Shown here one piece after another: positions 1-64,000 of a stretch of DNA of 64,000 nt. The notes under the pieces were generated by a model. That model did no database searches and was not told the DNA's origin. It was given only the letters and a program-made list of their open reading frames with translations. The DNA lies in IMG/VR virus record IMGVR_UViG_3300029955_000018, positions 1 to 64,000 of that record; one strand, written 5' to 3'. The first letter of the stretch is position 1. Every line of letters starts with the position of its first letter. The stretch comes from a virus. Made by a program: the position numbers and the translations under genes.

Positions 1-1434
1 CGTTACCAGGCCGTACGAGTATTGGCTATAGGTATTAGCTCCCCCGTTCGATAGCTGGATCTCGGTTCCGGCGTAGTAATTGATCGTGCTGTAGTGCGGG
101 TCGGACGCCGGTAATTGGACGTGCGTAGCGTCGTTCGTTCCGGAGGCGACTAATCCGCTTGAGAGCACAATAGTATGCCCTGTGCTCATGTCCGCGTTTG
201 TCTTCGAACAGGCTGTTACTGTGGGGTCGTCTAGATCGTTGTAGATCTTGTTGAGTCCGGTAGCCTTTTCGGATGCCGCCCAATACGAGGATCCAATCCC
301 GTATAAGAGCGATAGCCCCTCGTAGTCGGTCGTGTACATCTCGTTGCTTCGATACACTCCAGCCCCCTCGTTCTGCGCGAAACTCACGCCACCGATACGC
401 TCTATGTGGTTGAGGGCGTATATCGTTTGCCCAAGGAACAAGCTGCTGGCCGGATCGACCAGGAATCGAAGCGCAGCCAGTGAATACTCCTGAAGAATCC
501 CAGACCCCGGCGTCACCGTGCCCCCATCATAGGTCATCAAATACGATGGATAGGAAGTAAAGTCGCTGTAGTGAACCATTTGATGCGTGAGCGCATTCCA
601 CCACGGGTTGCCGGTGTAAGCCATCTGGGAAACGCGAGTGCATGGTTGAGTGCCTCCAATGGTGTCGTTTGGAGTCGCGGCAGGGCCACAATGGAGGTTG
701 ACGTTTGTGTAATCTGCATTCGACAACCCGGTGCATGTGAAACTCGCACTCGCCCAGCCGAAAGAACTAGCCGATACCACCGTGTAAGGTGATTGTGCCG
801 CGCCCCCGGAACCGCAAGTATCCAACGCCGTGCCCGTGCCGGTTACGCTGAAGCTGTTCCCCGCAGCGATTGGAAACAGGCCAGTCGTCGGATCGTAAGT
901 GGTGGCCACGGTAATGCTACACGCTGTGGGGCAGCCGCTCACCACAAGGCCGTTGCTGGTCGTCATGCCGTTCTGTGGTCCAAGCGATACGCGCCGCATC
1001 AGGTTGCCATTTGGCCCATCAAGATAACCCAGCGGCCCGCTACCAAGAGTAAAAGGCGTCAACTGCGATACCCATGCGCCACTTGGATTATTCAGCATCG
1101 TCCCTCCGGTCCAATACTGCCCAGTGCCCGCGATGGCGGTATTCGTAAGGTCGTAGAGCGAGAGATGAGTAGGGTCCACGTAATGACACTCGTGGATTCC
1201 ATTTGCAGGGCTCACGCCCGTTCCCGCCGAAATAGTCCACACGCCGCAATAACATGTCGCGGAGGTACCACAGGCAGAACTGAAATTGTGGGGGGAGTTC
1301 GTAGAAATCGCGATTGGGGTTGCGTTCGTGGCCCCGTTGACGATGACCGACGCCGGGCCGCTGGAACGCAGGTAGACCGTAGCCTGAGACCACAAAGGAA
1401 GAGCCAGCGATAATAGAAGAAGGAATTGTTTCAT
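1..1434 (-). CDS. Secreted/virion protein with signal peptide, 3' end outside window
   Basis: The frame is open from an ATG at 1434 to the window edge (478 codons seen), so the C-terminus is missing. The N-terminus is a classic Sec signal peptide: Lys-Gln, a run of Leu, then a cleavage site near Trp-Ser-Gln-Ala. The rest is rich in Gly, Ser, Thr and Asn with several Cys, as in extracellular or tail-surface proteins. The last third has Tyr/Trp-rich helical segments that could belong to an alpha/alpha barrel, but no enzyme family is recognised. It follows the gp10-like hub gene by 27 bases in the late operon, so a tail or receptor-binding role is likely. That role is inferred from position. Confidence 0.8.
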   Translation of the reverse strand, partial: MKQFLLLLSLALPLWSQATVYLRSSGPASVIVNGATNATPIAISTNSPHNFSSACGTSATCYCGVWTISAGTGVSPANGIHECHYVDPTHLSLYDLTNTAIAGTGQYWTGGTMLNNPSGAWVSQLTPFTLGSGPLGYLDGPNGNLMRRVSLGPQNGMTTSNGLVVSGCPTACSITVATTYDPTTGLFPIAAGNSFSVTGTGTALDTCGSGGAAQSPYTVVSASSFGWASASFTCTGLSNADYTNVNLHCGPAATPNDTIGGTQPCTRVSQMAYTGNPWWNALTHQMVHYSDFTSYPSYLMTYDGGTVTPGSGILQEYSLAALRFLVDPASSLFLGQTIYALNHIERIGGVSFAQNEGAGVYRSNEMYTTDYEGLSLLYGIGSSYWAASEKATGLNKIYNDLDDPTVTACSKTNADMSTGHTIVLSSGLVASGTNDATHVQLPASDPHYSTINYYAGTEIQLSNGGANTYSQYSYGLVT

Positions 1435-1461
1435 ATCGATAGACCAACGCTACCGTCAGTT

Positions 1462-3408
1462 TCAGGCGTTGCCCGGATCGGCCTCGTAAAAGGCGTCGAG
1501 CACGGTGAATTGCGTCTGGTCGTTCATGGTGAAGGTGTAGGTGCGGGTGCGCGACTCGCCTTGTCTGCGCCACACAAACCGGCACTGCCATTGATCGGCT
1601 TGCCCGGGCGACACGGTGCGCGTCTGCGGATTCACGAAGGTGTGGCCCCCGTCCTTGGAATAACTCACCGCCGGGGAAACCGGCGGCGGAACGGGCGGCG
1701 TACCGGTCCCCGGCCCTAAGTCGATGAGCGCCTCGAAGCGGTCGAAAGAAGTGTAGAGATTATCCTGTCCGCCCACGTGCGGCGCGGTGCGCACGCGCGC
1801 GATGGGCGTCCCGGCATCGTTGACCATGGTGGGGTCGGTGGTATAAATCTTGCCATAGCCGGGTTGCCCCGGCGACGTCTGCCAGTCTCCCACATAGGAT
1901 TGCGGGGGCTGGATCGCCGGGGTCTTGCCGGCGGTGACAAGCTGCACTGAGGCGTGGTAGCTCGCGCGGTGCCGGTCCTGGTTCCCGGTAGTCGCGTTAT
2001 AAGAACTGCGCCGGTGCCAGCAGGGAATGCCCAGTTGCGCCGATGCCGTGCGGTCGTAGCACCAGGTGGCGTTGGCCGTGGGAAACGAGATAATCAGCAT
2101 CTCGTGGCCGTCCTCGATTTTGGCGTAGGCTACGGCGTCGTAAACCACCGCGTACCGCGCCCAGGCCTGCTCGATAGCATGCGTGGAAATGCGCACATCG
2201 CTCGATCCCTCGGCATAAAAGACGAACGGGCCGCCGCGCTCCTGATCTCCACCGATCCAGGCGATCCCGTTGCCGAAGCGTACCGCGGACCAGGGCGCCC
2301 GGCACCCCCAATGGATGGTTTGCGAAGCATTCCGCTGGAACGGGAACAGCGCCGCGCCGGTATCCAGCCAAACTTCGAGCGAGCATTCGTCGCCGCCGAT
2401 GATGAGCTGCTGGTGATCGGCCTTGATAAACGCGATATTGTCGGGATAGCCTTCTTTTTGCGCCGTGTCGGCCGCGTCCCAGGTGGTCCCATCTCCGTTG
2501 GCGGAGATATAGAAATTCTTGCTCGCCGGCTGTGCCACCACGAAATACGTGTCGATGTAGGTGCCCGTGAAGGCCGAGATGGGAACGTTGGCGCCGTAGG
2601 GATATGGACCACCCGAGATGGCCCGGCTGCTGATCGTTAAACTCTTTCGGTCCACCGCGACGGCCGTGACTGAGTAGTTGGTCCCATTGATGTTGATGGC
2701 CGCTTCGGCAAGATTCGCGGGGAAGGGGTCCCCGGTGAGAAGCGTGACGACGGAGAGCGGGGGCGGTCCCGAGGCCTCGACCCGCACAGTGCCGTTGCAA
2801 GCGTAGCCCAGCCATGAAACGCCGCTCTGCACTCCGGCGCTCGTGTAAAGGGTGATATCGGTTGCGTCGGTGACGGCCTGAATCTGATACGTCACGCCGT
2901 TGATTTGAATTAGTTGGTCCGGCTCTAAATTAAAGAACTGGCTGCCGCTGTCCCAGCTCACGGCGGTGCCGGCCGTATCCACAGTCCCGGAACCCGCGTT
3001 GAAGTAGATCAGGACCGGCCCCAGGCCGCTGTCGCAGTATACGTTGCCCGCCGAAACGATCAATACCTGAAGGCCGTTGGCCAGGATGGTCGCCGGATTG
3101 CCGTCGTTCCCCACGGTGGTGGCTCCGGCTTTGGCGGAATTGTTGCTGTAAGTTCCATCGGAGAACACTTCCACGAAAGAACTTCCCGCGACCGCAAACA
3201 GCCGGTATTCGCCCGCCCACATGCCGCGAATCGGACCCAGCGCGCTGAGATCGCAAAAGACCGTCAATCCCGGCGTCCGCTTCATGACGATAGGCGAACG
3301 TCCGGACTTGGTTTCGTCCACCTCCAAATACCAGTTCACGAGATCCTGGCAGTCGGCCGAGACGGAAGCGAGAGTATAGGCGGGACCGATGAGGGGGAAG
3401 CGTGCCAT
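1462..3408 (-). CDS. P22 gp10-like tail hub / DNA stabilisation protein
   Basis: This 648-residue protein opens with a short start segment and a Cys-x-x-Leu-Val-Asn-Trp-Tyr-Leu-Glu pattern, followed by beta-rich WD-like strands (for example a Trp-Ala-Gly-Glu-Tyr-Arg-Leu-Phe-Ala-Val motif near residue 64). This is the style of the packaged-DNA stabilisation proteins that form the P22 tail hub below gp4. It lies directly after the gp4-like adaptor genes, which matches the P22 gene order 4 then 10. The length is somewhat above the 472 residues of P22 gp10, so an extra C-terminal domain is likely. The family call rests on the N-terminal pattern and on synteny. Confidence 0.7.
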   Translation of the reverse strand: MARFPLIGPAYTLASVSADCQDLVNWYLEVDETKSGRSPIVMKRTPGLTVFCDLSALGPIRGMWAGEYRLFAVAGSSFVEVFSDGTYSNNSAKAGATTVGNDGNPATILANGLQVLIVSAGNVYCDSGLGPVLIYFNAGSGTVDTAGTAVSWDSGSQFFNLEPDQLIQINGVTYQIQAVTDATDITLYTSAGVQSGVSWLGYACNGTVRVEASGPPPLSVVTLLTGDPFPANLAEAAININGTNYSVTAVAVDRKSLTISSRAISGGPYPYGANVPISAFTGTYIDTYFVVAQPASKNFYISANGDGTTWDAADTAQKEGYPDNIAFIKADHQQLIIGGDECSLEVWLDTGAALFPFQRNASQTIHWGCRAPWSAVRFGNGIAWIGGDQERGGPFVFYAEGSSDVRISTHAIEQAWARYAVVYDAVAYAKIEDGHEMLIISFPTANATWCYDRTASAQLGIPCWHRRSSYNATTGNQDRHRASYHASVQLVTAGKTPAIQPPQSYVGDWQTSPGQPGYGKIYTTDPTMVNDAGTPIARVRTAPHVGGQDNLYTSFDRFEALIDLGPGTGTPPVPPPVSPAVSYSKDGGHTFVNPQTRTVSPGQADQWQCRFVWRRQGESRTRTYTFTMNDQTQFTVLDAFYEADPGNA

Positions 3409-3418
3409 GGGAATTTAC

Positions 3419-4132
3419 TTAAGCGGCGCGATTCGGCTGCGGCTGCGCCGGTTGTGGCATCGCCGCCAGCTCCTCGGCCAGTCCGGCGATGGGAGGCGCG
3501 TTCACCCCGCTGATGGCTGCTTTCGCCTGCATGGCATCGCGCATCAAGTCCTGAGTCACCGGCCTGCCGAACATGGGCGCCAGCAGCACGGCCAGATTCT
3601 TGACGATGGCCAGTTCGTAGCCCGGCGGCAGATCGAAGGTCGCGGCCAGAGAGGCGAACTGCGCCAGTTGCGTCCACACGAACAGCTCCACCGTGGCCGC
3701 CGCATTGGGAACCGGCCAGAACCACAGAACGCCCAGCGGGTAGGCCGCCTGATACCAGAGTTTCAACGGCAGCGCGGCCAACCGGGAGCGGCCCGGTTTG
3801 GCGCTGAATCCAGCCTCGTCCACCAGTTCGAGGCGCGACACGAAGCGGCCGGCAGCCGTGATGATATTCGCGTTGCGGATGGCGATGGGCCGCGTGGTAT
3901 TGAAAACGCCACCGTTCCCGATGGTGTAACTTTGCTCGCTGGGGGTGAGCAGGTTGGTAAACTGCGTCACGGCGTAGACCAGCAACCGGTCGGTGCTCCA
4001 ACTCGGAACCAGGCGGTTGAGCGCGTTGAATCCGTCGTTGAGTTGATCGGTGGAGGGCGCCTGGCCCGGCCAGATCAACACCAGCTCGCGGAAGGCTGCC
4101 GTAACAATATCCTGGGTTTGCATGGTCGTCAC
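3419..4132 (-). CDS. gp4-like head-to-tail adaptor, paralogue 3
   Basis: This 237-residue protein resembles P22 gp4, which forms a ring under the portal and closes the head after packaging. It shares with the next gene upstream and with the gene at 5702-6706 an N-terminal helix with an L-N-x-L-x-x-x-W motif, an R-P-I-x-I-R-x-A-N-I-I strand and a C-terminal P-G-Y-E-x-A-I-x-x-N-L-A helix ending in G-R-P-V-T-Q. Its start overlaps the stop of the gene at 4129-4869 by four bases (ATGA), so the two are translationally coupled. Three related adaptors in a row is unusual. Confidence 0.75.
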   Translation of the reverse strand: MTTMQTQDIVTAAFRELVLIWPGQAPSTDQLNDGFNALNRLVPSWSTDRLLVYAVTQFTNLLTPSEQSYTIGNGGVFNTTRPIAIRNANIITAAGRFVSRLELVDEAGFSAKPGRSRLAALPLKLWYQAAYPLGVLWFWPVPNAAATVELFVWTQLAQFASLAATFDLPPGYELAIVKNLAVLLAPMFGRPVTQDLMRDAMQAKAAISGVNAPPIAGLAEELAAMPQPAQPQPNRAA

Positions 4133-4869
4133 CTGGTCATGGCATTGCCGGCATCGGGCGGAATGGGAACAGCGGTACCGGAGGCCTGGACTACTTCCGC
4201 GTTGCCCGGTCCCGGGGGTGCGTTGTTGGCGCGGATCGAGGCCTTCGCCGCGGCGGCTTTATTCAACAGGCTCTGCGTCACCGGACGGCCGAACATTTCG
4301 GCAATCGAGATCGCCAGGTTCCATTCGAGGGCTTCGGCGTATCCCGGTGGCATGTCGAAGGTGGTCGTCAGCCCCCCGGGAGGTTCGCCGAATTGTCCGA
4401 GTTGCTCCCAGGTGAAGAGTTCCAGCATGCCGTTCGAAGCCGGCCAGGGGTTGAGATACAGCGATCCGTTGGGATAGTTCCCGTCGTAGTACAGCCCCTC
4501 GGGAGGATCGCCGACGACGCTCTTTTCGATAATCCTGGCCCACTGCGCGACGGTGAGAATCTCCAGCGCAAAGGTGAATCCGGAACTGATGATATTGGCG
4601 GCGCGAATGGATACCGGGCGAGGGGCTACGAAGTCGGCGCCCGCGCCCTGCCCGATGGCGTATGGCGCGTATGGCGATGCGCGGCTCCCGGTCACGGCGT
4701 AGACGGCTTCCTGGACGCAGAAGATATTCAGGTACTCCGTGTCCCACAGAGAGATCAACTGATTGAGCTTGGTGAGACAGTCCGCGGACTCCGCCGGCTC
4801 CAATGAGTCGCCGGCCGCGAGGACGCGGGCGTCGAAGGCCGCTAGGTTAATGAGATCTTGGGCTTGCAT
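4129..4869 (-). CDS. gp4-like head-to-tail adaptor, paralogue 2
   Basis: This 246-residue paralogue has the same architecture as its neighbours: a helical N-terminus with an L-N-Q-L-I-S-L-W-D motif, a G-x-G-A-D turn, an R-P-V-S-I-R-A-A-N-I-I strand, a Y-Y-D-G-N-Y-P-N-G segment and the G-R-P-V-T-Q-S-L C-terminal helix. It is the closest of the three to the family norm in the Y-P-N-G-x-x-x-L-x-P-W-P region. The ATG lies next to a 115-base gap that contains the start region of the small plus-strand gene at 4985, so its own promoter may lie there, although read-through from upstream is as likely. Confidence 0.78.
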   Translation of the reverse strand: MQAQDLINLAAFDARVLAAGDSLEPAESADCLTKLNQLISLWDTEYLNIFCVQEAVYAVTGSRASPYAPYAIGQGAGADFVAPRPVSIRAANIISSGFTFALEILTVAQWARIIEKSVVGDPPEGLYYDGNYPNGSLYLNPWPASNGMLELFTWEQLGQFGEPPGGLTTTFDMPPGYAEALEWNLAISIAEMFGRPVTQSLLNKAAAAKASIRANNAPPGPGNAEVVQASGTAVPIPPDAGNAMTR

Positions 4870-4949
4870 GGGAAGGCTCTGCTAAAACGGGGGGGGAATC
4901 GGCGTAGAATGGGAATCAGCCGGGCTATCGATCCGGCAGGAGAAAACCT

Positions 4950-5224
4950 TTGACTAACGTTCAGCTTTACCTGGCGGTAGGCATATGACCATCGACGAAC
5001 GTCTGGAAGCTCTTACCACGCACCTGGAAATCCTGAGCGGCATGCACCAGGACCTCGAGAAGAAACATGAATCCCTCGCCGGAACGCACGAGGACTTCGA
5101 GAAGAAGATGACGCAGTATTCCGCCAACGTGAAAGACGCCATCGCCCGGTTGGCGAACGTCGCTGGGGCACACGACGAAACGCTCGAAGATCACGAGATC
5201 CGTCTCAAGGATTTAGGCGGTTAA
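4950..5224 (+). CDS. Small coiled-coil protein on the opposite strand, with possible leader peptide
   Basis: A 79-codon ORF starts at ATG 4985. It encodes a heptad-rich coiled coil (Leu/Met/His every third or fourth residue, many Glu and Lys) on the plus strand inside the minus-strand late operon. Just upstream an AGGAG site precedes a TTG at 4950 that opens a 12-codon frame (hydrophobic, ending A-V-G-I). Its TGA overlaps the ATG of the main ORF, so either a leader peptide is coupled to the coiled coil or a former transmembrane N-terminus has been cut off by a frameshift. Function unknown. Confidence 0.6.
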
Positions 5225-5309
5225 CGGCCTCTACGGTGCGTACTCCACGTGCGTGGAGCGTTGGGGTGATGCCCTCGGGGACGCTTACGTCAAGAGCGCC
5301 CCACCTGCT

Positions 5310-5690
5310 TCAGTCCGCTTTCTTTTTGCCCAGCGATCCAGCCGGCCTTCCGCGTCTCCGCGCAGGCGCAGCGCCGGATTGCTCCGGATTGCCCTCGGAT
5401 TGCTCGTCACTGCCCTCCGGTTGCTCTTCTTCGCCCTGGTCTTCCGTTTCGAGCGCCCGTTTCAGCACTTCGAGTTCCAGCGCCAGCGCATCGCGTTCGG
5501 CCAGCAGCTTGTCGAAGGCGCTGTCGAACTGAGCCTTCAGTCTCTGGCAGCACTCCTGCAGGACAGGCTGCACCACCACGGGCGGCCACGGCCTGTCGCG
5601 CCACTCCGGCCCCTCCGGCTCCTGGTCGGGATTGTGGATGAGGCGGGTTGCGCCGCTCTGGTGATAACGATGCGAAGGGTAAAAAGACAT
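5310..5690 (-). CDS. Hypothetical protein, acidic with basic tail
   Basis: This 126-residue protein follows the adaptor gene at 5702-6706 with an 11-base gap. The first 55 residues are Pro- and Trp-rich, the middle (about 55-85) is a predicted helix with many Leu, Glu and Arg, then comes a Glu/Gln-rich acidic stretch and a very basic tail (A-R-R-R-G-R-P, ending K-K-K). Such charged tails are common in DNA-contacting phage proteins. No family recognised; virion association is inferred from the operon. Confidence 0.6.
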   Translation of the reverse strand: MSFYPSHRYHQSGATRLIHNPDQEPEGPEWRDRPWPPVVVQPVLQECCQRLKAQFDSAFDKLLAERDALALELEVLKRALETEDQGEEEQPEGSDEQSEGNPEQSGAAPARRRGRPAGSLGKKKAD

Positions 5691-5701
5691 GCGAATTTCC
5701 T

Positions 5702-6706
5702 TTATCTGCGGCCTGTGGACCAGCTATTGGAGTAAATGTTGTAGCTTCCGCGATCGCGGAGCCCCAGGGCTCCCGATTCGCACTGCGCCAGCAACACCGG
5801 GGCGTTGGCGCGCTTAATCATGGCGTAAGACGAGATGGCGCGCTCGACGGAACTTTGCGCGATCCGCTGCCGTTCGGGATACCGCTCGGCCAGTTGCACC
5901 GCCAGGTTGTACTCCATCGCCAGGGTGTAGCCGGGCACCACCACCAGGGGATCGTTTACGGTGAGGAACTGATTGACGGACTGCCAGAGATACAACGCCA
6001 TCTGGTAAGCCACGTTCGGAACGGCCCAGAGATTGACGATCCCGTTAGGGAAGGACGACTCGTAGTACAACTTAGTGGGCGTGGCGGAAGTCAGCGACTT
6101 GGGCGATAGCGCCTGCCACTCCTGTTCGTTCAAGACTTCCAACGGGACTTCGATATTCGGCGTCACGTTGGTAAAGACGAAGCTCGCGCGGTCGATCCGC
6201 ACCGGCCGCTCGGCGGCGATGTCGGCCCCGGCCCCGAATCCGATGGCGTAGGCGCCCTGGTTGGGCACCAGGGTAAAGAGCGTGCGTTCGATGGCGTACA
6301 CCGCCAGCCGGTCGATCTTGAGCCAGTCCAGCCAGTCGTTGAGGACTTGCAGGCCTTCGGCAGCTTCCGCCGGGGCCAATGTCTGTCCCGGCGCCTGCAT
6401 TAAGCCGGCGATGCGGAAGGCCACCGCGATGAGATCGCCTACGGTAGTCAACCCGCTGCCGGGAGCAATGCTGTTATAGCGGTAGGAGGCAAGCTGGGCG
6501 TCGGTAACGAGCGGAGCCGGGTGTCCCGCCGTGTAGGTGACCGTCGAACCCGCCAGGGTGTAGTCGGCTCCCTGGTCCTGCAGCATCCCGTTCAGGAACA
6601 ATTGCAGGCTGGTTGTGGGATTCGGCGCGAAGGCCAAGGCGAATACCTTGTTGACGCCGTTCTGCGTGCCTGTAAGCGAAGAGGGATCGACAAAGACGAT
6701 GGACAT
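5702..6706 (-). CDS. gp4-like head-to-tail adaptor with extra N-terminal domain, paralogue 1
   Basis: Of 334 residues, about 1-85 form a beta-rich domain (V-F-x-L-x-F-x-P-x-P, L-F-L-N-G-M-L-Q-D-Q-G-x-D-Y, typical of small phage fibre or neck modules). Residues from about 90 on repeat the gp4-like fold seen in the genes at 3419 and 4129, including a V-L-N-D-W-L-D-W helix, the G-x-G-A-D turn, Y-Y-E-S-S-F-P-N-G and the P-G-Y-x-x-A-x-E-Y-N-L-A helix. The fused N-terminal domain is absent from the other two. It may bind a fibre or plug at the neck (inference). Confidence 0.72.
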   Translation of the reverse strand: MSIVFVDPSSLTGTQNGVNKVFALAFAPNPTTSLQLFLNGMLQDQGADYTLAGSTVTYTAGHPAPLVTDAQLASYRYNSIAPGSGLTTVGDLIAVAFRIAGLMQAPGQTLAPAEAAEGLQVLNDWLDWLKIDRLAVYAIERTLFTLVPNQGAYAIGFGAGADIAAERPVRIDRASFVFTNVTPNIEVPLEVLNEQEWQALSPKSLTSATPTKLYYESSFPNGIVNLWAVPNVAYQMALYLWQSVNQFLTVNDPLVVVPGYTLAMEYNLAVQLAERYPERQRIAQSSVERAISSYAMIKRANAPVLLAQCESGALGLRDRGSYNIYSNSWSTGRR

Positions 6707-6731
6707 AGAAACGGTCTATTCTGAGGTTGAA

Positions 6732-6986
6732 ATGAAGCAAAATATTATTGAAAACATGCCCTCGCCGTTCGGCGGAGGCCAAAGCGTCCTGACGTTGGCG
6801 TGCGGGCATCTCTGGAGTTGGAAGTCGCCTCCGGAACCGCCCCCGCAGATCGACTGCATCCACTGCGAGCGGCGTTGGGGAGATGGCCCCTTCGACACGC
6901 CGGAGTTGGCGCATTTGGACACTGCGGTGCGGAACCTGAGACGCAGCCGGCACGGTCTGGGACCTTTACCGTCTACGGATCAGTGA
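6732..6986 (+). CDS. Small zinc-binding protein on the opposite strand
   Basis: An 84-codon ORF starts at ATG 6732 with a GAGG site a few bases upstream, in the gap between two late genes and on the opposite strand. It contains Cys-Gly-His and Cys-Ile-His-Cys clusters spaced like a zinc ribbon, followed by a helical C-terminus rich in Arg. An alternative in-frame ATG lies at 6702. Nothing is coded on the minus strand here, which supports it. Function unknown; such isolated genes on the opposite strand are often late-acquired extras. Confidence 0.5.
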   Translation: MKQNIIENMPSPFGGGQSVLTLACGHLWSWKSPPEPPPQIDCIHCERRWGDGPFDTPELAHLDTAVRNLRRSRHGLGPLPSTDQ

Positions 6987-7060
6987 TTGGTCCAGGTGCC
7001 GGAATTTGAGGGAGCGGGGAAGGTATCGGTCTGAGGGGGGGCCGTCTTGGTGCTGGAATC

Positions 7061-7747
7061 TCAGTTGACGACGACGATGCGGCGCTTCGACCCGCCTACG
7101 GCCTTCATGAAGGCAATGCCGCTTTGTAGCCCATAACCCCCGCTCGGCCCGCTGATGGTGACAGAGACGGATCCGGCGCTCACGGACATGTTGTCCACGA
7201 CATTCACGACGTTGTTAGGGTCTGCTGCTCTCACCGTCCATCCGCTGGTGGAGGTGGCGGTTCCGCTACTGCCATTGCTTCCGACGATGGCGATGCCCAG
7301 GTTGCCGGACGTATTGTTCGTGCCGGAGATCGAGTAGGGAACCGTGGCTCCCCTCACGGCGCTGGAGCTGCCGTCCTGGGCTATCGTACCCGTATTGGCA
7401 TACTCGGCCACTACGACGGAATCATATCCGCTGCCCGAACAACTTGGCGTCAACGTGAGCGTTCCCGACGACCCATTGGCTAAAGCCCAAAACGCAGTGC
7501 CGCTGGTATTGCTGGCGCCGGACAGAGGAACCAGCACAGTCCATGTGCGGCTGCCGGTGTCGGAGATGGTGAAACTACAACCGCCGACATACTGCACCAG
7601 CGCGCCGGCGATCAGAAGGTGCCCGCTTGCTCCTGTGTAGCCGATGGTTACCCCGGAATTCCCCGAGTTGTTACCCGCGCTGGCCACATAAGACCAGCTC
7701 GCGAATGCAGGACATGCGAGGAGTCCCAATGCGAATAGTATCTTCAT
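7061..7747 (-). CDS. Signal-peptide-bearing beta-rich virion or secreted protein
   Basis: The start was set at the ATG at 7747, because it gives a clean Sec signal peptide (M-K-I-L-F-A-L-G-L-L-A, cleavage after A-F-A) and lies 2 bases below the stop of the fibre-like gene. The mature part is Ser/Gly/Thr/Val-rich with alternating strands and a central Cys pair, and ends in a basic strand (R-R-I-V-V-V-N). The composition resembles beta-sandwich surface proteins. Its place between the fibre-like gene and the neck genes suggests a surface or fibre-accessory role. No family recognised. Confidence 0.65.
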   Translation of the reverse strand: MKILFALGLLACPAFASWSYVASAGNNSGNSGVTIGYTGASGHLLIAGALVQYVGGCSFTISDTGSRTWTVLVPLSGASNTSGTAFWALANGSSGTLTLTPSCSGSGYDSVVVAEYANTGTIAQDGSSSAVRGATVPYSISGTNNTSGNLGIAIVGSNGSSGTATSTSGWTVRAADPNNVVNVVDNMSVSAGSVSVTISGPSGGYGLQSGIAFMKAVGGSKRRIVVVN

Positions 7748-7749
7748 GC

Positions 7750-9465
7750 CTAATTCACCGTATAATCGATGCTGCAATTCAGCGCGGTGGGAGTGCCGCT
7801 CATCGACGTAATGGTCAGGACCACCGGGGCATGCGCCGCAATCGCGCAGCTCGACGTCCCGCCGCACTGGCCTGACCCATTCGCGAAGGTTGAAGTATTG
7901 GCGCCCCCTGTTATCGCCGTGAGATCCGAGCCGAGCAAATGCGCGCCACTGTCCGTCCCGATGGTGCCCTCCGCGCGCTTGTCTAGATTGATCACCACAT
8001 TCGTCGATCCTTGGACCGCGCAAAACACGCGTGTCAAGACGATTGCCGTGGGCGGATTGATCACCAGGATCAACCCGGAATCCGATGTTGCCGGCGCCAG
8101 GTCCGTCATCGCCGCCGTCCGCGTCTGCAAGTGCGACAGGGTTGTCGCCTGCACCATCTGCCAGGAATTGCCGCTCGAATCCAAACATACCTGGGCACTC
8201 CCTCCCGATGTCGCGAAATAGCAGGACACAAAGCCGCTAGCCGGAGTACTGGGAGCGCTTCCCGTCGCCCCTGACACCAGCCACGGCCCACTAGCGGTAA
8301 CGCTCAGCATCTTCTTCCAGCTATTGGTTGCATAGCACCACCATTCGTCGCCGTTGGTCGAATCAATGTAGGTGTGAATAGCACTCGTAGTGGGTGCCGT
8401 GCAATTGGCGCTTGGCGCGCCCGCCGCCACGGCGTCCACTTGATACGCGCCGCCGCCAGAATTGAGTTGCTGTGTCCATGTTCCTGAGTTGCACTCCCAT
8501 ATATTCTGGCCTGCGATTGATCCTGTTACGAAACCTAGTTCGCCAACGGTGCAACCGCTTGGCAGTGAGCCACTCGTTGAAGCTACGACCATGGGCTTGC
8601 TGTGCATGAGTCCGCTCATGTCTATCGTTCCAGGATAGGCTCCTGTAAATGCCGTTCCTCCGTTGTAGTAGAAGTACGGATTTACGGCTATCCCATTACT
8701 CCCCGACCCCTGGATGACGTAATCGGCCGTCAACCCAGAGCCGGTGACGTTCCCTCCGGCGATTAGTGCGCACCCCGTGGCGTTTCCACTTGCCAGAATG
8801 CCCGTGGGCGCGTAGCCCGTGGAGCAGAGGCTGGGAGCCGCTGCCAGTGCGGTGGCCGTGCCCGCGTTGCCGGTGGTCGATTGGTTCAGCGTGGGAATAT
8901 CGGCTGGGACGATGGCGCGAAACGCCGGGCTTCCGCTCGATCCATTGGGAGCCGCCAGGAAGAAGTTGGCGGTCTGGGAGCCGAACGGCACCTGGATCTG
9001 GGCACAGCCAACTGCGTTTCCACTTGCCAGAATGCCCGTGGGCGCGTAGCCCGTGGAGCAGAGGCTGGGAGCCGCTGCCAGTGCGGTGGCCGTGCCCGCG
9101 TTGCCGGTGGTCGATTGATTGAGTGTGGGAAAGTTGCCGGCAACCGCTGGGACGGTGCTTCCCGGGGAATTGCGGTACGGAATGCTGTTCGATCCGGGAT
9201 CGCCCAGTCCAGTGGAGGCCGCTACCGCCGCGTAGCTGTAGCCGTTCCACATGCACCAGGCGAGCGCGGTGCCGATCCCGGAGCAGACGCCCGAGGCGGA
9301 AGCATCCACGAACAGGTAGGGGGTATTTACCTGGGGGCTTATCGGTGGACTCGCGAAATGGGCGACGAAGTTGATTTGCGTCGGATTGAACTGCGTCTGC
9401 GCCGGCAGACAAACCGACAGCGCAAGGCAGGCGAGTACCGTGAAGCAACGAGAGAAGGTCCGCAT
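7750..9465 (-). CDS. Tail-fibre-like protein with signal peptide and internal repeat
   Basis: A 571-residue protein; the start is the ATG at 9465, just past the stop of the upstream gene, giving a signal peptide ending in L-P-A-Q. The middle contains two near-identical 35-residue units (T-L-N-Q-S-T-T-G-N-A-G-T-A, then C-S-T-G-Y-A-P-T-G) about 78 residues apart. Repeats of this kind, with an N-Q-x-T-x-G-N-A core, are seen in trimeric phage tail fibres. The C-terminal 150 residues form a distinct Cys-containing beta domain that could be the tip. A Sec signal on a fibre is odd for a phage protein and is shared with several neighbours. Confidence 0.68.
   Translation of the reverse strand: MRTFSRCFTVLACLALSVCLPAQTQFNPTQINFVAHFASPPISPQVNTPYLFVDASASGVCSGIGTALAWCMWNGYSYAAVAASTGLGDPGSNSIPYRNSPGSTVPAVAGNFPTLNQSTTGNAGTATALAAAPSLCSTGYAPTGILASGNAVGCAQIQVPFGSQTANFFLAAPNGSSGSPAFRAIVPADIPTLNQSTTGNAGTATALAAAPSLCSTGYAPTGILASGNATGCALIAGGNVTGSGLTADYVIQGSGSNGIAVNPYFYYNGGTAFTGAYPGTIDMSGLMHSKPMVVASTSGSLPSGCTVGELGFVTGSIAGQNIWECNSGTWTQQLNSGGGAYQVDAVAAGAPSANCTAPTTSAIHTYIDSTNGDEWWCYATNSWKKMLSVTASGPWLVSGATGSAPSTPASGFVSCYFATSGGSAQVCLDSSGNSWQMVQATTLSHLQTRTAAMTDLAPATSDSGLILVINPPTAIVLTRVFCAVQGSTNVVINLDKRAEGTIGTDSGAHLLGSDLTAITGGANTSTFANGSGQCGGTSSCAIAAHAPVVLTITSMSGTPTALNCSIDYTVN
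8780..8883. repeat. Direct repeat copy 1 inside fibre-like gene
   Basis: About 104 bases that recur almost unchanged at 9014-9117, in the same reading frame, giving the duplicated 35-residue unit of the fibre-like protein. The high identity suggests recent duplication or gene conversion. Confidence 0.9.
9014..9117. repeat. Direct repeat copy 2 inside fibre-like gene
   Basis: Second copy of the 104-base unit at 8780-8883, offset by 234 bases (78 codons), so the frame is kept. Recombination between the copies would delete or add exactly one fibre module. Confidence 0.9.
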
Positions 9466-9467
9466 TC

Positions 9468-9704
9468 TTAGTGTCCGCTCCAATGGCCTGTTCCATCGCC
9501 GTGTTTCGACCGCGATTTCGCAGCGGGCTTCAGCACGTTCTCGTAATACCGTGCTTGTTCGCCGGGGAGTCCGGGCTTGTGGATGTCGGCCGCGGCTTCG
9601 GCCGAGACCGATTTTCCATGTCGTTGAGCGCGCGCGGTAAGGGCGCCTTTGCGCTTGACGTCGTGCTGGATGTCTGGCTGGTCGGGGCCGGGCTTATAAG
9701 ACAT
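9468..9704 (-). CDS. Small basic protein ending in G-H-W-S-G-H
   Basis: A 78-residue protein, rich in Lys, Arg, Gln and His and with no hydrophobic core. Its last residues (G-H-W-S-G-H) match the end of the next gene upstream (A-K-H-W-S-G-H), so the two share a C-terminal motif. Small, charged and in the virion gene cluster, it may be a minor capsid or DNA-binding protein. Not recognised. Confidence 0.6.
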   Translation of the reverse strand: MSYKPGPDQPDIQHDVKRKGALTARAQRHGKSVSAEAAADIHKPGLPGEQARYYENVLKPAAKSRSKHGDGTGHWSGH

Positions 9705-9736
9705 GGGAGTTGTCCTTTGGCGATGCGGTTTCTACT

Positions 9737-10030
9737 TCAATGCCCCGACCAGTGCTTGGCCGGTGAATGCGGTTTCATCCCCACGCCGAGCGCCGATTTG
9801 CGGGCCGTGACGCTCGCTGCCGGCGGCGCGCTTTTGCTTCCCGAATTGTGGGCCGGCTCCTCTTTCATGCTGGGGTGGGCTTTCAGCACGCCGTTGGCGG
9901 TTTCGATGGCCTGGGCTTCGTCGCCCGTTTTGGCCAGCACGCCGTTGGCGACGTAGCTCCATTGCCGCTGGCGGGCGGGAGTGTCCGCAAGGTGGGTATG
10001 CTTCTGCGCGTCCGTGTGTTTCCAGGGCAT
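9737..10030 (-). CDS. Small phage protein with helical V-A-N-x-V-L motif
   Basis: The start was placed at ATG 10030, whose A is shared with the stop of the upstream gene (TAATG). This gives 97 residues beginning with a His/Gln/Lys-rich segment and a helix W-S-Y-V-A-N-G-V-L-A-K-T-G-D-E. This helix is a frequent signature of small phage proteins of unknown function found near head genes. The C-terminus is basic and ends in K-H-W-S-G-H, like the gene at 9468-9704. Confidence 0.65.
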   Translation of the reverse strand: MPWKHTDAQKHTHLADTPARQRQWSYVANGVLAKTGDEAQAIETANGVLKAHPSMKEEPAHNSGSKSAPPAASVTARKSALGVGMKPHSPAKHWSGH

Positions 10031-10383
10031 TAGTTGACCACGTGGATTTCGTACATCAGGATGTCGCCGGCGTGCGTGCCCTGGAAGAAATACTGGTTCA
10101 GGGCAATGTCGTTGAAGTAGGAGTGCGACTCGACGGTCCACGTCCCGCCAGGCTGGCCGGCCGTCGCATTCGGAGTAACGAATATTCCCGGCGTGGCGTT
10201 GTCGGCGGTCAGGTTGACGTTGCCGCCCACCTTGAAGACGCCGGTGTTGTTCGGCGCCGACTGTACGACGATCTTATTAACCTTGGGCGATCCCGCGAAG
10301 GAACTCAGAGCGCCGGAAAATGCCGTCGCGGGAATCTGGACCGGCGCGGCGCCGATGGTGAGCGATCCGAAGTAAGTTTGCAT
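10030..10383 (-). CDS. Small beta-rich virion protein
   Basis: 117 residues from the ATG at 10383. Alternating strands rich in Val, Gly, Asn and Thr, no signal peptide and a V-V-N end. The composition and position after the coat gene cluster fit a capsid decoration or head-completion protein, but no family is recognised. It is coupled to the next gene by a one-base TAATG overlap. Confidence 0.6.
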   Translation of the reverse strand: MQTYFGSLTIGAAPVQIPATAFSGALSSFAGSPKVNKIVVQSAPNNTGVFKVGGNVNLTADNATPGIFVTPNATAGQPGGTWTVESHSYFNDIALNQYFFQGTHAGDILMYEIHVVN

Positions 10384-10446
10384 CGAAGTCCTGGCGGAAA
10401 AAAACGGGGCCGCAAATGGCAACGGCCCCAGGTTGGAAGGAGACTG

Positions 10447-10983
10447 TTAATAGCCGACGCAACTGTATTTGAAGCCGTCGGTATTGGTATTCGGACCGGT
10501 GAAGGTCACCGCCGACCCGGAGACGTAGCCCGCCGCCAGCACGCCGATGTTATTGGCGATGGTGGTGGTGTCCTGCGCGGTGCAGGTGAACGTGCTCGCA
10601 CTGGTAAATGCCGGGCTGATGCCCGTCACCGCAAAGGTGGACGGCGAGCCGCTGGCGAGAGTGCCAGAACCCTGGACTACTTTCAGGCCGACGATGGCCG
10701 CTTTACAGGCAGCGGTAGAGCTGCACGCCTGCGCGGACACCGGGAGCGAACTCCAGACGTTGCGCGCGGAGCAGTAATGGAAGGCCACCAGGTCGGTGCG
10801 ATAGTTGAGCGGCGATCTGCCGGGGACGCATCGCACGGGGTCGGAGCTTCCGGTGGTGAAGCCGATGAAGGGGACCGGGATCGGACTGGGATAGTCGACG
10901 CCGGGAACGGGAGCGGACGCTTGCGCGAAAGCGCAGGCCGCGAAGATGGCGAAGGCGGAGAAGAGTTTCAGGAGGCGCGTCAT
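10447..10983 (-). CDS. Signal-peptide-bearing protein of the head/tail cluster
   Basis: The start was set at ATG 10983 (AAGGAA upstream); starting further up would add a basic stretch before the signal peptide. The signal (M-T-R-L-L-K-L-F-S-A-F, cleavage after F-A-Q-A) is followed by 155 residues with six Cys, probably disulphide-bonded, and a beta-rich C-terminal half. It is the second of two adjacent signal-peptide proteins just below the coat gene. Function unknown; decoration or cell-surface exclusion are both possible. Confidence 0.65.
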   Translation of the reverse strand: MTRLLKLFSAFAIFAACAFAQASAPVPGVDYPSPIPVPFIGFTTGSSDPVRCVPGRSPLNYRTDLVAFHYCSARNVWSSLPVSAQACSSTAACKAAIVGLKVVQGSGTLASGSPSTFAVTGISPAFTSASTFTCTAQDTTTIANNIGVLAAGYVSGSAVTFTGPNTNTDGFKYSCVGY

Positions 10984-11045
10984 GGTGAGGGTTCCTTTTC
11001 GGAAGAAGCGGGGCTGGCATTTCACCAGCCCCGGCGTTGAAAGCC

Positions 11046-11888
11046 TTAGTACGAAGGCACCCATTTGGAATTCACCGAGTCGTAACAGAAGGTCATGACC
11101 TTGTTGACGATGGCGGTGGAAGCCACGGCGATGTTGCCGCCCGAGGCAGTGCTCGTCCAGACGGCATCGGGGATCAGCGCGAGGCAGCCGTTCGGAGCGA
11201 GGGCCGCCGGCACCGTGATGGTGGCGAAGGCCGAGCTGGTGCCCGAAACGTGATGCAGCGGATTGGTGGGAGCGATGGTCGTTCCTGCGGTCGACAGGGC
11301 CAGTACGGCGCCTTCGACTACCGGCACGCCGGGATCGAACGCGCTCCAGAGTTGCACCGTGCTGGTGGTGCCGGTGGCGCAGTTCCAGGCGCGTCCGGTC
11401 GCCACGGAGAGCTTGGGGAGCACTCGTTGCGTGCTGGCGGTGCAGGGAGTGCCGGCAACGGGTTCGACGAGCCCCGCGCCAGCGTCCTGCGCATCGTAAT
11501 AGTTGGCGGGGCCGGTCCAGACCTTGACGCCCGAGGCGTGGCCGGTCGTTTTGGTGCCGTAGAAGCCGCGCTCGACAGTAACCTGGCAGGGGCTGACCGC
11601 GCTATTCACGGCATTGACCCGGAACAGTTCCCGGTCGATGAACAGCAGGTAGTAGTTGTTGCCCGCGCCGTATCCGATGCCGCCCTGGGTAGCTTCCAGA
11701 GCCGGAGCCAGGATGTTGGTGCACGAGGCGACCGAGAGGACGTAGCGATTGGTGCCGGCGGCGGCCGTGGTGGCGTCCAGAACAGCCGCGGAAAGCGTGG
11801 TGCTCTGCATGGTCGCCTGGCCGAAGGCGAGGCTGGAGAGAGCGACGAGGGTAAACAGAAGGGCGAAAGCCCGCAGTTTGGTATTCAT
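11046..11888 (-). CDS. Signal-peptide-bearing beta-rich protein below the coat gene
   Basis: 280 residues, with a good AAGGAA site before the ATG. Residues 1-24 are a strong Sec signal ending in A-F-G-Q. The mature protein is Thr/Ala/Val-rich with about five Cys and repeated short strands, and contains E-R-G-F-Y-G-T, a turn also common in phage virion beta-sandwiches. It is the first gene after the coat protein, the place where P22-like and lambda-like phages often keep decoration or minor capsid proteins. A secreted decoration protein would be strange, so an outer-membrane or superinfection role is also possible. Confidence 0.62.
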   Translation of the reverse strand: MNTKLRAFALLFTLVALSSLAFGQATMQSTTLSAAVLDATTAAAGTNRYVLSVASCTNILAPALEATQGGIGYGAGNNYYLLFIDRELFRVNAVNSAVSPCQVTVERGFYGTKTTGHASGVKVWTGPANYYDAQDAGAGLVEPVAGTPCTASTQRVLPKLSVATGRAWNCATGTTSTVQLWSAFDPGVPVVEGAVLALSTAGTTIAPTNPLHHVSGTSSAFATITVPAALAPNGCLALIPDAVWTSTASGGNIAVASTAIVNKVMTFCYDSVNSKWVPSY

Positions 11889-11967
11889 AGTTGGTTTCCT
11901 TGTTGGGAGAGTTTTCGTTTTACGGACCTGTGCGGATCCCGAAAGATCCGCATAGGCCGCCTGTTGG

Positions 11968-13869
11968 TTACGCCCCGCAGACGCGGACGCCCATGTCGTC
12001 GCGGACGCGCTTCACGCCGCCGAGGACGTCGAGACGAGTGATTTTCTCGTTGGTGCCGATCACGTAGCCGCGCAGCAGCCGGATGCCGATACCGGCCTTG
12101 GGGCTAGAGACCCATTCGGACCATTCCATGCCGCCGGGAAGTTCCTGCTTGACGATGGCCAGCGCGATGGCATCGCGGTGGAACGCCATCCCTTGAGCGC
12201 TGGTGACGTTGGCGATGGTCGAGAATGCGGTGTAGGGTAGGCCCCACACGAAGACTTGCGCGCCATCCGCGGGCAGCGCCGTCACGGTCTGGAACGGGCT
12301 GGTAGTGTCCGCGTTGATGGGCGGGGAGATATTGCACACCCCAACGCCCCCGGCAGTGGTGGTCATGGCCGAGGTCAGCACGAAGCTGCGCAAGGGTCCG
12401 ACGTTGCGGTAGCTGATGGGGTTCACCGCGTAAGAGCCGGCGAACTGCACGATGTCGCCCAGGTTGAGGCAGTTGACGATGGAGTCGTCCCAGCTCCGGG
12501 TCTGGATGGTCGCTCCGTTGTTGGTGATGCCGCCGCCGGCGATGTCCACCAATGGATTCGAGGCGATGGCTCCCGCGGTACCGAGAGCGCCCACCTGGAA
12601 GCGGGCGATGTTCACGTCCTCGTTAAACCGGAAGTTCAACGCGGTGCCCATCTTGCCCGTCAGGTACTGCTGGCTGACTTCCTTCTGGGGATTCAGCAGG
12701 TTGGCGTTGAAGCCGAGCACCGCCGCGGTCATATCCGGGGAGATGACCATGGCATTGAGGCTGACAATGCGGGGCACGCCATTGTTGGTCATCTGTACGC
12801 CGGCCTGGGCGTAAGTGGCCACGGAATTCGGCAGGACGCCGGGGGTTCCCACAAACGTGAAGAAGCCCGAGAAGACGTCGCACAGATCGCCGTCGATCAT
12901 GTTGGCGATGGTGGCCGAGGAGGGCTCGACGTACCGCTCGCCGAAGCGATCGATAGTCATCGTCAGGTCCTGGTCCGAGTTCTGCAGGTCCTGGCCCCAC
13001 AACTCGTTGATGACGATGGGGACCATTTGCTCCTGGATGCCTTCGGGTTTGATGCCATCGCCACGCCGGCCGCGGGTACGGACGGGCAAGCGGGCATTGA
13101 AGGTGTCGCTATTGTTGCGAGCGCAATCGCGAATCGCGCCCTTCTGAATCTTTGGATTCAGGCCAGACTATTTCATCGCCCCAGTGGGGCGCTCCACGCT
13201 TCGGGCCGCTTGGCCCTACTCCCGATCAAGGGATAGTCGTTGAGCCTTCCTGTTTCCAGGCTTGGTTGCTGATTGCCGTGGCTTTCGCTTTAGGTGTCCC
13301 AGCAGTTCATGGAGTTCTTCGAGGCAGGTTGCCCTGCCAAGGGGCTAATTTACTAACCCGATCTTTTCGTTCTTTACTGCGAATTTCTCATCGACCTATG
13401 TGTTCAGGCCTGGATCGCTACTTCCAGGCCCCGCCCGAACTTCGCTGGGTTCAGGCTGCTGCAACTTTCATTGCAGAGCAGACTATTTCATCACCCCGGT
13501 GGGGTGTGCTGCGCTTCCGGCCGCTTGGCCGTACTCCCTTGCGGGATAGTCGTTACGCCTTTCCTGGTGTTGGCACGCCGCCCGCAACGCAGAGTGCTTC
13601 GCCAACGGCATCCATACCAGGACTTGGTTCGGCGTTTCCGTGGGCATCGCTGATAGTCGCTTACTTGGTTAATCGTGTCAACCAAAAAGATGAACCAGTT
13701 TCAGCCTTTAGGGTTTCGCCGAGTTCACAGCATTTGCAATGGCGATTACTCGCCAAGGGAGCTAGATGTTGGCTAACTCGCGAGAGACCATCTTCATCAT
13801 GGTCAGGTCGTTTTCGAGCCGGATGAGCGAATCCTGTGCAATTACCACAGGGTTTAATAGTTCGTCCAT
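11968..13869 (-). CDS. P22-like major coat protein, gene split by two group I introns
   Basis: Exon 1 is 13869-13776: ATG with a strong GGAGG site, 31 codons (opening M-D-E-L-L-N-P-V-V-I and containing R-L-E-N-D-L) plus one base. A TAG follows in frame within 15 bases. The rest of the coat protein reads from about 13136 down to 11968 (D-T-F-N-A-R-L-P, then E-Q-M-V-P-I-V-I, D-R-F-G-E-R-Y-V-E-P). The first part has the usual N-terminal arm of P22-like coat proteins (L-x-R-L-E-N-x-L, M-V-x-R-E) and the second continues exactly where that family has G-D-T-x-x-x-R-x-P. Joining exon 1, a 3-base exon (13455-13453) and exon 3 from 13136 gives 421 codons in frame, the normal family length. Without splicing only a 35-residue peptide could be made from the true start. 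Confidence 0.85.
13137..13452 (-). ncRNA. Group I intron 2 in the coat gene
   Basis: About 316 bases without an ORF. Visible core on the minus strand: P1 (CCU^GAAC with GUUCGGG, splice after the U of a U-G pair); P4 arms UGCUG/CAGCA; P6 hairpin AGCCU/AGGCU; the R-type element ending CAACGACUAU (GACUAT at 13238-13233); hairpins UCCC/GGGA, GGGCC(AAGC)GGCCC and CGCCCC/GGGGCG; the S-type element AUGAAAUAGUC (13171-13166); and a P9 hairpin CUGAAUC(CAAA)GAUUCAG. The 3' end is placed at the G at 13137 because this restores the frame and allows a GC/GC P9.0. Boundaries are inferred, the helices are read directly. Confidence 0.82.
13456..13775 (-). ncRNA. Group I intron 1 in the coat gene
   Basis: About 320 bases without an ORF. 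P1 is a perfect hairpin GAGU^UAG with CUAGCUC, with the U-G wobble at the splice site. P4 arms are UCGGCG/CGCCGA, the R-type element is GUAACGACUAU (13551-13546), then come hairpins UCCC(GCAA)GGGA, CGGCC(AAGC)GGCCG and CACCCC/GGGGUG, the S-type element AUGAAAUAGUC (13486-13481) and P9 CUGCAAU(GAAA)GUUGCAG with a GNRA loop. P9.0 UG/CA places the last intron base at G 13456. Against intron 2, three stems differ by paired changes (for example GGGCC/GGCCC versus CGGCC/GGCCG), which is good evidence for RNA structure. Confidence 0.85.
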
Positions 13870-13900
13870 TGATTTCCTCCGCTGTCATCGCGACAGGGGT

Positions 13901-13971
13901 GCTCTGCGAACAGAGCGGGTTAGTAAGTAGTAAAGTTGGCCGCCGCGTTATCGTCGCGACAGGCGGCGGCC
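13901..13971 (-). promoter_or_regulatory. Two hairpins in the coat gene leader
   Basis: Between the scaffold stop and the coat start the RNA can form a perfect 9-bp stem GGCCGCCGC/GCGGCGGCC (13971-13963 with 13946-13938, 16-base loop), then GCUCUG(UUCG)CAGAGC (13916-13901). Neither has a U tract, so they are not typical terminators. They may stabilise or process the coat mRNA, which must be made in excess over scaffold. Confidence 0.6.
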
Positions 13972-13990
13972 GGAGGGGGCAAGAACTTGG

Positions 13991-15190
13991 TCAGGCGTTC
14001 TGCATATTACGCAGCCGGCGCACGTCTTCCATGGAAAGGGCGCGCAACTCCGGCTGTGTATAGTCCTCGGGATAGCGCTTGGTGACGGCGCCCCCACGAT
14101 GACCCACGGGCTTCGGAGGTGCGGCTTTCGGCCGCGGAACTTGTGCTTGTGCGGGCGGTAATGGAGCCGCTGCTACGGGCGTCTCGCGACGGCCGTCGGT
14201 CCCCGGAGCGGGTGCGTCCGGGCCGGGAGCGGCTGGCAATGCCGAAAGAATCCGGTCGTACTCTTCCCTCGCCGCATCCTCGACCACGCGAATAGCGCGT
14301 TGCTGCGCCCGTGGGCCGAGTTGCGCGAAGTTGTCCGGTAACTGGGTTTTGGCCATGATGCGCGTTTCTTCCTCGGGGTGGGTTCCCAGCCAATAAAGCA
14401 GTTCCCCCACTTCCTCGTAATCGCGCACTACCAGGCCCATGGCGACGGTGCCGTGAGTTGTCTTGGGATCGAGAAGGCGAGTAAACACCTCCTCGGAATC
14501 GGGATGGACCGCTTTCAGGCGTTCCCGCGATTGGGTCCAGCGCTCTTCCGCGGCTGTCCGTTCCGCTTCGGTGGCCAACCGTGCGGTTTCTTCAGCCGTT
14601 GATTTGCGCGCAGATACCTCGTTCGCTTCCCGTTCCTGCTGGGCTCTGCCCACTTGCCGCCGCTCGTCGCGGACCAGCCAGCGGGTATGCCTTGCGTTGA
14701 ACGGCTCCCATTCTTCGTCGGCGTCCATCACCGGCTCGGGATCGTCGTCAACCGGAATGACCGTTGAGGCCTCCTCCGCGGGTTTCACCGGCAGCGCAGC
14801 GGGTTTTTCCGCCAGCTTCCGGTTCATCTCCGCGAGGGTGGCCTTGAGGCTATCCAGTTCGACGGCCTGCCGCTCCAGTTTGCGGGCGAAGCCGCCTTTG
14901 GCCTTCTTCGGCTCGTGCGGCGCCGGTTCCCCGCCGGCGGCGGGCGTATGCCCGGTTTCGTCCGTTCCGTCTCCAGCGGTGTCGCCAAGATCGGGATCGG
15001 ACGCGGGTGGAATCGTTTCGCCCGGCGTGCCGGCGGGCGCTACGGCTACCTCTTCGGCGGCCGGGGGGGGAGCGGCGTCGGTGGTCTCGGTCGTCTCGAT
15101 CGAGCCGTACCCGCTGTCCTCCAGAATCTTTTTGATGGTCTCCGCACTTTGGGTGCGTGACTCGATATTCAATTCCGCTAAATCTGCCAT
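13991..15190 (-). CDS. Probable scaffolding protein
   Basis: 399 residues from the ATG at 15190; the open frame extends upstream but overlaps the portal gene and is Arg/Pro-rich there. Residues 1-160 are acidic, Pro/Ala/Thr-rich and disordered. About 120-160 and 230-340 are predicted long helices with many Glu, Arg and Ala. The C-terminus is basic (H-R-G-G-A-V-T-K-R) and ends in a helix L-R-N-M-Q-N-A. Acidic, helical, with a basic C-terminal helix and placed between portal and coat genes, it matches P22 gp8-type scaffolds, whose C-terminal helix binds coat protein. Confidence 0.7.
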   Translation of the reverse strand: MADLAELNIESRTQSAETIKKILEDSGYGSIETTETTDAAPPPAAEEVAVAPAGTPGETIPPASDPDLGDTAGDGTDETGHTPAAGGEPAPHEPKKAKGGFARKLERQAVELDSLKATLAEMNRKLAEKPAALPVKPAEEASTVIPVDDDPEPVMDADEEWEPFNARHTRWLVRDERRQVGRAQQEREANEVSARKSTAEETARLATEAERTAAEERWTQSRERLKAVHPDSEEVFTRLLDPKTTHGTVAMGLVVRDYEEVGELLYWLGTHPEEETRIMAKTQLPDNFAQLGPRAQQRAIRVVEDAAREEYDRILSALPAAPGPDAPAPGTDGRRETPVAAAPLPPAQAQVPRPKAAPPKPVGHRGGAVTKRYPEDYTQPELRALSMEDVRRLRNMQNA

Positions 15191-15251
15191 AAGTTGGTGG
15201 GTCTCGTTGTGCGGCCAGGTTCTCAACGTCGTCGCGACGGAAGCGGCCGGG

Positions 15252-17657
15252 TTATGCTCCAGCAAGCGGCTGCGCCTGCGCGGGCGGGGGTATCGGCGGC
15301 GTGGCGGCCTGCGCCATATCGGCTTCGTGGCCTTGTTGCTGCGCGGCCATGCCCTGTTCATGGGCCTGAGCGTTGGCCTGGGATTGCGCCTCGGCCTGCT
15401 GCTTCTGTTGGGCCGCCTGCTGCAACTGGAGATGCTCGGCTGCGTCCGCCGCCGCGGCGGCTTCGACGTCCATCCCCGCTCTCAACAAAGCCGCTCTCCG
15501 GTCGAGTTCCGCCTGGAGGGCGGCGTGATCCAAGTCGGCGAGTTTGTTCATGGACGCCGATTTCGACATGGCTTCGGCTACCAGGATTTTGGTCTGGTTA
15601 CCCTGGGTGGCCACGCGCTCGGCCGACTCGTACTTCAGCCGTTGGGTTTTCAGTTCGTCGGCCATTTGGGCGAGTTGCTGCATCAGAGTCTGGATCGCCT
15701 GGCTTTGTTGCTGCAGCTTGGCCATCATCTGCTGTGTGGTGGGCTGCTGGGCGGGATCCTGATTGTCCTGGTCCTGCGCGACGTCCGGCGGTCTCCAGCG
15801 GTCTATGAATTCCTGCGGCAGGTCGAGCATCTTGGCGATCAGGTCGAGAGCGCGCGCGCCGGCCTGCGGATTATTGGCCACAAGCTGCAGCACGCCATCG
15901 GTCTGCTGGCGGAGCAGGCTGGCGTAGGGCGTGCCATCGCCGATGGTCACGTCGTAGCGCGCCGGGTCGAAGTCCGCGCCCACGCGCCACATGCGGTTGA
16001 CGCCGTTTTCGAGTTCCTGTTTATTGATGTTCACCGACCGGACCTTGCCGTCCGGGTCCATGATGGTGATGGCGCGCGCCTCGGAGTAGACGTGCGGCAT
16101 CAGGTCGAGGCGGATGCGCGTGGCGTGCCGGATGGAACGCGCGTAGTTATCGGCGTAGTTGAAGTGCGCGTTATCGCCCTGGCGCTGGATGGCGTTGATC
16201 GCCTTGCCGGACTGGTCGCCCTGCGGCTCGCCCAGGTCGGGCCCCCAGATGTTCAGGGAGTTCTTGATGTCCTGGTCGCGGTGCATCAGGGCTTGGGTGA
16301 TCGCCATGATGTTGGCCTCGGTGTTCACGCGGAAAGGCGGAGGCACCATTTGGCCGCTGACATCCTCGGCGTCGTAGACCAGCACGTCGTGCGGCTTGCG
16401 GTTGGCCTCGTGCCACTCGGGATGGTTGTCTATCTGGCCCGAGGAAGCGATGAAGCTGGACATGGGGGCGAGCGCGATCGCCTGCGCTTCCTTGCTGGCC
16501 ATGTAGTCGTAGGCCAGGTTGGCTTCCATGGCGGGACGCACCATGCCGCGGACGGCGACTCGGCCGTCGACCAGCACCTCGCGGCCGACAACGCAGGGGA
16601 ACGGAATCCACTTCCCTTTCCACTCCGTGACCGGTCCCACGATTTCGACGCCGGTCATTTTGGCCATTTTGACCACCGGGCGCCGGATGTCGCGCCGGCC
16701 GATCTCGTAGACACTCGCCGGATAGGTGTCGGCCTGGTAATCCTTCAGCCGCACCACCTTGCCGGTAGAGAGCATGAGGACGGTTTCTTTCGGGCCGCTC
16801 TCGATCCACCAGTACTCCGCCACGCGAATCGACTTCCTGCCGGGGAACCAGTCGTCTTTCTCTTTATCCGACAGGTGAATAAAGTCCCCGGTCATCGCCG
16901 TGGACGCGTCGGGATAGTCTTCTTTGAACACCACCGGATCCAGATCCTCGGTGGCGAACAGATACCGCATGTCGGAGCGGTCGAACTCGATACAGGCCGG
17001 GTCGCAATAGATGGAGAAGGGATTCGGGATGCGCTTCGAGATCAGTTTTTGCAGGAAGCAGGTCTGCAGGGAGCCGTCGTCGGTGTTATCGGTTTCCCAG
17101 TCGAACCATTCCCTCCACCATCCGATGCCGATCTTCACCGCGTGTTCGAAGGCCGTCGAGCGCGCCGTATCCGCGCCGCAATCCTGATCGATGTTGCGGT
17201 TCATCCCCTGGAGGATTTTGGCCTCTTCTTTGCTCGCGCCCTCTCCCACGGGTGAGATGCGGCCCTCCGGAGGCGACTGCCGCATGTTGTTGACGACCTG
17301 ATCGCAGGATGGTCCGATCTTGTCGAAAGCCAGGCAGGGAAGCCCCTTGCGCTCTTCGCGCTGCTCGGTCTTCCAATGGTCCATGTTGTCGACGAAATTC
17401 AGTTCTTCGATGGCCTTGCGGCGGAATTTCTCCTCGTACTCGCAAATGGCGCGGAAGCGGACACGCGCTTCCTGCAGGAGGTCCCGGTCCACCGCGCCGT
17501 CTTCTTCGACCTGTTTCTTCGAGCCGGCCGTAGCTTTGACTTGAGGCGAACGGATCGACTTCGACGCGTCGGTCAGCGGGATTTGGGGATCCTGCTGGCT
17601 GGGCGCCATACTGGCTTGCGGCGGAACGAGCTGCGGGCCGTTGGTGGGAGGGAACAT
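15252..17657 (-). CDS. P22-like portal protein
   Basis: 801 residues. It forms the dodecameric ring at the packaging vertex through which DNA enters and leaves. Family signs are the N-terminal helical segment with R-E-E-R-K-G-L-P-C-L-A-F-D-K, then V-V-N-N-M-R-Q-S-P-P-E-G-R-I, G-W-W-R-E-W, I-Y-C-D-P-A-C, and the stem/crown region with M-x-R-D-Q-D-I-K-N-S-L-N-I-W-G. The last about 200 residues are Gln/Ala-rich coiled coil, like the barrel that extends up in P22 gp1. P22 gp1 has 725 residues, so the size fits. A 36-base stretch (16401-16436) recurs in the small gene upstream. Confidence 0.9.
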   Translation of the reverse strand: MFPPTNGPQLVPPQASMAPSQQDPQIPLTDASKSIRSPQVKATAGSKKQVEEDGAVDRDLLQEARVRFRAICEYEEKFRRKAIEELNFVDNMDHWKTEQREERKGLPCLAFDKIGPSCDQVVNNMRQSPPEGRISPVGEGASKEEAKILQGMNRNIDQDCGADTARSTAFEHAVKIGIGWWREWFDWETDNTDDGSLQTCFLQKLISKRIPNPFSIYCDPACIEFDRSDMRYLFATEDLDPVVFKEDYPDASTAMTGDFIHLSDKEKDDWFPGRKSIRVAEYWWIESGPKETVLMLSTGKVVRLKDYQADTYPASVYEIGRRDIRRPVVKMAKMTGVEIVGPVTEWKGKWIPFPCVVGREVLVDGRVAVRGMVRPAMEANLAYDYMASKEAQAIALAPMSSFIASSGQIDNHPEWHEANRKPHDVLVYDAEDVSGQMVPPPFRVNTEANIMAITQALMHRDQDIKNSLNIWGPDLGEPQGDQSGKAINAIQRQGDNAHFNYADNYARSIRHATRIRLDLMPHVYSEARAITIMDPDGKVRSVNINKQELENGVNRMWRVGADFDPARYDVTIGDGTPYASLLRQQTDGVLQLVANNPQAGARALDLIAKMLDLPQEFIDRWRPPDVAQDQDNQDPAQQPTTQQMMAKLQQQSQAIQTLMQQLAQMADELKTQRLKYESAERVATQGNQTKILVAEAMSKSASMNKLADLDHAALQAELDRRAALLRAGMDVEAAAAADAAEHLQLQQAAQQKQQAEAQSQANAQAHEQGMAAQQQGHEADMAQAATPPIPPPAQAQPLAGA
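16401..16436. repeat. 36-bp segment shared between portal gene and upstream small gene (copy 1)
   Basis: Matches 17784-17819 at 34 of 36 positions, same orientation and frame; both encode Q-I-D-N-H-P-E-W-H-x-A-N on the minus strand. Confidence 0.85.
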
Positions 17658-17687
17658 GGGAAACGGAGATCTGGTATTACGCTCGGT

Positions 17688-17933
17688 TTAACTGTTGCGG
17701 TTGGGTCTTCGGCTTCTGAAAAGTGGATCGTAGTCCCGCATAAGTCGCTCCAGGAGGGCTACGGCGCGGGGAGTCCCAAAGACGTTGGCCTGGTGCCACT
17801 CGGGATGGTTATCTATCTGCGCTTCGAAGCTCTCGCAATCGTTCGCGTGCTTTCCTCGCCCCCACACGCACCGTTCGCACGTGCCGGGAAGGGTCTTCGC
17901 CTGGTTGCCTTCGAAGGGTCGATCTACGGTCAT
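17688..17933 (-). CDS. Small zinc-binding protein carrying a portal-derived segment
   Basis: 81 residues, coupled by a four-base ATGA overlap to the GroES-like gene. The first half has C-x-x-C-V-W-G-R-G-x-x-x-x-D-C, a compact cysteine cluster. The second half contains Q-I-D-N-H-P-E-W-H-Q-A-N, nearly identical in protein and DNA to a segment in the middle of the portal protein. It may be a mosaic of a zinc-binding peptide and a duplicated portal fragment. Function unknown. Confidence 0.6.
   Translation of the reverse strand: MTVDRPFEGNQAKTLPGTCERCVWGRGKHANDCESFEAQIDNHPEWHQANVFGTPRAVALLERLMRDYDPLFRSRRPNRNS
17784..17819. repeat. 36-bp segment shared with the portal gene (copy 2)
   Basis: Partner of 16401-16436; two mismatches in 36 bases, same reading frame. 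Confidence 0.85.
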
Positions 17934-18358
17934 GCGGCCACCGCCGCTCTCTCCACAATCACGGCAATGTGCTGTTCTTCGTGCAGGATGGAGTATTCCT
18001 TGCCTTCAATCACGACGTTGCCCCACGGGCGGCGCTCGTACAGAACGATATCTCCCCGGTGTGTGTCCATGGGGAATCGTCCGGTCGGATGCCGATAGGC
18101 GAAACGCTCGTCGTGGTAGCCCAGCTTCGATTTGTAGCGGTACGCATCTCCGGGCCCGGTAAGCGCCACGCGGCCCCACCAGAAAAACTCCGTGGTCTTG
18201 TCGCGCTTGGGATCGTCCGGGACAAATAACAGCCCGCTGACGGTTTTGCTCTCCCAGCGTTCCAGTTTGCGGAGGGGCTCGACCAGCACCTGGTCGTGCA
18301 GGAGGCGCAGCGCGGGAGCTGTCGGCAAGGGCGGAAGGTTTTCAAAGGAAGGTGTCAT
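17930..18358 (-). CDS. Phage-encoded GroES-like co-chaperonin
   Basis: 142 residues with the Cpn10 barrel pattern: L-L-H-D-Q-V-L-V-E-P near residue 19, a loop S-G-L-L-F-V-P-D-D where GroES has its mobile loop, then after an insertion G-D-I-V-L-Y-E-R, V-V-I-E-G-K-E-Y-S-I-L-H-E-E, and I-A-V-I-V-E at the end. GroES has 97 residues; the extra about 35 lie between the mobile loop and the G-D-I-V strand. T4 gp31 is the known precedent, replacing GroES so that GroEL can fold the phage coat protein. P22 coat protein also needs GroEL/ES, so a helper role for this phage's coat protein is likely (inference). Confidence 0.8.
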   Translation of the reverse strand: MTPSFENLPPLPTAPALRLLHDQVLVEPLRKLERWESKTVSGLLFVPDDPKRDKTTEFFWWGRVALTGPGDAYRYKSKLGYHDERFAYRHPTGRFPMDTHRGDIVLYERRPWGNVVIEGKEYSILHEEQHIAVIVERAAVAA

Positions 18359-18374
18359 AAAGGCGCGCGGTCGT

Positions 18375-18659
18375 TTACACGTTGAGTGCGGTATCGATCT
18401 TGTGTGCTTCGGCTTCCGGACCGGTTCCGGGATTCAGCCACTCGTTGTTGATGGCCCGCTTGATGTGGGCGTTCATCAGCTTCGGATTTGTGAAAAGAAA
18501 TTGCTTGGGTTTTCCGGCCGTGAAGTGGTGGAAGACGCGCATGCCATTCGACGCCGGCTTGAGGCTGATCTTCGTGAGCTTCGGCGCCGCGACCTTCACG
18601 GGTTTGATGGCGTGAAAGCGCAGGGAAGGCGCGGGAAGGGAGGAGCCAGCGAAATTCAT
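18375..18659 (-). CDS. Hypothetical protein, basic
   Basis: 94 residues, basic (many Lys, His, Arg) with a central segment F-H-H-F-T-A-G-K-P-K-Q-F-L-F-T-N and an Asn/Glu-rich end. It lies between the GroES-like gene and a 180-base stretch in which no convincing gene is seen. No family recognised. Confidence 0.55.
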   Translation of the reverse strand: MNFAGSSLPAPSLRFHAIKPVKVAAPKLTKISLKPASNGMRVFHHFTAGKPKQFLFTNPKLMNAHIKRAINNEWLNPGTGPEAEAHKIDTALNV

Positions 18660-18840
18660 AGGGGTAAACTGGGAGTGCAGGTGGCCGGGAAACCGGCAGT
18701 CTGACCGTAATCAAAGCGTGGGGTCCGGTTCCCTGCGCGCCAAAAAGCGGGATCGCCGAAAGGTGCGGCTGGAGTTCCTCGGTTTGCCACCCGCCACACG
18801 TTAAGCCGGTCATGTCGTCCGGAGGCAGGGCGACCGCGAT

Positions 18841-19188
18841 CTATTCGTCTTCGTCGTCTTCGTCGGGCTCGGCGGCGGGAGTCGACGCGCCGGAGCCGGA
18901 TGTCCCGCCCGGCGTCTCACCCGGGTCCGCAGCTCCAGCCGCGGCCGGGAAGAATGCGGCGGTGTGCTTCTTCACGTGGGCCAGCAATTCCTTGGCGGTC
19001 TTGTGGATGGTCGGGTCCGGAGAAAGGTGCGGCCCGTAGGAGTCCTCGGGTTTGGCGTCGGGATGAGGGGCAAACTCCATATGGGAGACTACTCCGTTCT
19101 CGGCTTTTTCGAGGCGCATGGAGCGCATGGGGCCATGCTTTTTGGTGGCGCCTTTCCTGGTGGCGGTCACGCTGGAGATACGATTCAT
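18841..19188 (-). CDS. Hypothetical protein with acidic tail
   Basis: 115 residues. The N-terminal 25 are Arg/Lys/Thr-rich, the middle has a P-H-P-D-A-K-P-E-D motif and a short helix K-T-A-K-E-L-L-A-H-V-K-K-H, and the end is Gly/Ala/Pro-rich followed by seven acidic residues. Coupled to the upstream zinc-finger gene by an ATGA overlap. Unknown function; it lies in the row of small genes between terminase and portal. Confidence 0.6.
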   Translation of the reverse strand: MNRISSVTATRKGATKKHGPMRSMRLEKAENGVVSHMEFAPHPDAKPEDSYGPHLSPDPTIHKTAKELLAHVKKHTAAFFPAAAGAADPGETPGGTSGSGASTPAAEPDEDDEDE

Positions 19189-19550
19189 GAGGTGGTGCCG
19201 CCTCCTGGCGGTAATTCAAATTTGAGAAACGGCCGGATTGTCCCGAGTACTTCGAGGCGGTCCAGGCCATCCATGTCCTTCAGGAACTCTTCAAGCTGGG
19301 GGCGGTCGATGGTCTCGGCAATCTGCTTGAGCGCCACGAGATAGCAGGCCCCACAGCGTGTCTTGTTCCGCGAAATCCGCTTGCCGCACTGACAGGTACC
19401 GAATGCGTGCGGCGCTTCAGGCTTCGGCGGGGCGGCGGCGACTCCGCCGGCGAGCAAGGTCATGCCGGGCATGCCGAACTGATAGAACGCGGAAATACGG
19501 CGGGCCTGGCCGGCCTGGTCCGGACTAATGAGGATAGCGCGGGGTTCCAT
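19185..19550 (-). CDS. Zinc-finger protein
   Basis: 121 residues. Residues about 53-69 hold C-Q-C-G-K-R-I-S-R-N-K-T-R-C-G-A-C, a treble-cysteine zinc knuckle, followed by a helix with I-D-R-P-Q-L-E-E-F-L-K. The last six residues are Gly/Thr/Ser. One of three consecutive small zinc-binding genes downstream of the large terminase. Function unknown, possibly nucleic acid binding. Confidence 0.62.
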   Translation of the reverse strand: MEPRAILISPDQAGQARRISAFYQFGMPGMTLLAGGVAAAPPKPEAPHAFGTCQCGKRISRNKTRCGACYLVALKQIAETIDRPQLEEFLKDMDGLDRLEVLGTIRPFLKFELPPGGGTTS

Positions 19551-19557
19551 TAAGTCA

Positions 19558-19758
19558 CTAAGTCATCCAATCTCTTCCACCGGCCCGCTCATACTTCGGC
19601 GGGATATAGGCGGTCTTCTTTTTCACCGGACACTCGTGTTGCTCTACGTGGCCCATGATGCACGTCAGCGGCGCCTTGCACCTGGCGCAACGGAAGGTGG
19701 GCTCGGGTCCGCCTTCGGGTTCGCCCGGCGGATTGTAGACGTCATCGCGGCGGTTCAT
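19558..19758 (-). CDS. Small zinc-finger protein
   Basis: 66 residues with C-A-R-C-K-A-P-L and, 8-12 residues on, H-V-E-Q-H-E-C: a possible C-x-x-C...H-x-x-x-H-x-C site. ATGA overlap with the gene at 19755-20015. Unknown function. Confidence 0.62.
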   Translation of the reverse strand: MNRRDDVYNPPGEPEGGPEPTFRCARCKAPLTCIMGHVEQHECPVKKKTAYIPPKYERAGGRDWMT

Positions 19759-20015
19759 GCGGACGTCTCGAAATAGGCGCGCGGTCTGGCGGCGGCGGCT
19801 TCACACCCGGGGGTGCAGAACTTGCCCCCGTGGCAGAACTCCTGGCCGCACCAGGCGCAGAATCGGCTGCACTGCACGCCAGTCAAGTAAGTTGCCAGTT
19901 GCCGCGGACCGGAAGACCCGGGATGAACCAGGTCGATCTGCTCGGCCGCGGGCAGGTTGGCGGGCGTGAGTCCGTCCTCCAGGAATTCGTAAGGGCTGTG
20001 GTGGTGGCTGCTCAT
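19755..20015 (-). CDS. Small zinc-ribbon protein
   Basis: The start at ATG 20015 was preferred because it overlaps the large terminase stop as ATGA, although an in-frame ATG three codons upstream exists. 86 residues ending in a zinc ribbon: C-A-W-C-G-Q-E-F-C-H-G-G-K-F-C-T-P-G-C. This C-x-x-C-x-x-x-F-x-x-G-x-x-C pattern is common in phage proteins next to terminases. Function unknown. Confidence 0.65.
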   Translation of the reverse strand: MSSHHHSPYEFLEDGLTPANLPAAEQIDLVHPGSSGPRQLATYLTGVQCSRFCAWCGQEFCHGGKFCTPGCEAAAARPRAYFETSA

Positions 20016-21475
20016 ACCATCCAACCCCGCTCGCCGCCGGAGGGTGTACGGCTACCGGGGATAGAGGGACGCGACGGACGAACGATCATTTTGTCCCTGC
20101 CGGAATTGACCATGTAACGCGTGGCGTCCATCAAATGATCGCTAACCTTCACGATGTTGCCCTTGTCGTCGCGGTGGTACTTGCGAAATTCGTTCCACCA
20201 GTTATGGCAGCTCGGCATGACCTTGAAGAGTCCCGACACCATCAGCGTCCAGACCTTGGCGATTCCAGTATCGACGGCGTTGTCGGCCTCCGAGAGCTTC
20301 AATCCCAACTCGCGGTACATCGTCAGCAACTGGCGGCCGTCAACCTGCGATCTTCCGCGGGAGGCCGGGTCGATCACTCCGGGGATCCAGGATCCGCGCG
20401 CCTTGATGCCGGCGGCGTGCGTGGGCGGTTCGCCCTGCGCCTGGTAATACTCGTCGTAGGCCACCAGCACGCCCGATCCGGGATTGCGCGCCACCCAAAG
20501 AGCCGCGGTCCTGTTCCAGCCGACGTCTAGAGCAAATGCCCGTGGCCAGGTGTCCGGGATCGCGGCCAGCGGCGTGAGGATGTCTTCCTCCGCAGTCGGA
20601 TAGATCGCGCCGGCGCCGAGCGTCGGTTCGCCCAATGTGCGCGCCTTGATCTGGTAGCGCGGCGTGGTGGCGAGGAGTTTCTTTTTCTCCTCCTCGTCCA
20701 GGTGAGGGACGTCCTTCCATCCCGCCTGCACGTAAAACTTGTATTTCCTGGCCTCGTCGTTGTCGGGCTCGAGGAAGCCCATCACCACCTCGGACATGCC
20801 CTGCAGCGGGGTGAAGGTGATGTAGACGATGCCTTTGGTGGTCATCGTCCGGAGGACCATTTCGGTGTAGCAGTCGAGCGGCGGTTCTTCGTCGCACCAG
20901 ATGAAGTCGCGGGCCGTGCCTTCGAACGACTTGCGGCCCTGTTCGTAGGTCTTGAGGGTAAGCTTGCTGACTTCGCCCGAAATATGGCGCACCCATACTT
21001 CCGAGATAGCTCCCGGCATGCCGTGCGGCCTCGGGGTGGTGTGGACGATGAGATGCTTGGGGATCATCCCCGTGCCGATGGCATCGACAGTCCCTACCAG
21101 CTCGCGCTGTACGATATCGCGCGTGGTCTCCGAGGTAGTGCCGCAGGCCCAGCCTTCCGTAGCTCTGCAAAATCGCTTACCTGGCCAGAAGGCCGGGTAC
21201 CGTCCCGTCAAGTGGGCAGTTGTCTCGTAAGCCCCGCTGACCGTCTTGCCGATGCGGTTGGCGGCCATGAACAGCCGCTCTTTGTAAGTCAGGCCGGCCG
21301 CGAAGAACTCAAGGTGCTTGGGGTACAGTGCGAGGCGAAACCTGCCGGTCGGCAGAAACAGGGTCTGCATCCGGTGGGTCAGCCTGCGGTCCATCTCCGG
21401 TTGCTGCGTCACCGACGCGTCGAGCACCAGCGGCTTCAAGCTTTCGGGTGAGAGCGATAAGGGTTCGGAGCTCAT
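20012..21475 (-). CDS. Terminase large subunit
   Basis: 487 residues; ATP-driven DNA packaging motor and nuclease. Walker A-like A-N-R-I-G-K-T at about 72-78, Walker B F-I-W-C-D-E-E-P-P at 191-199 with the catalytic Glu, then the RNase H-like nuclease with L-D-V-G-W-N-R-T, D-P-A-S-R-G-R-S and a late D-H-L-M-D-A-T-R-Y. The length is typical for P22-like large terminases. The listed start (21475) makes the gene overlap the small subunit by 167 bases; in-frame ATGs at 21391 and 21367 would shorten the overlap and still keep Walker A. Confidence 0.93.
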   Translation of the reverse strand: MSSEPLSLSPESLKPLVLDASVTQQPEMDRRLTHRMQTLFLPTGRFRLALYPKHLEFFAAGLTYKERLFMAANRIGKTVSGAYETTAHLTGRYPAFWPGKRFCRATEGWACGTTSETTRDIVQRELVGTVDAIGTGMIPKHLIVHTTPRPHGMPGAISEVWVRHISGEVSKLTLKTYEQGRKSFEGTARDFIWCDEEPPLDCYTEMVLRTMTTKGIVYITFTPLQGMSEVVMGFLEPDNDEARKYKFYVQAGWKDVPHLDEEEKKKLLATTPRYQIKARTLGEPTLGAGAIYPTAEEDILTPLAAIPDTWPRAFALDVGWNRTAALWVARNPGSGVLVAYDEYYQAQGEPPTHAAGIKARGSWIPGVIDPASRGRSQVDGRQLLTMYRELGLKLSEADNAVDTGIAKVWTLMVSGLFKVMPSCHNWWNEFRKYHRDDKGNIVKVSDHLMDATRYMVNSGRDKMIVRPSRPSIPGSRTPSGGERGWMV

Positions 21476-22016
21476 CGTTGTCTAAGGCTGCATATTTGTC
21501 GATGGTGATCTGGAGAGGCCGTTCGTCGACCGTGACGGCGACTTCCTTCTTGGTCTTCCACTGCCCGGTGTCCTCGGCGGCTTGCCGGCCGATGGAAAGC
21601 AGCGAGGCGACCGCGCCCGTGTCGATTTCGTATTCCGGGACGCGGGTCGAGACGCGATTGCCGTCCGCATCGACGGTGGCTTCCATCTTGTACTTCACGG
21701 TCACCATGCCGGTGTCATGGCCGGGGATATCGGCCATGCCCTCGTCGGCCGCGCGCGCCAGGATGGCTTTCCATACGCGGTGGCGCAGCGCCTTGTAATC
21801 TCCCAGGCGCCGGTCCTGATCGCTGGGTCCGCCCGTCCGGGCTTTTATCCGCCAGGCATCCTTGGCTTCGCGGACCAACTTCTGGAAGTCTTTATCCGCC
21901 CGCCAGGTGGTGACGGTGCGGCGGCAGACCCCGATTTCTGTGGCAATCTGCTCCGAAGTCAGCTTGTTCCGGGCCACCAGTGCGGCGGCCTTCTGCTTCT
22001 GTTCGGCGGGAGTCAT
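21309..22016 (-). CDS. Terminase small subunit
   Basis: 235 residues. Residues about 18-45 form an HTH (L-T-S-E-Q-I-A-T-E-I-G-V-C-R-R-T-V), as in small terminases that bind the packaging site. A long middle region with beta strands follows (V-P-E-Y-E-I-D-T-G), then a helix D-N-D-E-L-R-T-L-I-A-L-T-R and an Ala/Asp/Pro-rich tail that overlaps the large subunit gene. Position directly upstream of the large subunit supports the call. Confidence 0.8.
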   Translation of the reverse strand: MTPAEQKQKAAALVARNKLTSEQIATEIGVCRRTVTTWRADKDFQKLVREAKDAWRIKARTGGPSDQDRRLGDYKALRHRVWKAILARAADEGMADIPGHDTGMVTVKYKMEATVDADGNRVSTRVPEYEIDTGAVASLLSIGRQAAEDTGQWKTKKEVAVTVDERPLQITIDKYAALDNDELRTLIALTRKLEAAGARRVGDAATGDGPQADPPDADPVSADRQVSPRTVPQAP

Positions 22017-22030
22017 GGAATAAGCTGCAC

Positions 22031-22357
22031 TTATAAAAGAGGTTTACGGGCTGAAAGGGCTGCTATCAACTTGCGCCGTGTCTCGCCGTGGCGCTCGCGC
22101 CGTTTGAGCGCCCTCTGTCTGAGGTCGTCGCTGAGAATAATGCGTGCCTGTCGTTCGCACCACTCCTTGGCCCCTTCCAGGTGAAGGTAGAGCCGCTCCG
22201 ACTTATCCTCGGCGGTCGTGCAGTAGCAGAGGGTCTTCTCTGTGGGCCCGTCGATGGTGGCCAATACCCGCCCGGAATCGTGGACCAGGAACCACATGCG
22301 GAAATGCAGTCCCTCGTCGGTGAGCCGCGGGTTCTCGAACCAGGTGAAGGGAAACAA
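22031..22357 (-). CDS. Hypothetical protein
   Basis: 108 residues: a mixed N-terminal part (M-F-P-F-T-W-F-E-N-P, W-F-L-V-H-D-S-G-R-V-L-A-T-I) and a highly basic helical C-terminus. The pattern H-D-S-G-R-V-L-A-x-I is reminiscent of small single-domain phage proteins near terminases. 14 bases upstream of the small terminase gene. Unknown. Confidence 0.6.
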   Translation of the reverse strand: MFPFTWFENPRLTDEGLHFRMWFLVHDSGRVLATIDGPTEKTLCYCTTAEDKSERLYLHLEGAKEWCERQARIILSDDLRQRALKRRERHGETRRKLIAALSARKPLL

Positions 22358-22361
22358 GGGA

Positions 22362-22583
22362 TTACGAATTGAAGACTTTGGAACCTGTGGCTGTCGCTGC
22401 CAGGTTATCCAGGGCGGCGTTGAACGCGGCCGTATCGGTGGAGAGCTGTGCTTGTGCCGGGGCTAACGGCGCCGTGGCCGTGGCGATGGCGGTTTGGATG
22501 GTGCCTACGTTGGCGACGCTCGAAGAGTAGGTGGCTTCGGCGGCGGCGGCGGCGGTGATGGCTACGTCTAGATTCGATTGCAT
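22362..22583 (-). CDS. Small Ala-rich protein
   Basis: 73 residues from the ATG at 22583, chosen because AAAAGGAGT lies at the right distance. Almost entirely Ala, Thr, Asn, Leu and Ser in a helical or coiled-coil pattern without charge. Unknown; perhaps a structural filler or assembly peptide. Confidence 0.6.
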   Translation of the reverse strand: MQSNLDVAITAAAAAEATYSSSVANVGTIQTAIATATAPLAPAQAQLSTDTAAFNAALDNLAATATGSKVFNS

Positions 22584-22629
22584 AACGGAACTCCTTTTTC
22601 TGCGGTCAAAGAAACGAAACTGCATGCGG

Positions 22630-23280
22630 TTAGGTCTGCTTGAGCATGCGCCTGATATGCGTGTCGCTCACGCCCAGTTCCTTGGCGATGGCGCGCCGGC
22701 TCATGCCTTTCTCCAGCATGCCGGCGATTCTTCCCCGGTGAAAGATCTTCTTGGGCCGTCCAACGGGCAGGTCCTTGCCGCTCTTGGAGTGGTGGTTGCG
22801 GTTGCGGATAAAACGCGCGAAGGCCGCCGGTCCGGCGGCGTACGCGATCTGGTAAGCCGTAAAGCCTCCCTGGGTCCGCTCGTTGATGAAGCCGCGTTCC
22901 AACTCGGCCACGGCCGCGAAGATCGTGAGCATAAACTTGGCGGTGGGATTGTGGTTGTCCGTGTCGATGCCCATCGACGGACACAGGAACCGCACCTTGT
23001 AGGCATCCAACAACTTGATGTTGGTCAGCGTGTCCAGTGTCGAGCGTCCGAAGCGGTCCATCTTCCAGACCATCACGGTGTCGATCTGTTTCGCGCGCGC
23101 GTCTTCCATGAGACGGTCCAGCTCCGGCCGCTTGTTGCCTTCCTTGCCGGAGAGCTTCTCCATGTACACGGAGTACTCCGGCCAGCCGTACCGCTGCATC
23201 AGTTCCTTGAGGCCGGCCAGTTGGACGGCGCAGTCCTGATCGACGGTGGAAACTCGGGCGTAGATGGCCTTGTCGCTCAT
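22630..23280 (-). CDS. Serine recombinase (resolvase/invertase family)
   Basis: 216 residues. Catalytic Ser11 in Y-A-R-V-S-T, followed by D-Q-D; the conserved D-R-F-G-R-S motif at about 72; the long E helix with E-R-G-F-I-N-E-R; and a C-terminal HTH (R-R-A-I-A-K-E-L-G-V-S-D-T-H-I) preceded by a G-R-P-K hinge. Size and layout are those of Hin/gamma-delta type enzymes, not of large serine integrases, so it should resolve dimers or invert short segments. A resolvase fits a plasmid-like prophage with ParA, but it sits among late genes next to a methyltransferase, so it could also be transferred cargo. Confidence 0.9.
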   Translation of the reverse strand: MSDKAIYARVSTVDQDCAVQLAGLKELMQRYGWPEYSVYMEKLSGKEGNKRPELDRLMEDARAKQIDTVMVWKMDRFGRSTLDTLTNIKLLDAYKVRFLCPSMGIDTDNHNPTAKFMLTIFAAVAELERGFINERTQGGFTAYQIAYAAGPAAFARFIRNRNHHSKSGKDLPVGRPKKIFHRGRIAGMLEKGMSRRAIAKELGVSDTHIRRMLKQT

Positions 23281-23289
23281 AGGGAAGGG

Positions 23290-24588
23290 TTAGGCGACGG
23301 TTTTCATTACGGCGCTGTTCGCGTCGAGGGCGTCTCGGAGCGAGAGGTACGCAAGCGCGACAGTGAGAGGGACACAGCCATTACCCAACGCTCGTAAACG
23401 GCTGACGCGAGAGGATTGCCGGCGTCCGTCCATCCTGTCGGCACGTTCATAAGCAGCTCGACAAACCGCGGGTTCAACATCCGGGCGCTGCACGAGCAAC
23501 CTGGCCCATGCATCAAGGTCCGCCGGGCCGGGAGGGAAAATTGCGATACCGCTTCGCACAGAGGCCGCGCGTTCGGCTTCGTCACCTTGCCCGTCACTCC
23601 GGAGCGGTGATCGCCCACCACGGGTGTCGGCCACTGCTCGGCCTGTTCGGCGATCGTCGTTTGATGCCCTTGGCCTATCGAGGCCTTGCGGTTGCGCGGG
23701 CCGCCCGCGCCTGGTGAGTCCGGAGTGCGCCACCTCCGCGCCTGCTGGTCCAAGTCCTGCTCGTCCTTGCGATCCCGGCCCCGCGATCGGAACGAGTCCG
23801 TTGCCGGCGTCTGCCACGCCATCACCTGCTTGGCGAATTCCCCGCCGCCGCCCGCCGTCTTGCCGTTCTTGTCCGTATTCTGAAAGCCGTGCGGTGTCTT
23901 CCAGGCTTGGGCTTGCCTCCCCAGCATTTCGGTAGTGCGATTCGTTGCGGTACGGCTCGGCCTGGCCTTCGTGCCTTCGCCGGGGTTCGCGGTGGGAGTG
24001 GTCCAGTTCCGCGCCGCGCCCGTGAGTGAGTCCGTCGAGCCAGGGTGATTGCCGCAACTCTCGCCGTCTTCCGCCCGTGCGCTCGGCCAGCGCGAAGAGT
24101 CTGAGCCTTCGGTGAGGCGCGCGGACTTCCTCCGCGCTAAAGAGTCCGCACGCAATGCGGTAACCCATGCGCTCCAGTTCCTCGGCGACTTCATGGAAGC
24201 CGAGTCGAAGATGTGCGTCGACATTTTCGAGGAAGACTTGCTCTGGCTGGACTTCGCGGACGATGCGCGCGACGTGGGGCCAGAGGTGACGCGGGTCTTT
24301 CTCCGCGCGCTGCTTGCCGGCGCAACTGAACGGTTGGCACGGATAGCCGGCAGCGATCGTATGAATGCGGCCACGCCACGGTTTGCCATCGAAGGTTGCG
24401 AGATCGCTCCAAATTGGAGCGTCATCCAGGATGCCGTCTTTGATACGCGCGACCAGGATGCGGGCAGCAGTAATTTCCCGTTCCACGAAACATGCTGTGA
24501 CAAATCGAGGGTCCGCGAGCTTGAGGCCAAGTCCGATACCTTCGTATCCGGAACAGAGGGAGAGAACTGTTTGGGGAGATGGATCCAC
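23290..24588 (-). CDS. C5 cytosine DNA methyltransferase
   Basis: 432 residues from a GTG at 24588. Motif I S-L-C-S-G-Y-E-G-I-G-L-G-L (10-22), motif IV G-Y-P-C-Q-P-F-S with catalytic Cys84, motif VI E-N-V (121-123), motif VIII H-R-R-L-R-L-F (159-165) and, near the C-terminus, motif X-like L-R-A-L-G-N-G-C-V-P. The stretch between VIII and X, where the target-recognition domain should be, is Arg/Gly/Asp-rich and low in hydrophobics. In that same stretch a second frame carries recognisable methyltransferase-like text (see 23307-24590). Phage use: protection from host restriction. Confidence 0.85.
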   Translation of the reverse strand: MDPSPQTVLSLCSGYEGIGLGLKLADPRFVTACFVEREITAARILVARIKDGILDDAPIWSDLATFDGKPWRGRIHTIAAGYPCQPFSCAGKQRAEKDPRHLWPHVARIVREVQPEQVFLENVDAHLRLGFHEVAEELERMGYRIACGLFSAEEVRAPHRRLRLFALAERTGGRRRELRQSPWLDGLTHGRGAELDHSHREPRRRHEGQAEPYRNESHYRNAGEASPSLEDTARLSEYGQERQDGGRRRGIRQAGDGVADAGNGLVPIAGPGSQGRAGLGPAGAEVAHSGLTRRGRPAQPQGLDRPRASNDDRRTGRAVADTRGGRSPLRSDGQGDEAERAASVRSGIAIFPPGPADLDAWARLLVQRPDVEPAVCRAAYERADRMDGRRQSSRVSRLRALGNGCVPLTVALAYLSLRDALDANSAVMKTVA

Positions 24589-24590
24589 AT
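23307..24590 (-). CDS. Second long ORF overlapping the methyltransferase, with W-x-T-P repeats
   Basis: An ATG two bases before the GTG of the methyltransferase opens a 427-codon frame on the same strand. Its first about 170 residues look like a shadow (Ser/Arg-rich). From about 196 on it has five W-x-T-P motifs (196, 230, 259, 287, 320), a D-x-x-x-R-S-R-G-R-D-R-K segment, and then R-M-L-N-P-R-F-V-E-L-L-M-x-V-P-T-G-W-T (371-388), a signature found near the C-terminal end of many phage cytosine methyltransferases. Either both frames are used, or a frameshift joins the N-terminal catalytic part of one to the C-terminal part of the other. Confidence 0.5.
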   Translation of the reverse strand: MWIHLPKQFSPSVPDTKVSDLASSSRTLDLSQHVSWNGKLLLPASWSRVSKTASWMTLQFGAISQPSMANRGVAAFIRSLPAIRANRSVAPASSARRKTRVTSGPTSRASSAKSSQSKSSSKMSTHIFDSASMKSPRNWSAWVTALRADSLARRKSARLTEGSDSSRWPSARAEDGESCGNHPGSTDSLTGAARNWTTPTANPGEGTKARPSRTATNRTTEMLGRQAQAWKTPHGFQNTDKNGKTAGGGGEFAKQVMAWQTPATDSFRSRGRDRKDEQDLDQQARRWRTPDSPGAGGPRNRKASIGQGHQTTIAEQAEQWPTPVVGDHRSGVTGKVTKPNARPLCEAVSQFSLPARRTLMHGPGCSCSARMLNPRFVELLMNVPTGWTDAGNPLASAVYERWVMAVSLSLSRLRTSRSETPSTRTAP

Positions 24591-24700
24591 TTATTCCGGC
24601 GAACCATGTGGCCTACAGGGTCACCCCGCGGTAGGCCAGCGCCTTGACTGGCGGCGCGCGTTAAGGAGGGAACGCGGGTCGCCGGTCGAGCTTGTTCGAT

Positions 24701-24934
24701 CTACACCTTACTTGGGAGGGCTGGCGCGTCGGGCGTCTTGGGGGCGACACTCGGGGGATGGTTCTCGCCGCGATCGCGATCGGAATGCGAGATTTCACCG
24801 AAGGGCTCCTCAACGATGGCGCCCTGCTGGCCCGAGACGATGGCTGCGCCGATTACGACTACATCGAACGCGGCTTCGCCGCCTTTCTCCGCGCCTTTCT
24901 TGATGTCGTGCCCTATCTTATCGATGAAGCTCAT
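24701..24934 (-). CDS. Small protein with amphipathic N-terminal helix
   Basis: Start at ATG 24934 (AAAAGGA upstream). 77 residues: an N-terminal amphipathic helix F-I-D-K-I-G-H-D-I-K-K-G, a hydrophobic stretch V-V-V-I-G-A-A-I-V, then a Ser/Asp/Pro-rich tail. It could associate with the membrane. It overlaps the next upstream gene by 17 bases. Unknown function. Confidence 0.55.
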   Translation of the reverse strand: MSFIDKIGHDIKKGAEKGGEAAFDVVVIGAAIVSGQQGAIVEEPFGEISHSDRDRGENHPPSVAPKTPDAPALPSKV

Positions 24935-25118
24935 TGTGTTTTTCCTTTTCGCCATGCACGGCTCGGTCGATGGTGCGGATCGCGTTCTCAATCGCTTTGG
25001 TCGGCCGCATCTTGCGCAGCACGTCGCGCAGGGTAATCAGGCAGCATTCCAGGTCCTCGTAAGTCGGCTCGTAGTCGGGCTCCGATATCGGAGTCGCGGA
25101 TGTGGGGGCTGGAGGCAT
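24918..25118 (-). CDS. Small hypothetical protein
   Basis: 66 residues with an E-P-T-Y-E-D-L-E-C-C-L-I-T-L-R-D-V-L-R-K-M helix and a basic C-terminal helix (I-R-T-I-D-R-A-V-H). No family recognised. Part of a run of small genes between NusG-like and methyltransferase genes. Confidence 0.55.
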   Translation of the reverse strand: MPPAPTSATPISEPDYEPTYEDLECCLITLRDVLRKMRPTKAIENAIRTIDRAVHGEKEKHNELHR

Positions 25119-25136
25119 GGCGTTTGGGGTTAGGAG

Positions 25137-25343
25137 TTAGGAGTGCCTGACCCGGACGGCGATCTCGACCAGCAGGCCGCCCAACGCCAGGATGGTGACG
25201 TCGTGCGCCTCCGGGATTCTCAAACCGCAACCAACCAGGCCGAGCACCACAATCGTCAACAGAATGGCGATGTGGCCGCCCTGGGAGTCGAGCTTATCGA
25301 GCACGGGGGTTTCTCCTTCGTTGTCGAGGTAAGAAGCGGTCAT
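25137..25343 (-). CDS. Small two-pass membrane protein
   Basis: 68 residues from the ATG at 25343 (GAGG site). Two hydrophobic segments (I-A-I-L-L-T-I-V-V-L-G-L-V-G and I-L-A-L-G-G-L-L-V-E-I-A-V) with short ends. Together with the coiled-coil membrane protein just upstream it resembles small holin-like pairs, but lysis genes are also present at 53.8-54.5 kb, so the role is open. Confidence 0.62.
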   Translation of the reverse strand: MTASYLDNEGETPVLDKLDSQGGHIAILLTIVVLGLVGCGLRIPEAHDVTILALGGLLVEIAVRVRHS

Positions 25344-25359
25344 GGGGAACCTCATTCCA

Positions 25360-25701
25360 TCAGTGGCGCAGCATATTGATGACGACGCCGACGAGGGCCA
25401 GCAGCGCGGTGGCCAGAACACCCATAATCCAGTTGCGGAGGCCGTCGATCTTACCTCCGAGGGTGATCGCGTCCGTTCTCTGTACGTCCGCGAGGCGCGA
25501 CAAGTCTTCCTTTTGCGCGGCGGCTTCCACCTTGGCTTCCAGGCGCGCGAGGTCGGATTTCTGAGCGGCCAGGTCGGATTTCTGTTCCAGGCGGCGGAGC
25601 GATCCGTTCTGCGCGGTCTGCCAGCGTTCGAGCGCCTCGATATGGACGGTGGCAGTTGTCGCCAGCTCGCAGGCGCCGGGACATTGGGGTGGCATGTGCA
25701 T
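25360..25701 (-). CDS. Coiled-coil protein with C-terminal membrane anchor (XhlA-like layout)
   Basis: 113 residues. About 25-75 is a coiled coil with a repeated Q-K-S-D-L-A pattern; 88-112 is one transmembrane helix (I-M-G-V-L-A-T-A-L-L-A-L-V-G-V-V-I). The layout, helix bundle then C-terminal anchor, is that of XhlA/hemolysin-type holin accessory proteins or phage spanin-like helpers. The internal 7-residue repeat is visible in DNA as well. Confidence 0.6.
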   Translation of the reverse strand: MHMPPQCPGACELATTATVHIEALERWQTAQNGSLRRLEQKSDLAAQKSDLARLEAKVEAAAQKEDLSRLADVQRTDAITLGGKIDGLRNWIMGVLATALLALVGVVINMLRH

Positions 25702-25773
25702 TGAGTTTCCAGAAAAAAGAGTTTAAGTGGCTGCGCTTTTACCAGCCCCAGGGATAGAATCCGTGCGCCCGCA

Positions 25774-26148
25774 TCAAATCCTGGTGTACCCGGCTTCGAA
25801 GGCTTCGGCGGGACTGAAAGACCGGTAGCCGTCCGCGTATTCCACGAAGTAGCCGCCCGGCCGCGGGTCGTGTTTCAGCAGGTACGCGCCGTCCACGTGG
25901 ATCGGCGACAGACCCGGGTCCACTGCAACAATCGATGCGCCCAGGGCTGGCCCATGGCTGGCTAGCCAATCGCAGCGCTCGCAGTTGCCGCAACCGCTTT
26001 GGAGCGCGAGGCTGCTCGCCGGCTGGTTCATGTAGAGCGTCCCTCTGCACGTGAACCCCTTGAAAAGCGGCATTCGGTCGCGGCGTACTTCCGCGATCTT
26101 CACCGCGGAGACTTCCTTGTGGCAGCGGTATTGGGGGAGTGTCGTCAT
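25774..26148 (-). CDS. Conserved phage protein with C-x-x-C and H-D-x-x-P-G-G-Y motif
   Basis: 124 residues. It starts with Y-R-C-H-K-E-V-S-A-V-K-I, a recurring opening in phage proteins, has C-G-N-C-E-R-C in the middle, and ends with H-V-D-G-A-Y-L-L-K-H-D-P-R-P-G-G-Y-F-V and a D-G-Y-R-S-F-S-P-A segment. This combination is widespread in tailed phages of Proteobacteria and Acidobacteria without known function. ATGA overlap with the NusG-like gene, so probably co-translated. Confidence 0.7.
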   Translation of the reverse strand: MTTLPQYRCHKEVSAVKIAEVRRDRMPLFKGFTCRGTLYMNQPASSLALQSGCGNCERCDWLASHGPALGASIVAVDPGLSPIHVDGAYLLKHDPRPGGYFVEYADGYRSFSPAEAFEAGYTRI

Positions 26149-26651
26149 GCGGCCTTGCCGAGAGGAATCGATTCCAGTGAGAGCGGATCCACTTCAGCGC
26201 GGATGGAGCGCTCGATGCCGGCGAGGGTAACCACCACCCAGGCTTTCTTCTTCCACCGTAGGACATAGCCTTCGAGCCCTACCAAGAGTCCGTAGCGCAC
26301 TCGTACACGGTCCCCGGCTATGAAGTGCTCACAGGCCGTGGCTTCGGGCAGGCTCACGATTCGCTTGACCTGCTCGATCTCGAAATCCGGGATGGCGATG
26401 GCATGGCGGCCGGCCCCGACGATGCCCACCACCTGGTGGATGGCCACCACCGGGGTATCGTTCTCCAGATCGAACCGCGCGAACACGTACCCGGGCATGA
26501 ACCGCTGTTCGACGCTACGCCGCTTGTCGGCCGACTTCACCCGCCGAAACGGGTAGAACGCCTCGATGCCGGCGTTGGCCAGCTTTTGCGCTACGGCATG
26601 CTCTTGACAGGAGCGGACGTGTAAAGCGTACCAGTTCATCGGGCTCGACAA
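26145..26651 (-). CDS. NusG/RfaH-like transcription factor
   Basis: 168 residues. The NGN domain starts at W-Y-A-L-H-V-R-S-C-Q-E (7-17), continues with L-A-N-A-G-I-E-A-F-Y-P-F and R-F-M-P-G-Y-V-F-A-R-F; a KOW domain follows at about 105-155 (G-D-R-V-R-V-R-Y-G-L-L-V-G-L-E-G-Y-V). NusG paralogues bind RNA polymerase and suppress termination over long operons. This one is the second gene of a leftward late operon of at least 27 kb, so an antiterminator role is plausible. The 120-base leader before it has no clear ops-like element that I can name. Confidence 0.85.
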   Translation of the reverse strand: MSSPMNWYALHVRSCQEHAVAQKLANAGIEAFYPFRRVKSADKRRSVEQRFMPGYVFARFDLENDTPVVAIHQVVGIVGAGRHAIAIPDFEIEQVKRIVSLPEATACEHFIAGDRVRVRYGLLVGLEGYVLRWKKKAWVVVTLAGIERSIRAEVDPLSLESIPLGKAA

Positions 26652-26774
26652 GACCTAGGCGGGCATGTGGCAATGCCAGCGGGCCAGCAAGCCAGCAAGC
26701 TAAGAAACTGGCAGCCTTCGGCCCCTGGCTTGCGCTTTTCAGTGCAAGTAAAGGGGGTTAGTCGTCAAGACGTC

Positions 26775-27236
26775 TTACGCGGCCTTGAGCGCCTTGGCTT
26801 CCACGGCGTGGATCAATACGGCCGTCACGTCCCGCGTCCCGGTCCGTTCCTGGGTCACGAAGGACACCTGGTCGGCCGGCGCGACATGCGCGTCGAGCAA
26901 CTTAAATGAGATGGTCAATGCTTCGATCAGCGGCTTCAGCCCCATGACCTTCTTCAATGCGTCGAAGGCTCTCAGCTTGTGGGAGACCGTGCGCTTGATT
27001 TCGCGCTTGGTAAGATCGATGTAGTAGAGTGCGCCAGCCGCGCGCACCGGCACGTCGGCCGGACTCTTCTTATAATGCTCGCGAATCTCGGCTACGAGGC
27101 CGCTCAGTTCTTCGCGCCACGGCTCCGCGTTAGCGGCTTTTTGTTTGGCGAGGAGATATCCGCACCGGTCCAGTTTTTCTTTTGGGAATGCCGTGATCGG
27201 AGTAGGTGGCACGAATCCAGTGTCACTCCATTTCAC
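26775..27236 (-). CDS. Hypothetical protein, first gene of the late operon
   Basis: 153 residues, helical, with a W-R-E-E-L-S-G-L-V-A-E-I-R-E segment, a Y-Y-I-D-L-T-K-R-E-I-K-R-T-V-S-H-K strand/helix pair and a C-terminal domain (A-V-L-I-H-A-V-E-A-K). It starts next to the divergent control region at 27.24-27.37 kb. No family recognised. Confidence 0.65.
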   Translation of the reverse strand: MKWSDTGFVPPTPITAFPKEKLDRCGYLLAKQKAANAEPWREELSGLVAEIREHYKKSPADVPVRAAGALYYIDLTKREIKRTVSHKLRAFDALKKVMGLKPLIEALTISFKLLDAHVAPADQVSFVTQERTGTRDVTAVLIHAVEAKALKAA

Positions 27237-27372
27237 GTGTATAGCTATGAAACTAAACGGTTAAATTGGGACAAATCGCTCCGGTTAAGCATTAATTATC
27301 AGAATGAGGATTATTCTCGGAGGTGCGAAGGCGCACGGAAGCGGAGGGCTACCCCAAAGGAGGGGGAAGCGC
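27237..27372. promoter_or_regulatory. Divergent control region for late operon and HTH gene
   Basis: AT-rich stretch between two divergent genes. It holds two GGTTAA direct repeats 26 bases apart and, leftwards, a possible TTTAAC - 16 bases - TATACA promoter near 27,240-27,270. Probable site of the late switch; the LuxR-type protein made from the other side is a candidate regulator. Promoter assignment is weak. Confidence 0.45.
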
Positions 27373-27714
27373 ATGGAACCGACAGGGGTAACGCTCGATA
27401 AGGTGGATCGGGACGTCGCCATATTGCTGGCCGCCGGCGACGATCCTAAGATTGTCGCAGACCATCTCGACATGGCGCTGTCGACGGCGTACCGGCTGAT
27501 TAACGGCATGTGCGCGCGCGCCCACGTGGCCGGCCGGGCCAAACTGCTGATCTGGATTCTGCAGCACCCGGGTTGTCTGTTTAAGGGTGTGATCTCGGTA
27601 CCGGGCCTGCATGTGCAACCGTGCGAATGCGGTAGCCCGTATTGCCTCGGCATGATCGCCGCGCAATTGCCGCCCATCGATGAGATGCTGCAGCTTCCTA
27701 CCGGCGCCGACTGA
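27373..27714 (+). CDS. LuxR-type HTH regulator
   Basis: 113 residues from the ATG at 27373, preceded by AAAGGAGG. Residues 15-60 resemble the GerE/LuxR HTH: D-V-A-I-L-L-A-A-G-D-D-P-K-I-V-A, L-S-T-A-Y-R-L-I-N, A-R-A-H-V-A-G-R-A-K-L. The C-terminus has a C-E-C-G-S-P-Y-C cluster that may bind zinc. Divergent from the late operon and next to its presumed promoter, so a late activator or repressor role is likely. Confidence 0.62.
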   Translation: MEPTGVTLDKVDRDVAILLAAGDDPKIVADHLDMALSTAYRLINGMCARAHVAGRAKLLIWILQHPGCLFKGVISVPGLHVQPCECGSPYCLGMIAAQLPPIDEMLQLPTGAD

Positions 27715-28012
27715 TATGCCGGTGGCCAGACCTATTTTTCCGGTAGTGGGGTCTTTTCGATTTCCACAGGCTGACAGCAAGCCGCCTTCTGTGCAGACCG
27801 TAGTTGCAGGCATGTATCCCGATACGTTCCGCCATTTACACCCAAACTCGCCGCGCATCCCCCTGGATGTTTCGCCCTATCCGCGGCGCCAGCTGGACCG
27901 TCCTCCATCCCGGCTCTTTCCGGCCGATCAGCGCCGACTGTCAGTACGCGATTCGCCGGTAAAATGGTACCCTGCGCGAACGCTCCCGCAAATGCGATAT
28001 GCTTTGGGGGCG

Positions 28013-28816
28013 ATGACTGTTTGCATTGCGGCGAGCACAGCAATAAAGGGGGTTCCGGCTGTTGTTCTGTGCGTGGATATGATGGGTTCAACCGACTACA
28101 CTAGTTCTGAAACCATCCACAAATTCTATCCGGTAGGGCCAGATTTCTTCGCGCTGCTCGCCGGTACGTTAAGCGATGCAGGCGAGTTCGCGCGGCTTGT
28201 ACGGAGCCGCCTCTCGACTGAGAAGCCGGCAGACCAATCCGCTCTCCTGCGCCAGATCAGGGCAGCGGTGAGGGACTTCAAACATGCGATGGCGGAGACG
28301 CACATCGAGACGGCGATAGGCATATCCTACGATGAATTTAGAAGGAAGGGAAAGAAGACGTTGCCAGAGGACCTGTACCGCAGCCTCTGTTGGGAAATCC
28401 GTAACCAACAGACGGACGTCGAATTGCTGATCGCGGGCTTTCTCCCTGTTCCAGGTAAGCCGGAGAGGCTGATTCCAGCAATTGTGAAAGTATCCTTCGG
28501 AAAGGTCTGGTACTCCGACAACTTCGCGGTGGCGGGATCGGGGGCAGGGATTGCTGAGCCCGCACTGTTTCACAGAAATCAAAATTCTTTGGACACATTC
28601 GAAGCCACCGTCTATCAGGTTTACGAGGCGAAGTGTCTGGCCGAAAGATCTCCTGGCGTAGGCAGGCGGCTAATCATGCTTGTACTACGGCCCAAACAGA
28701 GGCCCCTAGTGTTAACCGAACCCGGGATAAAGTTTTTAGACAAGCAAGTCAAGAGGTTTTCTCCCCGTAGATTGAAGCTTCCCGATTTCCCTGATGGAAT
28801 GTTCGATCAGGTTTAG
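28013..28816 (+). CDS. Proteasome-like Ntn hydrolase
   Basis: 267 residues from the ATG at 28013. After removal of Met the first residue is Thr (T-V-C-I-A-A), followed by V-L-C-V-D-M-M with Asp21 and H-K-F with Lys36: the Thr1/Asp17/Lys33 layout of proteasome beta and HslV. L-L-A-G-T-L-S-D-A matches the Gly-rich strand of that fold. HslV is about 175 residues; the extra C-terminus is unlike it. No HslU-type partner is present. The stop overlaps the transposase stop by a few bases, so the end may have been altered by the insertion. Confidence 0.65.
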   Translation: MTVCIAASTAIKGVPAVVLCVDMMGSTDYTSSETIHKFYPVGPDFFALLAGTLSDAGEFARLVRSRLSTEKPADQSALLRQIRAAVRDFKHAMAETHIETAIGISYDEFRRKGKKTLPEDLYRSLCWEIRNQQTDVELLIAGFLPVPGKPERLIPAIVKVSFGKVWYSDNFAVAGSGAGIAEPALFHRNQNSLDTFEATVYQVYEAKCLAERSPGVGRRLIMLVLRPKQRPLVLTEPGIKFLDKQVKRFSPRRLKLPDFPDGMFDQV

Positions 28817-29667
28817 GCGGCAACGCGCCGGGCCGCAGATTCCGCATCTGCCACGGCTATAACCTCCCACCATGACCACACGTGAGTTGAGACTCCCGCT
28901 GCCATCGCTGGCGTAACCCTGAGCGTCTGGTGGATGCGCACGAAGTTGTAGTACATGTAGTGGAGTGCGACCGCGGCTTCGTGGTTCTGGATCTTTTTAG
29001 AGAAGCCGTTCGTCAGGCGCGTGAATCTGCGCATGGACATCCGCATGGTGAGATTCTGACGCTCCACATAGCTGGTCGAGATGAACTTTTCTTCGGGCTC
29101 GCCCAGTCTGGGAACCTTCTGGCACCCGGTGCAGATCGCTGGGCTGTAGCGCTTGTGGCCCTCCGGCTCGTTGCCAAAGTACTTCACAAGTTGCGCGTAG
29201 TCGATGTCGTCGGCGAAGGCGTCAATGACGGCGTTGAGATAGACCTTATGGCCATCGGTGGTGAGCTGAACGCGATTCGTCAGGCGCCGTTCCAGATCGG
29301 CGATAAACTCCGTGGCGCAGCCGGCATCGCGGGTACCGACGAGCCAGCAGGGAACGAGCTTGGTCTCGGCGTCGATGGCAACCCACACCCAGGCATCGCC
29401 AACTACGCGCTCTTCGGCCATTTCTTTCGTGACGTGCTTTTGTTTGCATCCGACGAAACTCCAGATCTCGTCGCACTCCAGCCGCTTGCAGCTCAGGTTG
29501 CGGAACACGCGGTCCTGGTATCGGTAGCATGCTTTGCCGACACCCACAAGCAGGCGCGTCACGGTTCGCTTCTCGCGGCCCAACATGCGGCAGGTGGAGC
29601 GGATCGAATTGCCTTCAACCAGAGCGGCGAGGATTTGGGCGCGTTCGTCGATGCTCAAGCGGTTCAT
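28813..29667 (-). mobile_element. IS1-like DDE transposase gene
   Basis: 284 residues. N-terminal zinc/HTH part with S-T-C-R-M-L-G, then the DDE triad: D66 in C-D-E-I-W-S-F-V-G, D138 in T-D-G-H, E202 in Y-V-E-R-Q-N-L-T, the style of IS1-family (ISMhu-type) enzymes. No -1 frameshift is needed. I could not find convincing terminal inverted repeats; the stop is convergent with and overlaps the Ntn hydrolase stop, so the left end is very tight or lost. Confidence 0.85.
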
Positions 29668-29673
29668 GAATAT

Positions 29674-29702
29674 ATTATACGCGACCGCTCGCGCATAAGC
29701 AA
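29674..29702 (-). promoter_or_regulatory. Transposase promoter
   Basis: TTGCTT (29702-29697), 17 bases, TATAAT (29679-29674), only 6 bases before the ATG at 29667: a good sigma-70 type promoter, with an almost leaderless message. Confidence 0.65.
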
Positions 29703-29768
29703 GAAGAATGAGCTATTATTGAGCCATGAAAAGACTTAGCGACGATCCACGCGGCAGAGAGGCCGATC

Positions 29769-30083
29769 TTACTGCGGCGGTCCTTCAAACGCTTCGAGGA
29801 TGCGACGAAACTCGGTTTGCTTTTCTTCCTCGGAAGGACCGGGATCTTTTAGCAGGGCTATTAGCCGAGCATATAGGTCAGTTAGGTCGCTCCGAGGATC
29901 TGCGGCTTGCTGCTCTTCGGCGCTCTGCAACTCTGCCCTAAATCGCTCGTCAACAGGTGGAGAGAGACTGCGCAACGTGCGTGCAGTAGACACCAGGAGG
30001 TTCAGGTCGGCTTGTCGGCCTTTCTCGATCTGATGAAGACGCTCCAGGATAAGCACCATCACCTTTCGCAGCGTATCGTCCAT
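29769..30083 (-). CDS. Helical hypothetical protein
   Basis: 104 residues of mostly charged helix (D-D-T-L-R-K-V-M-V-L-I-L-E-R-L-H-Q-I, R-S-D-L-T-D-L-Y-A-R-L). A TAGAAT box lies 6 bases before the ATG, so the message may be leaderless. A plus-strand ORF covers part of the same DNA but has a less protein-like composition. Function unknown. Confidence 0.55.
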   Translation of the reverse strand: MDDTLRKVMVLILERLHQIEKGRQADLNLLVSTARTLRSLSPPVDERFRAELQSAEEQQAADPRSDLTDLYARLIALLKDPGPSEEEKQTEFRRILEAFEGPPQ

Positions 30084-30152
30084 GGCCGGATTCTACCACC
30101 GCGCGTCCGCTCTCGCATGGTAAAGGCCTCCACTTCCAATTCGGGGTCTGGC

Positions 30153-30440
30153 CTATGTGTACGGACCCAACTCAGAGTGTACGTCCAGGACTACCCACGG
30201 GTCGGCTACGGCTGCCGCCAAGTTTCGAAGCGCCACGTAATCCAGTGTCCGAAGGTCAGCGAGAAGAGCTTTCCCCGAAGGCAATAGCCTTTCCATGTCG
30301 AATTCGCCTTCGCCCTTCCTGGTGAACATATCAGTCGCCAGTAGATCTTCGACTGTTCTGCAACCGCTTGTGCTTGGTTCCAGAAGGGAAGCAATGTCGA
30401 GCAAAAAGGTGACGAGGTTGTGTTTGTGTTCTTCGCTCAT
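30153..30440 (-). CDS. Hypothetical protein in two-gene minus operon
   Basis: 95 residues from ATG 30440, which overlaps the stop of the next gene (ATGA). Helical, with H-N-L-V-T-F-L-L-D-I-A-S-L-L, G-x-x-T-V-E-D-L-L-A and L-P-S-G-K-A-L-L-A-D-L-R. No recognised family; perhaps the partner of the basic protein encoded upstream. Confidence 0.6.
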   Translation of the reverse strand: MSEEHKHNLVTFLLDIASLLEPSTSGCRTVEDLLATDMFTRKGEGEFDMERLLPSGKALLADLRTLDYVALRNLAAAVADPWVVLDVHSELGPYT

Positions 30441-30700
30441 TTTGCCGCCTTGTCCGCTGGGTTTGCCCACCGCGCCTTGGCAGCTCGTTGCGCCGACCTC
30501 TTCCGCTGGGCCGGTGTCAGCCTAGCGTTCAAGGTCGCCGCGCCCTTGAGACCGCCGCGTCGCCCCATGGCGGCCATGACCTGGGCGATAGTGGCGCGGT
30601 CGGGCTCTGCGGTCCCTTCGCTGGCTTCGATGGTCCGCTTCAGAGCGGAAGCGGCGAACTGGTTGATGTCCTGGAATTCTTTACGCGTGCGCTTGGGCAT
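30437..30700 (-). CDS. Small basic protein with G-G-L-K-G motif
   Basis: 87 residues. M-G-R-R-G-G-L-K-G-A and L-T-P-A-Q-R-K-R-S-A-Q-R-A-A-K-A-R-W form the well-known short G-G-L-K-G-G / A-A-x-A-R-W motif of small basic bacterial and plasmid proteins. N-terminal half helical with Q-F-A-A-S-A-L-K-R-T-I. Divergent from parA across a 190-base region; might be a DNA-binding regulator of the partition operon (inference). Confidence 0.65.
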   Translation of the reverse strand: MPKRTRKEFQDINQFAASALKRTIEASEGTAEPDRATIAQVMAAMGRRGGLKGAATLNARLTPAQRKRSAQRAAKARWANPADKAAK

Positions 30701-30890
30701 GTCCCCAGTATCGCAGGTGGGGCGGCGGCGTCAAGCCTGTGGAAAACGAAATGACCCCACTACCATTTTTCCAGTCCGCACGATTTAGATAGCGTTCGCT
30801 TCCCATCTGGTGGTAGACTGTTCCTTCGCCGTACTGCCCGATTGCTGGCATTTAGGCAACTCGGATTGCCGTCCAGGAGGCGGCTGCCTC

Positions 30891-31547
30891 ATGAAAACCA
30901 TTGCGATCCTTTCCCAGAAGGGCGGGGCGGGAAAGACAACGATCGCCATCAACCTCGCCGGAGCCGCGGAAGCGGCTGGACTAAAGACGGTTATCGTCGA
31001 TCTGGATCCACAGGCCAGCGCCAAGGTCTGGCACGACCACCGGCAGCGCGAAAGCCCGGTTGTAATCTCAGCGCAGGCTGCACGCTTATTTGAGGTGCTA
31101 TCTACCGCCGCGAACCACGGAGCCGGCCTGTGCATCGTGGACACGGCGCCGCATTCCACCACCGAAGCCTTGGCGGCGGCAAAGGCGGCCGATCTGATTC
31201 TCATTCCGTGCAGGGCCAGCTACATCGACCTCATCGCCATGGCGACGTCGGTCGAACTAGTGCAACTCGCCCGCAAGCCCGCGATGTTCGTTCTCAACTG
31301 CGTGCGGCCCGGAGACAAGGCGCTTCCCGATCAAGCCGAGGAAGGGCTGGCGGGACACAATATCCCCGTGTCCGGCGTCCGGATTACGCAGCGCGCAGCG
31401 TTCGTTCACTCGCTCACGGCCGGCCAGACGGTGGACGAATACGAATTGGACGGCGCTGCGGCCGGAGAGATTCGTGCGTTATTCCGGTTGGCTTGCCAGC
31501 ATGAGGGCATGACGGAGTTACGGCAGGGCAAGGGGGCAATCGCATGA
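30891..31547 (+). CDS. parA: ParA-type partition ATPase
   Basis: 218 residues from ATG 30891 (AGGAGG upstream). Deviant Walker A K-G-G-A-G-K-T-T at 10-17 with the signature first Lys, I-V-D-L-D-P-Q-A-S at about 38-46, and I-V-D-T-A-P-H-S Walker B-like at about 83. The size, without an N-terminal HTH, is that of small (type Ib) plasmid ParA proteins. With the RHH protein next to it this forms a plasmid-style segregation pair. In a phage genome this points to an extrachromosomal prophage state. Confidence 0.88.
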   Translation: MKTIAILSQKGGAGKTTIAINLAGAAEAAGLKTVIVDLDPQASAKVWHDHRQRESPVVISAQAARLFEVLSTAANHGAGLCIVDTAPHSTTEALAAAKAADLILIPCRASYIDLIAMATSVELVQLARKPAMFVLNCVRPGDKALPDQAEEGLAGHNIPVSGVRITQRAAFVHSLTAGQTVDEYELDGAAAGEIRALFRLACQHEGMTELRQGKGAIA

Positions 31548-31816
31548 AGAAGGCGCCGTCGTTATCTCAAGCTCTGAAACCGCTGGACCGGCGGACCGTG
31601 TCCGGGCCATCCCGGCCGTCACCGGCGCCGGCAACGAGGAGGTCGCCCGTACCGGCGACGCGGGCAGGGAAGAAGACCCTGAGCTTCTACGTTTCGCTGG
31701 AATGCCGGACGCATCTGAAGGTTACGGCAGCCGCCCAACAGCGGCCGCTGGAGCAGTGCCTCACAGAGGCGCTGAACGATTGGTTCAAGAAGTATGGCAA
31801 GGCGGAACTGGCGTAG
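31544..31816 (+). CDS. Small ribbon-helix-helix-like partner of ParA (ParG/ParB type)
   Basis: 90 residues, start overlapping the parA stop by ATGA. The N-terminal half is disordered, basic and Pro/Ser-rich. The C-terminal half has K-T-L-S-F-Y-V-S-L-E-C-R-T-H-L-K-V-T-A-A, then L-E-Q-C-L-T-E-A-L-N-D-W-F-K-K: strand-helix-helix as in ParG/RHH proteins. In type Ib systems such a protein binds the centromere and stimulates ParA through its flexible N-terminus. Confidence 0.75.
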   Translation: MKKAPSLSQALKPLDRRTVSGPSRPSPAPATRRSPVPATRAGKKTLSFYVSLECRTHLKVTAAAQQRPLEQCLTEALNDWFKKYGKAELA

Positions 31817-32686
31817 GCCCTCCCCGCCATGTAGTACGGGAAACCAGCGCTGGCGTAAAGTGACCAAACGCACGGTGCGCAAGAGGGACCATTACCTCAC
31901 GCGCGCGTGGGAGTAAGATGGGTCCTAGGTCCAACATGCATTTTTGGTATTTTTAGTGCAGGAAATAGAGGAGGCCGCCTGACGTTTTCCCCGTGTCGGC
32001 GGCCTCTTGAGAAACGATACTCATCGATATGTCGATTCAGTATAGCCAATTCGGCGCCACGAACACAAGGCGAAAGCCTCCCCCCACCACCGAGAAACGC
32101 AAACTGTCGCCAGCGTTCGGGGTCAACTTTTCCAGGAGCAAATCCCGAAGCGCTTGAGGTAGGTGATTGAGGGGGAGGCGGAGGCCATCCCAATTGGATC
32201 AAGTCATGACCGGGAATAGGGACGACTGTAGGGACATTACGCCAAAATATTACCAAACTTTCGGCGCTCTTGCATCTCTTTTCTGGGGCGGGATTCGGGA
32301 TGTTTTTCGGGCCGAGGGGGTGCTACTAACACTCTCGCGGCGCGCGATAGCCAGCTTAGCGCACGCCAGCGAGCCTGGGCGGTCCTGCAAGTACTGTTTT
32401 AGGGCCTGCGGTACCAATGGAATGGGGGTTGCTGCGGGGCGTTGCAAAATCGGATTGTACCGCTTGAATGCCACCGGTTGCGGCAGCAGCCGGGAAAGAT
32501 CTCCTCCAATTGGTCCCTGAAGTTCCTCAGTCGCTACGTTTCATCTTGGCGGAAGGACCGTAGCACCAAGTGCAAGATGCAGAGTTGGAAGAGTGCGGCT
32601 CGTCTTCTAGTTTACCGTACTACCCCAACTCATTACCAGAGGCATAAAACCGGAGGTCCGACCTCCAGAAAGCGTTTGGGGCAAGT
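31817..32686. other. Non-coding 870 bp after the partition genes
   Basis: No ORF here looks real on either strand. Present are a 9-bp inverted repeat GAGGCCGCC/GGCGGCCTC (about 31,969-32,006, 18-base loop), an AT-richer patch near 32,240-32,270, and the 15-bp palindrome at 32,652. Its place makes it a candidate for the centromere or an origin, but I see no clear array of iterons. Confidence 0.6.
32652..32666. promoter_or_regulatory. 15-bp palindrome GGAGGTC-C-GACCTCC
   Basis: Perfect inverted repeat 21 bases before the ATG of the tandem-HTH gene; probable operator, perhaps autoregulatory. Related sequence occurs upstream of the gene at 45,911. Confidence 0.55.
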
Positions 32687-33103
32687 ATGGCAAATTCGAG
32701 CGATGCGAGACGCAAGCTAACGCCCGGCCAGGTGAGGGCTATCCGGGAAGAATACGCGAACAGCGCGATCAGCCAGGAAGGGCTGGCCGGAAAGTATGGA
32801 GTGGGGCACACTGCCATCGGTTCGGTAATCAACTGGAAGCGCTGGAGGCATATAGACGGAGCCGCCGCCCCGCCCCGCAAGAAAGTACGGGGTGCCGATT
32901 GCGGACGCGCCAAACTGAGCGCCGGTGAGGTTGTGGCGATTCGCCGCGAATTCACTGAACGCCGTATCACTAAAGCGAGATTGGCCGCGAAATATTTTAT
33001 TGACCCTTCCAGCCTGACTGAGATTCTTTGCGGCGAAACTTGGGGGCATGTTGGTGGTCCCCGCACTCCTCGTCGAAGCAACGCGATTTTCGGCCGGTTC
33101 TAA
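32687..33103 (+). CDS. DNA-binding protein with two tandem HTH repeats
   Basis: 138 residues. Two repeats of about 45 residues: K-L-T-P-G-Q-V-R-A-I-R-E-E-Y ... L-A-G-K-Y-G-V ... I-x-x-V-I-N-W-K-R-W, and K-L-S-A-G-E-V-V-A-I-R-R-E-F ... L-A-A-K-Y-F-I ... L-T-E-I-L-C-G-E-T-W. This unit is the small HTH often attached to homing and HNH endonucleases, here free-standing. A palindrome lies just upstream. Candidate repressor or DNA organiser. Confidence 0.68.
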   Translation: MANSSDARRKLTPGQVRAIREEYANSAISQEGLAGKYGVGHTAIGSVINWKRWRHIDGAAAPPRKKVRGADCGRAKLSAGEVVAIRREFTERRITKARLAAKYFIDPSSLTEILCGETWGHVGGPRTPRRSNAIFGRF

Positions 33104-33213
33104 TCCTCGTTGCGCAAGCCAATCGATGCGGGCCGGAGGCTTAGCGATGTGGACGCGGCGTTTATATTTTCCCTGAGAGGCGCTGTGAGCTTTGGTATCG
33201 AAGGAGGTAGTCA

Positions 33214-33837
33214 GTGACACCGGAACAGATTCGCCCCTACAGAATCAGCGAAGTGCCGCCCCTGACGGCGCTTCAAACAGCCCTACTCCAAGCCGGCACC
33301 CCCATCCTCGACGCCGACGACGTGCGCGCCTGGCAGGAGGAAAAGCTCAAACAGGAGAAAGCCAGGGCCAAGGCGCTGTGCTTCCGTCTCCGGGTAGCGT
33401 TGGTCCTGTTGCCGGCTTGCGCCGCCGCCTTGCTGGCAGGCGGGCTGATGGCGCGCTTCTGGGTGCATGGCTACAGCCAGACGCTGGCCTGGATCGGAGT
33501 AGCGCTGGGCATGGCCTTGGCGCGCATCGCGTGGCGATTAGAGGTGGACAGCGCGGCAGACATGATGGCGTGGCGGCCCTACACGGTCGCCTATGTCGTG
33601 GGTACCGGCCTGGACTACAACCCCGTGTATGCGGAAGCCGCATTCCTGAGCGCGGGCCTGCAGACGCCAACCGTGGTTCCACCCGAGGCGGTGGCGCTCA
33701 TGCGGGCCATCGCGGCAACCGGCGTGGAGGCCAGCTTCAGGGTGGAGCAGCTCGACGCGGACCCGTTCCTGTACGTGCGTGACTACCGCGAGGGCTACTA
33801 CATCGCGGTCTGGGACGAGAGGGGGTACATCCGGTGA
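33214..33837 (+). CDS. Membrane-anchored hypothetical protein
   Basis: 207 residues from GTG 33214 with a strong GGAGG site. After an about 60-residue cytoplasmic part with a Lys/Glu/Ala helix come two hydrophobic segments (L-L-P-A-C-A-A-A-L-L-A-G-G and I-G-V-A-L-G-M-A-L-A-R-I-A), then an about 110-residue domain with Y-V-R-D-Y-R-E-G-Y-Y-I-A-V-W-D. It starts the rightward early run. No family recognised. Confidence 0.62.
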   Translation: MTPEQIRPYRISEVPPLTALQTALLQAGTPILDADDVRAWQEEKLKQEKARAKALCFRLRVALVLLPACAAALLAGGLMARFWVHGYSQTLAWIGVALGMALARIAWRLEVDSAADMMAWRPYTVAYVVGTGLDYNPVYAEAAFLSAGLQTPTVVPPEAVALMRAIAATGVEASFRVEQLDADPFLYVRDYREGYYIAVWDERGYIR

Positions 33838-34151
33838 GGCGCAACAGACCGCGGCGCCGTCCGGACCGCTTCCCCCCGGCACGGCCGCTGCCAGACACCA
33901 GCCTGTGGTACGTACTGCACCAGGGCGATATCCACGGCCGCATCGGCCACGCCGCCTATCGGACCGCGCTGGGGATCGCGCGGGCCATGCTGCCCGAGCT
34001 GGCCGACGAGTTGCGCCTGGTGCTGTACGCCGAGGTGCCCCGCCCCGTGCGCGCCGACGTTGACCGCGCTCCATTGTGGACGCCGGCGTGGTGTACCGCG
34101 CGCGGCATCGCCTGGGCACAGGGGCTGACGGCTGCGGGAGGTGCGCGATGA
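33834..34151 (+). CDS. Basic hypothetical protein
   Basis: 105 residues, GTG start overlapping the stop before it. Very Arg/Pro-rich N-terminus, then W-Y-V-L-H-Q-G-D-I-H-G-R-I-G-H-A-A and a helix L-P-E-L-A-D-E-L-R-L-V-L-Y-A. It looks like an accessory protein of its membrane neighbour. Not recognised. Confidence 0.55.
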   Translation: MRRNRPRRRPDRFPPARPLPDTSLWYVLHQGDIHGRIGHAAYRTALGIARAMLPELADELRLVLYAEVPRPVRADVDRAPLWTPAWCTARGIAWAQGLTAAGGAR

Positions 34152-34399
34152 CCTTTGACGGTCGGTCGCAGGTGCCCGCGCAGGGGCTTTGTACCTGCGA
34201 CTACCTGCGACTGCGCGAAGGCCGTGAACGCGTACCTGACGCGCGCGCGCCAGGGCAGAAAGGCCGGGGGCGAATGAAGGGCGCAGAATCGGACTCACAA
34301 GTCTTAATGGCATCAGTACTGATGCGGACACCACGACCTAAGTCCTTTAGAATCTTAAATCGGACAAAGAGGTATCGGTTTGAGGCCCGTGAACGATGA
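34148..34399 (+). CDS. Doubtful ORF running into the promoter element
   Basis: The ATG overlaps the stop of the previous gene (ATGA), which favours translation. The 83-codon frame, however, runs through the whole 105-bp inverted element and into the next gene's start, and its second half is basic and without pattern. Perhaps only the first about 40 codons derive from a gene. Listed because the overlap start is typical here. Confidence 0.3.
   Translation: MTFDGRSQVPAQGLCTCDYLRLREGRERVPDARAPGQKGRGRMKGAESDSQVLMASVLMRTPRPKSFRILNRTKRYRFEARER
34283..34387 (+). promoter_or_regulatory. 105-bp promoter/operator element, rightward copy
   Basis: Matches the reverse complement of 45681-45785 at 100 of 105 bases. 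It contains a perfect 16-bp palindrome GCATCAGTACTGATGC (34310-34325) and three A/G-A/T-T-c/g-CGGAC type boxes 34-36 bases apart (34287, 34321, 34357), with a TAGAAT-like box at about 34,349. It ends 8 bases before the start of the replication-like gene. The same element faces the other early operon, so one regulator probably controls both. Confidence 0.8.
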
Positions 34400-35691
34400 A
34401 GCAGCCGCCGAGCCCCGAAGCTCTGCTGTGCGAGAGGTGTAAAGCCTCTCTGAAGCAGGGCATGTACAAGCGGCTCAGTGCCGACCAGGTCATCTGCCGC
34501 GACCAGCCCTCGTGCCGGCAGCGCGTGCTCAGCGAGGAGCTGGGAATCGACCTCTTTACCAAGTACCCGCGAGAGCGGACCTACTTCGAAATGGACGTCC
34601 GGCCGGAGAACCATAAGCAGACCGGCTGGAAGCCGATCCACACCGAGGATGAGCGCGTGATGGCGGCCTGGATCTACTATTCCTGGTGTTATCCCGTGGG
34701 CCTGGCCTACGCGGTGCAGATCGACGCCGACGACGAGATCATGCACGACCGATATGGCAAACCCATGCTGATGACGCATGAGCGTTTGGGCCAGATCCTG
34801 GGCGTCCCGCGGCAGAGCGTCAGCCGGGCCACCGCGCGGGCCGAGGCGCGCAAGGAGCTGCGCCAGGATGACGGGCAAGTGTTTCCCGTAGCGAAGCCCA
34901 CGATTACGCGCGAGGAGCGCGAGGCCGCGCGTGCGGAGGAGGTGGAGCAACTCGGAGAGGCGCCCAACACCATCCCGCGGCAATACCGCCACCTCCTCAA
35001 CGATCTGCTCGCCGACGTGGGAGATGAGTGCATCAGAACTGATTCACTCGCGGAAGTCGTCGCGTCCTGTACGCAATACAATGACGATCACCACCGCATC
35101 AGAACACGACGGAATGGGGTAATCGAAAACGTCTGTACACGACTCGCTACCTTATTGTCCAGACAGGTTACTTTTAGAAAGAAACCTTCCCTGTCGTCGG
35201 TCGGTCCTTCCGTAGCAGTACCTACGAGCGAAAACCTGGCCTCTCAAGCCCCCGGTAGCGAGGCGCTCAATGAGCTGTACGCAGCAGGACTGGGGAAGGG
35301 AGCCTTGGCCAAGCTGCCCCCGGTCGAGGAACGGCGAAAGCCTAAGACGACCGACCGACCGAAGGAGGAAGCCGTCAATCCATTCCGGGCCCAGATCCAC
35401 GACTGGATGGAAGCCCACATCGCCATTCCCGGCTACGACCTGGAGGATACCGAGCTCGACTTGATAGCCGCGACCATCCAGACGCCCCTTCATTTTGCGC
35501 AGTTCAAGGCAGCCGCGCTAAGACAAGCCCACCCGAAGGGATGGAAAGTGTTTGTCCGGATCGCCCAACAGTGCGAGAAGCGCCACAAGACGTACGAGAA
35601 GTCGGTAGCGGCCGGCGGCTCGAGCGACTCGAAAGAAAAATCCGCCGTTGAGGAAATGCTGAAAATCCGCAAGAGGGGAGGAGAGGCATGA
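34396..35691 (+). CDS. Probable replication initiation protein
   Basis: 431 residues. N-terminal zinc ribbon (C-E-R-C ... C-R-D-Q-P-S-C, 12-40), a middle winged-HTH-like part (M-T-H-E-R-L-G-Q-I-L-G-V-P-R-Q-S-V-S-R-A, about 118-137), then charged linkers and a C-terminal helical domain with H-D-W-M-E-A-H-I and W-K-V-F-V-R-I-A-Q-Q-C-E-K-R-H. Zinc plus HTH as the first gene after the regulated early promoter is the usual place of a phage O/Rep-type protein. There is no helicase motif. Role inferred from layout. Confidence 0.55.
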   Translation: MKQPPSPEALLCERCKASLKQGMYKRLSADQVICRDQPSCRQRVLSEELGIDLFTKYPRERTYFEMDVRPENHKQTGWKPIHTEDERVMAAWIYYSWCYPVGLAYAVQIDADDEIMHDRYGKPMLMTHERLGQILGVPRQSVSRATARAEARKELRQDDGQVFPVAKPTITREEREAARAEEVEQLGEAPNTIPRQYRHLLNDLLADVGDECIRTDSLAEVVASCTQYNDDHHRIRTRRNGVIENVCTRLATLLSRQVTFRKKPSLSSVGPSVAVPTSENLASQAPGSEALNELYAAGLGKGALAKLPPVEERRKPKTTDRPKEEAVNPFRAQIHDWMEAHIAIPGYDLEDTELDLIAATIQTPLHFAQFKAAALRQAHPKGWKVFVRIAQQCEKRHKTYEKSVAAGGSSDSKEKSAVEEMLKIRKRGGEA

Positions 35692-36347
35692 GCGATCAAC
35701 TCGACATCGAAACCGCCATGAAGCTGGCACGGAGCCTGACCACGATTGACGGCTTCCCGCGCTTCGAGGACGCGATCACAGCCACAGCCACGGATCTCAT
35801 GGAGTGGTGCGAGGGCGCTATCCTCGATGGCCGCCGCTGGTCCGCGGCGAGTCAGGCGAACTGGCTGGTCCAAGAGGCGCGCCTAACATGGCGCAAATGG
35901 AGTGGCACGGGCGACTTTTTCGCGCTCTTCCGCAGCAAATTCCCGCGGAAGCTTCCAGCGGGCAATACGAACGATTTCCACGAACCCGGGCTCAAGCCGC
36001 CAATCGCCTGCCGTAAGTGCAGCGATCGCGGCACGGTGAAGCTCTCTACCGGCCGGTACGACTGGTGCGATTGCGAGCAGGCCGGATACCTGCGCCGCGA
36101 TTGGCCCGATTTCCTGGAACTAGCCAACAAGCACCTGGCGCCCAAGCCTCGCCTCGTACGAACCAAAGACGTGCCCCTTACGGCGGCCCAGATCGACGCC
36201 ATGCGGGCCGAAGAAAGGCGGCTGGTGGAGCAGGCCATCGACGGCGCCGAAACGATGCTGCACGATCCACGCGCCACCAAAGAGCAAAAGAAAGCCGCGC
36301 GCAAACTCCTCAAGCTCTACCGGCCAAAGAGAGAGGCGGCGTCGTGA
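35688..36347 (+). CDS. Zinc-binding early protein (DnaJ-type C-x-x-C cluster)
   Basis: 219 residues, ATGA-coupled to the replication-like gene. N-terminal half helical (F-P-R-F-E-D-A-I-T-A-T-A, W-L-V-Q-E-A-R-L-T-W-R-K-W). About 105-130 has C-R-K-C-S-D-R-G-T-V ... Y-D-W-C-D-C, as in DnaJ-like central zinc sites. C-terminal helix with R-A-T-K-E-Q-K-K-A-A. Helicase-loader or primase-accessory proteins of phages often look like this, but the family is not certain. Confidence 0.6.
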   Translation: MSDQLDIETAMKLARSLTTIDGFPRFEDAITATATDLMEWCEGAILDGRRWSAASQANWLVQEARLTWRKWSGTGDFFALFRSKFPRKLPAGNTNDFHEPGLKPPIACRKCSDRGTVKLSTGRYDWCDCEQAGYLRRDWPDFLELANKHLAPKPRLVRTKDVPLTAAQIDAMRAEERRLVEQAIDGAETMLHDPRATKEQKKAARKLLKLYRPKREAAS

Positions 36348-36559
36348 TTTCCGCCCCGATCGAGAAGCTCACCAAGTCGGAACTCGAAAGCCGCGTGCGG
36401 TATCACCGGACTTTGGCGGACCTGTACGAGACCCGCAAGATGCCGGAGACGGCGAATAGTTTCCGCGCCCTGGCGCAAGAATACGACGCGGCACTACAGG
36501 CGAAGCGCGATGTTCGCGCCGAAATCGAGAGCGAGTCCTCTGCGGGGGGTGGCGAATGA
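36344..36559 (+). CDS. Small helical early protein
   Basis: 71 residues from a GTG overlapping the previous stop (GTGA). One long helix-turn-helix hairpin (E-L-E-S-R-V-R-Y-H-R-T-L-A-D-L-Y-E-T ... A-L-A-Q-E-Y-D-A-A-L-Q). Not recognised. Confidence 0.6.
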   Translation: MISAPIEKLTKSELESRVRYHRTLADLYETRKMPETANSFRALAQEYDAALQAKRDVRAEIESESSAGGGE

Positions 36560-36747
36560 GCGAATACGGCCCCGCCGATCTCGAAATCTGTCGTGCCCGC
36601 GAGCGCCAATTAATTCGCGAGGCCGAGCGCGCCTGCCTGGAGATCCGCCGGTTGCGCGCCATCGAGGATTTCGAGCGGCTCCGGGAATGGGGCGACCGGC
36701 AAGCGAAGAAGCGCGCAGCAGGCCGCAAAACCCCAAACGTGAGGTAA
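36556..36747 (+). CDS. Small Arg/Glu-rich helical protein
   Basis: 63 residues, ATGA overlap with the previous gene. Nearly all helix with alternating Arg and Glu (R-A-R-E-R-Q-L-I-R-E-A-E-R-A). Charged single-helix protein; unknown. Confidence 0.58.
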   Translation: MSEYGPADLEICRARERQLIREAERACLEIRRLRAIEDFERLREWGDRQAKKRAAGRKTPNVR

Positions 36748-36750
36748 GCA

Positions 36751-36957
36751 ATGCCGAACCCAGTGTATAGCCCCGCCGTGACCTGGCACTGCGAGGAGTG
36801 CCATCAGGCCGGAGACCTTTCCATCCCGCCGGCGAACTTCCGCGCGGCAACTCCCTACGAACTGGCGGAGCAATCCCACGCGCTGGCGGATCCCGAGTGC
36901 GCCAAGCAATGGGGAGCGCGCTTCGTCTATGTGTCCCAATCGGAGTACCCCGACTAA
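36751..36957 (+). CDS. Small protein with C-E-E-C-H motif
   Basis: 68 residues. W-H-C-E-E-C-H-Q-A-G-D near residue 12 and a later D-P-E-C-A could form one zinc site. Ends in V-S-Q-S-E-Y-P-D. TAATG overlap with the next gene. Unknown. Confidence 0.58.
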   Translation: MPNPVYSPAVTWHCEECHQAGDLSIPPANFRAATPYELAEQSHALADPECAKQWGARFVYVSQSEYPD

Positions 36958-37229
36958 TGGACAAGCGTACCCAGTTTCCGGCGTCGAAGCTGCAGGCGAA
37001 GATTCTGACGGATCTCGCGACCGGCTGGGCCATCCGCAGCACTCCGCGGCTGCTCTGCCGGTTCGAACGGTTGCGGCCGTACCGGCAGGAAACCCTAAAG
37101 GAGAACAGTTTCCGGGCCCTGCGCGATGCCGGGTGGATCGAAGAGGATCCCACCGGCGTCCAGCAGTGGCGGATTTCGGAGAAGGGCCGGAAGGCCATCG
37201 GACTAAAGGAGGTTCGATTGTGTCACTAG
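36957..37229 (+). CDS. Small winged-helix protein
   Basis: 90 residues. L-Q-A-K-I-L-T-D-L-A, S-F-R-A-L-R-D-A-G-W-I-E-E-D and W-R-I-S-E-K-G-R-K-A-I give the helix-helix-wing pattern of small wHTH regulators (the recognition helix followed by G-W-I and a wing). Candidate early regulator. Confidence 0.6.
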   Translation: MDKRTQFPASKLQAKILTDLATGWAIRSTPRLLCRFERLRPYRQETLKENSFRALRDAGWIEEDPTGVQQWRISEKGRKAIGLKEVRLCH

Positions 37230-37465
37230 AAGATCGCCCGCTTACCAACCTGCAATTCTGCATCGCGCGCGCCCTCGGGCAGCCCCTGGAGAGTTTTCGG
37301 CCGCTATCCGAAGGCGAGACCGCGGCGGCGCCCGACGCCCCAACGGTTGTCGCGATCCGTTCTCCTTCGCGATCCACCCCGCGTGAGAGCGAGAAGGTTT
37401 ATCGTTTGGACCGCCAGGAGCGCAAGATGACCCTCCGCGCGTTAGGAATACGAGGGGGCAAATGA
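37220..37465 (+). CDS. Hypothetical protein
   Basis: 81 residues from GTG 37220, with AAAGGAGG at good distance inside the end of the previous gene. Begins with a short helix (L-T-N-L-Q-F-C-I-A-R-A-L-G), then a Pro/Ser/Ala linker and a basic end. Unknown. Confidence 0.55.
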   Translation: MSLEDRPLTNLQFCIARALGQPLESFRPLSEGETAAAPDAPTVVAIRSPSRSTPRESEKVYRLDRQERKMTLRALGIRGGK

Positions 37466-37496
37466 TCTCCGGCAGACTGCTATTGGAGTTCTCCGC

Positions 37497-37769
37497 ATGG
37501 ATCTAGATCCAATTCTTCGGGAGTTGCGCGCCGAGTTGAAGCGCGTCGAGGACGCGATCTCGGCGTTAGAGGCGGTGTGCAGGCAAGGCCGCAGATCGAT
37601 GGGAGAGGACGAACGCCAGCAGGTATCGATCCGCATGGTCAAATATTGGGCCTGGCTCGCCGAAAATGACGAAGACCCAGCAGTGAGGGAAGAAGCCCGG
37701 CGTCACCTATCGAATGCCGGCGTTCGCGCCGCGGCGGGGGACGACCGCCGTAGTCAGGGGGGCGCATGA
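37497..37769 (+). CDS. Helical hypothetical protein
   Basis: 90 residues: helix L-R-E-L-R-A-E-L-K-R-V-E-D-A-I-S-A-L-E near the start, typical of small plasmid and phage proteins with an L-x-x-E-L-x-x-I-x-x-A-I-x-x-L-E pattern; a second helix with V-K-Y-W-A-W-L-A. ATGA overlap with the HNH gene. Unknown. Confidence 0.6.
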   Translation: MDLDPILRELRAELKRVEDAISALEAVCRQGRRSMGEDERQQVSIRMVKYWAWLAENDEDPAVREEARRHLSNAGVRAAAGDDRRSQGGA

Positions 37770-38095
37770 CGGCCGCCGCAAACCCCTACGGCTACCGCTG
37801 GCGCACGCACACCCTGCCGGCGCTCCGGACCCGCGCCTGCCACGAATGCCAGCGGTGCGGGATGCCGGAGCGGCCCATGGGCTGGTACCGCCTGCTGGAG
37901 GGCGCGCACCTCGACGGAGATCGTGCCAACGATAACGATGACAATCTGGCATTGCTGTGCCGGACTTGCCATCGCGCCCACGACTACCGAGTCTGGAGTC
38001 TGACGTGGACCACCTGGCAACGGGCCCAGCACGAGCGGCGGATAGACGAGGCCGACGCGGCGCGGCCCATTCTCGCGTTGCTGAGGGCATCGTGA
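37766..38095 (+). CDS. HNH endonuclease
   Basis: 109 residues. H-E-C-Q-R-C-G-M (C-x-x-C), then G-A-H-L-D-G-D-R-A-N-D-N-D-D-N-L-A-L-L-C-R-T-C-H-R-A-H-D: the complete HNH ββα-metal site with two zinc-knuckle cysteine pairs. Free-standing HNH enzymes are common in phages, near terminase or in early genes; this one is in the early run, so a role in replication, recombination or homing is more likely than packaging. Confidence 0.82.
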   Translation: MTAAANPYGYRWRTHTLPALRTRACHECQRCGMPERPMGWYRLLEGAHLDGDRANDNDDNLALLCRTCHRAHDYRVWSLTWTTWQRAQHERRIDEADAARPILALLRAS

Positions 38096-38643
38096 AGGAG
38101 CGCATCGCCCAACTCGCCGCCTCGGCCGCCCATCAACCCCATGGCACGCGATCCCGCTACAACTCGGGTTGCCACTGCTTCCAGTGCCGGGTTGCCAATA
38201 CGAACTACGAGACGGCACGCGCGGCCAAGCATAGGGCGGGATGGCACGCGCGGCTCGTGCCCACCGATAAGGCCCTGGCACATCTCGACGCGCTCTCACA
38301 GGCTGGCGTAGGCTACAAATCGGTAGCGGATGCCGCCGGCGTGTCTCACACCACGTTGGCGAGGGTCAAGTACGGTCGCGGGCAGATCCGCGCGACGACA
38401 GAGGCGCGTATTCTGGCGGTGGACCGCGGCGCCATGGCCGATGGAGCTCGCATCGCCGCTGGACCGACCCTTCGCTTGATCGCCGGCATGGTCCGCGACG
38501 GGTACACCCGCCTGTGGATCGCGCGCCAGCTCGGCTACAAAAGCACCGGGCTGCAGTTCCGCCTCCCGACGGTCAGCGCTCTCAACGCGTCACGGGTGGA
38601 GCGGCTCTACCGGCGAATCGAGGAAGGCAGGGTAAGCCGATGA
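38092..38643 (+). CDS. DNA-binding protein with H-G-T-R-S-R-Y and HTH
   Basis: 183 residues, GTGA-coupled to the HNH gene. The opening H-G-T-R-S-R-Y-N-S-G-C-H-C-F-Q-C-R-V-A-N is a known phage/actinobacterial module with three Cys. It is followed by an HTH (S-V-A-D-A-A-G-V-S-H-T-T-L-A-R) and a second such unit near the end (I-A-R-Q-L-G-Y-K-S-T-G-L-Q). Probable regulator or accessory DNA-binding protein. Confidence 0.65.
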   Translation: MKERIAQLAASAAHQPHGTRSRYNSGCHCFQCRVANTNYETARAAKHRAGWHARLVPTDKALAHLDALSQAGVGYKSVADAAGVSHTTLARVKYGRGQIRATTEARILAVDRGAMADGARIAAGPTLRLIAGMVRDGYTRLWIARQLGYKSTGLQFRLPTVSALNASRVERLYRRIEEGRVSR

Positions 38644-38684
38644 CGTACCGTCAACCTACCGGAAACGCGGAGGCGTAGAGGAGT

Positions 38685-39218
38685 ATGGCGCGACCTAAAC
38701 CCTGGATCGGACAAATCGATCAGATCCAACAGAAGCTGCGCGAGTACCTGCCGACTCAGCCCCTCGGCCGGCGCGACATCGAAGTTTTGTTCGGGCTCTC
38801 GCGAAGCGCCGCAACCGAATTAATGGGACTGATGGAGTGCAGCCGCGAATTCGGCGCCGCCCTGATCGTCACCGCCGGCAACGTGCTCGAATACCTGCGC
38901 CTCTGTCCCGAGGGCCAGCACGTTGAACAGGAGCGGATCCGCCGGGACAAGCTGGCCAAGAACCTCCAGGAGGCGGCCAAGGATCAGGCGCTGCGCGAAA
39001 TATCTTTCGGCGCCACGTCGGCCGACGAATGGGCACGCTGGAAAGAGCTGCCGATCCGCTTCGAGCCCGGCAGGATGACTGTGGAGTTCGATTCCGCGGA
39101 GGATCTGCTGCACACGCTCTGGCGATTTACCCGGGCGTGTCAGGGGCCGGACTGGGATACGTTCCAGCGGTTGACGGAGAGCGAACAGATGGTGTTGGAA
39201 GGAGAAAAGAAGGTATGA
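38685..39218 (+). CDS. Hypothetical early protein with HTH-like segment
   Basis: 177 residues. About 28-50 resembles an HTH (R-R-D-I-E-V-L-F-G-L-S-R-S-A-A-T-E-L-M), after a Q-K-L-R-E-Y-L opening. The rest is charged, with W-K-E-L-P-I-R-F-E-P-G and V-E-F-D-S-A-E-D-L-L-H. It may be a DNA-binding protein of the early operon; family unknown. Confidence 0.58.
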   Translation: MARPKPWIGQIDQIQQKLREYLPTQPLGRRDIEVLFGLSRSAATELMGLMECSREFGAALIVTAGNVLEYLRLCPEGQHVEQERIRRDKLAKNLQEAAKDQALREISFGATSADEWARWKELPIRFEPGRMTVEFDSAEDLLHTLWRFTRACQGPDWDTFQRLTESEQMVLEGEKKV

Positions 39219-39655
39219 CGATCAACAACGATCCCAATAGGCCAAAGTACGACCCAGACCGCATAATCCGCGAGTGGAAAGGTTTACCGCCGCTATCGGA
39301 TAGCGAGGCAACTGCGCGTGGCATCGAAGTGGATCGGGACGGCCTGGTCCGCTGCCGCGTATGCGGCTGCACACAACGCGAGCCCTGTTGCCCTCCATGC
39401 GGCTGGATGCCCGGGGAAGTGGACCTGTGCGATGCGTGTGGCCTGGCTGTGATGGCCCTCCGTAATTGGCTCGATGGCGCCCATCGGCCGAATAAAGCGG
39501 CGCTGTTCCGCGAAGTCGAGAAACGGCTCGCCGATTATTGCGCGAGGTGCCACGGCTCCGGCAAGGTGGACCGCGGCAATGGCAGCACGAAGCCGTGCGA
39601 TTGTGCCGCCGGCCTGGCCGAACGGGCGCGGCGGAAGGCGAGGAGGCCCGTATGA
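39215..39655 (+). CDS. Double zinc-cluster early protein
   Basis: 146 residues. First cluster C-R-V-C-G-C-T-Q-R-E-P-C-C-P-P-C-G-W ... D-L-C-D-A-C-G (about 47-77), a pattern frequent in phage proteins; second cluster C-A-R-C-H-G-S-G-K-V ... K-P-C-D-C (about 112-134), DnaJ-like. Both ends are ATGA-coupled to neighbours. Function unknown; nucleic-acid binding likely. Confidence 0.65.
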   Translation: MTINNDPNRPKYDPDRIIREWKGLPPLSDSEATARGIEVDRDGLVRCRVCGCTQREPCCPPCGWMPGEVDLCDACGLAVMALRNWLDGAHRPNKAALFREVEKRLADYCARCHGSGKVDRGNGSTKPCDCAAGLAERARRKARRPV

Positions 39656-39885
39656 GCGCCCCGCGCTGGGCAGTTGGCATGCGGCGCCTCATGCCGGGTG
39701 TGTACCTCGATGGCGATTGCGCGATCCATTTCGATCTCTACGATCTCTGCGTGGCTAACGGCTACGCGCCCACCGCAGAGAACGCGGATCTGCTGGAGCG
39801 CGTCGCACGTAGAGCGCTGCGCGAAGCGTGCGGGTGCGAGATTCCAACGACACAGGTGGAGGCCGCCGACGAAAATGAAGATTAA
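39652..39885 (+). CDS. Small hypothetical protein
   Basis: 77 residues, with R-L-M-P-G-V-Y-L-D-G-D-C-A-I-H-F and a helical second half ending in E-D. The opening strand R-x-x-P-G-V-Y-x-D is often seen in short phage proteins of unknown role. ATGA start overlap; its stop overlaps the next gene by 11 bases. Confidence 0.6.
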   Translation: MSAPRWAVGMRRLMPGVYLDGDCAIHFDLYDLCVANGYAPTAENADLLERVARRALREACGCEIPTTQVEAADENED

Positions 39886-40540
39886 AGAGATTCCTAACGC
39901 GCCAGCTTGGCTGGTGAAGGCAGAAACGCTGGACGCCGATGTCACCGTCCAGGATGGCCGAGTCGTCTGGCGCGGCGGCTTGTGGCTCGGCGGCGAGTGG
40001 CGCGGCGGCTTGTGGCGCGGCGGTGAGTGGTGCGGCGGCGAGTGGTGCGATGGCCAGTGGTGCGGCGGCCAGTGGCACGACGGCGTTTGGCGCGACGGCT
40101 TGTGGCTCGGCGGCGAGTGGTGCGATGGCCAGTGGTGCGGCGGCGAGTGGTGCGGCGGCGAGTGGCGCGGCGGCTTGTGGCTCGACGAGAAAACCCAGCG
40201 CCTGGAGTTTATGGCGGCGGCCTGCGGCATTGTGTTCGGCGCGGATGGCTGGGCTACTGCCTACCGCACCACCACCTTAGACGGGCACGGCCGATACACG
40301 AAATGCTTTGTCCAGCCAGAGGGCGAGTATTACGAGGACAATTTGCCCCCGCCCGGCTCCGGGACATGCGTGAGAGGCATTCACGTCTCGACCGCGGCGA
40401 CGGCACACACTCTACTCGGCGTCGATCACAGTGCCCAGATGTGGGAGGTCCGATTCAAGAGGTCCGACCTCTTGGACTGCGATGGACAAAAGGCGCGGAT
40501 ATCGGGAGGCGTCTTTAGGAAAATTGCGAGGCCATTCTGA
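39875..40540 (+). CDS. Tryptophan-pentapeptide-repeat protein
   Basis: 221 residues. Residues about 32-105 are 14 consecutive units of five residues, x-G/D-G-x-W (R-G-G-L-W, L-G-G-E-W, C-D-G-Q-W and so on), which should stack as a solenoid with Trp at each turn. The C-terminal 110 residues form a separate domain with Y-R-T-T-T-L-D-G-H-G-R-Y and R-G-I-H-V-S-T-A, the module found in phage proteins with such repeats. The DNA repeat is imperfect at 15-bp steps. Role unknown. Confidence 0.75.
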   Translation: MKIKEIPNAPAWLVKAETLDADVTVQDGRVVWRGGLWLGGEWRGGLWRGGEWCGGEWCDGQWCGGQWHDGVWRDGLWLGGEWCDGQWCGGEWCGGEWRGGLWLDEKTQRLEFMAAACGIVFGADGWATAYRTTTLDGHGRYTKCFVQPEGEYYEDNLPPPGSGTCVRGIHVSTAATAHTLLGVDHSAQMWEVRFKRSDLLDCDGQKARISGGVFRKIARPF

Positions 40541-40651
40541 GCGAAGACCGCAAATACCTGGAAGCCGGCACCGGCAGCAAAAAGCAAGCGTCCCAAGCCC
40601 GAGGACCTGGTGGGCGGCAGGCGATACGCCCGTTACAGCGAAGGACCTGAA
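40538..40651 (+). pseudogene. Small gene, apparently frameshifted
   Basis: A CTG overlapping the previous stop opens S-E-D-R-K-Y-L-E-A-G-T-G-S-K-K, which looks like a protein start. After a run of five A near 40,578 a different frame gives K-R-P-K-P-E-D-L-V-G-G-R-R-Y-A-R-Y-S-E-G, which looks like a protein end. This suggests one short gene broken by a one-base change or a sequencing error. No product predicted. An 11-codon ORF (40,650-40,685) couples into the next gene. Confidence 0.35.
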
Positions 40652-40682
40652 TGATTAACGAGGAAGCCAAAGGAGCAACTGA

Positions 40683-40886
40683 ATGAAAACCGCCAACGAT
40701 TTTATGCGCGGCGCCGTGGCGCTCGACCAGCTCCGCGTGGAGATGTCCCCGCAAGCGGACGATCCGGAGCACGACCTCCGGCAACTAATCTGCTATCACC
40801 TGTTGACCGCAGCGGCCAACTGCCGGCGAGTGGGCGAGGCGCGCGCTGCCCGCGATCGCACGGCCGCGGCGAAGGCGAAACCGTAA
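40683..40886 (+). CDS. Small helical early protein
   Basis: 67 residues with a good AAAGGAGC site. Helical (F-M-R-G-A-V-A-L-D-Q-L-R, L-I-C-Y-H-L-L-T-A-A-A-N-C). TAATG overlap with the next gene. Unknown. Confidence 0.58.
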   Translation: MKTANDFMRGAVALDQLRVEMSPQADDPEHDLRQLICYHLLTAAANCRRVGEARAARDRTAAAKAKP

Positions 40887-41170
40887 TGGCGCCGCTCGTC
40901 GTGGTGTGCCGCAAAGCGTCCGACTCGCTCTTGCCTGGCGCTCAGAAGGGCTACCGGTGCCGTCGGTGCGACCTGGAAGTCCAAGTGACCGTCGACGGGC
41001 GCGCCTGGATCGCCGCCGGCGGTATCGCCCTATGTAACGATTGCGGCCTCGGCCTAATCGCGGAGCGCGAGCGCAGGGGGAACACGACCGTCCTTAGCGC
41101 CAGCCCCACGGCCCTCGCGCAAATCGAGCGCCTGGCGGCGGCGGAGGCGAAGACGGAGGCAAAACCGTGA
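40886..41170 (+). CDS. Zinc-ribbon early protein
   Basis: 94 residues: C-R-K-A ... Y-R-C-R-R-C-D-L-E-V-Q-V and 20 residues on I-A-L-C-N-D-C-G-L-G, a C-x-x-C...C-x-x-C ribbon of rubredoxin-like spacing. C-terminal helix of Ala, Glu and Lys. Unknown function, likely nucleic-acid binding. Confidence 0.63.
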   Translation: MAPLVVVCRKASDSLLPGAQKGYRCRRCDLEVQVTVDGRAWIAAGGIALCNDCGLGLIAERERRGNTTVLSASPTALAQIERLAAAEAKTEAKP

Positions 41171-41385
41171 CTCAGGTGCAGGCCGTGCTGCAGGCCTACC
41201 TCGACGGCAGCCGCACAACGAGCGAGGTATCCTCCCTCACCGGGCTGCCTCTGAAACACGCCTGTGCGATAACGCGCCTGCTGGAATCGCGCGGCCTAAT
41301 CGAGCGCAAAGGTCTTGCGGCACGGACCCACGCGACTGGCGCGGCGCCGATCTTTTTCCAGCCCAAGGGAGAAAACTGTGTTTAA
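41167..41385 (+). CDS. Small winged-HTH regulator
   Basis: 72 residues, GTGA overlap start. V-L-Q-A-Y-L-D-G-S-R-T-T-S-E-V-S-S-L-T-G-L-P-L-K-H-A is followed by R-L-L-E-S-R-G-L-I-E-R-K and a wing, the MarR/ArsR-like core in minimal form. Candidate regulator of the early run. Confidence 0.68.
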   Translation: MTQVQAVLQAYLDGSRTTSEVSSLTGLPLKHACAITRLLESRGLIERKGLAARTHATGAAPIFFQPKGENCV

Positions 41386-41671
41386 GCCTGGCTCGCCCGA
41401 ATGGAAAGCGCGGATCGCGCGCATGCTGGCCGATGAGGAGGGTCAGCCGATGCGCTGGTGGTTCCTGAGCTTTGCTGCGCCCGGCAAGTCGCTGGGCGCC
41501 GTGCTGGTCGAGGCCCGCGGCCCCACCTCCGCATTACGGTTGACTCATCGGCTGGGAATCAATCCCGGGGGCCAGGTCATGACCTCGGAGGTGCTGGCGG
41601 AGTACGCCGCCAGGATCCCCGAGTCGATGCGCCATCGGCTCTGCAGCCGGAAGGAATGGGAGAGCCTGTGA
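41378..41671 (+). CDS. Hypothetical protein
   Basis: 97 residues from GTG 41378 (AAGGGAGA upstream; overlaps the previous gene by 8). N-terminal helix (W-K-A-R-I-A-R-M-L-A), then W-W-F-L-S-F-A-A and V-L-V-E-A-R-G-P-T-S-A strands as in small alpha/beta phage proteins. Unknown. Confidence 0.58.
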   Translation: MFKPGSPEWKARIARMLADEEGQPMRWWFLSFAAPGKSLGAVLVEARGPTSALRLTHRLGINPGGQVMTSEVLAEYAARIPESMRHRLCSRKEWESL

Positions 41672-41814
41672 AACTTCTGTTCGGCTCCCTTGTACTCGTC
41701 TACTGCCTATGCCGCATTTGGCGCTGGCGCAGGCGCAAGAGGTACGCCGAAGAGTGCATGCGCCTGGTTCGGACTGCCAGGGCGGCCAAGAATAAGGAGC
41801 CGCTCTGGCCCTAA
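41668..41814 (+). CDS. Very small membrane protein
   Basis: 48 residues, GTG start overlapping the previous stop. One transmembrane helix (L-L-F-G-S-L-V-L-V-Y-C-L-C) followed by a strongly basic tail. Last gene of the rightward run; unknown. Confidence 0.55.
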   Translation: MKLLFGSLVLVYCLCRIWRWRRRKRYAEECMRLVRTARAAKNKEPLWP

Positions 41815-42193
41815 CTCGCGCCGACGTTGGCGGCAGAGCTCCTCGATCGACATGCCGCAGAGCGCCAGGCGACGAACGCCGAGGAACTCACCCTCCCATG
41901 AGCCCCCCCCCGCTCCCGGAAACGGAGCAGGAGAGAGCCGCGGAAGGCGCGTTTTCGCGCCGTAGCGCCGCCGGCGGCCGAAACTGTGCCGAAACCGCGG
42001 CCCGAGAGGTCACTGAATTCACCGACGCCAATGTTTACAGGCCTTCCAGGCGATTCCGTGCGACAAAAACTGAAGTTATTGTCGCACCCGAATTAATTCA
42101 AAATGAATTAATTTGCCCCTTTGTTTGCACTGCCCACTGAGCAGTTTCGACCCCAGTTTATGTCGCACCCCCAAAAGCCGCTCTTTTGAACTG
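41815..42193. other. Region between converging early operons
   Basis: The only ORF is an about 80-codon plus-strand frame from 41,898 with a Pro/Glu/Ala-rich composition that runs through the hairpins below; not convincing. The stretch holds the inverted repeats listed at 42,058-42,113 and a further copy of TGTCGCACCC near 42,163. Confidence 0.55.
42058..42113. terminator. Two inverted repeats between converging operons
   Basis: GTGCGACA/TGTCGCAC (42058-42065 with 42080-42087) and an AT-only repeat AATTAATTCA/TGAATTAATT (42091-42100 with 42104-42113). Both are perfect. Position between converging operons suggests bidirectional termination, although there is no strong U tract. Confidence 0.55.
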
Positions 42194-42427
42194 TCAGACG
42201 ATGATCGCGCGCTCGCGGAAAAACGGGCAGCTCGGATCATGTCCATCTCCCGGCGGACACGTCCCGTCCTCGTTTCGAGCTCGGGTCCGGGATCGCGCCA
42301 GGGAATCGGCTCCGCACGGGCACCGCTTACCGGATCTGGGCCGGCCGCCATTGTAGCCCGCGCCAAATGTCTTACGCGCTTCCGCCATCTTGCGCGCGGT
42401 ACGGGTGGGAAGGGAGTGGCGGCCCAT
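42194..42427 (-). CDS. Small zinc-binding protein with C-P-F-F-R-E-R-A-I-I end
   Basis: 77 residues, start in a TAATG overlap. N-terminal basic helix with T-A-R-K-M-A-E-A-R-K, then G-G-R-P-R-S-G-K-R-C-P-C-G and H-D-P-S-C-P-F-F-R-E-R-A-I-I-V at the end. The same C-terminal module ends the larger protein at 43900-44778, so one has been copied from the other. Likely a Cys-based zinc site. Confidence 0.62.
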   Translation of the reverse strand: MGRHSLPTRTARKMAEARKTFGAGYNGGRPRSGKRCPCGADSLARSRTRARNEDGTCPPGDGHDPSCPFFRERAIIV

Positions 42428-42795
42428 TAGCGCACTTCCTTGGTTTCGGCCCGCGATTGATTGGTCGCAAGTTGTACGATCATCAGAGCGTTGTGGAGCG
42501 TGTCTCCGTCGGAGTTCCAGCCCGCTTGGTGGGCGAATTCGGCGAGCGGCCGTGCGGCCAGAAAGTCGCGGGAGTTTTGCATTACGTTGAGGTTGCTTTG
42601 CCACCGTACCCGATCGCCGAATTTGGCCTCTATTCCCGGAGATCGGTAATGTGCCAGTGCAAGATCGATCCCTGCCAGAATTTCATCCCGGATGGCGGCC
42701 AACCGCATAGGCTCCCGCGAGAGCCGCTTCTCGTGCCGCATCTCTTTCAGGGTGCTCTTGATCTTTTGTTCGGGCGACATATTGGTATCGCGCAT
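42427..42795 (-). CDS. Helical hypothetical protein
   Basis: 122 residues from ATG 42795 (TGATG overlap with the previous stop). Helical; I-K-S-T-L-K-E-M-R-H-E-K, L-A-A-I-R-D-E-I-L-A-G-I-D-L-A and W-N-S-D-G-D-T-L-H-N-A-L. Unknown. Confidence 0.6.
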   Translation of the reverse strand: MRDTNMSPEQKIKSTLKEMRHEKRLSREPMRLAAIRDEILAGIDLALAHYRSPGIEAKFGDRVRWQSNLNVMQNSRDFLAARPLAEFAHQAGWNSDGDTLHNALMIVQLATNQSRAETKEVR

Positions 42796-43016
42796 CAGGC
42801 CCCCTCCATGCACAAGTGGCCGCCGCACCCATCGTTAGCATTTTTGGGGGAAACCCAAAGGAAGCGGCGATCAATTTTGCCGGCGAACTCGAATCCGCTG
42901 GTTTCAATCAGGATTCCGCAATCGCCAGTGGCGTTGAGATCGCACCAGGCGAAGCCGGCGGGAGTTGTTTCGAAGGGTATCATTTTTGTGCCACTCTGGC
43001 TCGACTCTCCGATCAC
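42795..43016 (-). CDS. Small hypothetical protein
   Basis: 73 residues from GTG 43016 (GTGA overlap). Contains F-A-W-C-D-L-N-A-T-G-D-C-G-I-L-I-E-T and ends C-G-G-H-L-C-M; four Cys and one His could bind zinc. Unknown. Confidence 0.55.
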   Translation of the reverse strand: MIGESSQSGTKMIPFETTPAGFAWCDLNATGDCGILIETSGFEFAGKIDRRFLWVSPKNANDGCGGHLCMEGA

Positions 43017-43696
43017 CTGGAGGCTGCCTCCGCATCGCGCTCACCCAGCCCGCGAAGTTCGGATGCCTCTACCAAGACCAGGGCATTATCGTTGCGACTC
43101 CAGCGGATATGGTGAGCACCGCGTTCACGCAGCGCGTCGATTTGGCATTGCACGGCGATGGCGTCGCGTCCGTCGATTGGCAGCGCGTGATGGCCATTTT
43201 TCTCATAGGTCAGCTCCCCGAGGTAGCAATCTTCCGATTCCGCCAAGGCCGCCACTTCCGCCGCGTACTTGCCGGCGTCGTAGCGTGTACTCGTCAATCC
43301 CTGCTCGCCCGTGTCGTGATCCTGCGCCCAGGTGTCGGTGATTTTCTCGCAGCCGCAATGTATGCAGACCTCGTGCATGATGATTCCGCCGCCGTGCCCC
43401 CACACGCCCGGATTCTCCTTGATGCCGCCAACAATGGCCAGCGGGGACTGCCAGTCGTGCTCGGACTCCGTGCAAGTGGGCTCATCGGGCTCGATAGTGA
43501 CGGAGACGGTGTGCGATTCCCCGCTTTCCTCGCCGTCCTCTAGCTCGATCACGTAGGCGCTAACCCACACAGTGCCCTCGCTGGTATCCCATGAGCCATC
43601 GCGTGCCCATTCGCGCGCTTCTTCCAGCGCCTCTGCAAGCGTTACGGCCGCAAGCGTCTGACTTGCGCCTTCCATCCTGACTTCGTATGTCGTCAT
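43013..43696 (-). CDS. Phage protein with N-terminal sandwich and C-x-H-C-x-C centre
   Basis: 227 residues with a good AGGAGA site. An acidic N-terminal beta part (M-T-T-Y-E-V-R-M, V-S-A-Y-V-I-E-L-E-D-G-E), a middle with W-G-H-G-G-G-I-I-M-H-E-V-C-I-H-C-G-C-E, and a C-terminal domain. The combination of H-E-V-C-x-H-C and an acidic start recurs in phage proteins of unknown role. It is the first gene behind the strong promoter at 43.8 kb. Confidence 0.65.
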   Translation of the reverse strand: MTTYEVRMEGASQTLAAVTLAEALEEAREWARDGSWDTSEGTVWVSAYVIELEDGEESGESHTVSVTIEPDEPTCTESEHDWQSPLAIVGGIKENPGVWGHGGGIIMHEVCIHCGCEKITDTWAQDHDTGEQGLTSTRYDAGKYAAEVAALAESEDCYLGELTYEKNGHHALPIDGRDAIAVQCQIDALRERGAHHIRWSRNDNALVLVEASELRGLGERDAEAASR

Positions 43697-43725
43697 TGCT
43701 CGTTATCTCCTGTCGTTTCGGAAAT

Positions 43726-43764
43726 TCAAAATTTCAATCCTCGAATCAGCGTTTTGTCTGGCAT
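43726..43764 (-). CDS. Possible 12-codon leader peptide
   Basis: ATG with an AGGAG site 8 bases upstream, then M-P-D-K-T-L-I-R-G-L-K-F and a stop, between the promoter at 43.8 kb and the gene at 43,696. It might couple translation or act as an attenuator; could be chance. Confidence 0.35.
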   Translation of the reverse strand: MPDKTLIRGLKF

Positions 43765-43786
43765 CTCAGATTCTCCTGGCTCTTCT

Positions 43787-43816
43787 ATAATAGCCGAATA
43801 CGCTGTATTCTGTCAA
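43787..43816 (-). promoter_or_regulatory. Consensus promoter with internal operator
   Basis: Leftward TTGACA (43816-43811), 18 bases, TATTAT (43792-43787). The spacer holds a perfect palindrome GAATAC-AGC-GTATTC (43810-43796), ideally placed for repression. It would drive the genes from 43,696 to 42,194. Best-looking sigma-70 promoter in the window. Confidence 0.8.
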
Positions 43817-43899
43817 GCGGAATCGTCAAAAAATACGAAAATAAAGCAAGCCACACCGCATCCGCGCTTCTTTCGTCGGCCACCACGCGGCCGTGCTCA

Positions 43900-44778
43900 T
43901 CAGATTATGATGGCGCGCTCGCGGAAAAACGGGCAGCCTGGATCGTGCTCCGCCGACTTGCCCCGCGCTTCGGCTCTCCTGAGCGTCATCGCGGCGCACG
44001 GGCAGCGGCCAGCGTCGCTACGCGGGCGGCCGCCGGCAGGATTCTTGCGCGCGCGGTTCAGGGTGCGCGCGGCATCGGATGTGTCTCCAACCTCCGCGAT
44101 CTCCAGCACCCACGGCTGGCCCTGCAATCCGGCCTGGTCGCCGGTTATCCAATTCAGCCGCTCGCCGAAAATGCGGCGTGCCTCCCTGCGTGCCTCCGAA
44201 GGGCTATCGAGCCTCCGCGATTGCATCATTGGCGTATTGGATGCCCGGCCCAAGCGAATCGAGACGTGGTAGCCGCGATGCCGATCCTTGGTGACAGCCA
44301 CCCAGAAGCTGTGTGGCGCCACCGTGACGGTCGCGGGGCGCTCGGGCGGGGTTGTGGGAGTGGGAGGCGGCGCGGATCGCGTGGGAGTCGCGTGGGGCGG
44401 CGTGGGCGGCAGTGTAGCCGGCTCAGGCAGCAGTGGCAATATCCGCTTCGCCGGTTTCGGCCGCGGCTTCGGCGCCGGCTTCTCGGCGCGCACCTTCTTG
44501 CCGCCGGCGGCGGCCTTGCGCTCCTCTTGAGTGATCTTCAGGCGCGCCGCCAGGCGGACGGTGGAATCGGCGCGGTAGCAGCCACAGGAGATCGCGCGTC
44601 CCGCTTTCTCCGCAGCGATGAGGTTCTTGCCGCGCACCAGGTAATCGGTGGCGCCGCACTCGCAGTCACACTTCCAGTAGGCATAGCCTCCACGAATTTC
44701 GGCGAATTCGCGGACCTTGAGGCGGCCGAATGTTCGGCCGCGCAGATCGGTAGCGTTGGATGGAAGGGGAAGGCTCAT
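43900..44778 (-). CDS. Multi-domain zinc-binding protein
   Basis: 292 residues. N-terminal module: G-R-T-F-G-R-L-K-V, W-K-C-D-C-E-C-G, L-V-R-G-K-N-L, I-S-C-G-C, the phage zinc module often attached to AP2/HNH proteins. Then a Lys/Pro-rich linker, a beta domain (P-H-S-F-W-V-A-V-T, G-Y-H-V-S-I-R-L) resembling a small DNA-binding AP2-like fold, and a C-terminal C-P-C ... C-P-F-F-R-E-R-A-I-I module shared with 42194-42427. Function unknown. Confidence 0.62.
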   Translation of the reverse strand: MSLPLPSNATDLRGRTFGRLKVREFAEIRGGYAYWKCDCECGATDYLVRGKNLIAAEKAGRAISCGCYRADSTVRLAARLKITQEERKAAAGGKKVRAEKPAPKPRPKPAKRILPLLPEPATLPPTPPHATPTRSAPPPTPTTPPERPATVTVAPHSFWVAVTKDRHRGYHVSIRLGRASNTPMMQSRRLDSPSEARREARRIFGERLNWITGDQAGLQGQPWVLEIAEVGDTSDAARTLNRARKNPAGGRPRSDAGRCPCAAMTLRRAEARGKSAEHDPGCPFFRERAIII

Positions 44779-44981
44779 TTTGATTTGACGCGATAGCCGA
44801 CCTCGGAAAGAGCGCGGACTATCTCCGCCCGCGAGCCTTCAATAGTTGCGGTCTCCTCGCAAGATCGCTTGCGCGGGTGAAAGGTCACTCGTAGCTGTGA
44901 GTCCGGGATCGTTACCCGCATGTCTCTGTGGGCGCGCAAGTCGAAGCCAACGTCGATGGCCAACAGGCTGATCTCCGTCAT
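44775..44981 (-). CDS. Small beta-rich protein
   Basis: 68 residues between ATGA overlaps. Strands I-S-L-L-A-I-D-V-G-F-D, M-R-V-T-I-P-D and L-R-V-T-F-H-P, then a helix E-I-V-R-A-L-S-E-V-G-Y. Unknown. Confidence 0.58.
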   Translation of the reverse strand: MTEISLLAIDVGFDLRAHRDMRVTIPDSQLRVTFHPRKRSCEETATIEGSRAEIVRALSEVGYRVKSK

Positions 44982-45565
44982 ATGCCGGCGGCTTCCTGCA
45001 CGGCGGCGATAACGCGCCGCACATCGCTCAACATGACGGGCCGGTCAACGGTCTCGTCGTCTTCGGCCGTTTCCGGCTGGACCTCAACGGTCTCGTCGTC
45101 TTCGGCCGTTTCCGGCTGGACCTCGGGCGCCGGAACCAACGAACGAAGGTACGCGATGCTTTCGGCGTTTTGCCGGCGATAGAGATCGTCCGCCGCTTGG
45201 CAGCGCTCCTCGTATTCGGCCGCGAGATGTTCGAGCCCCGTTCCCCAGGTGAGCGAATCCGCCGTCAGCTTGGCCAGCTCCGCCGCCGTGAGTCTGGCGA
45301 TGATGTCGTACTCGACGCTGCCTTGAGCCTTTGGCGTGTGGATGGACACCCCACCGTACCTTCTATCCGGGGTAGTCACTCCACACCCCTTGGTTTGCGG
45401 CGGTGCCGGCGGTTCGGGCCGCTCCGGTGCTTCGACCGGAGTAGAGGTAGACGCGGCTAGCAGCCGCTCACAGGACTGCGTGGCGCGCGCGGCGGCGAGT
45501 AACAGGCCGGCGCAGGCGTTGAATCCGTAGACGTTTACTTGCGATGATCGTTTTAGGTCGGACAT
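44978..45565 (-). CDS. First protein of the leftward early operon, with tandem acidic repeat
   Basis: 195 residues. N-terminal Ala/Ser-rich, Pro-rich linker, a helical middle (L-T-A-A-E-L-A-K-L-T-A-D-S-L), then two exact copies of the 13-residue unit E-V-Q-P-E-T-A-E-D-D-E-T-V and a helix R-R-V-I-A-A-V-Q-E-A. The first gene behind the leftward copy of the 105-bp element. Not recognised. Confidence 0.62.
   Translation of the reverse strand: MSDLKRSSQVNVYGFNACAGLLLAAARATQSCERLLAASTSTPVEAPERPEPPAPPQTKGCGVTTPDRRYGGVSIHTPKAQGSVEYDIIARLTAAELAKLTADSLTWGTGLEHLAAEYEERCQAADDLYRRQNAESIAYLRSLVPAPEVQPETAEDDETVEVQPETAEDDETVDRPVMLSDVRRVIAAVQEAAGI
45045..45122. repeat. Tandem duplication of a 39-bp unit
   Basis: Two adjacent identical 39-base copies (45045-45083, 45084-45122), 13 codons each, in the gene at 44978-45565. 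Confidence 0.9.
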
Positions 45566-45680
45566 TGGGTATCTCCAGTGTTTGATTTAGGGGGCTGGGT
45601 GGCGGCTGATATCCGCTTCCCGTCCCCGATTCATATACTGACAGAACTACTTAGTTATATCAAGCGCTTTCTTGTGCGTC

Positions 45681-45785
45681 GGCCTCAAACCGATACCTCT
45701 TTGTCCGATTTAAGATTCTAAAGGACTTAGGTAGTGGTGTCCGCATCAGTACTGATGCCATTCAGACTCGTATGTCCGATTCTGC
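45681..45785 (-). promoter_or_regulatory. 105-bp promoter/operator element, leftward copy
   Basis: Reverse-complement partner of 34283-34387 with five mismatches, all but one at the upstream end; the 16-bp palindrome (45743-45758) and the TAGAAT-like box are unchanged. It points at the gene starting at 45,565. Between it and the gene lies an AACTA/TAGTT inverted repeat (about 45,645-45,656) near a possible TTGATA box. Confidence 0.8.
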
Positions 45786-45840
45786 CCGCATTCGTTCGCG
45801 CGTGGGCGAGTGTTTCAGTGGCCGCGCTGCGCTAGTGCCC

Positions 45841-45864
45841 GAAGAGGTCGGATGCCACCTCTTC
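45841..45864. promoter_or_regulatory. Inverted repeat GAAGAGGT/ACCTCTTC
   Basis: 8-bp arms with an 8-base spacer, 47 bases before the start at 45,911. Core AGAGGT/ACCTCT resembles the palindrome at 32,652. Probable operator or RNA hairpin. Confidence 0.5.
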
Positions 45865-45910
45865 TAAAGTATACCCGGCACGGAGTACCATTGAGCCAAG
45901 GAGAATCAGC

Positions 45911-46291
45911 TTGTCTAAAGCCGCAATCGCACCACCCACCATTCAAACCCGCCAGCCGACCCAGGCCTACGGGATCCACATCCACCTCGAGCCCCACTGC
46001 ATGCGGACCGATATTACCGGCCGCGATCTGCCCACCATCGCCGACGCCTGCCGGCAATTCCTCGGTGATGCGCAGCAAACCATGCAATCGGGGATGGGTA
46101 ATCCCGCCGGGCAAGCCGCCGGCACTTTGACCCGCACCAGGACGATGAGCGCCGCCCAAAGGAAGGCCCTCAGTGAGGCGGCCAAGCAGCGATGGGCGGA
46201 GAGGCGGGCCGGGGGAACGAAGACGCCGGCCGCTGCCAACCAAACGCGGAAGACGGCAGCGAAACCGAGGGCCATGGAAGCCACCGGGTAA
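45911..46291 (+). CDS. Single plus-strand gene with G-G-x-x-x-x-A-A motif
   Basis: 126 residues from TTG 45911, supported by AAGGAG 7 bases before. N-terminal beta part (Y-G-I-H-I-H-L-E-P-H), a helical middle and a basic end with M-S-A-A-Q-R-K-A-L-S-E-A-A-K-Q-R-W-A-E-R, the same short A-A-K-x-R-W type motif as in 30437-30700. Ends in Lys/Thr/Ala-rich disorder. Followed by a terminator. Possibly DNA-binding. Confidence 0.62.
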   Translation: MSKAAIAPPTIQTRQPTQAYGIHIHLEPHCMRTDITGRDLPTIADACRQFLGDAQQTMQSGMGNPAGQAAGTLTRTRTMSAAQRKALSEAAKQRWAERRAGGTKTPAAANQTRKTAAKPRAMEATG

Positions 46292-46309
46292 AGAGTTTTT
46301 CCTCGACAC

Positions 46310-46358
46310 AAAAAAGCGGCGGTCTCAAACGAAAGGAGAATTAAAGAGAGGCCGCCGC
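46310..46358. terminator. Strong hairpin with T tract, leftward terminator
   Basis: GCGGCGG...CTC pairs with GAG...CCGCCGC; on the minus strand it is followed by six T (46315-46310). It should end the leftward operon 50.3-46.4 kb, 10 bases after its last stop, and perhaps the plus-strand gene at 45,911 as well. Confidence 0.78.
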
Positions 46359-46367
46359 ACTGCAAAC

Positions 46368-46631
46368 TTAATTGGATTTGTCGAGATCGATGCGGACCGG
46401 CGCCACCATGCCCGCCGGATCTGTTCCGAACCGGAAGAAGCGCTCCTCGACGTTCGGCTCGTCCAGAAACTCGATCTCAATCATGTGCAGTTCGTGGGCG
46501 GTCACCATGACGGCGTTATCGCGTGCCGCTGCCGCAATTAACCCCTCGATCCGATCTTCCTCCAACTCGATATGCTGCTCGAACAGCAGCTTCCCGTTAG
46601 CGAAACGGCGAATTGCCAGATGGATAATCAT
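46368..46631 (-). CDS. Small hypothetical protein
   Basis: 87 residues with ATGA start overlap. I-I-H-L-A-I-R-R-F-A-N-G-K-L-L-F-E-Q-H-I-E, V-M-V-T-A-H-E-L-H-M-I-E-I-E-F-L-D-E and a F-F-R-F-G-T-D-P-A-G-M strand; a compact alpha/beta fold, related to short phage proteins from Acidobacteria. Unknown. Confidence 0.6.
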   Translation of the reverse strand: MIIHLAIRRFANGKLLFEQHIELEEDRIEGLIAAAARDNAVMVTAHELHMIEIEFLDEPNVEERFFRFGTDPAGMVAPVRIDLDKSN

Positions 46632-46786
46632 AGCTTCCCTCCAGTCCGCTGGAACTCGCGCTTACGCGAGTCCAACAGAACGTCGTACTGGACCGTCAGC
46701 GGATCCCGCCGTCCTTTGACGCGCACCACTATGTAGCGCGCTGCCAGTTCCACCACAATCGGGCCTTGCAGGGGTAGCTTGGTCAT
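46628..46786 (-). CDS. 52-residue protein in overlap chain
   Basis: ATG at 46786 and TGA at 46628, joined to both neighbours by four-base ATGA overlaps. Basic, with V-V-E-L-A-A-R-Y-I-V-V-R-V-K-G-R-R-D and a D-S-R-K-R-E-F-Q-R end. Unknown. Confidence 0.6.
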   Translation of the reverse strand: MTKLPLQGPIVVELAARYIVVRVKGRRDPLTVQYDVLLDSRKREFQRTGGKL

Positions 46787-47049
46787 CGTTGGCTCCCCCC
46801 AAGAAGCTTCTGGCCTTCCTGAAAGGCTATGGCCGCTATAATCGTTCGCGCGCAGCAGAGATCCCCCAGACCGACAAGCACGCGGTAGCTGTTGCCCAAA
46901 TGCCGACCAGCTTGCCGGTCGGCGTCGTGCCGCGTGTCCCGGCGGATCTCGAACGAGGATTCGATGTGATGCTTTTTCAGTGCCTCCTGAAGCCTCACCA
47001 ACTCATCAAAGCTTCGGGCGTCTGTCAGTTTCCGTTTGCCCCTGGTCAT
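46783..47049 (-). CDS. Small hypothetical protein
   Basis: 88 residues from ATG 47049 (GAAGG upstream). Helical N-terminus (S-F-D-E-L-V-R-L-Q-E-A-L-K-K-H-H), a strand, and C-C-A-R-T-I-I-A-A-I-A-F-Q-E-G. Unknown. Confidence 0.58.
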   Translation of the reverse strand: MTRGKRKLTDARSFDELVRLQEALKKHHIESSFEIRRDTRHDADRQAGRHLGNSYRVLVGLGDLCCARTIIAAIAFQEGQKLLGGSQR

Positions 47050-47176
47050 CGTTGAACCTTCTTTCGCATGGATTTCTCCTCGGTCGAAACGCACGCCACA
47101 ACAGGCGCGCTCCGGCCATGGCGTTGGCCATCCATATTGCCACAAACACGGCGGCCGCGATCGCATGGGCGCTCAT
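47006..47176 (-). CDS. Small membrane protein
   Basis: 56 residues, ATG overlapping the stop of the peptide before it. One hydrophobic helix (A-I-A-A-A-V-F-V-A-I-W-M-A-N-A-M) and a basic Arg-rich tail; overlaps the next gene by 44 bases. Unknown, possibly a holin-like or anchoring peptide. Confidence 0.45.
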   Translation of the reverse strand: MSAHAIAAAVFVAIWMANAMAGARLLWRAFRPRRNPCERRFNDDQGQTETDRRPKL

Positions 47177-47262
47177 CTGTGGCCATCCATTGTCATCGCC
47201 ACGACGGCTATAAGCACTAACAGCACAAGCCCTGGCCAACCTCCAGCCAGGGCTTGCAACAT
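47173..47262 (-). CDS. 29-residue membrane peptide
   Basis: ATG 47262 with GAGG upstream and a TGA that overlaps the next ATG. Nearly all of it is one hydrophobic helix (W-P-G-L-V-L-L-V-L-I-A-V-V-A-M). The overlaps on both sides favour translation. Confidence 0.45.
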   Translation of the reverse strand: MLQALAGGWPGLVLLVLIAVVAMTMDGHR

Positions 47263-47306
47263 GCGGCGCACTTCCTCGCATATGGAGCGGCTAGCGCTCA
47301 GTTTAC

Positions 47307-48062
47307 TCACTTCCGCACCAGATACGTTCCACCGGCGAGCTGAGCGCCGGGGACTGCGACGTCGGCCTTCAGGTCGGCCTTGACCAGGCTGAGGCTGACA
47401 TCGGCCTTGGGGGTCTTCACTTCGCCTAATACCTGGTCGCGAAGATCCAGGTCGAGCGAGTCGCAGACCAACTCCCACGTCTCGGCCGGCAGGGTGACTG
47501 TGACGCGCTTGTACCTCGCGGGCACGGCTTGCTCATCGGTCACTTCCACTCGCTTATCGCACCCGCGCAGGGACAGGGTGACGGTATTGCCCTCCAGCCT
47601 CTTGTGCTTGCCTTTGTCGTCGACACCCAGGCTGTCGATTACGCGCATGACGTAGCCTTCCACGCGGTCGAGGGCGCGCCGGTAGAACTGCTCGCGCTCC
47701 TGCAGGCGCTTCGTTTCGGCGTGCGCAAAGGCAATCTGCGATTCGAGGTGCGCCAGGAACTGGCCCACGCGATCGCGCTTCTCGACGGTGGCCAGCAATG
47801 TCGCGTGCAGCTCGAGGGCGTACTCGCGCTCGAGTTCCTCGGGCACCAGGTCCTCGGTGTCGAGGAGGGCGGCCAAGTGCGTCTCCAGATCGTACAGAGG
47901 CCGCGCCGCAGGTGGAGTCGCCGGCACCAGGCGCAGCGTCTCTCCTCCGGCCTTCAGGGCGGTTGCCTCGAATTCCCGTGCTTTCGCGGAGTCGGGGAAC
48001 TGGAAGACCTTGCCGTCGCCGGTCTGTATCACGGCGGGAAGGGTATCGATGGCGGTGGCCAT
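47307..48062 (-). CDS. Siphovirus Gp157-like protein
   Basis: 251 residues. From residue about 62 it fits the Gp157 family: a long helical region (E-L-E-R-E-Y-A-L-E-L, K-R-D-R-V-G-Q-F-L-A-H-L-E, E-T-K-R-L-Q-E-R-E) followed by Y-V-M-R-V-I-D-S-L-G and strands with L-E-G-N-T-V-T-L-S-L-R. Gp157 proteins sit next to single-strand annealing or recombination genes in many phages and were linked to phage resistance in streptococci. A short beta module precedes it (residues 1-45). The neighbour supports the call. Confidence 0.8.
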   Translation of the reverse strand: MATAIDTLPAVIQTGDGKVFQFPDSAKAREFEATALKAGGETLRLVPATPPAARPLYDLETHLAALLDTEDLVPEELEREYALELHATLLATVEKRDRVGQFLAHLESQIAFAHAETKRLQEREQFYRRALDRVEGYVMRVIDSLGVDDKGKHKRLEGNTVTLSLRGCDKRVEVTDEQAVPARYKRVTVTLPAETWELVCDSLDLDLRDQVLGEVKTPKADVSLSLVKADLKADVAVPGAQLAGGTYLVRK

Positions 48063-48063
48063 G

Positions 48064-49500
48064 CTATTTGCCCTCCTTGCGGGCCTCGAGGTGGCGATAG
48101 AGGTCCAGCACCTTGGCCTTCACTGCGTCTTTAGCTGGGCCCGCGCCCTTGATGGCATCGAGAGCGTTACGAATGGCTGCGAAGTCGCGCCAGCCGTAGC
48201 GCTCCAACTCTTCGCCCCACGCCGTCTCGCCCACTTCTGTCCGCATGCCTTCGAATGCCTTGGCCATTTCCGCCATGTTCTTCCATCCCGGCCGGATCGG
48301 CTCGATGTTGCCGGTGCGGATCTTCTGCTCGGCGACATACTGCTGGGCAGACCGCGAGTTGGGCTGCCGTCCCCCGATATCGATATCCTCCTGCGGTGGC
48401 GTGAAGTCTTCCACGTCCTGGGTGAAGAACTCGGAGGCGCTGGTGGCGTTCACGACGCCATCGACCATTGCCCGCTTGCGTGCCATCTTCAGAATGGTGT
48501 TGACCTGGTCGGCCACGTCGGGATTTGGCTTGCGGCCCACCTGTTGCCCCTCGATAGTCTGATCGCCGTCGAGAAATAGCTTGCCGCAACCGCCCTTTTT
48601 TTTGAAGCAGAGCCAGCCTCCGCCGAATTCAGCCCGGCCCTTGATGATGGTGCTCTGGCCGCACTCGGGGCAAGTGCGCTCACCTTTGCGCCAGCGGTAC
48701 TTGGCCTCCCAGGAATTGCAGGAGCCCAACCCTTCGGCGATCAGGAAGTCGCCGCGGTAGACCTGTGCCAGCAGTTGATAGTAGAAGAACGGCTCGCCTC
48801 CATGCCGCTCGCCGCTCCAGTCTTCGACTTTCTCATCGAACCGGTACCGGATGGTCAGGCCGAAGAGGTTGCACAGCTTTTCGGCGCCCGGCTTCATCAG
48901 CGCAGGTCTTTCCCCGCCCGGGATCTTGCCGTAATCAACTCCATCGACCATGAGTTGCTTCATGGCCTGGACGATGACATCGCGGCGGGCTACCGCCTGC
49001 TGGATGTCCATCACCGGCAGGAACCGCGCCACTTCCGCGGTGCTACCATTCTTGTTGTCAGGTACGATCAGAGCGGTTTGCTTGTCCGACTCTGCCAGGG
49101 CGGGTGGTGGAACACTCGCCTTGGACCATCCATTTTCCGGCGCGTCCATCGCGACGGCCTTACCGTTTAGCCAACCCATACGTTTCTCCTTTTCGCACTG
49201 TTTGCAATCTGTGAAGGTGCCCGGCAGGAGCGCGTCCGCGAAGGCCGTGTCCTGCCAGTGCCCACACTCTAATTCGATTCGTCCTTGTCCTATCACTACT
49301 GCCCGCGAATACGGCGCTTCTGCAATTCCGTCTGTCCCGCAATACTCCCTCCACTCGCGATCCGTCATCCTTCGGAATTTGTGCCCCAGATCGTAGTGGA
49401 ACTTCCGGATGACTCCACACGTTGCGCAAGCGGTCCACCGTAATTGAGGATCCTGGTAGTTGCGCTTGCGCTCGCAGTCGACTTGGAAAGCAGAGGTCAT
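48064..49500 (-). CDS. Probable phage recombination protein with fused zinc module
   Basis: 478 residues from ATG 49500 (AAGGA site). Residues 1-105 form a zinc module (C-A-T-C-G ... E-C-G-H ... C-K-Q-C-E). From about 108 on comes a conserved phage protein: Q-L-M-V-D-G-V-D-Y-G-K-I-P-G, L-M-K-P-G-A-E-K-L, a second zinc cluster C-P-E-C-G ... C-F-K-K-K-G-G-C-G, and N-T-I-L-K-M-A-R-K-R-A-M-V-D. The second part occurs in phages next to Gp157, where single-strand annealing proteins normally lie. AAAAGGAG plus ATG at 49,179 would start the second part on its own, so two products are possible. Confidence 0.58.
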   Translation of the reverse strand: MTSAFQVDCERKRNYQDPQLRWTACATCGVIRKFHYDLGHKFRRMTDREWREYCGTDGIAEAPYSRAVVIGQGRIELECGHWQDTAFADALLPGTFTDCKQCEKEKRMGWLNGKAVAMDAPENGWSKASVPPPALAESDKQTALIVPDNKNGSTAEVARFLPVMDIQQAVARRDVIVQAMKQLMVDGVDYGKIPGGERPALMKPGAEKLCNLFGLTIRYRFDEKVEDWSGERHGGEPFFYYQLLAQVYRGDFLIAEGLGSCNSWEAKYRWRKGERTCPECGQSTIIKGRAEFGGGWLCFKKKGGCGKLFLDGDQTIEGQQVGRKPNPDVADQVNTILKMARKRAMVDGVVNATSASEFFTQDVEDFTPPQEDIDIGGRQPNSRSAQQYVAEQKIRTGNIEPIRPGWKNMAEMAKAFEGMRTEVGETAWGEELERYGWRDFAAIRNALDAIKGAGPAKDAVKAKVLDLYRHLEARKEGK

Positions 49501-49514
49501 GCAATCCTTCCCCT

Positions 49515-49628
49515 TTACCGCCCGGCACGTGGGTAGTTCCGGAACCACGCGCCAATCGCCCGGTATCTCCCGTAGAGGTATCCAGCGAGGAACAAACCGA
49601 AACCGAGTAGCGCTACTGTCATCTTCAT
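49515..49628 (-). CDS. 37-residue membrane peptide
   Basis: ATG 49628 overlaps the previous stop (ATGA). M-T-V-A-L-L-G-F-G-L-F-L-A-G-Y-L-Y-G is one transmembrane helix; basic tail. Third tiny membrane peptide of this operon. Confidence 0.5.
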   Translation of the reverse strand: MKMTVALLGFGLFLAGYLYGRYRAIGAWFRNYPRAGR

Positions 49629-49963
49629 GCCGCCTCCATCCTGCGTCTGAGATTCTGTAGCGTGGCAGCCGCGGCCCGCAGGGTCCCCATGTCGGTTTTG
49701 TCCGTGGTGGCCTGTCCGTATCTGATGACCACCTCCATTTGCGCCAGGGCATCGGCGAGTCCTTCCAGAAACAGCTTGGCTTCGCGTTCCTGGTTGGCGG
49801 CCCAGTTGTGATCGGCGGCCTCGTACTCGGAATTCTTGGCGATCTCCGCCGCCTTCTCCTGCATGGCCTTGTGTAGCGCCGGCAGGAAGCGGTCCAGGTC
49901 GAGATGTTCGTCCCACAGGCACTCTACGACGCTTCGGGCGATCCGTTCGTATTCGTTCGTCAT
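49625..49963 (-). CDS. Helical hypothetical protein
   Basis: 112 residues from ATG 49963 with a strong AAAGGAG. Almost all helix (W-D-E-H-L-D-L-D-R-F-L-P-A-L-H-K, F-L-E-G-L-A-D-A-L-A-Q-M-E-V-V). Typical of small phage coiled-coil proteins; unknown. Confidence 0.6.
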   Translation of the reverse strand: MTNEYERIARSVVECLWDEHLDLDRFLPALHKAMQEKAAEIAKNSEYEAADHNWAANQEREAKLFLEGLADALAQMEVVIRYGQATTDKTDMGTLRAAAATLQNLRRRMEAA

Positions 49964-50280
49964 GCAGTTCTCCTTTGCCTCAGTTCCCACAGCTTGTTGA
50001 ACTTCCGAATCAATGCCAGGATATCCAGGCCATGCTCCTTTGCGAATGCTCGCGGGTCCGCATCGAATGCGTCGTGGCACGTGCGGCAGAGCGGGACGCA
50101 CTTCAGATCGCAGGCCTTTTGCGAGGTTCCATGTGGGCCTGTATGGCACGGGTCTACCAGTCGCGTCGATCCACAGGCCGCACAGGCGAAGCCCTTTACG
50201 AATCGCTTGTAAAGCGGGTTGCGGATCGGCTTCTCAGCTTTGTAGATCGGTTTCGATGCGAGTTGGAAAGCCTGGAACAT
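49960..50280 (-). CDS. HNH-like protein with H-x-G-x-H-G-T and C-x-x-C-H
   Basis: 106 residues. C-A-A-C-G-S (C-x-x-C), V-D-P-C-H-T-G-P-H-G-T, then D-L-K-C-V-P-L-C-R-T-C-H-D: zinc knuckles around a His-centred metal site, the layout of phage HNH/DUF968-type proteins (Orf/NinB region type). It lies at the head of the recombination operon, consistent with a junction- or single-strand-related nuclease. First gene behind the promoter at 50.3 kb. Confidence 0.65.
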   Translation of the reverse strand: MFQAFQLASKPIYKAEKPIRNPLYKRFVKGFACAACGSTRLVDPCHTGPHGTSQKACDLKCVPLCRTCHDAFDADPRAFAKEHGLDILALIRKFNKLWELRQRRTA

Positions 50281-50295
50281 GGCAGCCTCTTATTT

Positions 50296-50325
50296 AATAT
50301 ATGATGATGATGATTGAGAAGTCAA
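50296..50325 (-). promoter_or_regulatory. Leftward promoter of the recombination operon
   Basis: TTGACT (50325-50320), 18 bases, TATATT (50301-50296), 16 bases before the ATG at 50,280. The stretch between is a run of ATC/GAT triplets. A rightward promoter for the gene at 50,340 must overlap it, so the two directions may exclude each other. Confidence 0.68.
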
Positions 50326-50339
50326 TAGAAAAATAGTGT

Positions 50340-50537
50340 ATGATGATGGGCATGGGTAAAGTTGGCCCTGCGGAACAAGCTGCGTCTGTGAGTTGCCTCC
50401 GGTGCGGGAATGCTTGGACTCCACGAGTTCCGGGCCGTCCCAAGCAGTGCCCGAGTTGTCATCAGGCCAGATGGGACGTTCCCGCGTGGAGCGGACGCCC
50501 GCGAGGCAGACCTAAGAAGAAGAGGGCGCCGAAATGA
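50340..50537 (+). CDS. Small zinc-ribbon protein
   Basis: 65 residues or slightly fewer (alternative ATGs at 50,343, 50,346 and 50,352). C-L-R-C-G-N-A-W-T-P-R and K-Q-C-P-S-C-H-Q-A-R-W form a two-knuckle ribbon, followed by a basic tail with G-R-P-R-G-R-P-K-K. This ribbon plus AT-hook-like tail is frequent in phages and plasmids. DNA-binding likely. Confidence 0.68.
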   Translation: MMMGMGKVGPAEQAASVSCLRCGNAWTPRVPGRPKQCPSCHQARWDVPAWSGRPRGRPKKKRAPK

Positions 50538-50911
50538 AGAACATTGTCACCCTTTCACTCTGCCTTGCCGTGCTTCTTGTCGCCGGTGCGGTTTGCTACT
50601 ACGTCGCGATTGCGTTACCGCGTGCATCGGCCGCTCGCCTCGAATTCGAAAAACAGAAGTATGCCGCTGAACAGGTGGCCCGCGAGACGGCGGAGAAGAA
50701 GCGAAAGCAGGCGGACTTTCAGCGCCAACTGGACTACCAGTATTGCGACGATGAGGCCGAAAAAGAGTACTGGGAGTTCATCAGGCTAAACGGGACGCCG
50801 GTTTCTGGGCAGAAAGATGTTTGGACCACTCCCGCATGGGTGAGAAAAGAGGGTGCCGCGAAAAAAACGGCTTACGTTGCTGGATGTCTGGCTAGGCTGG
50901 GCTCCAAATGA
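50534..50911 (+). CDS. Membrane-anchored hypothetical protein
   Basis: 125 residues, ATGA overlap start. N-terminal transmembrane helix (L-S-L-C-L-A-V-L-L-V-A-G-A-V-C-Y-Y-V-A), a basic-acidic helix (E-K-Q-K-Y-A-A-E-Q-V-A-R-E-T) and a C-terminal small domain. Spanin-like layout but not near the lysis genes. Unknown. Confidence 0.58.
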   Translation: MKNIVTLSLCLAVLLVAGAVCYYVAIALPRASAARLEFEKQKYAAEQVARETAEKKRKQADFQRQLDYQYCDDEAEKEYWEFIRLNGTPVSGQKDVWTTPAWVRKEGAAKKTAYVAGCLARLGSK

Positions 50912-50945
50912 AGTACGATACGGTACGGAAGAAAGCCGCAAAAGG

Positions 50946-51092
50946 GTGAAGTTCAGAGACATCATCAAGGCTGTCGAGGCAGACGGTTGGAGGATGGTCG
51001 CACAGGAAGGAAGTCCCCGCGTTTGGGATGCGCGAGTGGTGGGACTCTGCTACGATTCGCCTTGGGCATTCCGCTATTACGAAAGGGCCTGA
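50946..51092 (+). CDS. Short HicA-like protein
   Basis: 48 residues from GTG 50946. K-F-R-D-I-I-K-A-V-E-A-D-G-W-R-M-V-A-Q-E-G-S-P matches the opening of HicA mRNA interferases (alpha helix, G-W, then G-S-H), but the catalytic His is Pro and the C-terminal half diverges. The next gene is not a clear HicB. Perhaps a derived or inactive relative. A longer frame from 50,853 overlaps the gene before it. Confidence 0.4.
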   Translation: MKFRDIIKAVEADGWRMVAQEGSPRVWDARVVGLCYDSPWAFRYYERA

Positions 51093-51374
51093 ATGCGATC
51101 CATCGAGTTGCAAATAGACCTGGGGGACCTGGAGACCGGCGAATGTCTCCAGGCGAAGGTGGAGATTATCCTTGTCGGTTCGGCGGCCGTCACCGCGATC
51201 CACTGTTCCCGTCCAGTCTCTCCGTTGGAAGAAAAGACAATTCACCTCCTGATCGAACGGGCACTGGAACAGATCACCGGTAGAGGGGCAAGCACCCAAG
51301 GATCGGCACACTTTACGGATGAAAGGGAATTGCAGAAGGCGATGCGATTGCATCTGGGAGGAGGGCAAGGCTGA
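51093..51374 (+). CDS. Hypothetical protein
   Basis: 93 residues. Beta-rich opening (I-E-L-Q-I-D-L-G-D-L-E-T-G-E, V-E-I-I-L-V-G-S-A-A-V), then a helix (K-T-I-H-L-L-I-E-R-A-L-E-Q). It begins one base after the stop of the HicA-like gene. Unknown. Confidence 0.58.
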   Translation: MRSIELQIDLGDLETGECLQAKVEIILVGSAAVTAIHCSRPVSPLEEKTIHLLIERALEQITGRGASTQGSAHFTDERELQKAMRLHLGGGQG

Positions 51375-51375
51375 A

Positions 51376-51603
51376 ATGTCGGCGAACCTCAAGTGGACGC
51401 CATCCAAACATACCGGGCACGATCTTCCCGACGCGCTGCGGTTTGCGCTCGAGAAGAACCCCTCCGGCAACGACCGTCGCCACTTCGGAGAGGCTTCGAT
51501 TCCGTACCTGGAAGGACTGCGCGATGCCGGTATCGACGGAGCCCAGCAGCTTATCGACGCTATCGAGAAGTGCGGCGATGTAGAGGTGTATTGGGAATAC
51601 TGA
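51376..51603 (+). CDS. Small hypothetical protein
   Basis: 75 residues with GGGAGGAGG upstream. W-T-P-S-K-H-T-G-H-D-L-P-D-A-L-R-F-A-L and I-P-Y-L-E-G-L-R-D-A-G-I-D-G-A-Q-Q-L-I-D-A-I-E; an alpha-rich fold with E-V-Y-W-E-Y end. Unknown but compact. Confidence 0.6.
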   Translation: MSANLKWTPSKHTGHDLPDALRFALEKNPSGNDRRHFGEASIPYLEGLRDAGIDGAQQLIDAIEKCGDVEVYWEY

Positions 51604-51605
51604 CA

Positions 51606-52079
51606 ATGCCGACCAAGAAGACTGACAGCCTCTTCACCGAATCCACCGATGTGCCGGTATCCAAATCTATTGGCGAGATTCTCGCGCTGCTGGTCCGCGC
51701 CGGCGCCACAAGCATCAATCAGGAGCTGGAGGGCGGGAAGGTTACCGGGCTATCCTTCGTGATCCCCATGGGCGCTGGCCGTATTCCCTACAAGCTGCCA
51801 GTGAGAGTGGATCCCGTGTTTGCCAAACTCAACGGCCGCCGCGATGTCTGGGGGAAGTTCGGTCAGCGTGGGATGGCCGCGAAAGATCGCGAACAGGCGG
51901 AGCGCGTGGCGTGGCGGCAGCTCTACTGGTGGCTCAAATCTCAATTAGCTTTGATCGACCTGGGGATGGTGCAGGCGGGCGAGGTGTTGATGCCTTACAT
52001 GCTCGATAGGGAGGGGCGGACTTTCTATGAGGTCCACGGGCCCAAGTTGTTGGAGGCACCCAAGGGAGAAAGCGCATGA
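51606..52079 (+). CDS. Conserved phage protein of unknown function
   Basis: 157 residues. L-A-L-L-V-R-A-G-A-T-S-I, V-T-G-L-S-F-V-I-P, I-P-Y-K-L-P-V-R, then W-R-Q-L-Y-W-W-L-K-S-Q-L-A-L-I-D-L-G-M-V-Q-A-G-E-V. This order (G-A-x-x-I near the start, V-x-F-x-x-P, A-W-R-x-x-x-x-W-L-x-A-Q-x) is widespread in small phage proteins of replication regions. No activity known. Confidence 0.7.
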   Translation: MPTKKTDSLFTESTDVPVSKSIGEILALLVRAGATSINQELEGGKVTGLSFVIPMGAGRIPYKLPVRVDPVFAKLNGRRDVWGKFGQRGMAAKDREQAERVAWRQLYWWLKSQLALIDLGMVQAGEVLMPYMLDREGRTFYEVHGPKLLEAPKGESA

Positions 52080-52258
52080 GCGACAAAGTTGTTTCTCGCG
52101 CACCGGAGAGTCCGTCTTCGCCTCAAGCTGCGTTGGGCCAGCTTGTCGATTTCGGTCTCAAGACTGTCGACGAGTGGTGGGTGATGCGAAACGGAGAGAT
52201 GGCCCATGTCCAGGTACGCAGTGGTTTGATGTCCTGCGGAGGGGACAAACTGCAATGA
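52076..52258 (+). CDS. Small hypothetical protein
   Basis: 60 residues with ATGA overlaps on both sides. L-V-D-F-G-L-K-T-V-D-E-W-W-V-M-R-N-G in the middle. Unknown. Confidence 0.55.
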   Translation: MSDKVVSRAPESPSSPQAALGQLVDFGLKTVDEWWVMRNGEMAHVQVRSGLMSCGGDKLQ

Positions 52259-52425
52259 GAGGCCCATGGAGCCACGAGGAACTGGGACGGCTGAAGCGCG
52301 TTACGCGGGAACGCCTGGAGAGCACCGAAACCGAGTATGCCAACGTGCGGCGGGGAGGAATTGAGGATGGACGACGGGACGATCAAAATGCGGGCGGATT
52401 ACCGGATGACGATACCGACCGATGA
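52255..52425 (+). CDS. Small charged protein
   Basis: 56 residues, ATGA start. W-S-H-E-E-L-G-R-L-K-R-V-T-R-E resembles the start of SANT/Myb-like or short HTH helices; the end is Gly/Asp-rich. Overlaps the next gene by 59 bases. Unknown. Confidence 0.48.
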   Translation: MRGPWSHEELGRLKRVTRERLESTETEYANVRRGGIEDGRRDDQNAGGLPDDDTDR

Positions 52426-52657
52426 AGAGTTGCGCCGGGCTTACGACGCCATCGATAAAGACGGGCCGGGTGCCGAGTGGACCCTCCGCCTGTCGATGCT
52501 GGCATTGAAACATCCCGTCGTAAAGCGCTGGCTGGATAATGTGACCCCTTTTACTTCGGCATCGCGGCCTGTCATTATGGCCGCCCTGGTGATGGGACTG
52601 AACTTCGGCCTCCGCATTGGAGAGGAGAGATGCCGGAAGATAGAAGAGCGAAGGTAA
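52367..52657 (+). CDS. Hypothetical protein
   Basis: 96 residues from ATG 52367 (GAGG sites). Helical, with P-T-D-E-E-L-R-R-A-Y-D-A-I-D and V-I-M-A-A-L-V-M-G-L-N-F-G-L-R-I-G, a hydrophobic C-terminal helix that might be buried. Unknown. Confidence 0.58.
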   Translation: MDDGTIKMRADYRMTIPTDEELRRAYDAIDKDGPGAEWTLRLSMLALKHPVVKRWLDNVTPFTSASRPVIMAALVMGLNFGLRIGEERCRKIEERR

Positions 52658-52737
52658 GAATGCGGGCAAAGTCTACGGGTAGAGACGGTGCGCTTTGGGC
52701 TTGCAACACGTGCGGAGCGGAGAATCCGAAACCGTGA
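52630..52737 (+). CDS. 35-residue zinc-knuckle peptide
   Basis: GGAGAGGAGAG before ATG 52630. Basic start, then W-A-C-N-T-C-G-A-E-N-P-K-P, half a zinc ribbon. Its TGA overlaps the GTG of the next gene. Short, but the signals are good. Confidence 0.5.
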   Translation: MPEDRRAKVRMRAKSTGRDGALWACNTCGAENPKP

Positions 52738-53228
52738 GCGAACACTACACGCTGATCGGACAGACGGCGGTGCCCGTCGAACCGTGCGACCCTTACACAC
52801 CGGAGGGCATTGCCGGCCTGCTGGGATGGGCCCGCTGGTATGAAGACGCCGACCGGATTGTGAAACAGGAAAACGTCCTGGGTATTTGCCGGGTGAGCAC
52901 CGTATTTCTGGGCCTTGACCATTCCTTCTTCAGTGGACGGCATATGGAACAGCAGGTGGCCGAACTCGCGGGCAGGTTGGGATTGGCAGCGCAGCTTGTC
53001 CACCGGCCGATCCTCTTCGAGACCATGGCGTTCTGGGACGGCACTGGAGCGGAGGAGCAGTCTCGCTGCGCGACCTGGCTCGAAGCGGAAGCGATGCACG
53101 CGCGCATGGTGGCGGAGGTAGCGCGGCCTCGGGCGGTACTGTCCTACATCGGCCGATTCATCGGGGAGCAGTTTGAGGGAGCACGAAACGATTGGAGGAA
53201 GTTGTGGCGGAAGAGGAGTTTTGAGTGA
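52734..53228 (+). CDS. Conserved phage protein with V-S-T-V-F-L-G-L-D-H motif
   Basis: 164 residues from GTG 52734. W-A-R-W-Y-E-D-A-D-R-I-V, V-S-T-V-F-L-G-L-D-H-S-F, I-L-F-E-T-M-A-F-W-D-G and T-W-L-E-A-E-A-M-H-A-R: this exact order is one of the commonest phage protein families, found in many tailed phages, without known activity. The position among early genes agrees. Confidence 0.78.
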   Translation: MSEHYTLIGQTAVPVEPCDPYTPEGIAGLLGWARWYEDADRIVKQENVLGICRVSTVFLGLDHSFFSGRHMEQQVAELAGRLGLAAQLVHRPILFETMAFWDGTGAEEQSRCATWLEAEAMHARMVAEVARPRAVLSYIGRFIGEQFEGARNDWRKLWRKRSFE

Positions 53229-53581
53229 AGGTGGGCGGAGGCAAGGGGTTAGCGATCCTGGAGAAATGCGCCGTAGCTCTGGGATGCAGAACCGAGGACC
53301 TCGTTTACCGGGTCAATCTGATCGTGGTGGCTTCCAGTGAGGAGATGATGCCGGGGCGAGTCCTGAATACGCCGGCCGGGCGAAAGTCCGTCGTAATGCC
53401 GCTCACCCGCGAGGAATGGGACGTATGCCGGCAGTTCAATCGCTTCATGCAAGAGAGGCAGGGACGGGGGCCCGCCCGCTGGCGCTGCGCTGGGGAACGC
53501 GCCGATATAATGCGGGATGCTCCGGAACTGCCGGAGGAACCACCCGCGGAGTATTGGCACTATCTGTGCCGGGAGGCCTGA
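53225..53581 (+). CDS. Hypothetical protein
   Basis: 118 residues, GTGA start overlap. An N-terminal basic helix (L-A-I-L-E-K-C-A-V-A-L-G-C), P-L-T-R-E-E-W-D-V-C-R-Q-F-N-R and an acidic, Pro-rich C-terminus. Unknown. Confidence 0.58.
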   Translation: MKVGGGKGLAILEKCAVALGCRTEDLVYRVNLIVVASSEEMMPGRVLNTPAGRKSVVMPLTREEWDVCRQFNRFMQERQGRGPARWRCAGERADIMRDAPELPEEPPAEYWHYLCREA

Positions 53582-53614
53582 TACGACCAGGCGGAATTCA
53601 CCGGGAATCTGAAG

Positions 53615-53713
53615 ATGTTCGGCGAACCGCCGGCGTGGATTGTCGAACAGATGCAGAACGCTCCTCCGGACTTGCTGGAGACGATACTGAAGTGCCGGAA
53701 GGCCTCTTCTTAG
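53615..53713 (+). CDS. Possible 32-residue peptide
   Basis: ATG 53615 (no strong site), W-I-V-E-Q-M-Q-N-A-P-P-D-L-L-E-T-I-L, TAG. It could be a short helical peptide or the end of a gene whose start was lost. Last plus-strand signal before the lysis genes. Confidence 0.3.
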   Translation: MFGEPPAWIVEQMQNAPPDLLETILKCRKASS

Positions 53714-53792
53714 GTCTAGGCTTGGGCCGGTGGCAGGGCAAGTCCCAGCCGGGTAGCTCATAGATCTGGTCTTCGGTCTCCCCGGGGAACAT

Positions 53793-54257
53793 TTAAGGCT
53801 GCGCTTTGGCGATCGCGGCAGTCACCGCCGCATTGTGTGCCAGGGATAGGATCTCGGTAGCGTACCCGGGCGCGGTGGCGTAGATATGCGCAATCCCGCG
53901 AATCAGGTTGTCCAAGTCGCGGTCCTGTTCGTATTCCCGCCAGGCGTCGGAGTAGCGGCCACCTTGGATCAGCTTGGCGTGGGCAATGAAGCAATCCGCC
54001 AGGGAGTCGTAAGCTTCAAAGGCTAGGCGCATAGTCTGCCACTGACCGTTCAGGTACTCTTTGGTGAGTTGGTAGGTCTCATGCGTATCGCTCGCTTTTA
54101 TGCCAAAGCAGTTGTTCCCTGGAGATGACTTCCCCCATCCGCTCTCGATCGCGCACTGAGCCACGCTCAACTCGGCGGGACATGCGGTGGCTTTCTCGGC
54201 GACTATCGCCGCTTGAGATGCCGACTGCAAAAAAGCGGTTTGTTGTGGAGTTAGCAT
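53793..54257 (-). CDS. Endolysin: glucosaminidase (FlgJ-like)
   Basis: 154 residues from ATG 54257 (GAGG in the end of the holin gene). A-Q-C-A-I-E-S-G-W-G-K-S-S-P-G-N-N-C-F-G-I-K-A (34-56) is the active-site region of the beta-N-acetylglucosaminidase/FlgJ family, with catalytic Glu38; Y-D-S-L-A-D-C-F and Y-A-T-A-P-G-Y follow as usual. Cuts the glycan chains of peptidoglycan at lysis. No signal peptide, so it depends on the holin gene just upstream. Confidence 0.88.
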   Translation of the reverse strand: MLTPQQTAFLQSASQAAIVAEKATACPAELSVAQCAIESGWGKSSPGNNCFGIKASDTHETYQLTKEYLNGQWQTMRLAFEAYDSLADCFIAHAKLIQGGRYSDAWREYEQDRDLDNLIRGIAHIYATAPGYATEILSLAHNAAVTAAIAKAQP

Positions 54258-54478
54258 TTTTCCTCGGTCGTAGGTCTGGCGGAGGTGACCAGGGAGGTAG
54301 GATCCGCAGGAGGACGTCCCCGTGCGGTTACCAGCGTCAATAGACAGCCCATGCAGCCACCGGCCGCCTGCAGGGCGAAAGCCGTGAGCTTTTCGTTGGT
54401 AAGGAGGGCCAAGCCGCACATGGCGAGCACCAGTGCGGCCATCAGGAGTTTGTCGAATTGCGTCTGAAGAAAAGTCAT
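54251..54478 (-). CDS. Holin candidate
   Basis: 75 residues with two predicted transmembrane helices (L-M-A-A-L-V-L-A-M-C-G-L-A-L-L and F-A-L-Q-A-A-G-G-C-M-G-C-L-L) and a charged C-terminus, overlapping the endolysin start by 7 bases. Size, topology and place fit a class II-type holin. No sequence family recognised. Confidence 0.7.
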   Translation of the reverse strand: MTFLQTQFDKLLMAALVLAMCGLALLTNEKLTAFALQAAGGCMGCLLTLVTARGRPPADPTSLVTSARPTTEEKC

Positions 54479-54481
54479 GGT

Positions 54482-54964
54482 TTACTTCTTTGCGGCCAGC
54501 GCCCTGGCTACAGTCACGCCCTTGATCCGCTCATATTCCGCAGTCCAGTCCGTCGTCAAAATCTTTTGCGCCGCGGCCAAGGTGATGCTCCCTTTGCAGA
54601 CGCGGTGGGCAAGGTTGGTTTCCACCGCGTCCTTTAGCCGGGCTTGGGGCCAGATCTCAGGCCAGAGGTTTTTAGGATCGGTAGGATTGCCGCCCAGCTC
54701 CAGGCTGATGAGGTGATCGAGTTCGTAATCGCCAGGCTGTCCATTCAACCCGGCCTGCGCCATTTCCTGAACTTTCAGCTTGTTGGTATAGCTAACCGGC
54801 GGTCGAACGGTCTTCGTCCAGCCGGACTTGCAGATGGTTGCCTGGATGGTAGCCTGACTTACCGCCGGGTTTGTCGCTCCTGGCGTAACCGCCGGATTCG
54901 GCAGATAGACGGGTTGCGCCAGCGCCGCGGCCACCAGGAGAAGTATGGAGAGAATCGTTTTCAC
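54482..54964 (-). CDS. Secreted HNH-like nuclease
   Basis: 160 residues from GTG 54964 (GTGA overlap). Sec signal to about A16-Q17, then G-W-T-K-T-V-R-P-P-V-S-Y-T, and the metal-site region D-Y-E-L-D-H-L-I-S-L-E-L-G-G-N-P-T-D-P-K-N-L-W-P. D-H...G-G...N-x-x-N-L-W-P is the HNH pattern of a family of secreted and lipoprotein nucleases common in soil bacteria. In a lysis cassette it might degrade host DNA released or bound outside, or exclude other phages. Export is clear, activity inferred. Confidence 0.72.
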   Translation of the reverse strand: MKTILSILLLVAAALAQPVYLPNPAVTPGATNPAVSQATIQATICKSGWTKTVRPPVSYTNKLKVQEMAQAGLNGQPGDYELDHLISLELGGNPTDPKNLWPEIWPQARLKDAVETNLAHRVCKGSITLAAAQKILTTDWTAEYERIKGVTVARALAAKK

Positions 54965-55569
54965 TTCACATCTCCCTCGGGCAAATGCAATCTCCGCATC
55001 ACGACCCGCATCTGCTTGACGGTCGGGGATGCGGTTGCGGGGCTCGCCACGGGCACGGGAGTCTTCTGGAAGCCGTAGGCCACCAATAACGAGGGAGAGA
55101 ACACGGCGGTCGCCAGAGCCCCGCTGGTGAGGCTGTAGGCGGCATTGCTGGCCTTCGCCTGTGGAATGATGTGGACGTTCCCGATACGGAAATCCACGCC
55201 CACTCCCCCGGTGAATGCGGGCGCCGCTGCGGCTCCTCCCGCGGCGGCGGATACGCCTCCTGCTGCGTTTACTAGCAGGCACACCGATTTAGCCGGGTTG
55301 CAGGCCGCTACGAAGGTGGCCCCGGTGGTGATGGTGGAGGGCAGCGGCGCCGCGCTATTGGGATTTCGGGCGATCGGGGTAACGATGTCGGTCCAGGAAT
55401 ACCAACTGGAGGAGCCGAGACGAAGGGCAAACGAGGTGTCGTCGTTCAACGGGTACGACGCTCCGCGAATCCAGCTCGGCCCCGTGCCGATCATGTAATC
55501 GGCGAGATTGCCCGTTTGCCCGAATGCGCAGAGAGATACCAACGAGAGAATAAAGGTTTTGAGTTTCAT
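54961..55569 (-). CDS. Secreted protein of unknown function
   Basis: 202 residues. Sec signal M-K-L-K-T-F-I-L-S-L-V-S-L-C-A-F-G-Q; mature part with W-Y-S-W-T-D-I-V-T-P, an Ala/Gly-rich centre and beta strands (V-G-V-D-F-R-I-G-N-V-H-I-I-P), which suggests a small outer-membrane-like or surface beta protein. Pairs with the secreted HNH gene by GTGA overlap. Confidence 0.65.
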   Translation of the reverse strand: MKLKTFILSLVSLCAFGQTGNLADYMIGTGPSWIRGASYPLNDDTSFALRLGSSSWYSWTDIVTPIARNPNSAAPLPSTITTGATFVAACNPAKSVCLLVNAAGGVSAAAGGAAAAPAFTGGVGVDFRIGNVHIIPQAKASNAAYSLTSGALATAVFSPSLLVAYGFQKTPVPVASPATASPTVKQMRVVMRRLHLPEGDVK

Positions 55570-55623
55570 AGATTTTTCCTGTTTGGCCTTTTCAAAGAGA
55601 TACGATTGAATAGTGATCGTTAA

Positions 55624-56244
55624 CTAAATACTGTCGAACCGAGATAGCTTCGGCTTGCCCAGCAGCGGAATCCATTTCGAGTAGATCGCCATTTCCACCA
55701 GGTCTTGCGGCGTTTCCTTGGTCCAATCGATGCCCGTCAGCAGACCCGACGCGGTGAGGACGGCCGTCACCCAGGAGGAACATACCATTTTGGTTTTGTG
55801 CTCGGCCTGTCCGACATGGGCGCCGAGAATGGGGAAGCCACGCAGGACGAACTCGAACAGATCGGCCACGTCGTATTGCACGAAGCCGTCGGACGCGCCG
55901 ATCACGGCGTAAAACTTCTCCCAGTCAACCTTGGAGCGCGCTTCATCGCTCAGCAGAAGCGCCGCGGCCGTCGCACCGGCGCCGTAGCCCGCGAGCGTGA
56001 CACCGAGCGGTTCCGTTTGGACGCCGTTCAGGCTCCCGGCCGTCAATATCGTGGGCCGCGTGCTCTGGCTGATCTTCGCGTCTTCGCCTTGATCCGTCAC
56101 GGGCTGGCGGACGATGGCCGAGTGCGATGGCCCGGCCTCGTAGAGTTCGATGATAGTGGAGAGCGGCTCGCGCCCCCAGAACATCACCAGGTCGCCGGCG
56201 CGGAGCTGGCCTTTGACTGCGTTGTATTGTGTGAGACTGTTCAT
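55624..56244 (-). CDS. Permuted NlpC/P60-like cysteine peptidase or amidase
   Basis: 206 residues from ATG 56244. Q-L-R-A-G-D-L-V-M-F-W-G near 13-24, then A-G-P-S-H-S-A-I-V with His41, and late V-C-S-S-W-V-T-A with the Cys. His before Cys is the circularly permuted order of the YiiX/YebB-like branch of NlpC/P60. May cut peptidoglycan stem peptides at entry or lysis, or act on lipids; position next to the lysis genes and the polyvalent protein suits a cell-wall role. Confidence 0.68.
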   Translation of the reverse strand: MNSLTQYNAVKGQLRAGDLVMFWGREPLSTIIELYEAGPSHSAIVRQPVTDQGEDAKISQSTRPTILTAGSLNGVQTEPLGVTLAGYGAGATAAALLLSDEARSKVDWEKFYAVIGASDGFVQYDVADLFEFVLRGFPILGAHVGQAEHKTKMVCSSWVTAVLTASGLLTGIDWTKETPQDLVEMAIYSKWIPLLGKPKLSRFDSI

Positions 56245-56298
56245 GGATTTTCCTCGGAGGTATGATGGGCAAGGGCCGTAGGTCAAGCGGTCCACTTC

Positions 56299-56979
56299 TT
56301 ACAGTCTTTCCGCGATGAGGAGAAGCGCCGGCAGTAGTCCCTTGAAAAAGTCGTCCACCTTCTGCTTTCTCGTTCGCGGCGGCGGGTGAAAAAACTTCAT
56401 ATCCAGGCTGTGGGTGGCGTCGTGGAAGTCGGCCGCGATCGCGTTCACGTTTCCCGCGAACTGCGGGGCCTCTTTGCGGACCGTTTCCATCGTCTGTGCG
56501 GTTTGCGTGGCGGCCACTTCGCCCGACTGCAGCAGTCCTCGCACGTCATCGTAGCTGTCGTCCCAGGAATCCTGCGCGTCTTTCACCAAAGCGGCGGAGG
56601 CTGCCAGCGTCGGTTGGAGGTCCTGCCGGATGCCGGCGGCCGTCCGGAGCGCTTCACCGGTTCGCGCGTCCACCAGGTGGAGCGTGGCGTCGTAGCGGCC
56701 GAGTGCGTCCCCGATGCGCCGGTCGGTGGAATATAACAAATTTGTGATATCGCGCCGGATCCCGGTAGTCTGCTTGTCCACTTCCGCCAGCACGGGCTTG
56801 GTCACCAGCGGAATAATATTCTTCGGTAATTTCTGGACCGCCGCCTGCAGGGCCGTCACGCGGGCCGGCAAGGTGGCCCAGGAGTCCAACATGCTGGCAG
56901 TATGGATTGTCAGCACGATGGCACAGGCCGCCATGGACAATAGAGCCGTTGCGGCGGCGATGGAGAGTAGTTTTCTCAT
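56299..56979 (-). CDS. Membrane-anchored coiled-coil protein
   Basis: 226 residues from ATG 56979 (an ATG five codons upstream is also possible). An N-terminal transmembrane helix (A-A-A-T-A-L-L-S-M-A-A-C-A-I-V-L) followed by about 150 residues of helix with V-T-A-L-Q-A-A-V, I-R-R-D-I-T-N-L-L and heptads, and a basic C-terminus. Reminiscent of phage proteins that line an ejection conduit or of methyl-accepting stalks; no family recognised. Confidence 0.58.
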   Translation of the reverse strand: MRKLLSIAAATALLSMAACAIVLTIHTASMLDSWATLPARVTALQAAVQKLPKNIIPLVTKPVLAEVDKQTTGIRRDITNLLYSTDRRIGDALGRYDATLHLVDARTGEALRTAAGIRQDLQPTLAASAALVKDAQDSWDDSYDDVRGLLQSGEVAATQTAQTMETVRKEAPQFAGNVNAIAADFHDATHSLDMKFFHPPPRTRKQKVDDFFKGLLPALLLIAERL

Positions 56980-57007
56980 GGGGAAGTACGACAAAAGAGC
57001 TTGCTTA

Positions 57008-60000
57008 TTATTCGAGCAGCCCCGCGCGCTCCATCTTGTCCAATTGACGGTGCAGCTCGGACGGAGAATCCGTCTTCATAGCCGCCTGCAACTTCCTGTC
57101 CAACAGGACATCGGTGCGCCCGCGCTCTTCGGGATTCATGAGCCTGGAGGCTTCGATGGCGATAGTGAGCGGTAGCCGGTCGTATTCGGCCACCAGCGGA
57201 TCCGTCTGCGCGGCTTTCATGGCGCGTTCCATTTGCCGGTCGGTGATTTTGCCTTCCTTCGTGCCCTTCTCGGCGATCTCGATAGCCTTCGCCCAGTTGT
57301 TCGCGCGGATGGCCTTCTCCATGTCCCGCTCCAGTTTTTGTGCTTCGGTGGGGGTTTCCGCGCGGCTATGCTCGGCCGAGTACTGCGCCATGTAGCGCTC
57401 GGCGGCGCTGCGGGTGATGTACGCCGGCGCCGTGCGCGTCCCCAGCATCTGGCCAGCCTGCATGCCGGCTCCGGCGCCGCGCTCTTTCTCGCGCAGCAAT
57501 CCGGAGATCGACATCGGCAGGAAAAAGGAGCCGAGGTGCTTCAATTCCGAAAGTACGTTCTCGGGGACCGTGTTGTTCTCGCCGTCCCAGATTCTTTCGT
57601 TGTAGAAATTCCGGTTGGCCGTGGTCTCGGCGATCCAGCGCACGATGGGGCTCAGCTTATTGCGCGCCGAGGACGTGGGCTCCATGTACCAGGAAACCAG
57701 GTCCTTGAGATAGCCGGGCAGCGCCATGCGCTCCTCGTGTCCGTGCTCATCGACGTTACCGGTGCGCGGGAAGAAATAATCGCGCCAATCGCGCTCGTGG
57801 CCGTCGTCGATCGATCCGTCCGGCCTGCGCCGGCCTTTGGTATTTACATAGTCGGTGATGGCCCCCATTGTCCCGGTCAGCAGGATGAGAGCCAGGGCGT
57901 AGGCCATGCGGCGGGTGAATTGCGGATTGCCTGGATGCGGCGGTGCGCCGGCCGGTCCCGCGGACTCCGCGCCGATCCTCCCGGACCCGGATCCACCGCC
58001 AGGACCGCGGCTGCCGTCATTGCCGCCCATGTCCCGGATGTACCGGCCCAGGTCGACGGCCGCGCCGCCCAGTTCCCGCACGGTTCCCAGGTTCCAGCCT
58101 ACGGATTGCACCGTAATCATCATGAGATCCTTCGCCGTGCGGTTCCAGAAGAGATCGTCATAGACCAACTGGCCCATGCGATTGTCTACCGAGTCCCACG
58201 CGCCGGCGAAGGCTTCGCGCACCTGCTCCCGCGTGGCGCCGGGCCCCATCCGTTGCAACTCGAAGTCCACCATGTCGGCGTACATGCCGAGTTTCATGCG
58301 GGGCACCAGCCATTCGAGCACCGGCCACATGGCCAGTTCCGCCAAAGCGGGGATGCCGGTCAAAGCGATCATGCCCGTGTTGTGCTTGCGCCAGGCGTCC
58401 ATAAACACCCGCCGCAGATTGGTGCGGTACTGCGCGTCCATCGAGACCCGGCCGCCGCCCTGCACGATGGCTTCGACATATTTCGAAAGCTCGGGATCGT
58501 TGAGCGCTTCACGCAGGTAGGCGTTGCGAATCTTGTTGCCGCGGATGAGGTTCGTCACCGGAGCCAGCGGAACCGCGACCGCCTGTTTGGCCGCCTCGAG
58601 CGGTTTGCCGGCCGCCAGATACTGGATGGCCAGCGCCAGCTTGGACACGCCGGCGTCCATGGTGACGAATCCCGCGTGGAAGCCCGAAAAGCCCAGGGCG
58701 AACTGCAACATCATGTTCGACGCGCCGCGGAGTACCTGATACCAGGGTTTATTGCTCAACCCGGGGGAAAGATAGTTGCCGATAATCTGGGCGGCTCCCG
58801 AGGGCATGTAATAGTTGCCCGTCTGGATGAATCCTCCGGTGGGATACTCCGTCGTGTGTTTCACGATCTGCATGCCGTAGTTCAGTTTGTTGAGCGGCGC
58901 CAGTTCCGGGTGCGCGGCGATGAAGTTTTGGAACCAGGCAAACGTCTTGGGCGCGACCCGCTCGAAGGCCTTGGGGGCGTGCCCATAAGCCGCGATCATG
59001 TTGGCGATCTTCTCTTCGCCGCGGCGGATGTAACTCTGGAAATACGCCGTATCGTTGCCCACCAGGCGGAGGTCGGCCAGTTTGCGCAGTTCCTCTTTGT
59101 AGTCCGGATCCTTGACGAGCTGGTCCGCGATGCCGTACTTCCAGTCCATCAGGTGGCCCAGTTCGTGCAGAATTACCGACTCCGGGCCCGCGAACCGGGT
59201 CTTGGCTTTGTTGCCGCCCTTGTAAGCCCGTCCCCAGGCGCTGCGCATCTTGGCTACGCGCTCGACGGTCATGCCGAGGTCTTTGGCCAGAGCGAGCAGG
59301 GTATCCATGAACTGCTTATCGTGGCCCTCGGGAATACGTAGGAACGGGGGCGCCCACACGGTGCCGATCTGGTCGGGAATCTTCACCCAACCCTCCGGCG
59401 GTTTCTTATTGCTCATGGCCCCGACGAACTTCGCCAGGCCGATCTCCTTCATCTCGTTCAGGAAGCGATGCGCCAGGATGTAGCGCTCCATTTCCTTGGC
59501 CTTGAGGAGCACCAGGTCCACGGGATTCTCGGACACGGGCACGAGGCCCTTATCGACGCCCTCCTGGAAGCTCTGGAATTTACGCTGCTTCAGGAACGCT
59601 TTCGTACCTTCGATAGGCCGCTTGCCGAAGATCGCGCGGAAGATGCCCTCGGCTTCCTGGTTGCGTTTCCAAAGATGGGGGAAGTAATTCTCATAGAAGG
59701 TGGTGAGCTTGTTCTTGCCTAACTTCTGGACGGCGATGCGGTGCGAGTCCAGCAACTCGCGCATCGCGTCGGCGATCTGTTGCAAGGCGGCAGTGGGCTG
59801 CGGGTCGCCGGTCTCCACTTTGTTGATGAAATCCAGGTTTTCATCCCAGGTGCGCGTCGAGAACATCTTGCGGGCTTCTTCGAGCGCCTTCTCCGCGCGG
59901 GCGAAGGACTGCGCCGATTGTGCGGCGTGCTCGCGGAGCGAGAGTCCGGCGGTATTGGCGTCGGGGCTCAGGGCGTAGGGGTTGACGTTCTTGCGGATGT

Positions 60001-63000
60001 CGTCGCGGGCCGACGCGATCGCTGTGGCGGCGCGGCTATCCGGGTACTTTGCGAGGATGGCGTCGAGCAGCGGGCTGGCGTGGACTACGGACGCGCGGGA
60101 ACTGCGGGGGGCTGAATGCTCGCCGGCTCGCTCGAAGAGTGGGCCAGTTTGCCGATCGATTCCACCAGTGCGTCTAATTCCGCCAGTTCTTCCGGCGTCG
60201 GGGCCGGCTCGCCGGGGCCCCGCCCAGGCAGGGGCGGCGGGTTTTTCCCATCCCAGGTGGAGTAGGGTAGCCTGTCGCAATCTTGGATCAACATAGTGAA
60301 TGATTCCTTTCATCTGGTCCCCATTTGCGCGGACCAGTGCTTCATAGTAAGGGGCAAATACCTTGACAGCTTCTTCCAGTTTCGCAGGATCGTACTCACC
60401 CGCCGCAAAAGAGGCGCCCAATTCCAAGGCCACGGCCTGCTCCGAGAGCGCCGGGTCGGACGAGGCTTCCTTCTCGAAGGCTCGCAGGTATTCTGGATTC
60501 TGTTTCAGTGCGGCAAGGTCGACCCAGGCCATGCTGGGGACATCCGCACCGGTGAGGCGATACTGCCAGCGGTGGAATTCCTCCTCACGCCGAGTGGCGC
60601 GAATCTCCTTGGTCGGTCTTTCCGGGCCGCCCTCGACGACAGTTACTGGATCGCCTCCATGCGCAACGGCAGCCTGCATTTCGCGCATGAGGCTCACAAT
60701 GCGGCTCCGAATGGGTGCCGCTTCGGAGCGCGCGATTGTGGCAAGAGAACGGATAGCGCGGCCGAGTTCTTTGGGGCCAAGGGTAACGCCGTGAAACTCC
60801 TGGCGGGGATAGCCGGCATCTTCTAAGGCGCGCGTAATGAGCGCAGCTCCGGCGCGATTCACGTACACGTGGCCAGGAGCGTTCATAAGCCCCGGTTCGT
60901 ACTTTGCGTCCGCGGCTGCGTACTGGCGGGGATCTGTCGCGGCGTAGGGGGACGGCTGGAGCTTCGGGCGGAATAGCGGCTGCCCCTGCATGACGCTCTC
61001 ACGCATGGCGGGAGTAATGTCTATCGAATGCAGCTCGCCGGAGACGCGGGGGATCTTTACGGTCCCGACCGTTGCGCCCCATTTCTTGACGTATTTCGCG
61101 GCGTACTGCGGCAGGATCTGGTCATAGAATCCGGCCATGCCTTGGCCGCCCACTGTAAGTCCCTTGCCGGAGAGAGAGTGGCGGTCGTAGGTCCCTTCGT
61201 CCAGCGGGGCTTTCAGTAATCTTTCAGACAATTCCTTGCCGATGTACTCGGGCAGTTCGGTGGCTTCGACTGTTTTATCGACCACATCCTTGCCATCCTT
61301 TACGGCCCAGAAGCGCTTCTCTTCCGGCGAGTAGTGAATGCTGTCGACCTCCTTCGCGAGGTTATAGAGCGCTGCCTGTTGTGAGCCGGTAGTCCACGCC
61401 AGCTTATCGTATCCGCCTTCCACGGCATGGCGGAGCATGCGGCGGAAAACTAACTCATGCCAGGATTTTGAGAAGGGGGCTAGGGGCACTCTCCCTTCTT
61501 CCGCTCGTGATGCGAATTCTCGGGCCTCTTGCTCGGTGGGGAGGTTGGGGCCCCAGATACCGACCGCGCTGCGTCCGCCATCTGCCGTATCGACTACGGC
61601 ATAGCCAATCGAAGTTGATCTCCAGCTGCGGACCTCGGGATACTCACGTGCCGCTTCCGAAATAGGCATGATGCGCCAATTCGGATTGATCTGGCCGCGA
61701 TACCCCCTCTTCCGTCCAGCCTCGTGCCAATCGCTCTGGTTTTCCTGCATGACGGCGACTTTCTTGCCATCTGCCGTAGTGTAGTCGCTCATGCGCAGGT
61801 GCGCGACGACGCTGGGTTCGTCCCAGTGAGGGGATTGGTATCCCCGCTCAGCGATCGGGGGATTCGGAAGGGTCAAAGCCAGAGGAGATTGATAACCCAA
61901 CTCGGCGGTTGGATGTTGTGGCAGCGTCAGTAGTACCTCGCGGTAGTTCTGACCGCCAGGAAGTTTATACTTCTGGAACTTGGTCGGCTCGCCCGTGCCT
62001 TCTTTAGCCTTTGCCAGATCGCTTTCGATGCGGGCGATGTTTGACTGTGCGGCTCTCGCGGCCTGCGAATCCGATACAGGGACGTTCGCCGTCACTCCGG
62101 TTAGCCAGGGATGCTGGGCGGCGGCCTTCAGTTCGGCAATGAACTTATCGCTCCGACCGGAGCGCTCGCCCCCAAACGTGTCGACCTTCTTCCAGACGAG
62201 CAGGCCGTGTGAGTTTGGCTGCGCCTCGTAGATACGGCCTTCGGAATACGAATAGCCTCCCTTGCTGGGCGCGTGGCCCACTGTGGCGATGCGGTCGCCC
62301 GCTTTGAACTTGAGGCCCTCTTCGGATTTCGCGGCTTCGACGGCTTGCGTCAATTGCGATTGCAGTTCGGCGATCCTTGCTTGATCGACGTCCTTGCCAT
62401 GGACTGTTTCGTGGACTTCCACGGCGTTCTGCTTCACGAAGTCCATTACTTCCTGCTTGGTGACAGGCCCGTGATGCCCGTTCAGGAAGTCGTCGATTCC
62501 GGTCCATTTTCTTTCATCGGGCTTGACGCCATTCTGCGGGTTATCCAGGATGCCTTTCACCTGCGAAGGCATCGCGCGCGCCGGCATCTTCGCTTCGATG
62601 GTGCGCTCTAGTTGGGAGTAGAAGCCGGGGACGGCGCGGGAGTAGAGGGGGCCTGGGCCTTCGTTCGGCTTGCTCCCGGTCCAGAAGGAATGCCCCAGTT
62701 CTCGGAGCCCGCTCTCCGGGCCGGTCTCGCCCGATGGCTGGCGCTCGGCCACGGCCACATAATATTGCCGCCCCGCTTTTCCTTCGGGCCCGAAGGGGTC
62801 GGATACGCTCGCGTGCCGGTCGTCCTGAATCAGCAGGCTGCGATCTGCCGGCGTGATGTTGTTCGGATCGGCGTGCCGCGACAGCGTGACCTTCTGCTCC
62901 CGCGAGAGATCGAGGGCGGCGTCGTCGAACTGCCGCTTCGAAAGCCGAGGCAGAGCGCGACGGAGTTGCACGGTCGATATGGGATCGCCTGAAAAGGTTT

Positions 63001-64000
63001 GAAGCTTGCGGACAGCCGCGAGCATGGCGGTGGCTGCACGGGTTGGAGCCGGCGCCATCTCTTGCAATCTGGCCTGGACATCCTGTTTCCCTTTCAGGGA
63101 AAGGTTGCCATGGCGGGCGTCGTCCGGGAGCGGACCGCGGCCTTCGAGATAGCGCCGATACTCTTCGGCGTAGCGTCTCTTGTCGGGATTCTCGATGCTT
63201 GCGATATATGCGGTGGCTGTGCCGCGCGGGATCGCTATCACCTCGCGAAGAGCCCCCGGATCCTCGGATTCCTGAAACGCGCCATCGTAGCCGCGCCTCT
63301 TTAATAGTTCAACGGCGATGGCGTCGACAATCCCACTGAGATCGCTCGTCGCCCGCCCGCGCTCGATTGCTGCATGAAGCGCCGCTTCCGGGATGCCAAG
63401 CTCTTCGGAGAGGTAGTCGGCATTGTCACCATGCTCATATCCCTGGGCAATGTCCTCGATTTCGTTTTGGGGTATCGGCGAAAGCGCCTTTAAGACCTGC
63501 GACCCGAGGGGTGTCGGGTACATCCACGCGCGTTCCTCGTAAGGTAAAACGAGCGGATTCGTAAAGCTAACAGTCGTGCTGATTTTATGGTACCCGGCCG
63601 TGTCGGGATTGTTTGCTGGATCGTAGGGGTTCCGGGTTCTTGCGCCCTCGTTGTCTGCTAGATACCATGTGGCTCCGGTCGTATTCTCGGGTTCCCCTGG
63701 CGACGGTTGCCACCGAATGACGTTAATCTGGGTCTTCGACACCGCCGGCGGCGCCGCCGGGTCCATCGACTCGGCGCTCTCTTCCTCTTCGTCCTTGGGC
63801 TCCGGTTCCTTTTCGGGTTCCTCCGGGGCCTTCTCCTGCTCCATGCCCTGCGTGCCGGCCGTATTCTTGTTGAGGTCCAGCCCGTTATTCAGTTCCGTCT
63901 GGCGCTTCAGCAGGCGCTGTAATTCGGCCTCGTGCTCAAAGGGCCGCGCCAGCAGCTCGCGGATTTCTTTCCCTTTCTTGTCCTGCTCCTCGATCCGCTT
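57008..64000 (-). CDS. Giant polyvalent (ejection) protein, N-terminus outside window
   Basis: At least 2,330 codons are open to the right edge, so the start is missing. Recognisable blocks, in order: a charged N-terminal linker; an ART-PolyVal-like segment (T-W-Y-L-A-D-N ... R-R-G-Y-D-G-A-F); a large-polyvalent-associated block (F-Y-S-Q-L-E-R-T-I); V-A-V-M-Q-E-N-Q-S-D-W-H-E-A-G-R; G-Q-P-L-F; a metallopeptidase site V-I-L-H-E-L-G-H-L-M-D-W; and a C-terminal part with hydrophobic helices and W-D-S-V-D-N-R-M-G-Q-L-V-Y-D-D-L-F-W. Polyvalent proteins are injected with phage or plasmid DNA to protect it or modify host targets. Length and domain variety are typical for P22-like phages of soil bacteria. 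Confidence 0.85.
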   Translation of the reverse strand, partial: KRIEEQDKKGKEIRELLARPFEHEAELQRLLKRQTELNNGLDLNKNTAGTQGMEQEKAPEEPEKEPEPKDEEEESAESMDPAAPPAVSKTQINVIRWQPSPGEPENTTGATWYLADNEGARTRNPYDPANNPDTAGYHKISTTVSFTNPLVLPYEERAWMYPTPLGSQVLKALSPIPQNEIEDIAQGYEHGDNADYLSEELGIPEAALHAAIERGRATSDLSGIVDAIAVELLKRRGYDGAFQESEDPGALREVIAIPRGTATAYIASIENPDKRRYAEEYRRYLEGRGPLPDDARHGNLSLKGKQDVQARLQEMAPAPTRAATAMLAAVRKLQTFSGDPISTVQLRRALPRLSKRQFDDAALDLSREQKVTLSRHADPNNITPADRSLLIQDDRHASVSDPFGPEGKAGRQYYVAVAERQPSGETGPESGLRELGHSFWTGSKPNEGPGPLYSRAVPGFYSQLERTIEAKMPARAMPSQVKGILDNPQNGVKPDERKWTGIDDFLNGHHGPVTKQEVMDFVKQNAVEVHETVHGKDVDQARIAELQSQLTQAVEAAKSEEGLKFKAGDRIATVGHAPSKGGYSYSEGRIYEAQPNSHGLLVWKKVDTFGGERSGRSDKFIAELKAAAQHPWLTGVTANVPVSDSQAARAAQSNIARIESDLAKAKEGTGEPTKFQKYKLPGGQNYREVLLTLPQHPTAELGYQSPLALTLPNPPIAERGYQSPHWDEPSVVAHLRMSDYTTADGKKVAVMQENQSDWHEAGRKRGYRGQINPNWRIMPISEAAREYPEVRSWRSTSIGYAVVDTADGGRSAVGIWGPNLPTEQEAREFASRAEEGRVPLAPFSKSWHELVFRRMLRHAVEGGYDKLAWTTGSQQAALYNLAKEVDSIHYSPEEKRFWAVKDGKDVVDKTVEATELPEYIGKELSERLLKAPLDEGTYDRHSLSGKGLTVGGQGMAGFYDQILPQYAAKYVKKWGATVGTVKIPRVSGELHSIDITPAMRESVMQGQPLFRPKLQPSPYAATDPRQYAAADAKYEPGLMNAPGHVYVNRAGAALITRALEDAGYPRQEFHGVTLGPKELGRAIRSLATIARSEAAPIRSRIVSLMREMQAAVAHGGDPVTVVEGGPERPTKEIRATRREEEFHRWQYRLTGADVPSMAWVDLAALKQNPEYLRAFEKEASSDPALSEQAVALELGASFAAGEYDPAKLEEAVKVFAPYYEALVRANGDQMKGIIHYVDPRLRQATLLHLGWEKPAAPAWAGPRRAGPDAGRTGGIRRTGGIDRQTGPLFERAGEHSAPRSSRASVVHASPLLDAILAKYPDSRAATAIASARDDIRKNVNPYALSPDANTAGLSLREHAAQSAQSFARAEKALEEARKMFSTRTWDENLDFINKVETGDPQPTAALQQIADAMRELLDSHRIAVQKLGKNKLTTFYENYFPHLWKRNQEAEGIFRAIFGKRPIEGTKAFLKQRKFQSFQEGVDKGLVPVSENPVDLVLLKAKEMERYILAHRFLNEMKEIGLAKFVGAMSNKKPPEGWVKIPDQIGTVWAPPFLRIPEGHDKQFMDTLLALAKDLGMTVERVAKMRSAWGRAYKGGNKAKTRFAGPESVILHELGHLMDWKYGIADQLVKDPDYKEELRKLADLRLVGNDTAYFQSYIRRGEEKIANMIAAYGHAPKAFERVAPKTFAWFQNFIAAHPELAPLNKLNYGMQIVKHTTEYPTGGFIQTGNYYMPSGAAQIIGNYLSPGLSNKPWYQVLRGASNMMLQFALGFSGFHAGFVTMDAGVSKLALAIQYLAAGKPLEAAKQAVAVPLAPVTNLIRGNKIRNAYLREALNDPELSKYVEAIVQGGGRVSMDAQYRTNLRRVFMDAWRKHNTGMIALTGIPALAELAMWPVLEWLVPRMKLGMYADMVDFELQRMGPGATREQVREAFAGAWDSVDNRMGQLVYDDLFWNRTAKDLMMITVQSVGWNLGTVRELGGAAVDLGRYIRDMGGNDGSRGPGGGSGSGRIGAESAGPAGAPPHPGNPQFTRRMAYALALILLTGTMGAITDYVNTKGRRRPDGSIDDGHERDWRDYFFPRTGNVDEHGHEERMALPGYLKDLVSWYMEPTSSARNKLSPIVRWIAETTANRNFYNERIWDGENNTVPENVLSELKHLGSFFLPMSISGLLREKERGAGAGMQAGQMLGTRTAPAYITRSAAERYMAQYSAEHSRAETPTEAQKLERDMEKAIRANNWAKAIEIAEKGTKEGKITDRQMERAMKAAQTDPLVAEYDRLPLTIAIEASRLMNPEERGRTDVLLDRKLQAAMKTDSPSELHRQLDKMERAGLLE

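Follow-up and report, generated by a model that had tools for sequence, protein, structure and literature searches.

A P22-like coat gene split by two ORF-less group I introns around a 13-codon exon, and recurrence of related introns in P22-like coat genes

The window, a stretch of 64,000 nucleotides (positions 1–64,000) of the 71,897-base IMG/VR virus record IMGVR_UViG_3300029955_000018, carries on its minus strand, near a P22-like portal gene, a P22-like coat gene interrupted close to its start by two group I introns without open reading frames (ORFs) (Table 1). GGAGG precedes the coat ATG, and this ribosome site, the start codon and the 31 codons that follow are as described in the initial annotation. 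The same annotation had the coat frame resume at about 13136 after two abutting tandem introns, and both points need correction: exon 3 begins only at 13106, and of the 669 nt that separate it from exon 1, 39 nt (13394–13356) are a coding exon. The arrangement is neither a pair of tandem copies without an exon nor a twintron, and is correctly worded as two introns flanking a 13-codon exon. Elsewhere in the window, a 577-aa ORF (7750–9483, minus strand) contains a repeated module, LNQSTTGNAGTATALAAAPSLCSTGYAPTGILASGNA, seen twice (8700–9200).

Table 1. Coordinates of the split coat gene and its intron elements in the window, and intron sites mapped in P22-like coat genes (codon numbering of the window's coat gene).
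Feature	Position	Strand	Description
Coat gene	13869–11968	−	P22-like, split
Exon 1	13776–13869	−	ATG at 13869, 31 codons + 1 nt, ends GAGU; reading frame, ribosome site; uninterrupted in L006
Intron 1	13395–13775	−	Group I, 381 nt, ORF-less, codon 32 phase 1, ends in G
Intron 1 P1	13759–13779	−	GAGU/UAG (13779–13773; slash, splice site) with CUAGCUC (13765–13759); U.G at splice site; pairing read from sequence and Rfam match
Intron 1 P3	13507–13732	−	UGCUGUG (13732–13726) with CGCAGCA (13513–13507)
Intron 1 P7	13481–13552	−	GACUA with UAGUC; encloses P7.1, P7.2 (13531–13518) and P8 (13506–13492)
Intron 1 P9 hairpin	13459–13478	−	
Exon 2 (mini-exon)	13356–13394	−	39 nt, 13 codons; FDEKFAVKNEKIG with junction codons; ends GGGU
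Intron 2	13107–13355	−	Group I, 249 nt, ORF-less, codon 45 phase 1, ends in G
Intron 2 P1	13342–13359	−	GGGU/UA (13359–13354; slash, splice site) with UUAGCCC (13348–13342); U.G at splice site; pairing read from sequence and Rfam match
Intron 2 P3	13192–13314	−	CUCCAUG (13314–13308) with CGUGGAG (13198–13192)
Intron 2 P7	13166–13239	−	GACUA with UAGUC; encloses P7.1, P7.2 (13216–13203) and P8 (13191–13177)
Intron 2 P9 hairpin	13144–13162	−	
Exon 3	11968–13106	−	To coat stop codon; PF11651 match
Two-intron coat gene in L097	L097:6250–6770		Second P22-like coat gene with two introns, 264 and 240 nt
Site codon 7 phase 2			L097
Site codon 15 phase 1			L261
Site codon 17 phase 2			72 solver calls, among them Phenylobacterium and other alphaproteobacterial contigs
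Site codon 27 phase 0			L081, L579, L548
Site codon 30 phase 0			L097
Site codon 32 phase 1			Intron 1; also L503, L536, L565, L512
Site codon 45 phase 1			Intron 2; no other coat intron found there
Site codon 84/85			L015, diverged intron

Intron ends were set by the reading frame together with the group I rule, by which the exon ends in a U paired with G and the intron ends in G. Exons of 94, 39 and ~1140 nt then give a 423-aa spliced frame, with predicted junctions GAGU-UCGAUGAG (exon 1/exon 2) and GGGU-ACACC (exon 2/exon 3) and predicted junction peptides VSRE-FDEKFAVKNEKIG-YTFN, that is, VSRE-FDEK and EKIG-YTFNAR. The spliced protein matched the whole P22_CoatProtein family (PF11651; residues 8–422 against profile positions 10–423, E 6.5e-19), scoring 68.4 bits versus 57.6 bits for the listed ORF alone, and aligned unbroken over 96–100% of its length with the coats of the isolated phages Thalassomonas BA3, Vibrio 1.211 and Xanthomonas PBR31. 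Homologues keep the N-terminal arm without a gap, and do not begin at the later start codon that the initial annotation had weighed against its own reading. No second coat gene was found by homology in the virus record, and a coat protein search of genome contigs found no relative.

With the Rfam Intron_gpI model, both introns gave full-length matches on the minus strand (model positions 1–253 of 253) above the gathering score of 50, at 13785–13459 (55.1 bits) for intron 1 and 13365–13144 (64.4 bits) for intron 2, and neither the window nor the whole record gave a further group I match. The proposal of two group I introns in a P22-like coat gene is thereby upheld, as are the U.G pair at both 5′ splice sites (GAGU with GCUC in intron 1, GGGU with GCCC in intron 2), the placing of the R and S strands of P7, of the hairpins (P7.2 and P8) and of P9, and the compensating differences between the two copies; P3, for instance, is paired in both introns though its letters differ. 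Model R1 scored 122.6 bits for intron 1 and 107.4 bits for intron 2, and both catalytic cores keep every catalytic helix. By eye, intron 1 has a plausible P10 pairing (exon GAUG with CAUC); in intron 2 a P10 is unconvincing. Over the segment from R to P9 in 38 related cores, standard pairs fill 98.6% of paired cells versus 81.6% in shuffles, and double changes number 143 versus 34.8 in shuffles, far above slid structures; P7 and P7.1 are uninformative here because their letters were fixed by the search pattern. Both introns have the extra hairpins P7.1 and P7.2 that define group I subgroup IA, placed after P7 and before the 3′ P3 strand, and on this feature would fit the subgroup. P7.1 and P7.2 have been named as subgroup features (PMC3984707).

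An ORF check found neither a homing endonuclease nor any large ORF in either intron, in line with their earlier description as ORF-less, so that neither classes as a mobile intron on this count. A translated stretch of intron 1 (window positions 13507–13602, minus strand) resembles the C-terminal end of HNH proteins together with the RNA core; because this match covers mainly the core, an ORF remnant in intron 1 is possible and is not claimed.

The predicted junctions could be compared with an intron-less relative of the kind the initial annotation had suggested looking for. In L006, from another metagenome and 84% identical in protein, the coat gene reads VNREFDEKFAVKNEKIGYTFNARLPVR unbroken, which reproduces the predicted junctions exactly. 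Between this gene and that of the window, the mini-exon differs by eight synonymous and no nonsynonymous changes, and pN/pS is ~0.22 in exons 1 and 3, such that purifying selection acts on the exons on both sides of the introns. Since the frame is interrupted in the DNA, the gene could in principle be a decayed pseudogene or an assembly artefact whose introns no longer splice. We consider this hardly credible given the selection on the exons, the intact catalytic helices, and the lack of any other coat gene found by homology in the record. Moreover, contigs from other metagenomes agree: over 1400 nt, L003, L004, L005 and L007 are 100% identical to the window, which excludes a single assembly error. 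Identical as they are over these 1400 nt, the five contigs that have the intron pair represent one population and not independent lineages. Searches with the window and with L006 returned the same five contigs and no relative in which just one of the introns is present.

Exon 2 measures exactly 39 nt and lies between two phase 1 introns, so that a direct junction of exons 1 and 3 would leave out 13 codons, keep the frame and produce a second form of the coat; exon skipping of this sort is reported from the SIOphi terminase gene, likewise between group I introns (PMC11878797). The frame would, however, be kept by chance one time in three, and the skipped form would lack a conserved segment and scores −90.8 bits against the family profile versus 67.2 bits, so that we regard a skipped product as improbable here.

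Similar introns recur in this gene family. A first exact core pattern matched more than 120 viral and 118 genome stretches, among which P22-like coat genes turned up unasked. The complete list for a stricter exact pattern of the intron 1 core comprises 98 IMG/VR stretches, and in 82 of these the core adjoins a P22-like coat exon, always near the gene start. At 90% identity the 82 form 16 clusters, one of which is another fragment of the same type as the window, and the other 16 stretches include polymerases (identified by eye), a tail sheath, a head–tail connector, another capsid gene and contig ends. When coat loci were sampled instead, the N-terminus was gap-free and uninterrupted in 239 of 247, and an intron of the intron 1 type was present in four (L261, L335, L373, L482); the ranking of this sample favoured complete matches, so that split genes are undercounted, and one scan used a query from an intron-bearing locus. 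The intron type is thus rare per coat gene, yet its lineage, as judged from these sequences, favours the coat gene. In two other stretches intron cores are clustered, with two cores 249 nt apart at L056:980–1251 and three within 1.3 kb at L187:891–2221.

Insertion sites (Table 1) were mapped, L568 being left out, with a splice solver that used the family profile and translation checks; the calls at codon 17 include near-identical and a few truncated records. The exon 1 that the solver proposed for L133 and L582 was spurious, exon 1 being missing from those stretches. Of the eight mapped sites, seven fall among codons 1–45 of the 423 (binomial 1.1e-6, a value calculated once the sites were known). 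The intron 1 site is occupied in four distant coat genes, in three of which (L503, L536, L565) the intron has an HNH ORF; the HNH proteins tested, from L108 and L565, match the HNH endonuclease family phrog_2255 and matched no Pfam family. The outlying site belongs to L015 (1035–2550; MW202674.1), where a diverged 268-nt group I intron lies between two annotated coat CDSs. This call rests on anatomy and on exon continuity in the spliced frame, model R1 giving 13.2 bits (E 0.3), and Rfam at E up to 1 gave no match in L006, L008, L009 or L015. One might see in this distribution a preferred landing zone in the 5′ ~45 codons of P22-like coats, with one lineage moving among positions and intron position or splicing tuning coat synthesis, for example by delay or exon skipping, a scheme that we find doubtful.

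Intron 1 has its nearest relatives mostly among coat introns, matching such as that of L565 at up to 130 bits, whereas those of intron 2 are in L091 (151 bits), L045 and two SU10-type capsid genes (L110, L050). The introns in these SU10-type major capsid genes, near 4568 in L110 and near 12177 in L050, place group I introns in another capsid family. Introns 1 and 2 match each other with only 81.5 bits, less than either scores with introns of other phages, and their P9 extensions and 3′ ends are unlike. This speaks against a duplicate pair, in which one intron would have copied itself, by reverse splicing for instance, to the GGGU site close by and then diverged, although the intron 1 guide GCUC can also pair with GGGU through G.U, the cores are 77% identical over 113 nt, and both introns are in phase 1. 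Nor did an AU test reject a forced sister pairing of the two (p 0.264), and the core tree (59 cores, 118 columns) resolves too poorly to order moves between sites. On balance duplication seems unlikely, and separate arrival of the two introns, though not statistically required, is probably the better reading.

Taken together, the anatomy, the exon boundaries, the coding constraint on the mini-exon and the recurrence in coat genes, all read from sequence, lead us to favour, with a probability of roughly 0.93, a coat gene from which both introns splice out, intron 1 deriving from a coat-inserting lineage and intron 2 probably from a separate one. Group I introns splice by a two-step guanosine reaction. 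Each intron would accordingly fold in the transcript, bind guanosine and cut behind the U that its own U.G pair marks at the 5′ splice site, whereupon the exons would be joined and the intron would leave after its terminal G. Removal of 381 and 249 nt would turn the three exons into one 423-aa coat frame, and translation of unspliced RNA would end at in-frame stops just inside either intron (GAG UUA GCC AAC AUC UAG in intron 1, GGG UUA GUA AAU UAG in intron 2). The intron 1 lineage, usually with an HNH endonuclease frame, would have entered P22-like coats repeatedly within their first ~45 codons, presumably by endonuclease homing, with the ORF since lost from the window's copy, and intron 2 probably arrived from a relative in other phage genes.

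A gene that needs massive expression would thus tolerate two ribozymes. Because gene callers cut split coats in two, as with the two coat CDSs in MW202674.1, the N-terminal part of such coats is lost in viral surveys. Other P22-like coat introns, among them those of L108, L169, L081, L097, L503 and L565, resemble those of the window in gene, 5′ location and a core type with P7.1 and P7.2, but most carry an HNH ORF and stand alone.

Introns in capsid genes, phage genes with several introns, small exons between introns and exon skipping are already described. Landthaler and Shub are said to have reported in 1999 several group I introns in one gene of the staphylococcal phage Twort, with exon skipping possible, though that gene, like its phage, differs from ours. 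In mycobacteriophage LittleE, a probable group I intron in the major capsid gene is spliced efficiently in infection and, like those of the window, has a U before it and a G at its end, but it is a single ~819-bp intron, contains an endonuclease ORF and interrupts an HK97-like capsid gene (PMC3706429). Genes with two or three introns, with splicing shown experimentally, occur in Bastillevirinae, including phiNIT1 and SIOphi, and the ribonucleotide reductase gene of phiNIT1 likewise has a small exon between two introns; the genes concerned there encode ribonucleotide reductase, polymerase and terminase, and the mean intron is 802 bases (PMC11878797). In crAss-like phages the major capsid protein genes are also split by more than one group I intron, but these are larger phages of Bacteroidetes, their introns have intron-encoded-protein domains, and their capsid family is set apart by name (PMC7886860). 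For P22-like coats with group I introns we found no paper in the open-access literature, and their recurrent targeting appears to be undescribed. This recurrence, by which one intron family targets P22-like coat genes with a bias in position, is to us the more interesting part, and the empty, HNH-bearing and ORF-less sites form a natural series for testing how introns invade an essential gene and settle in it.
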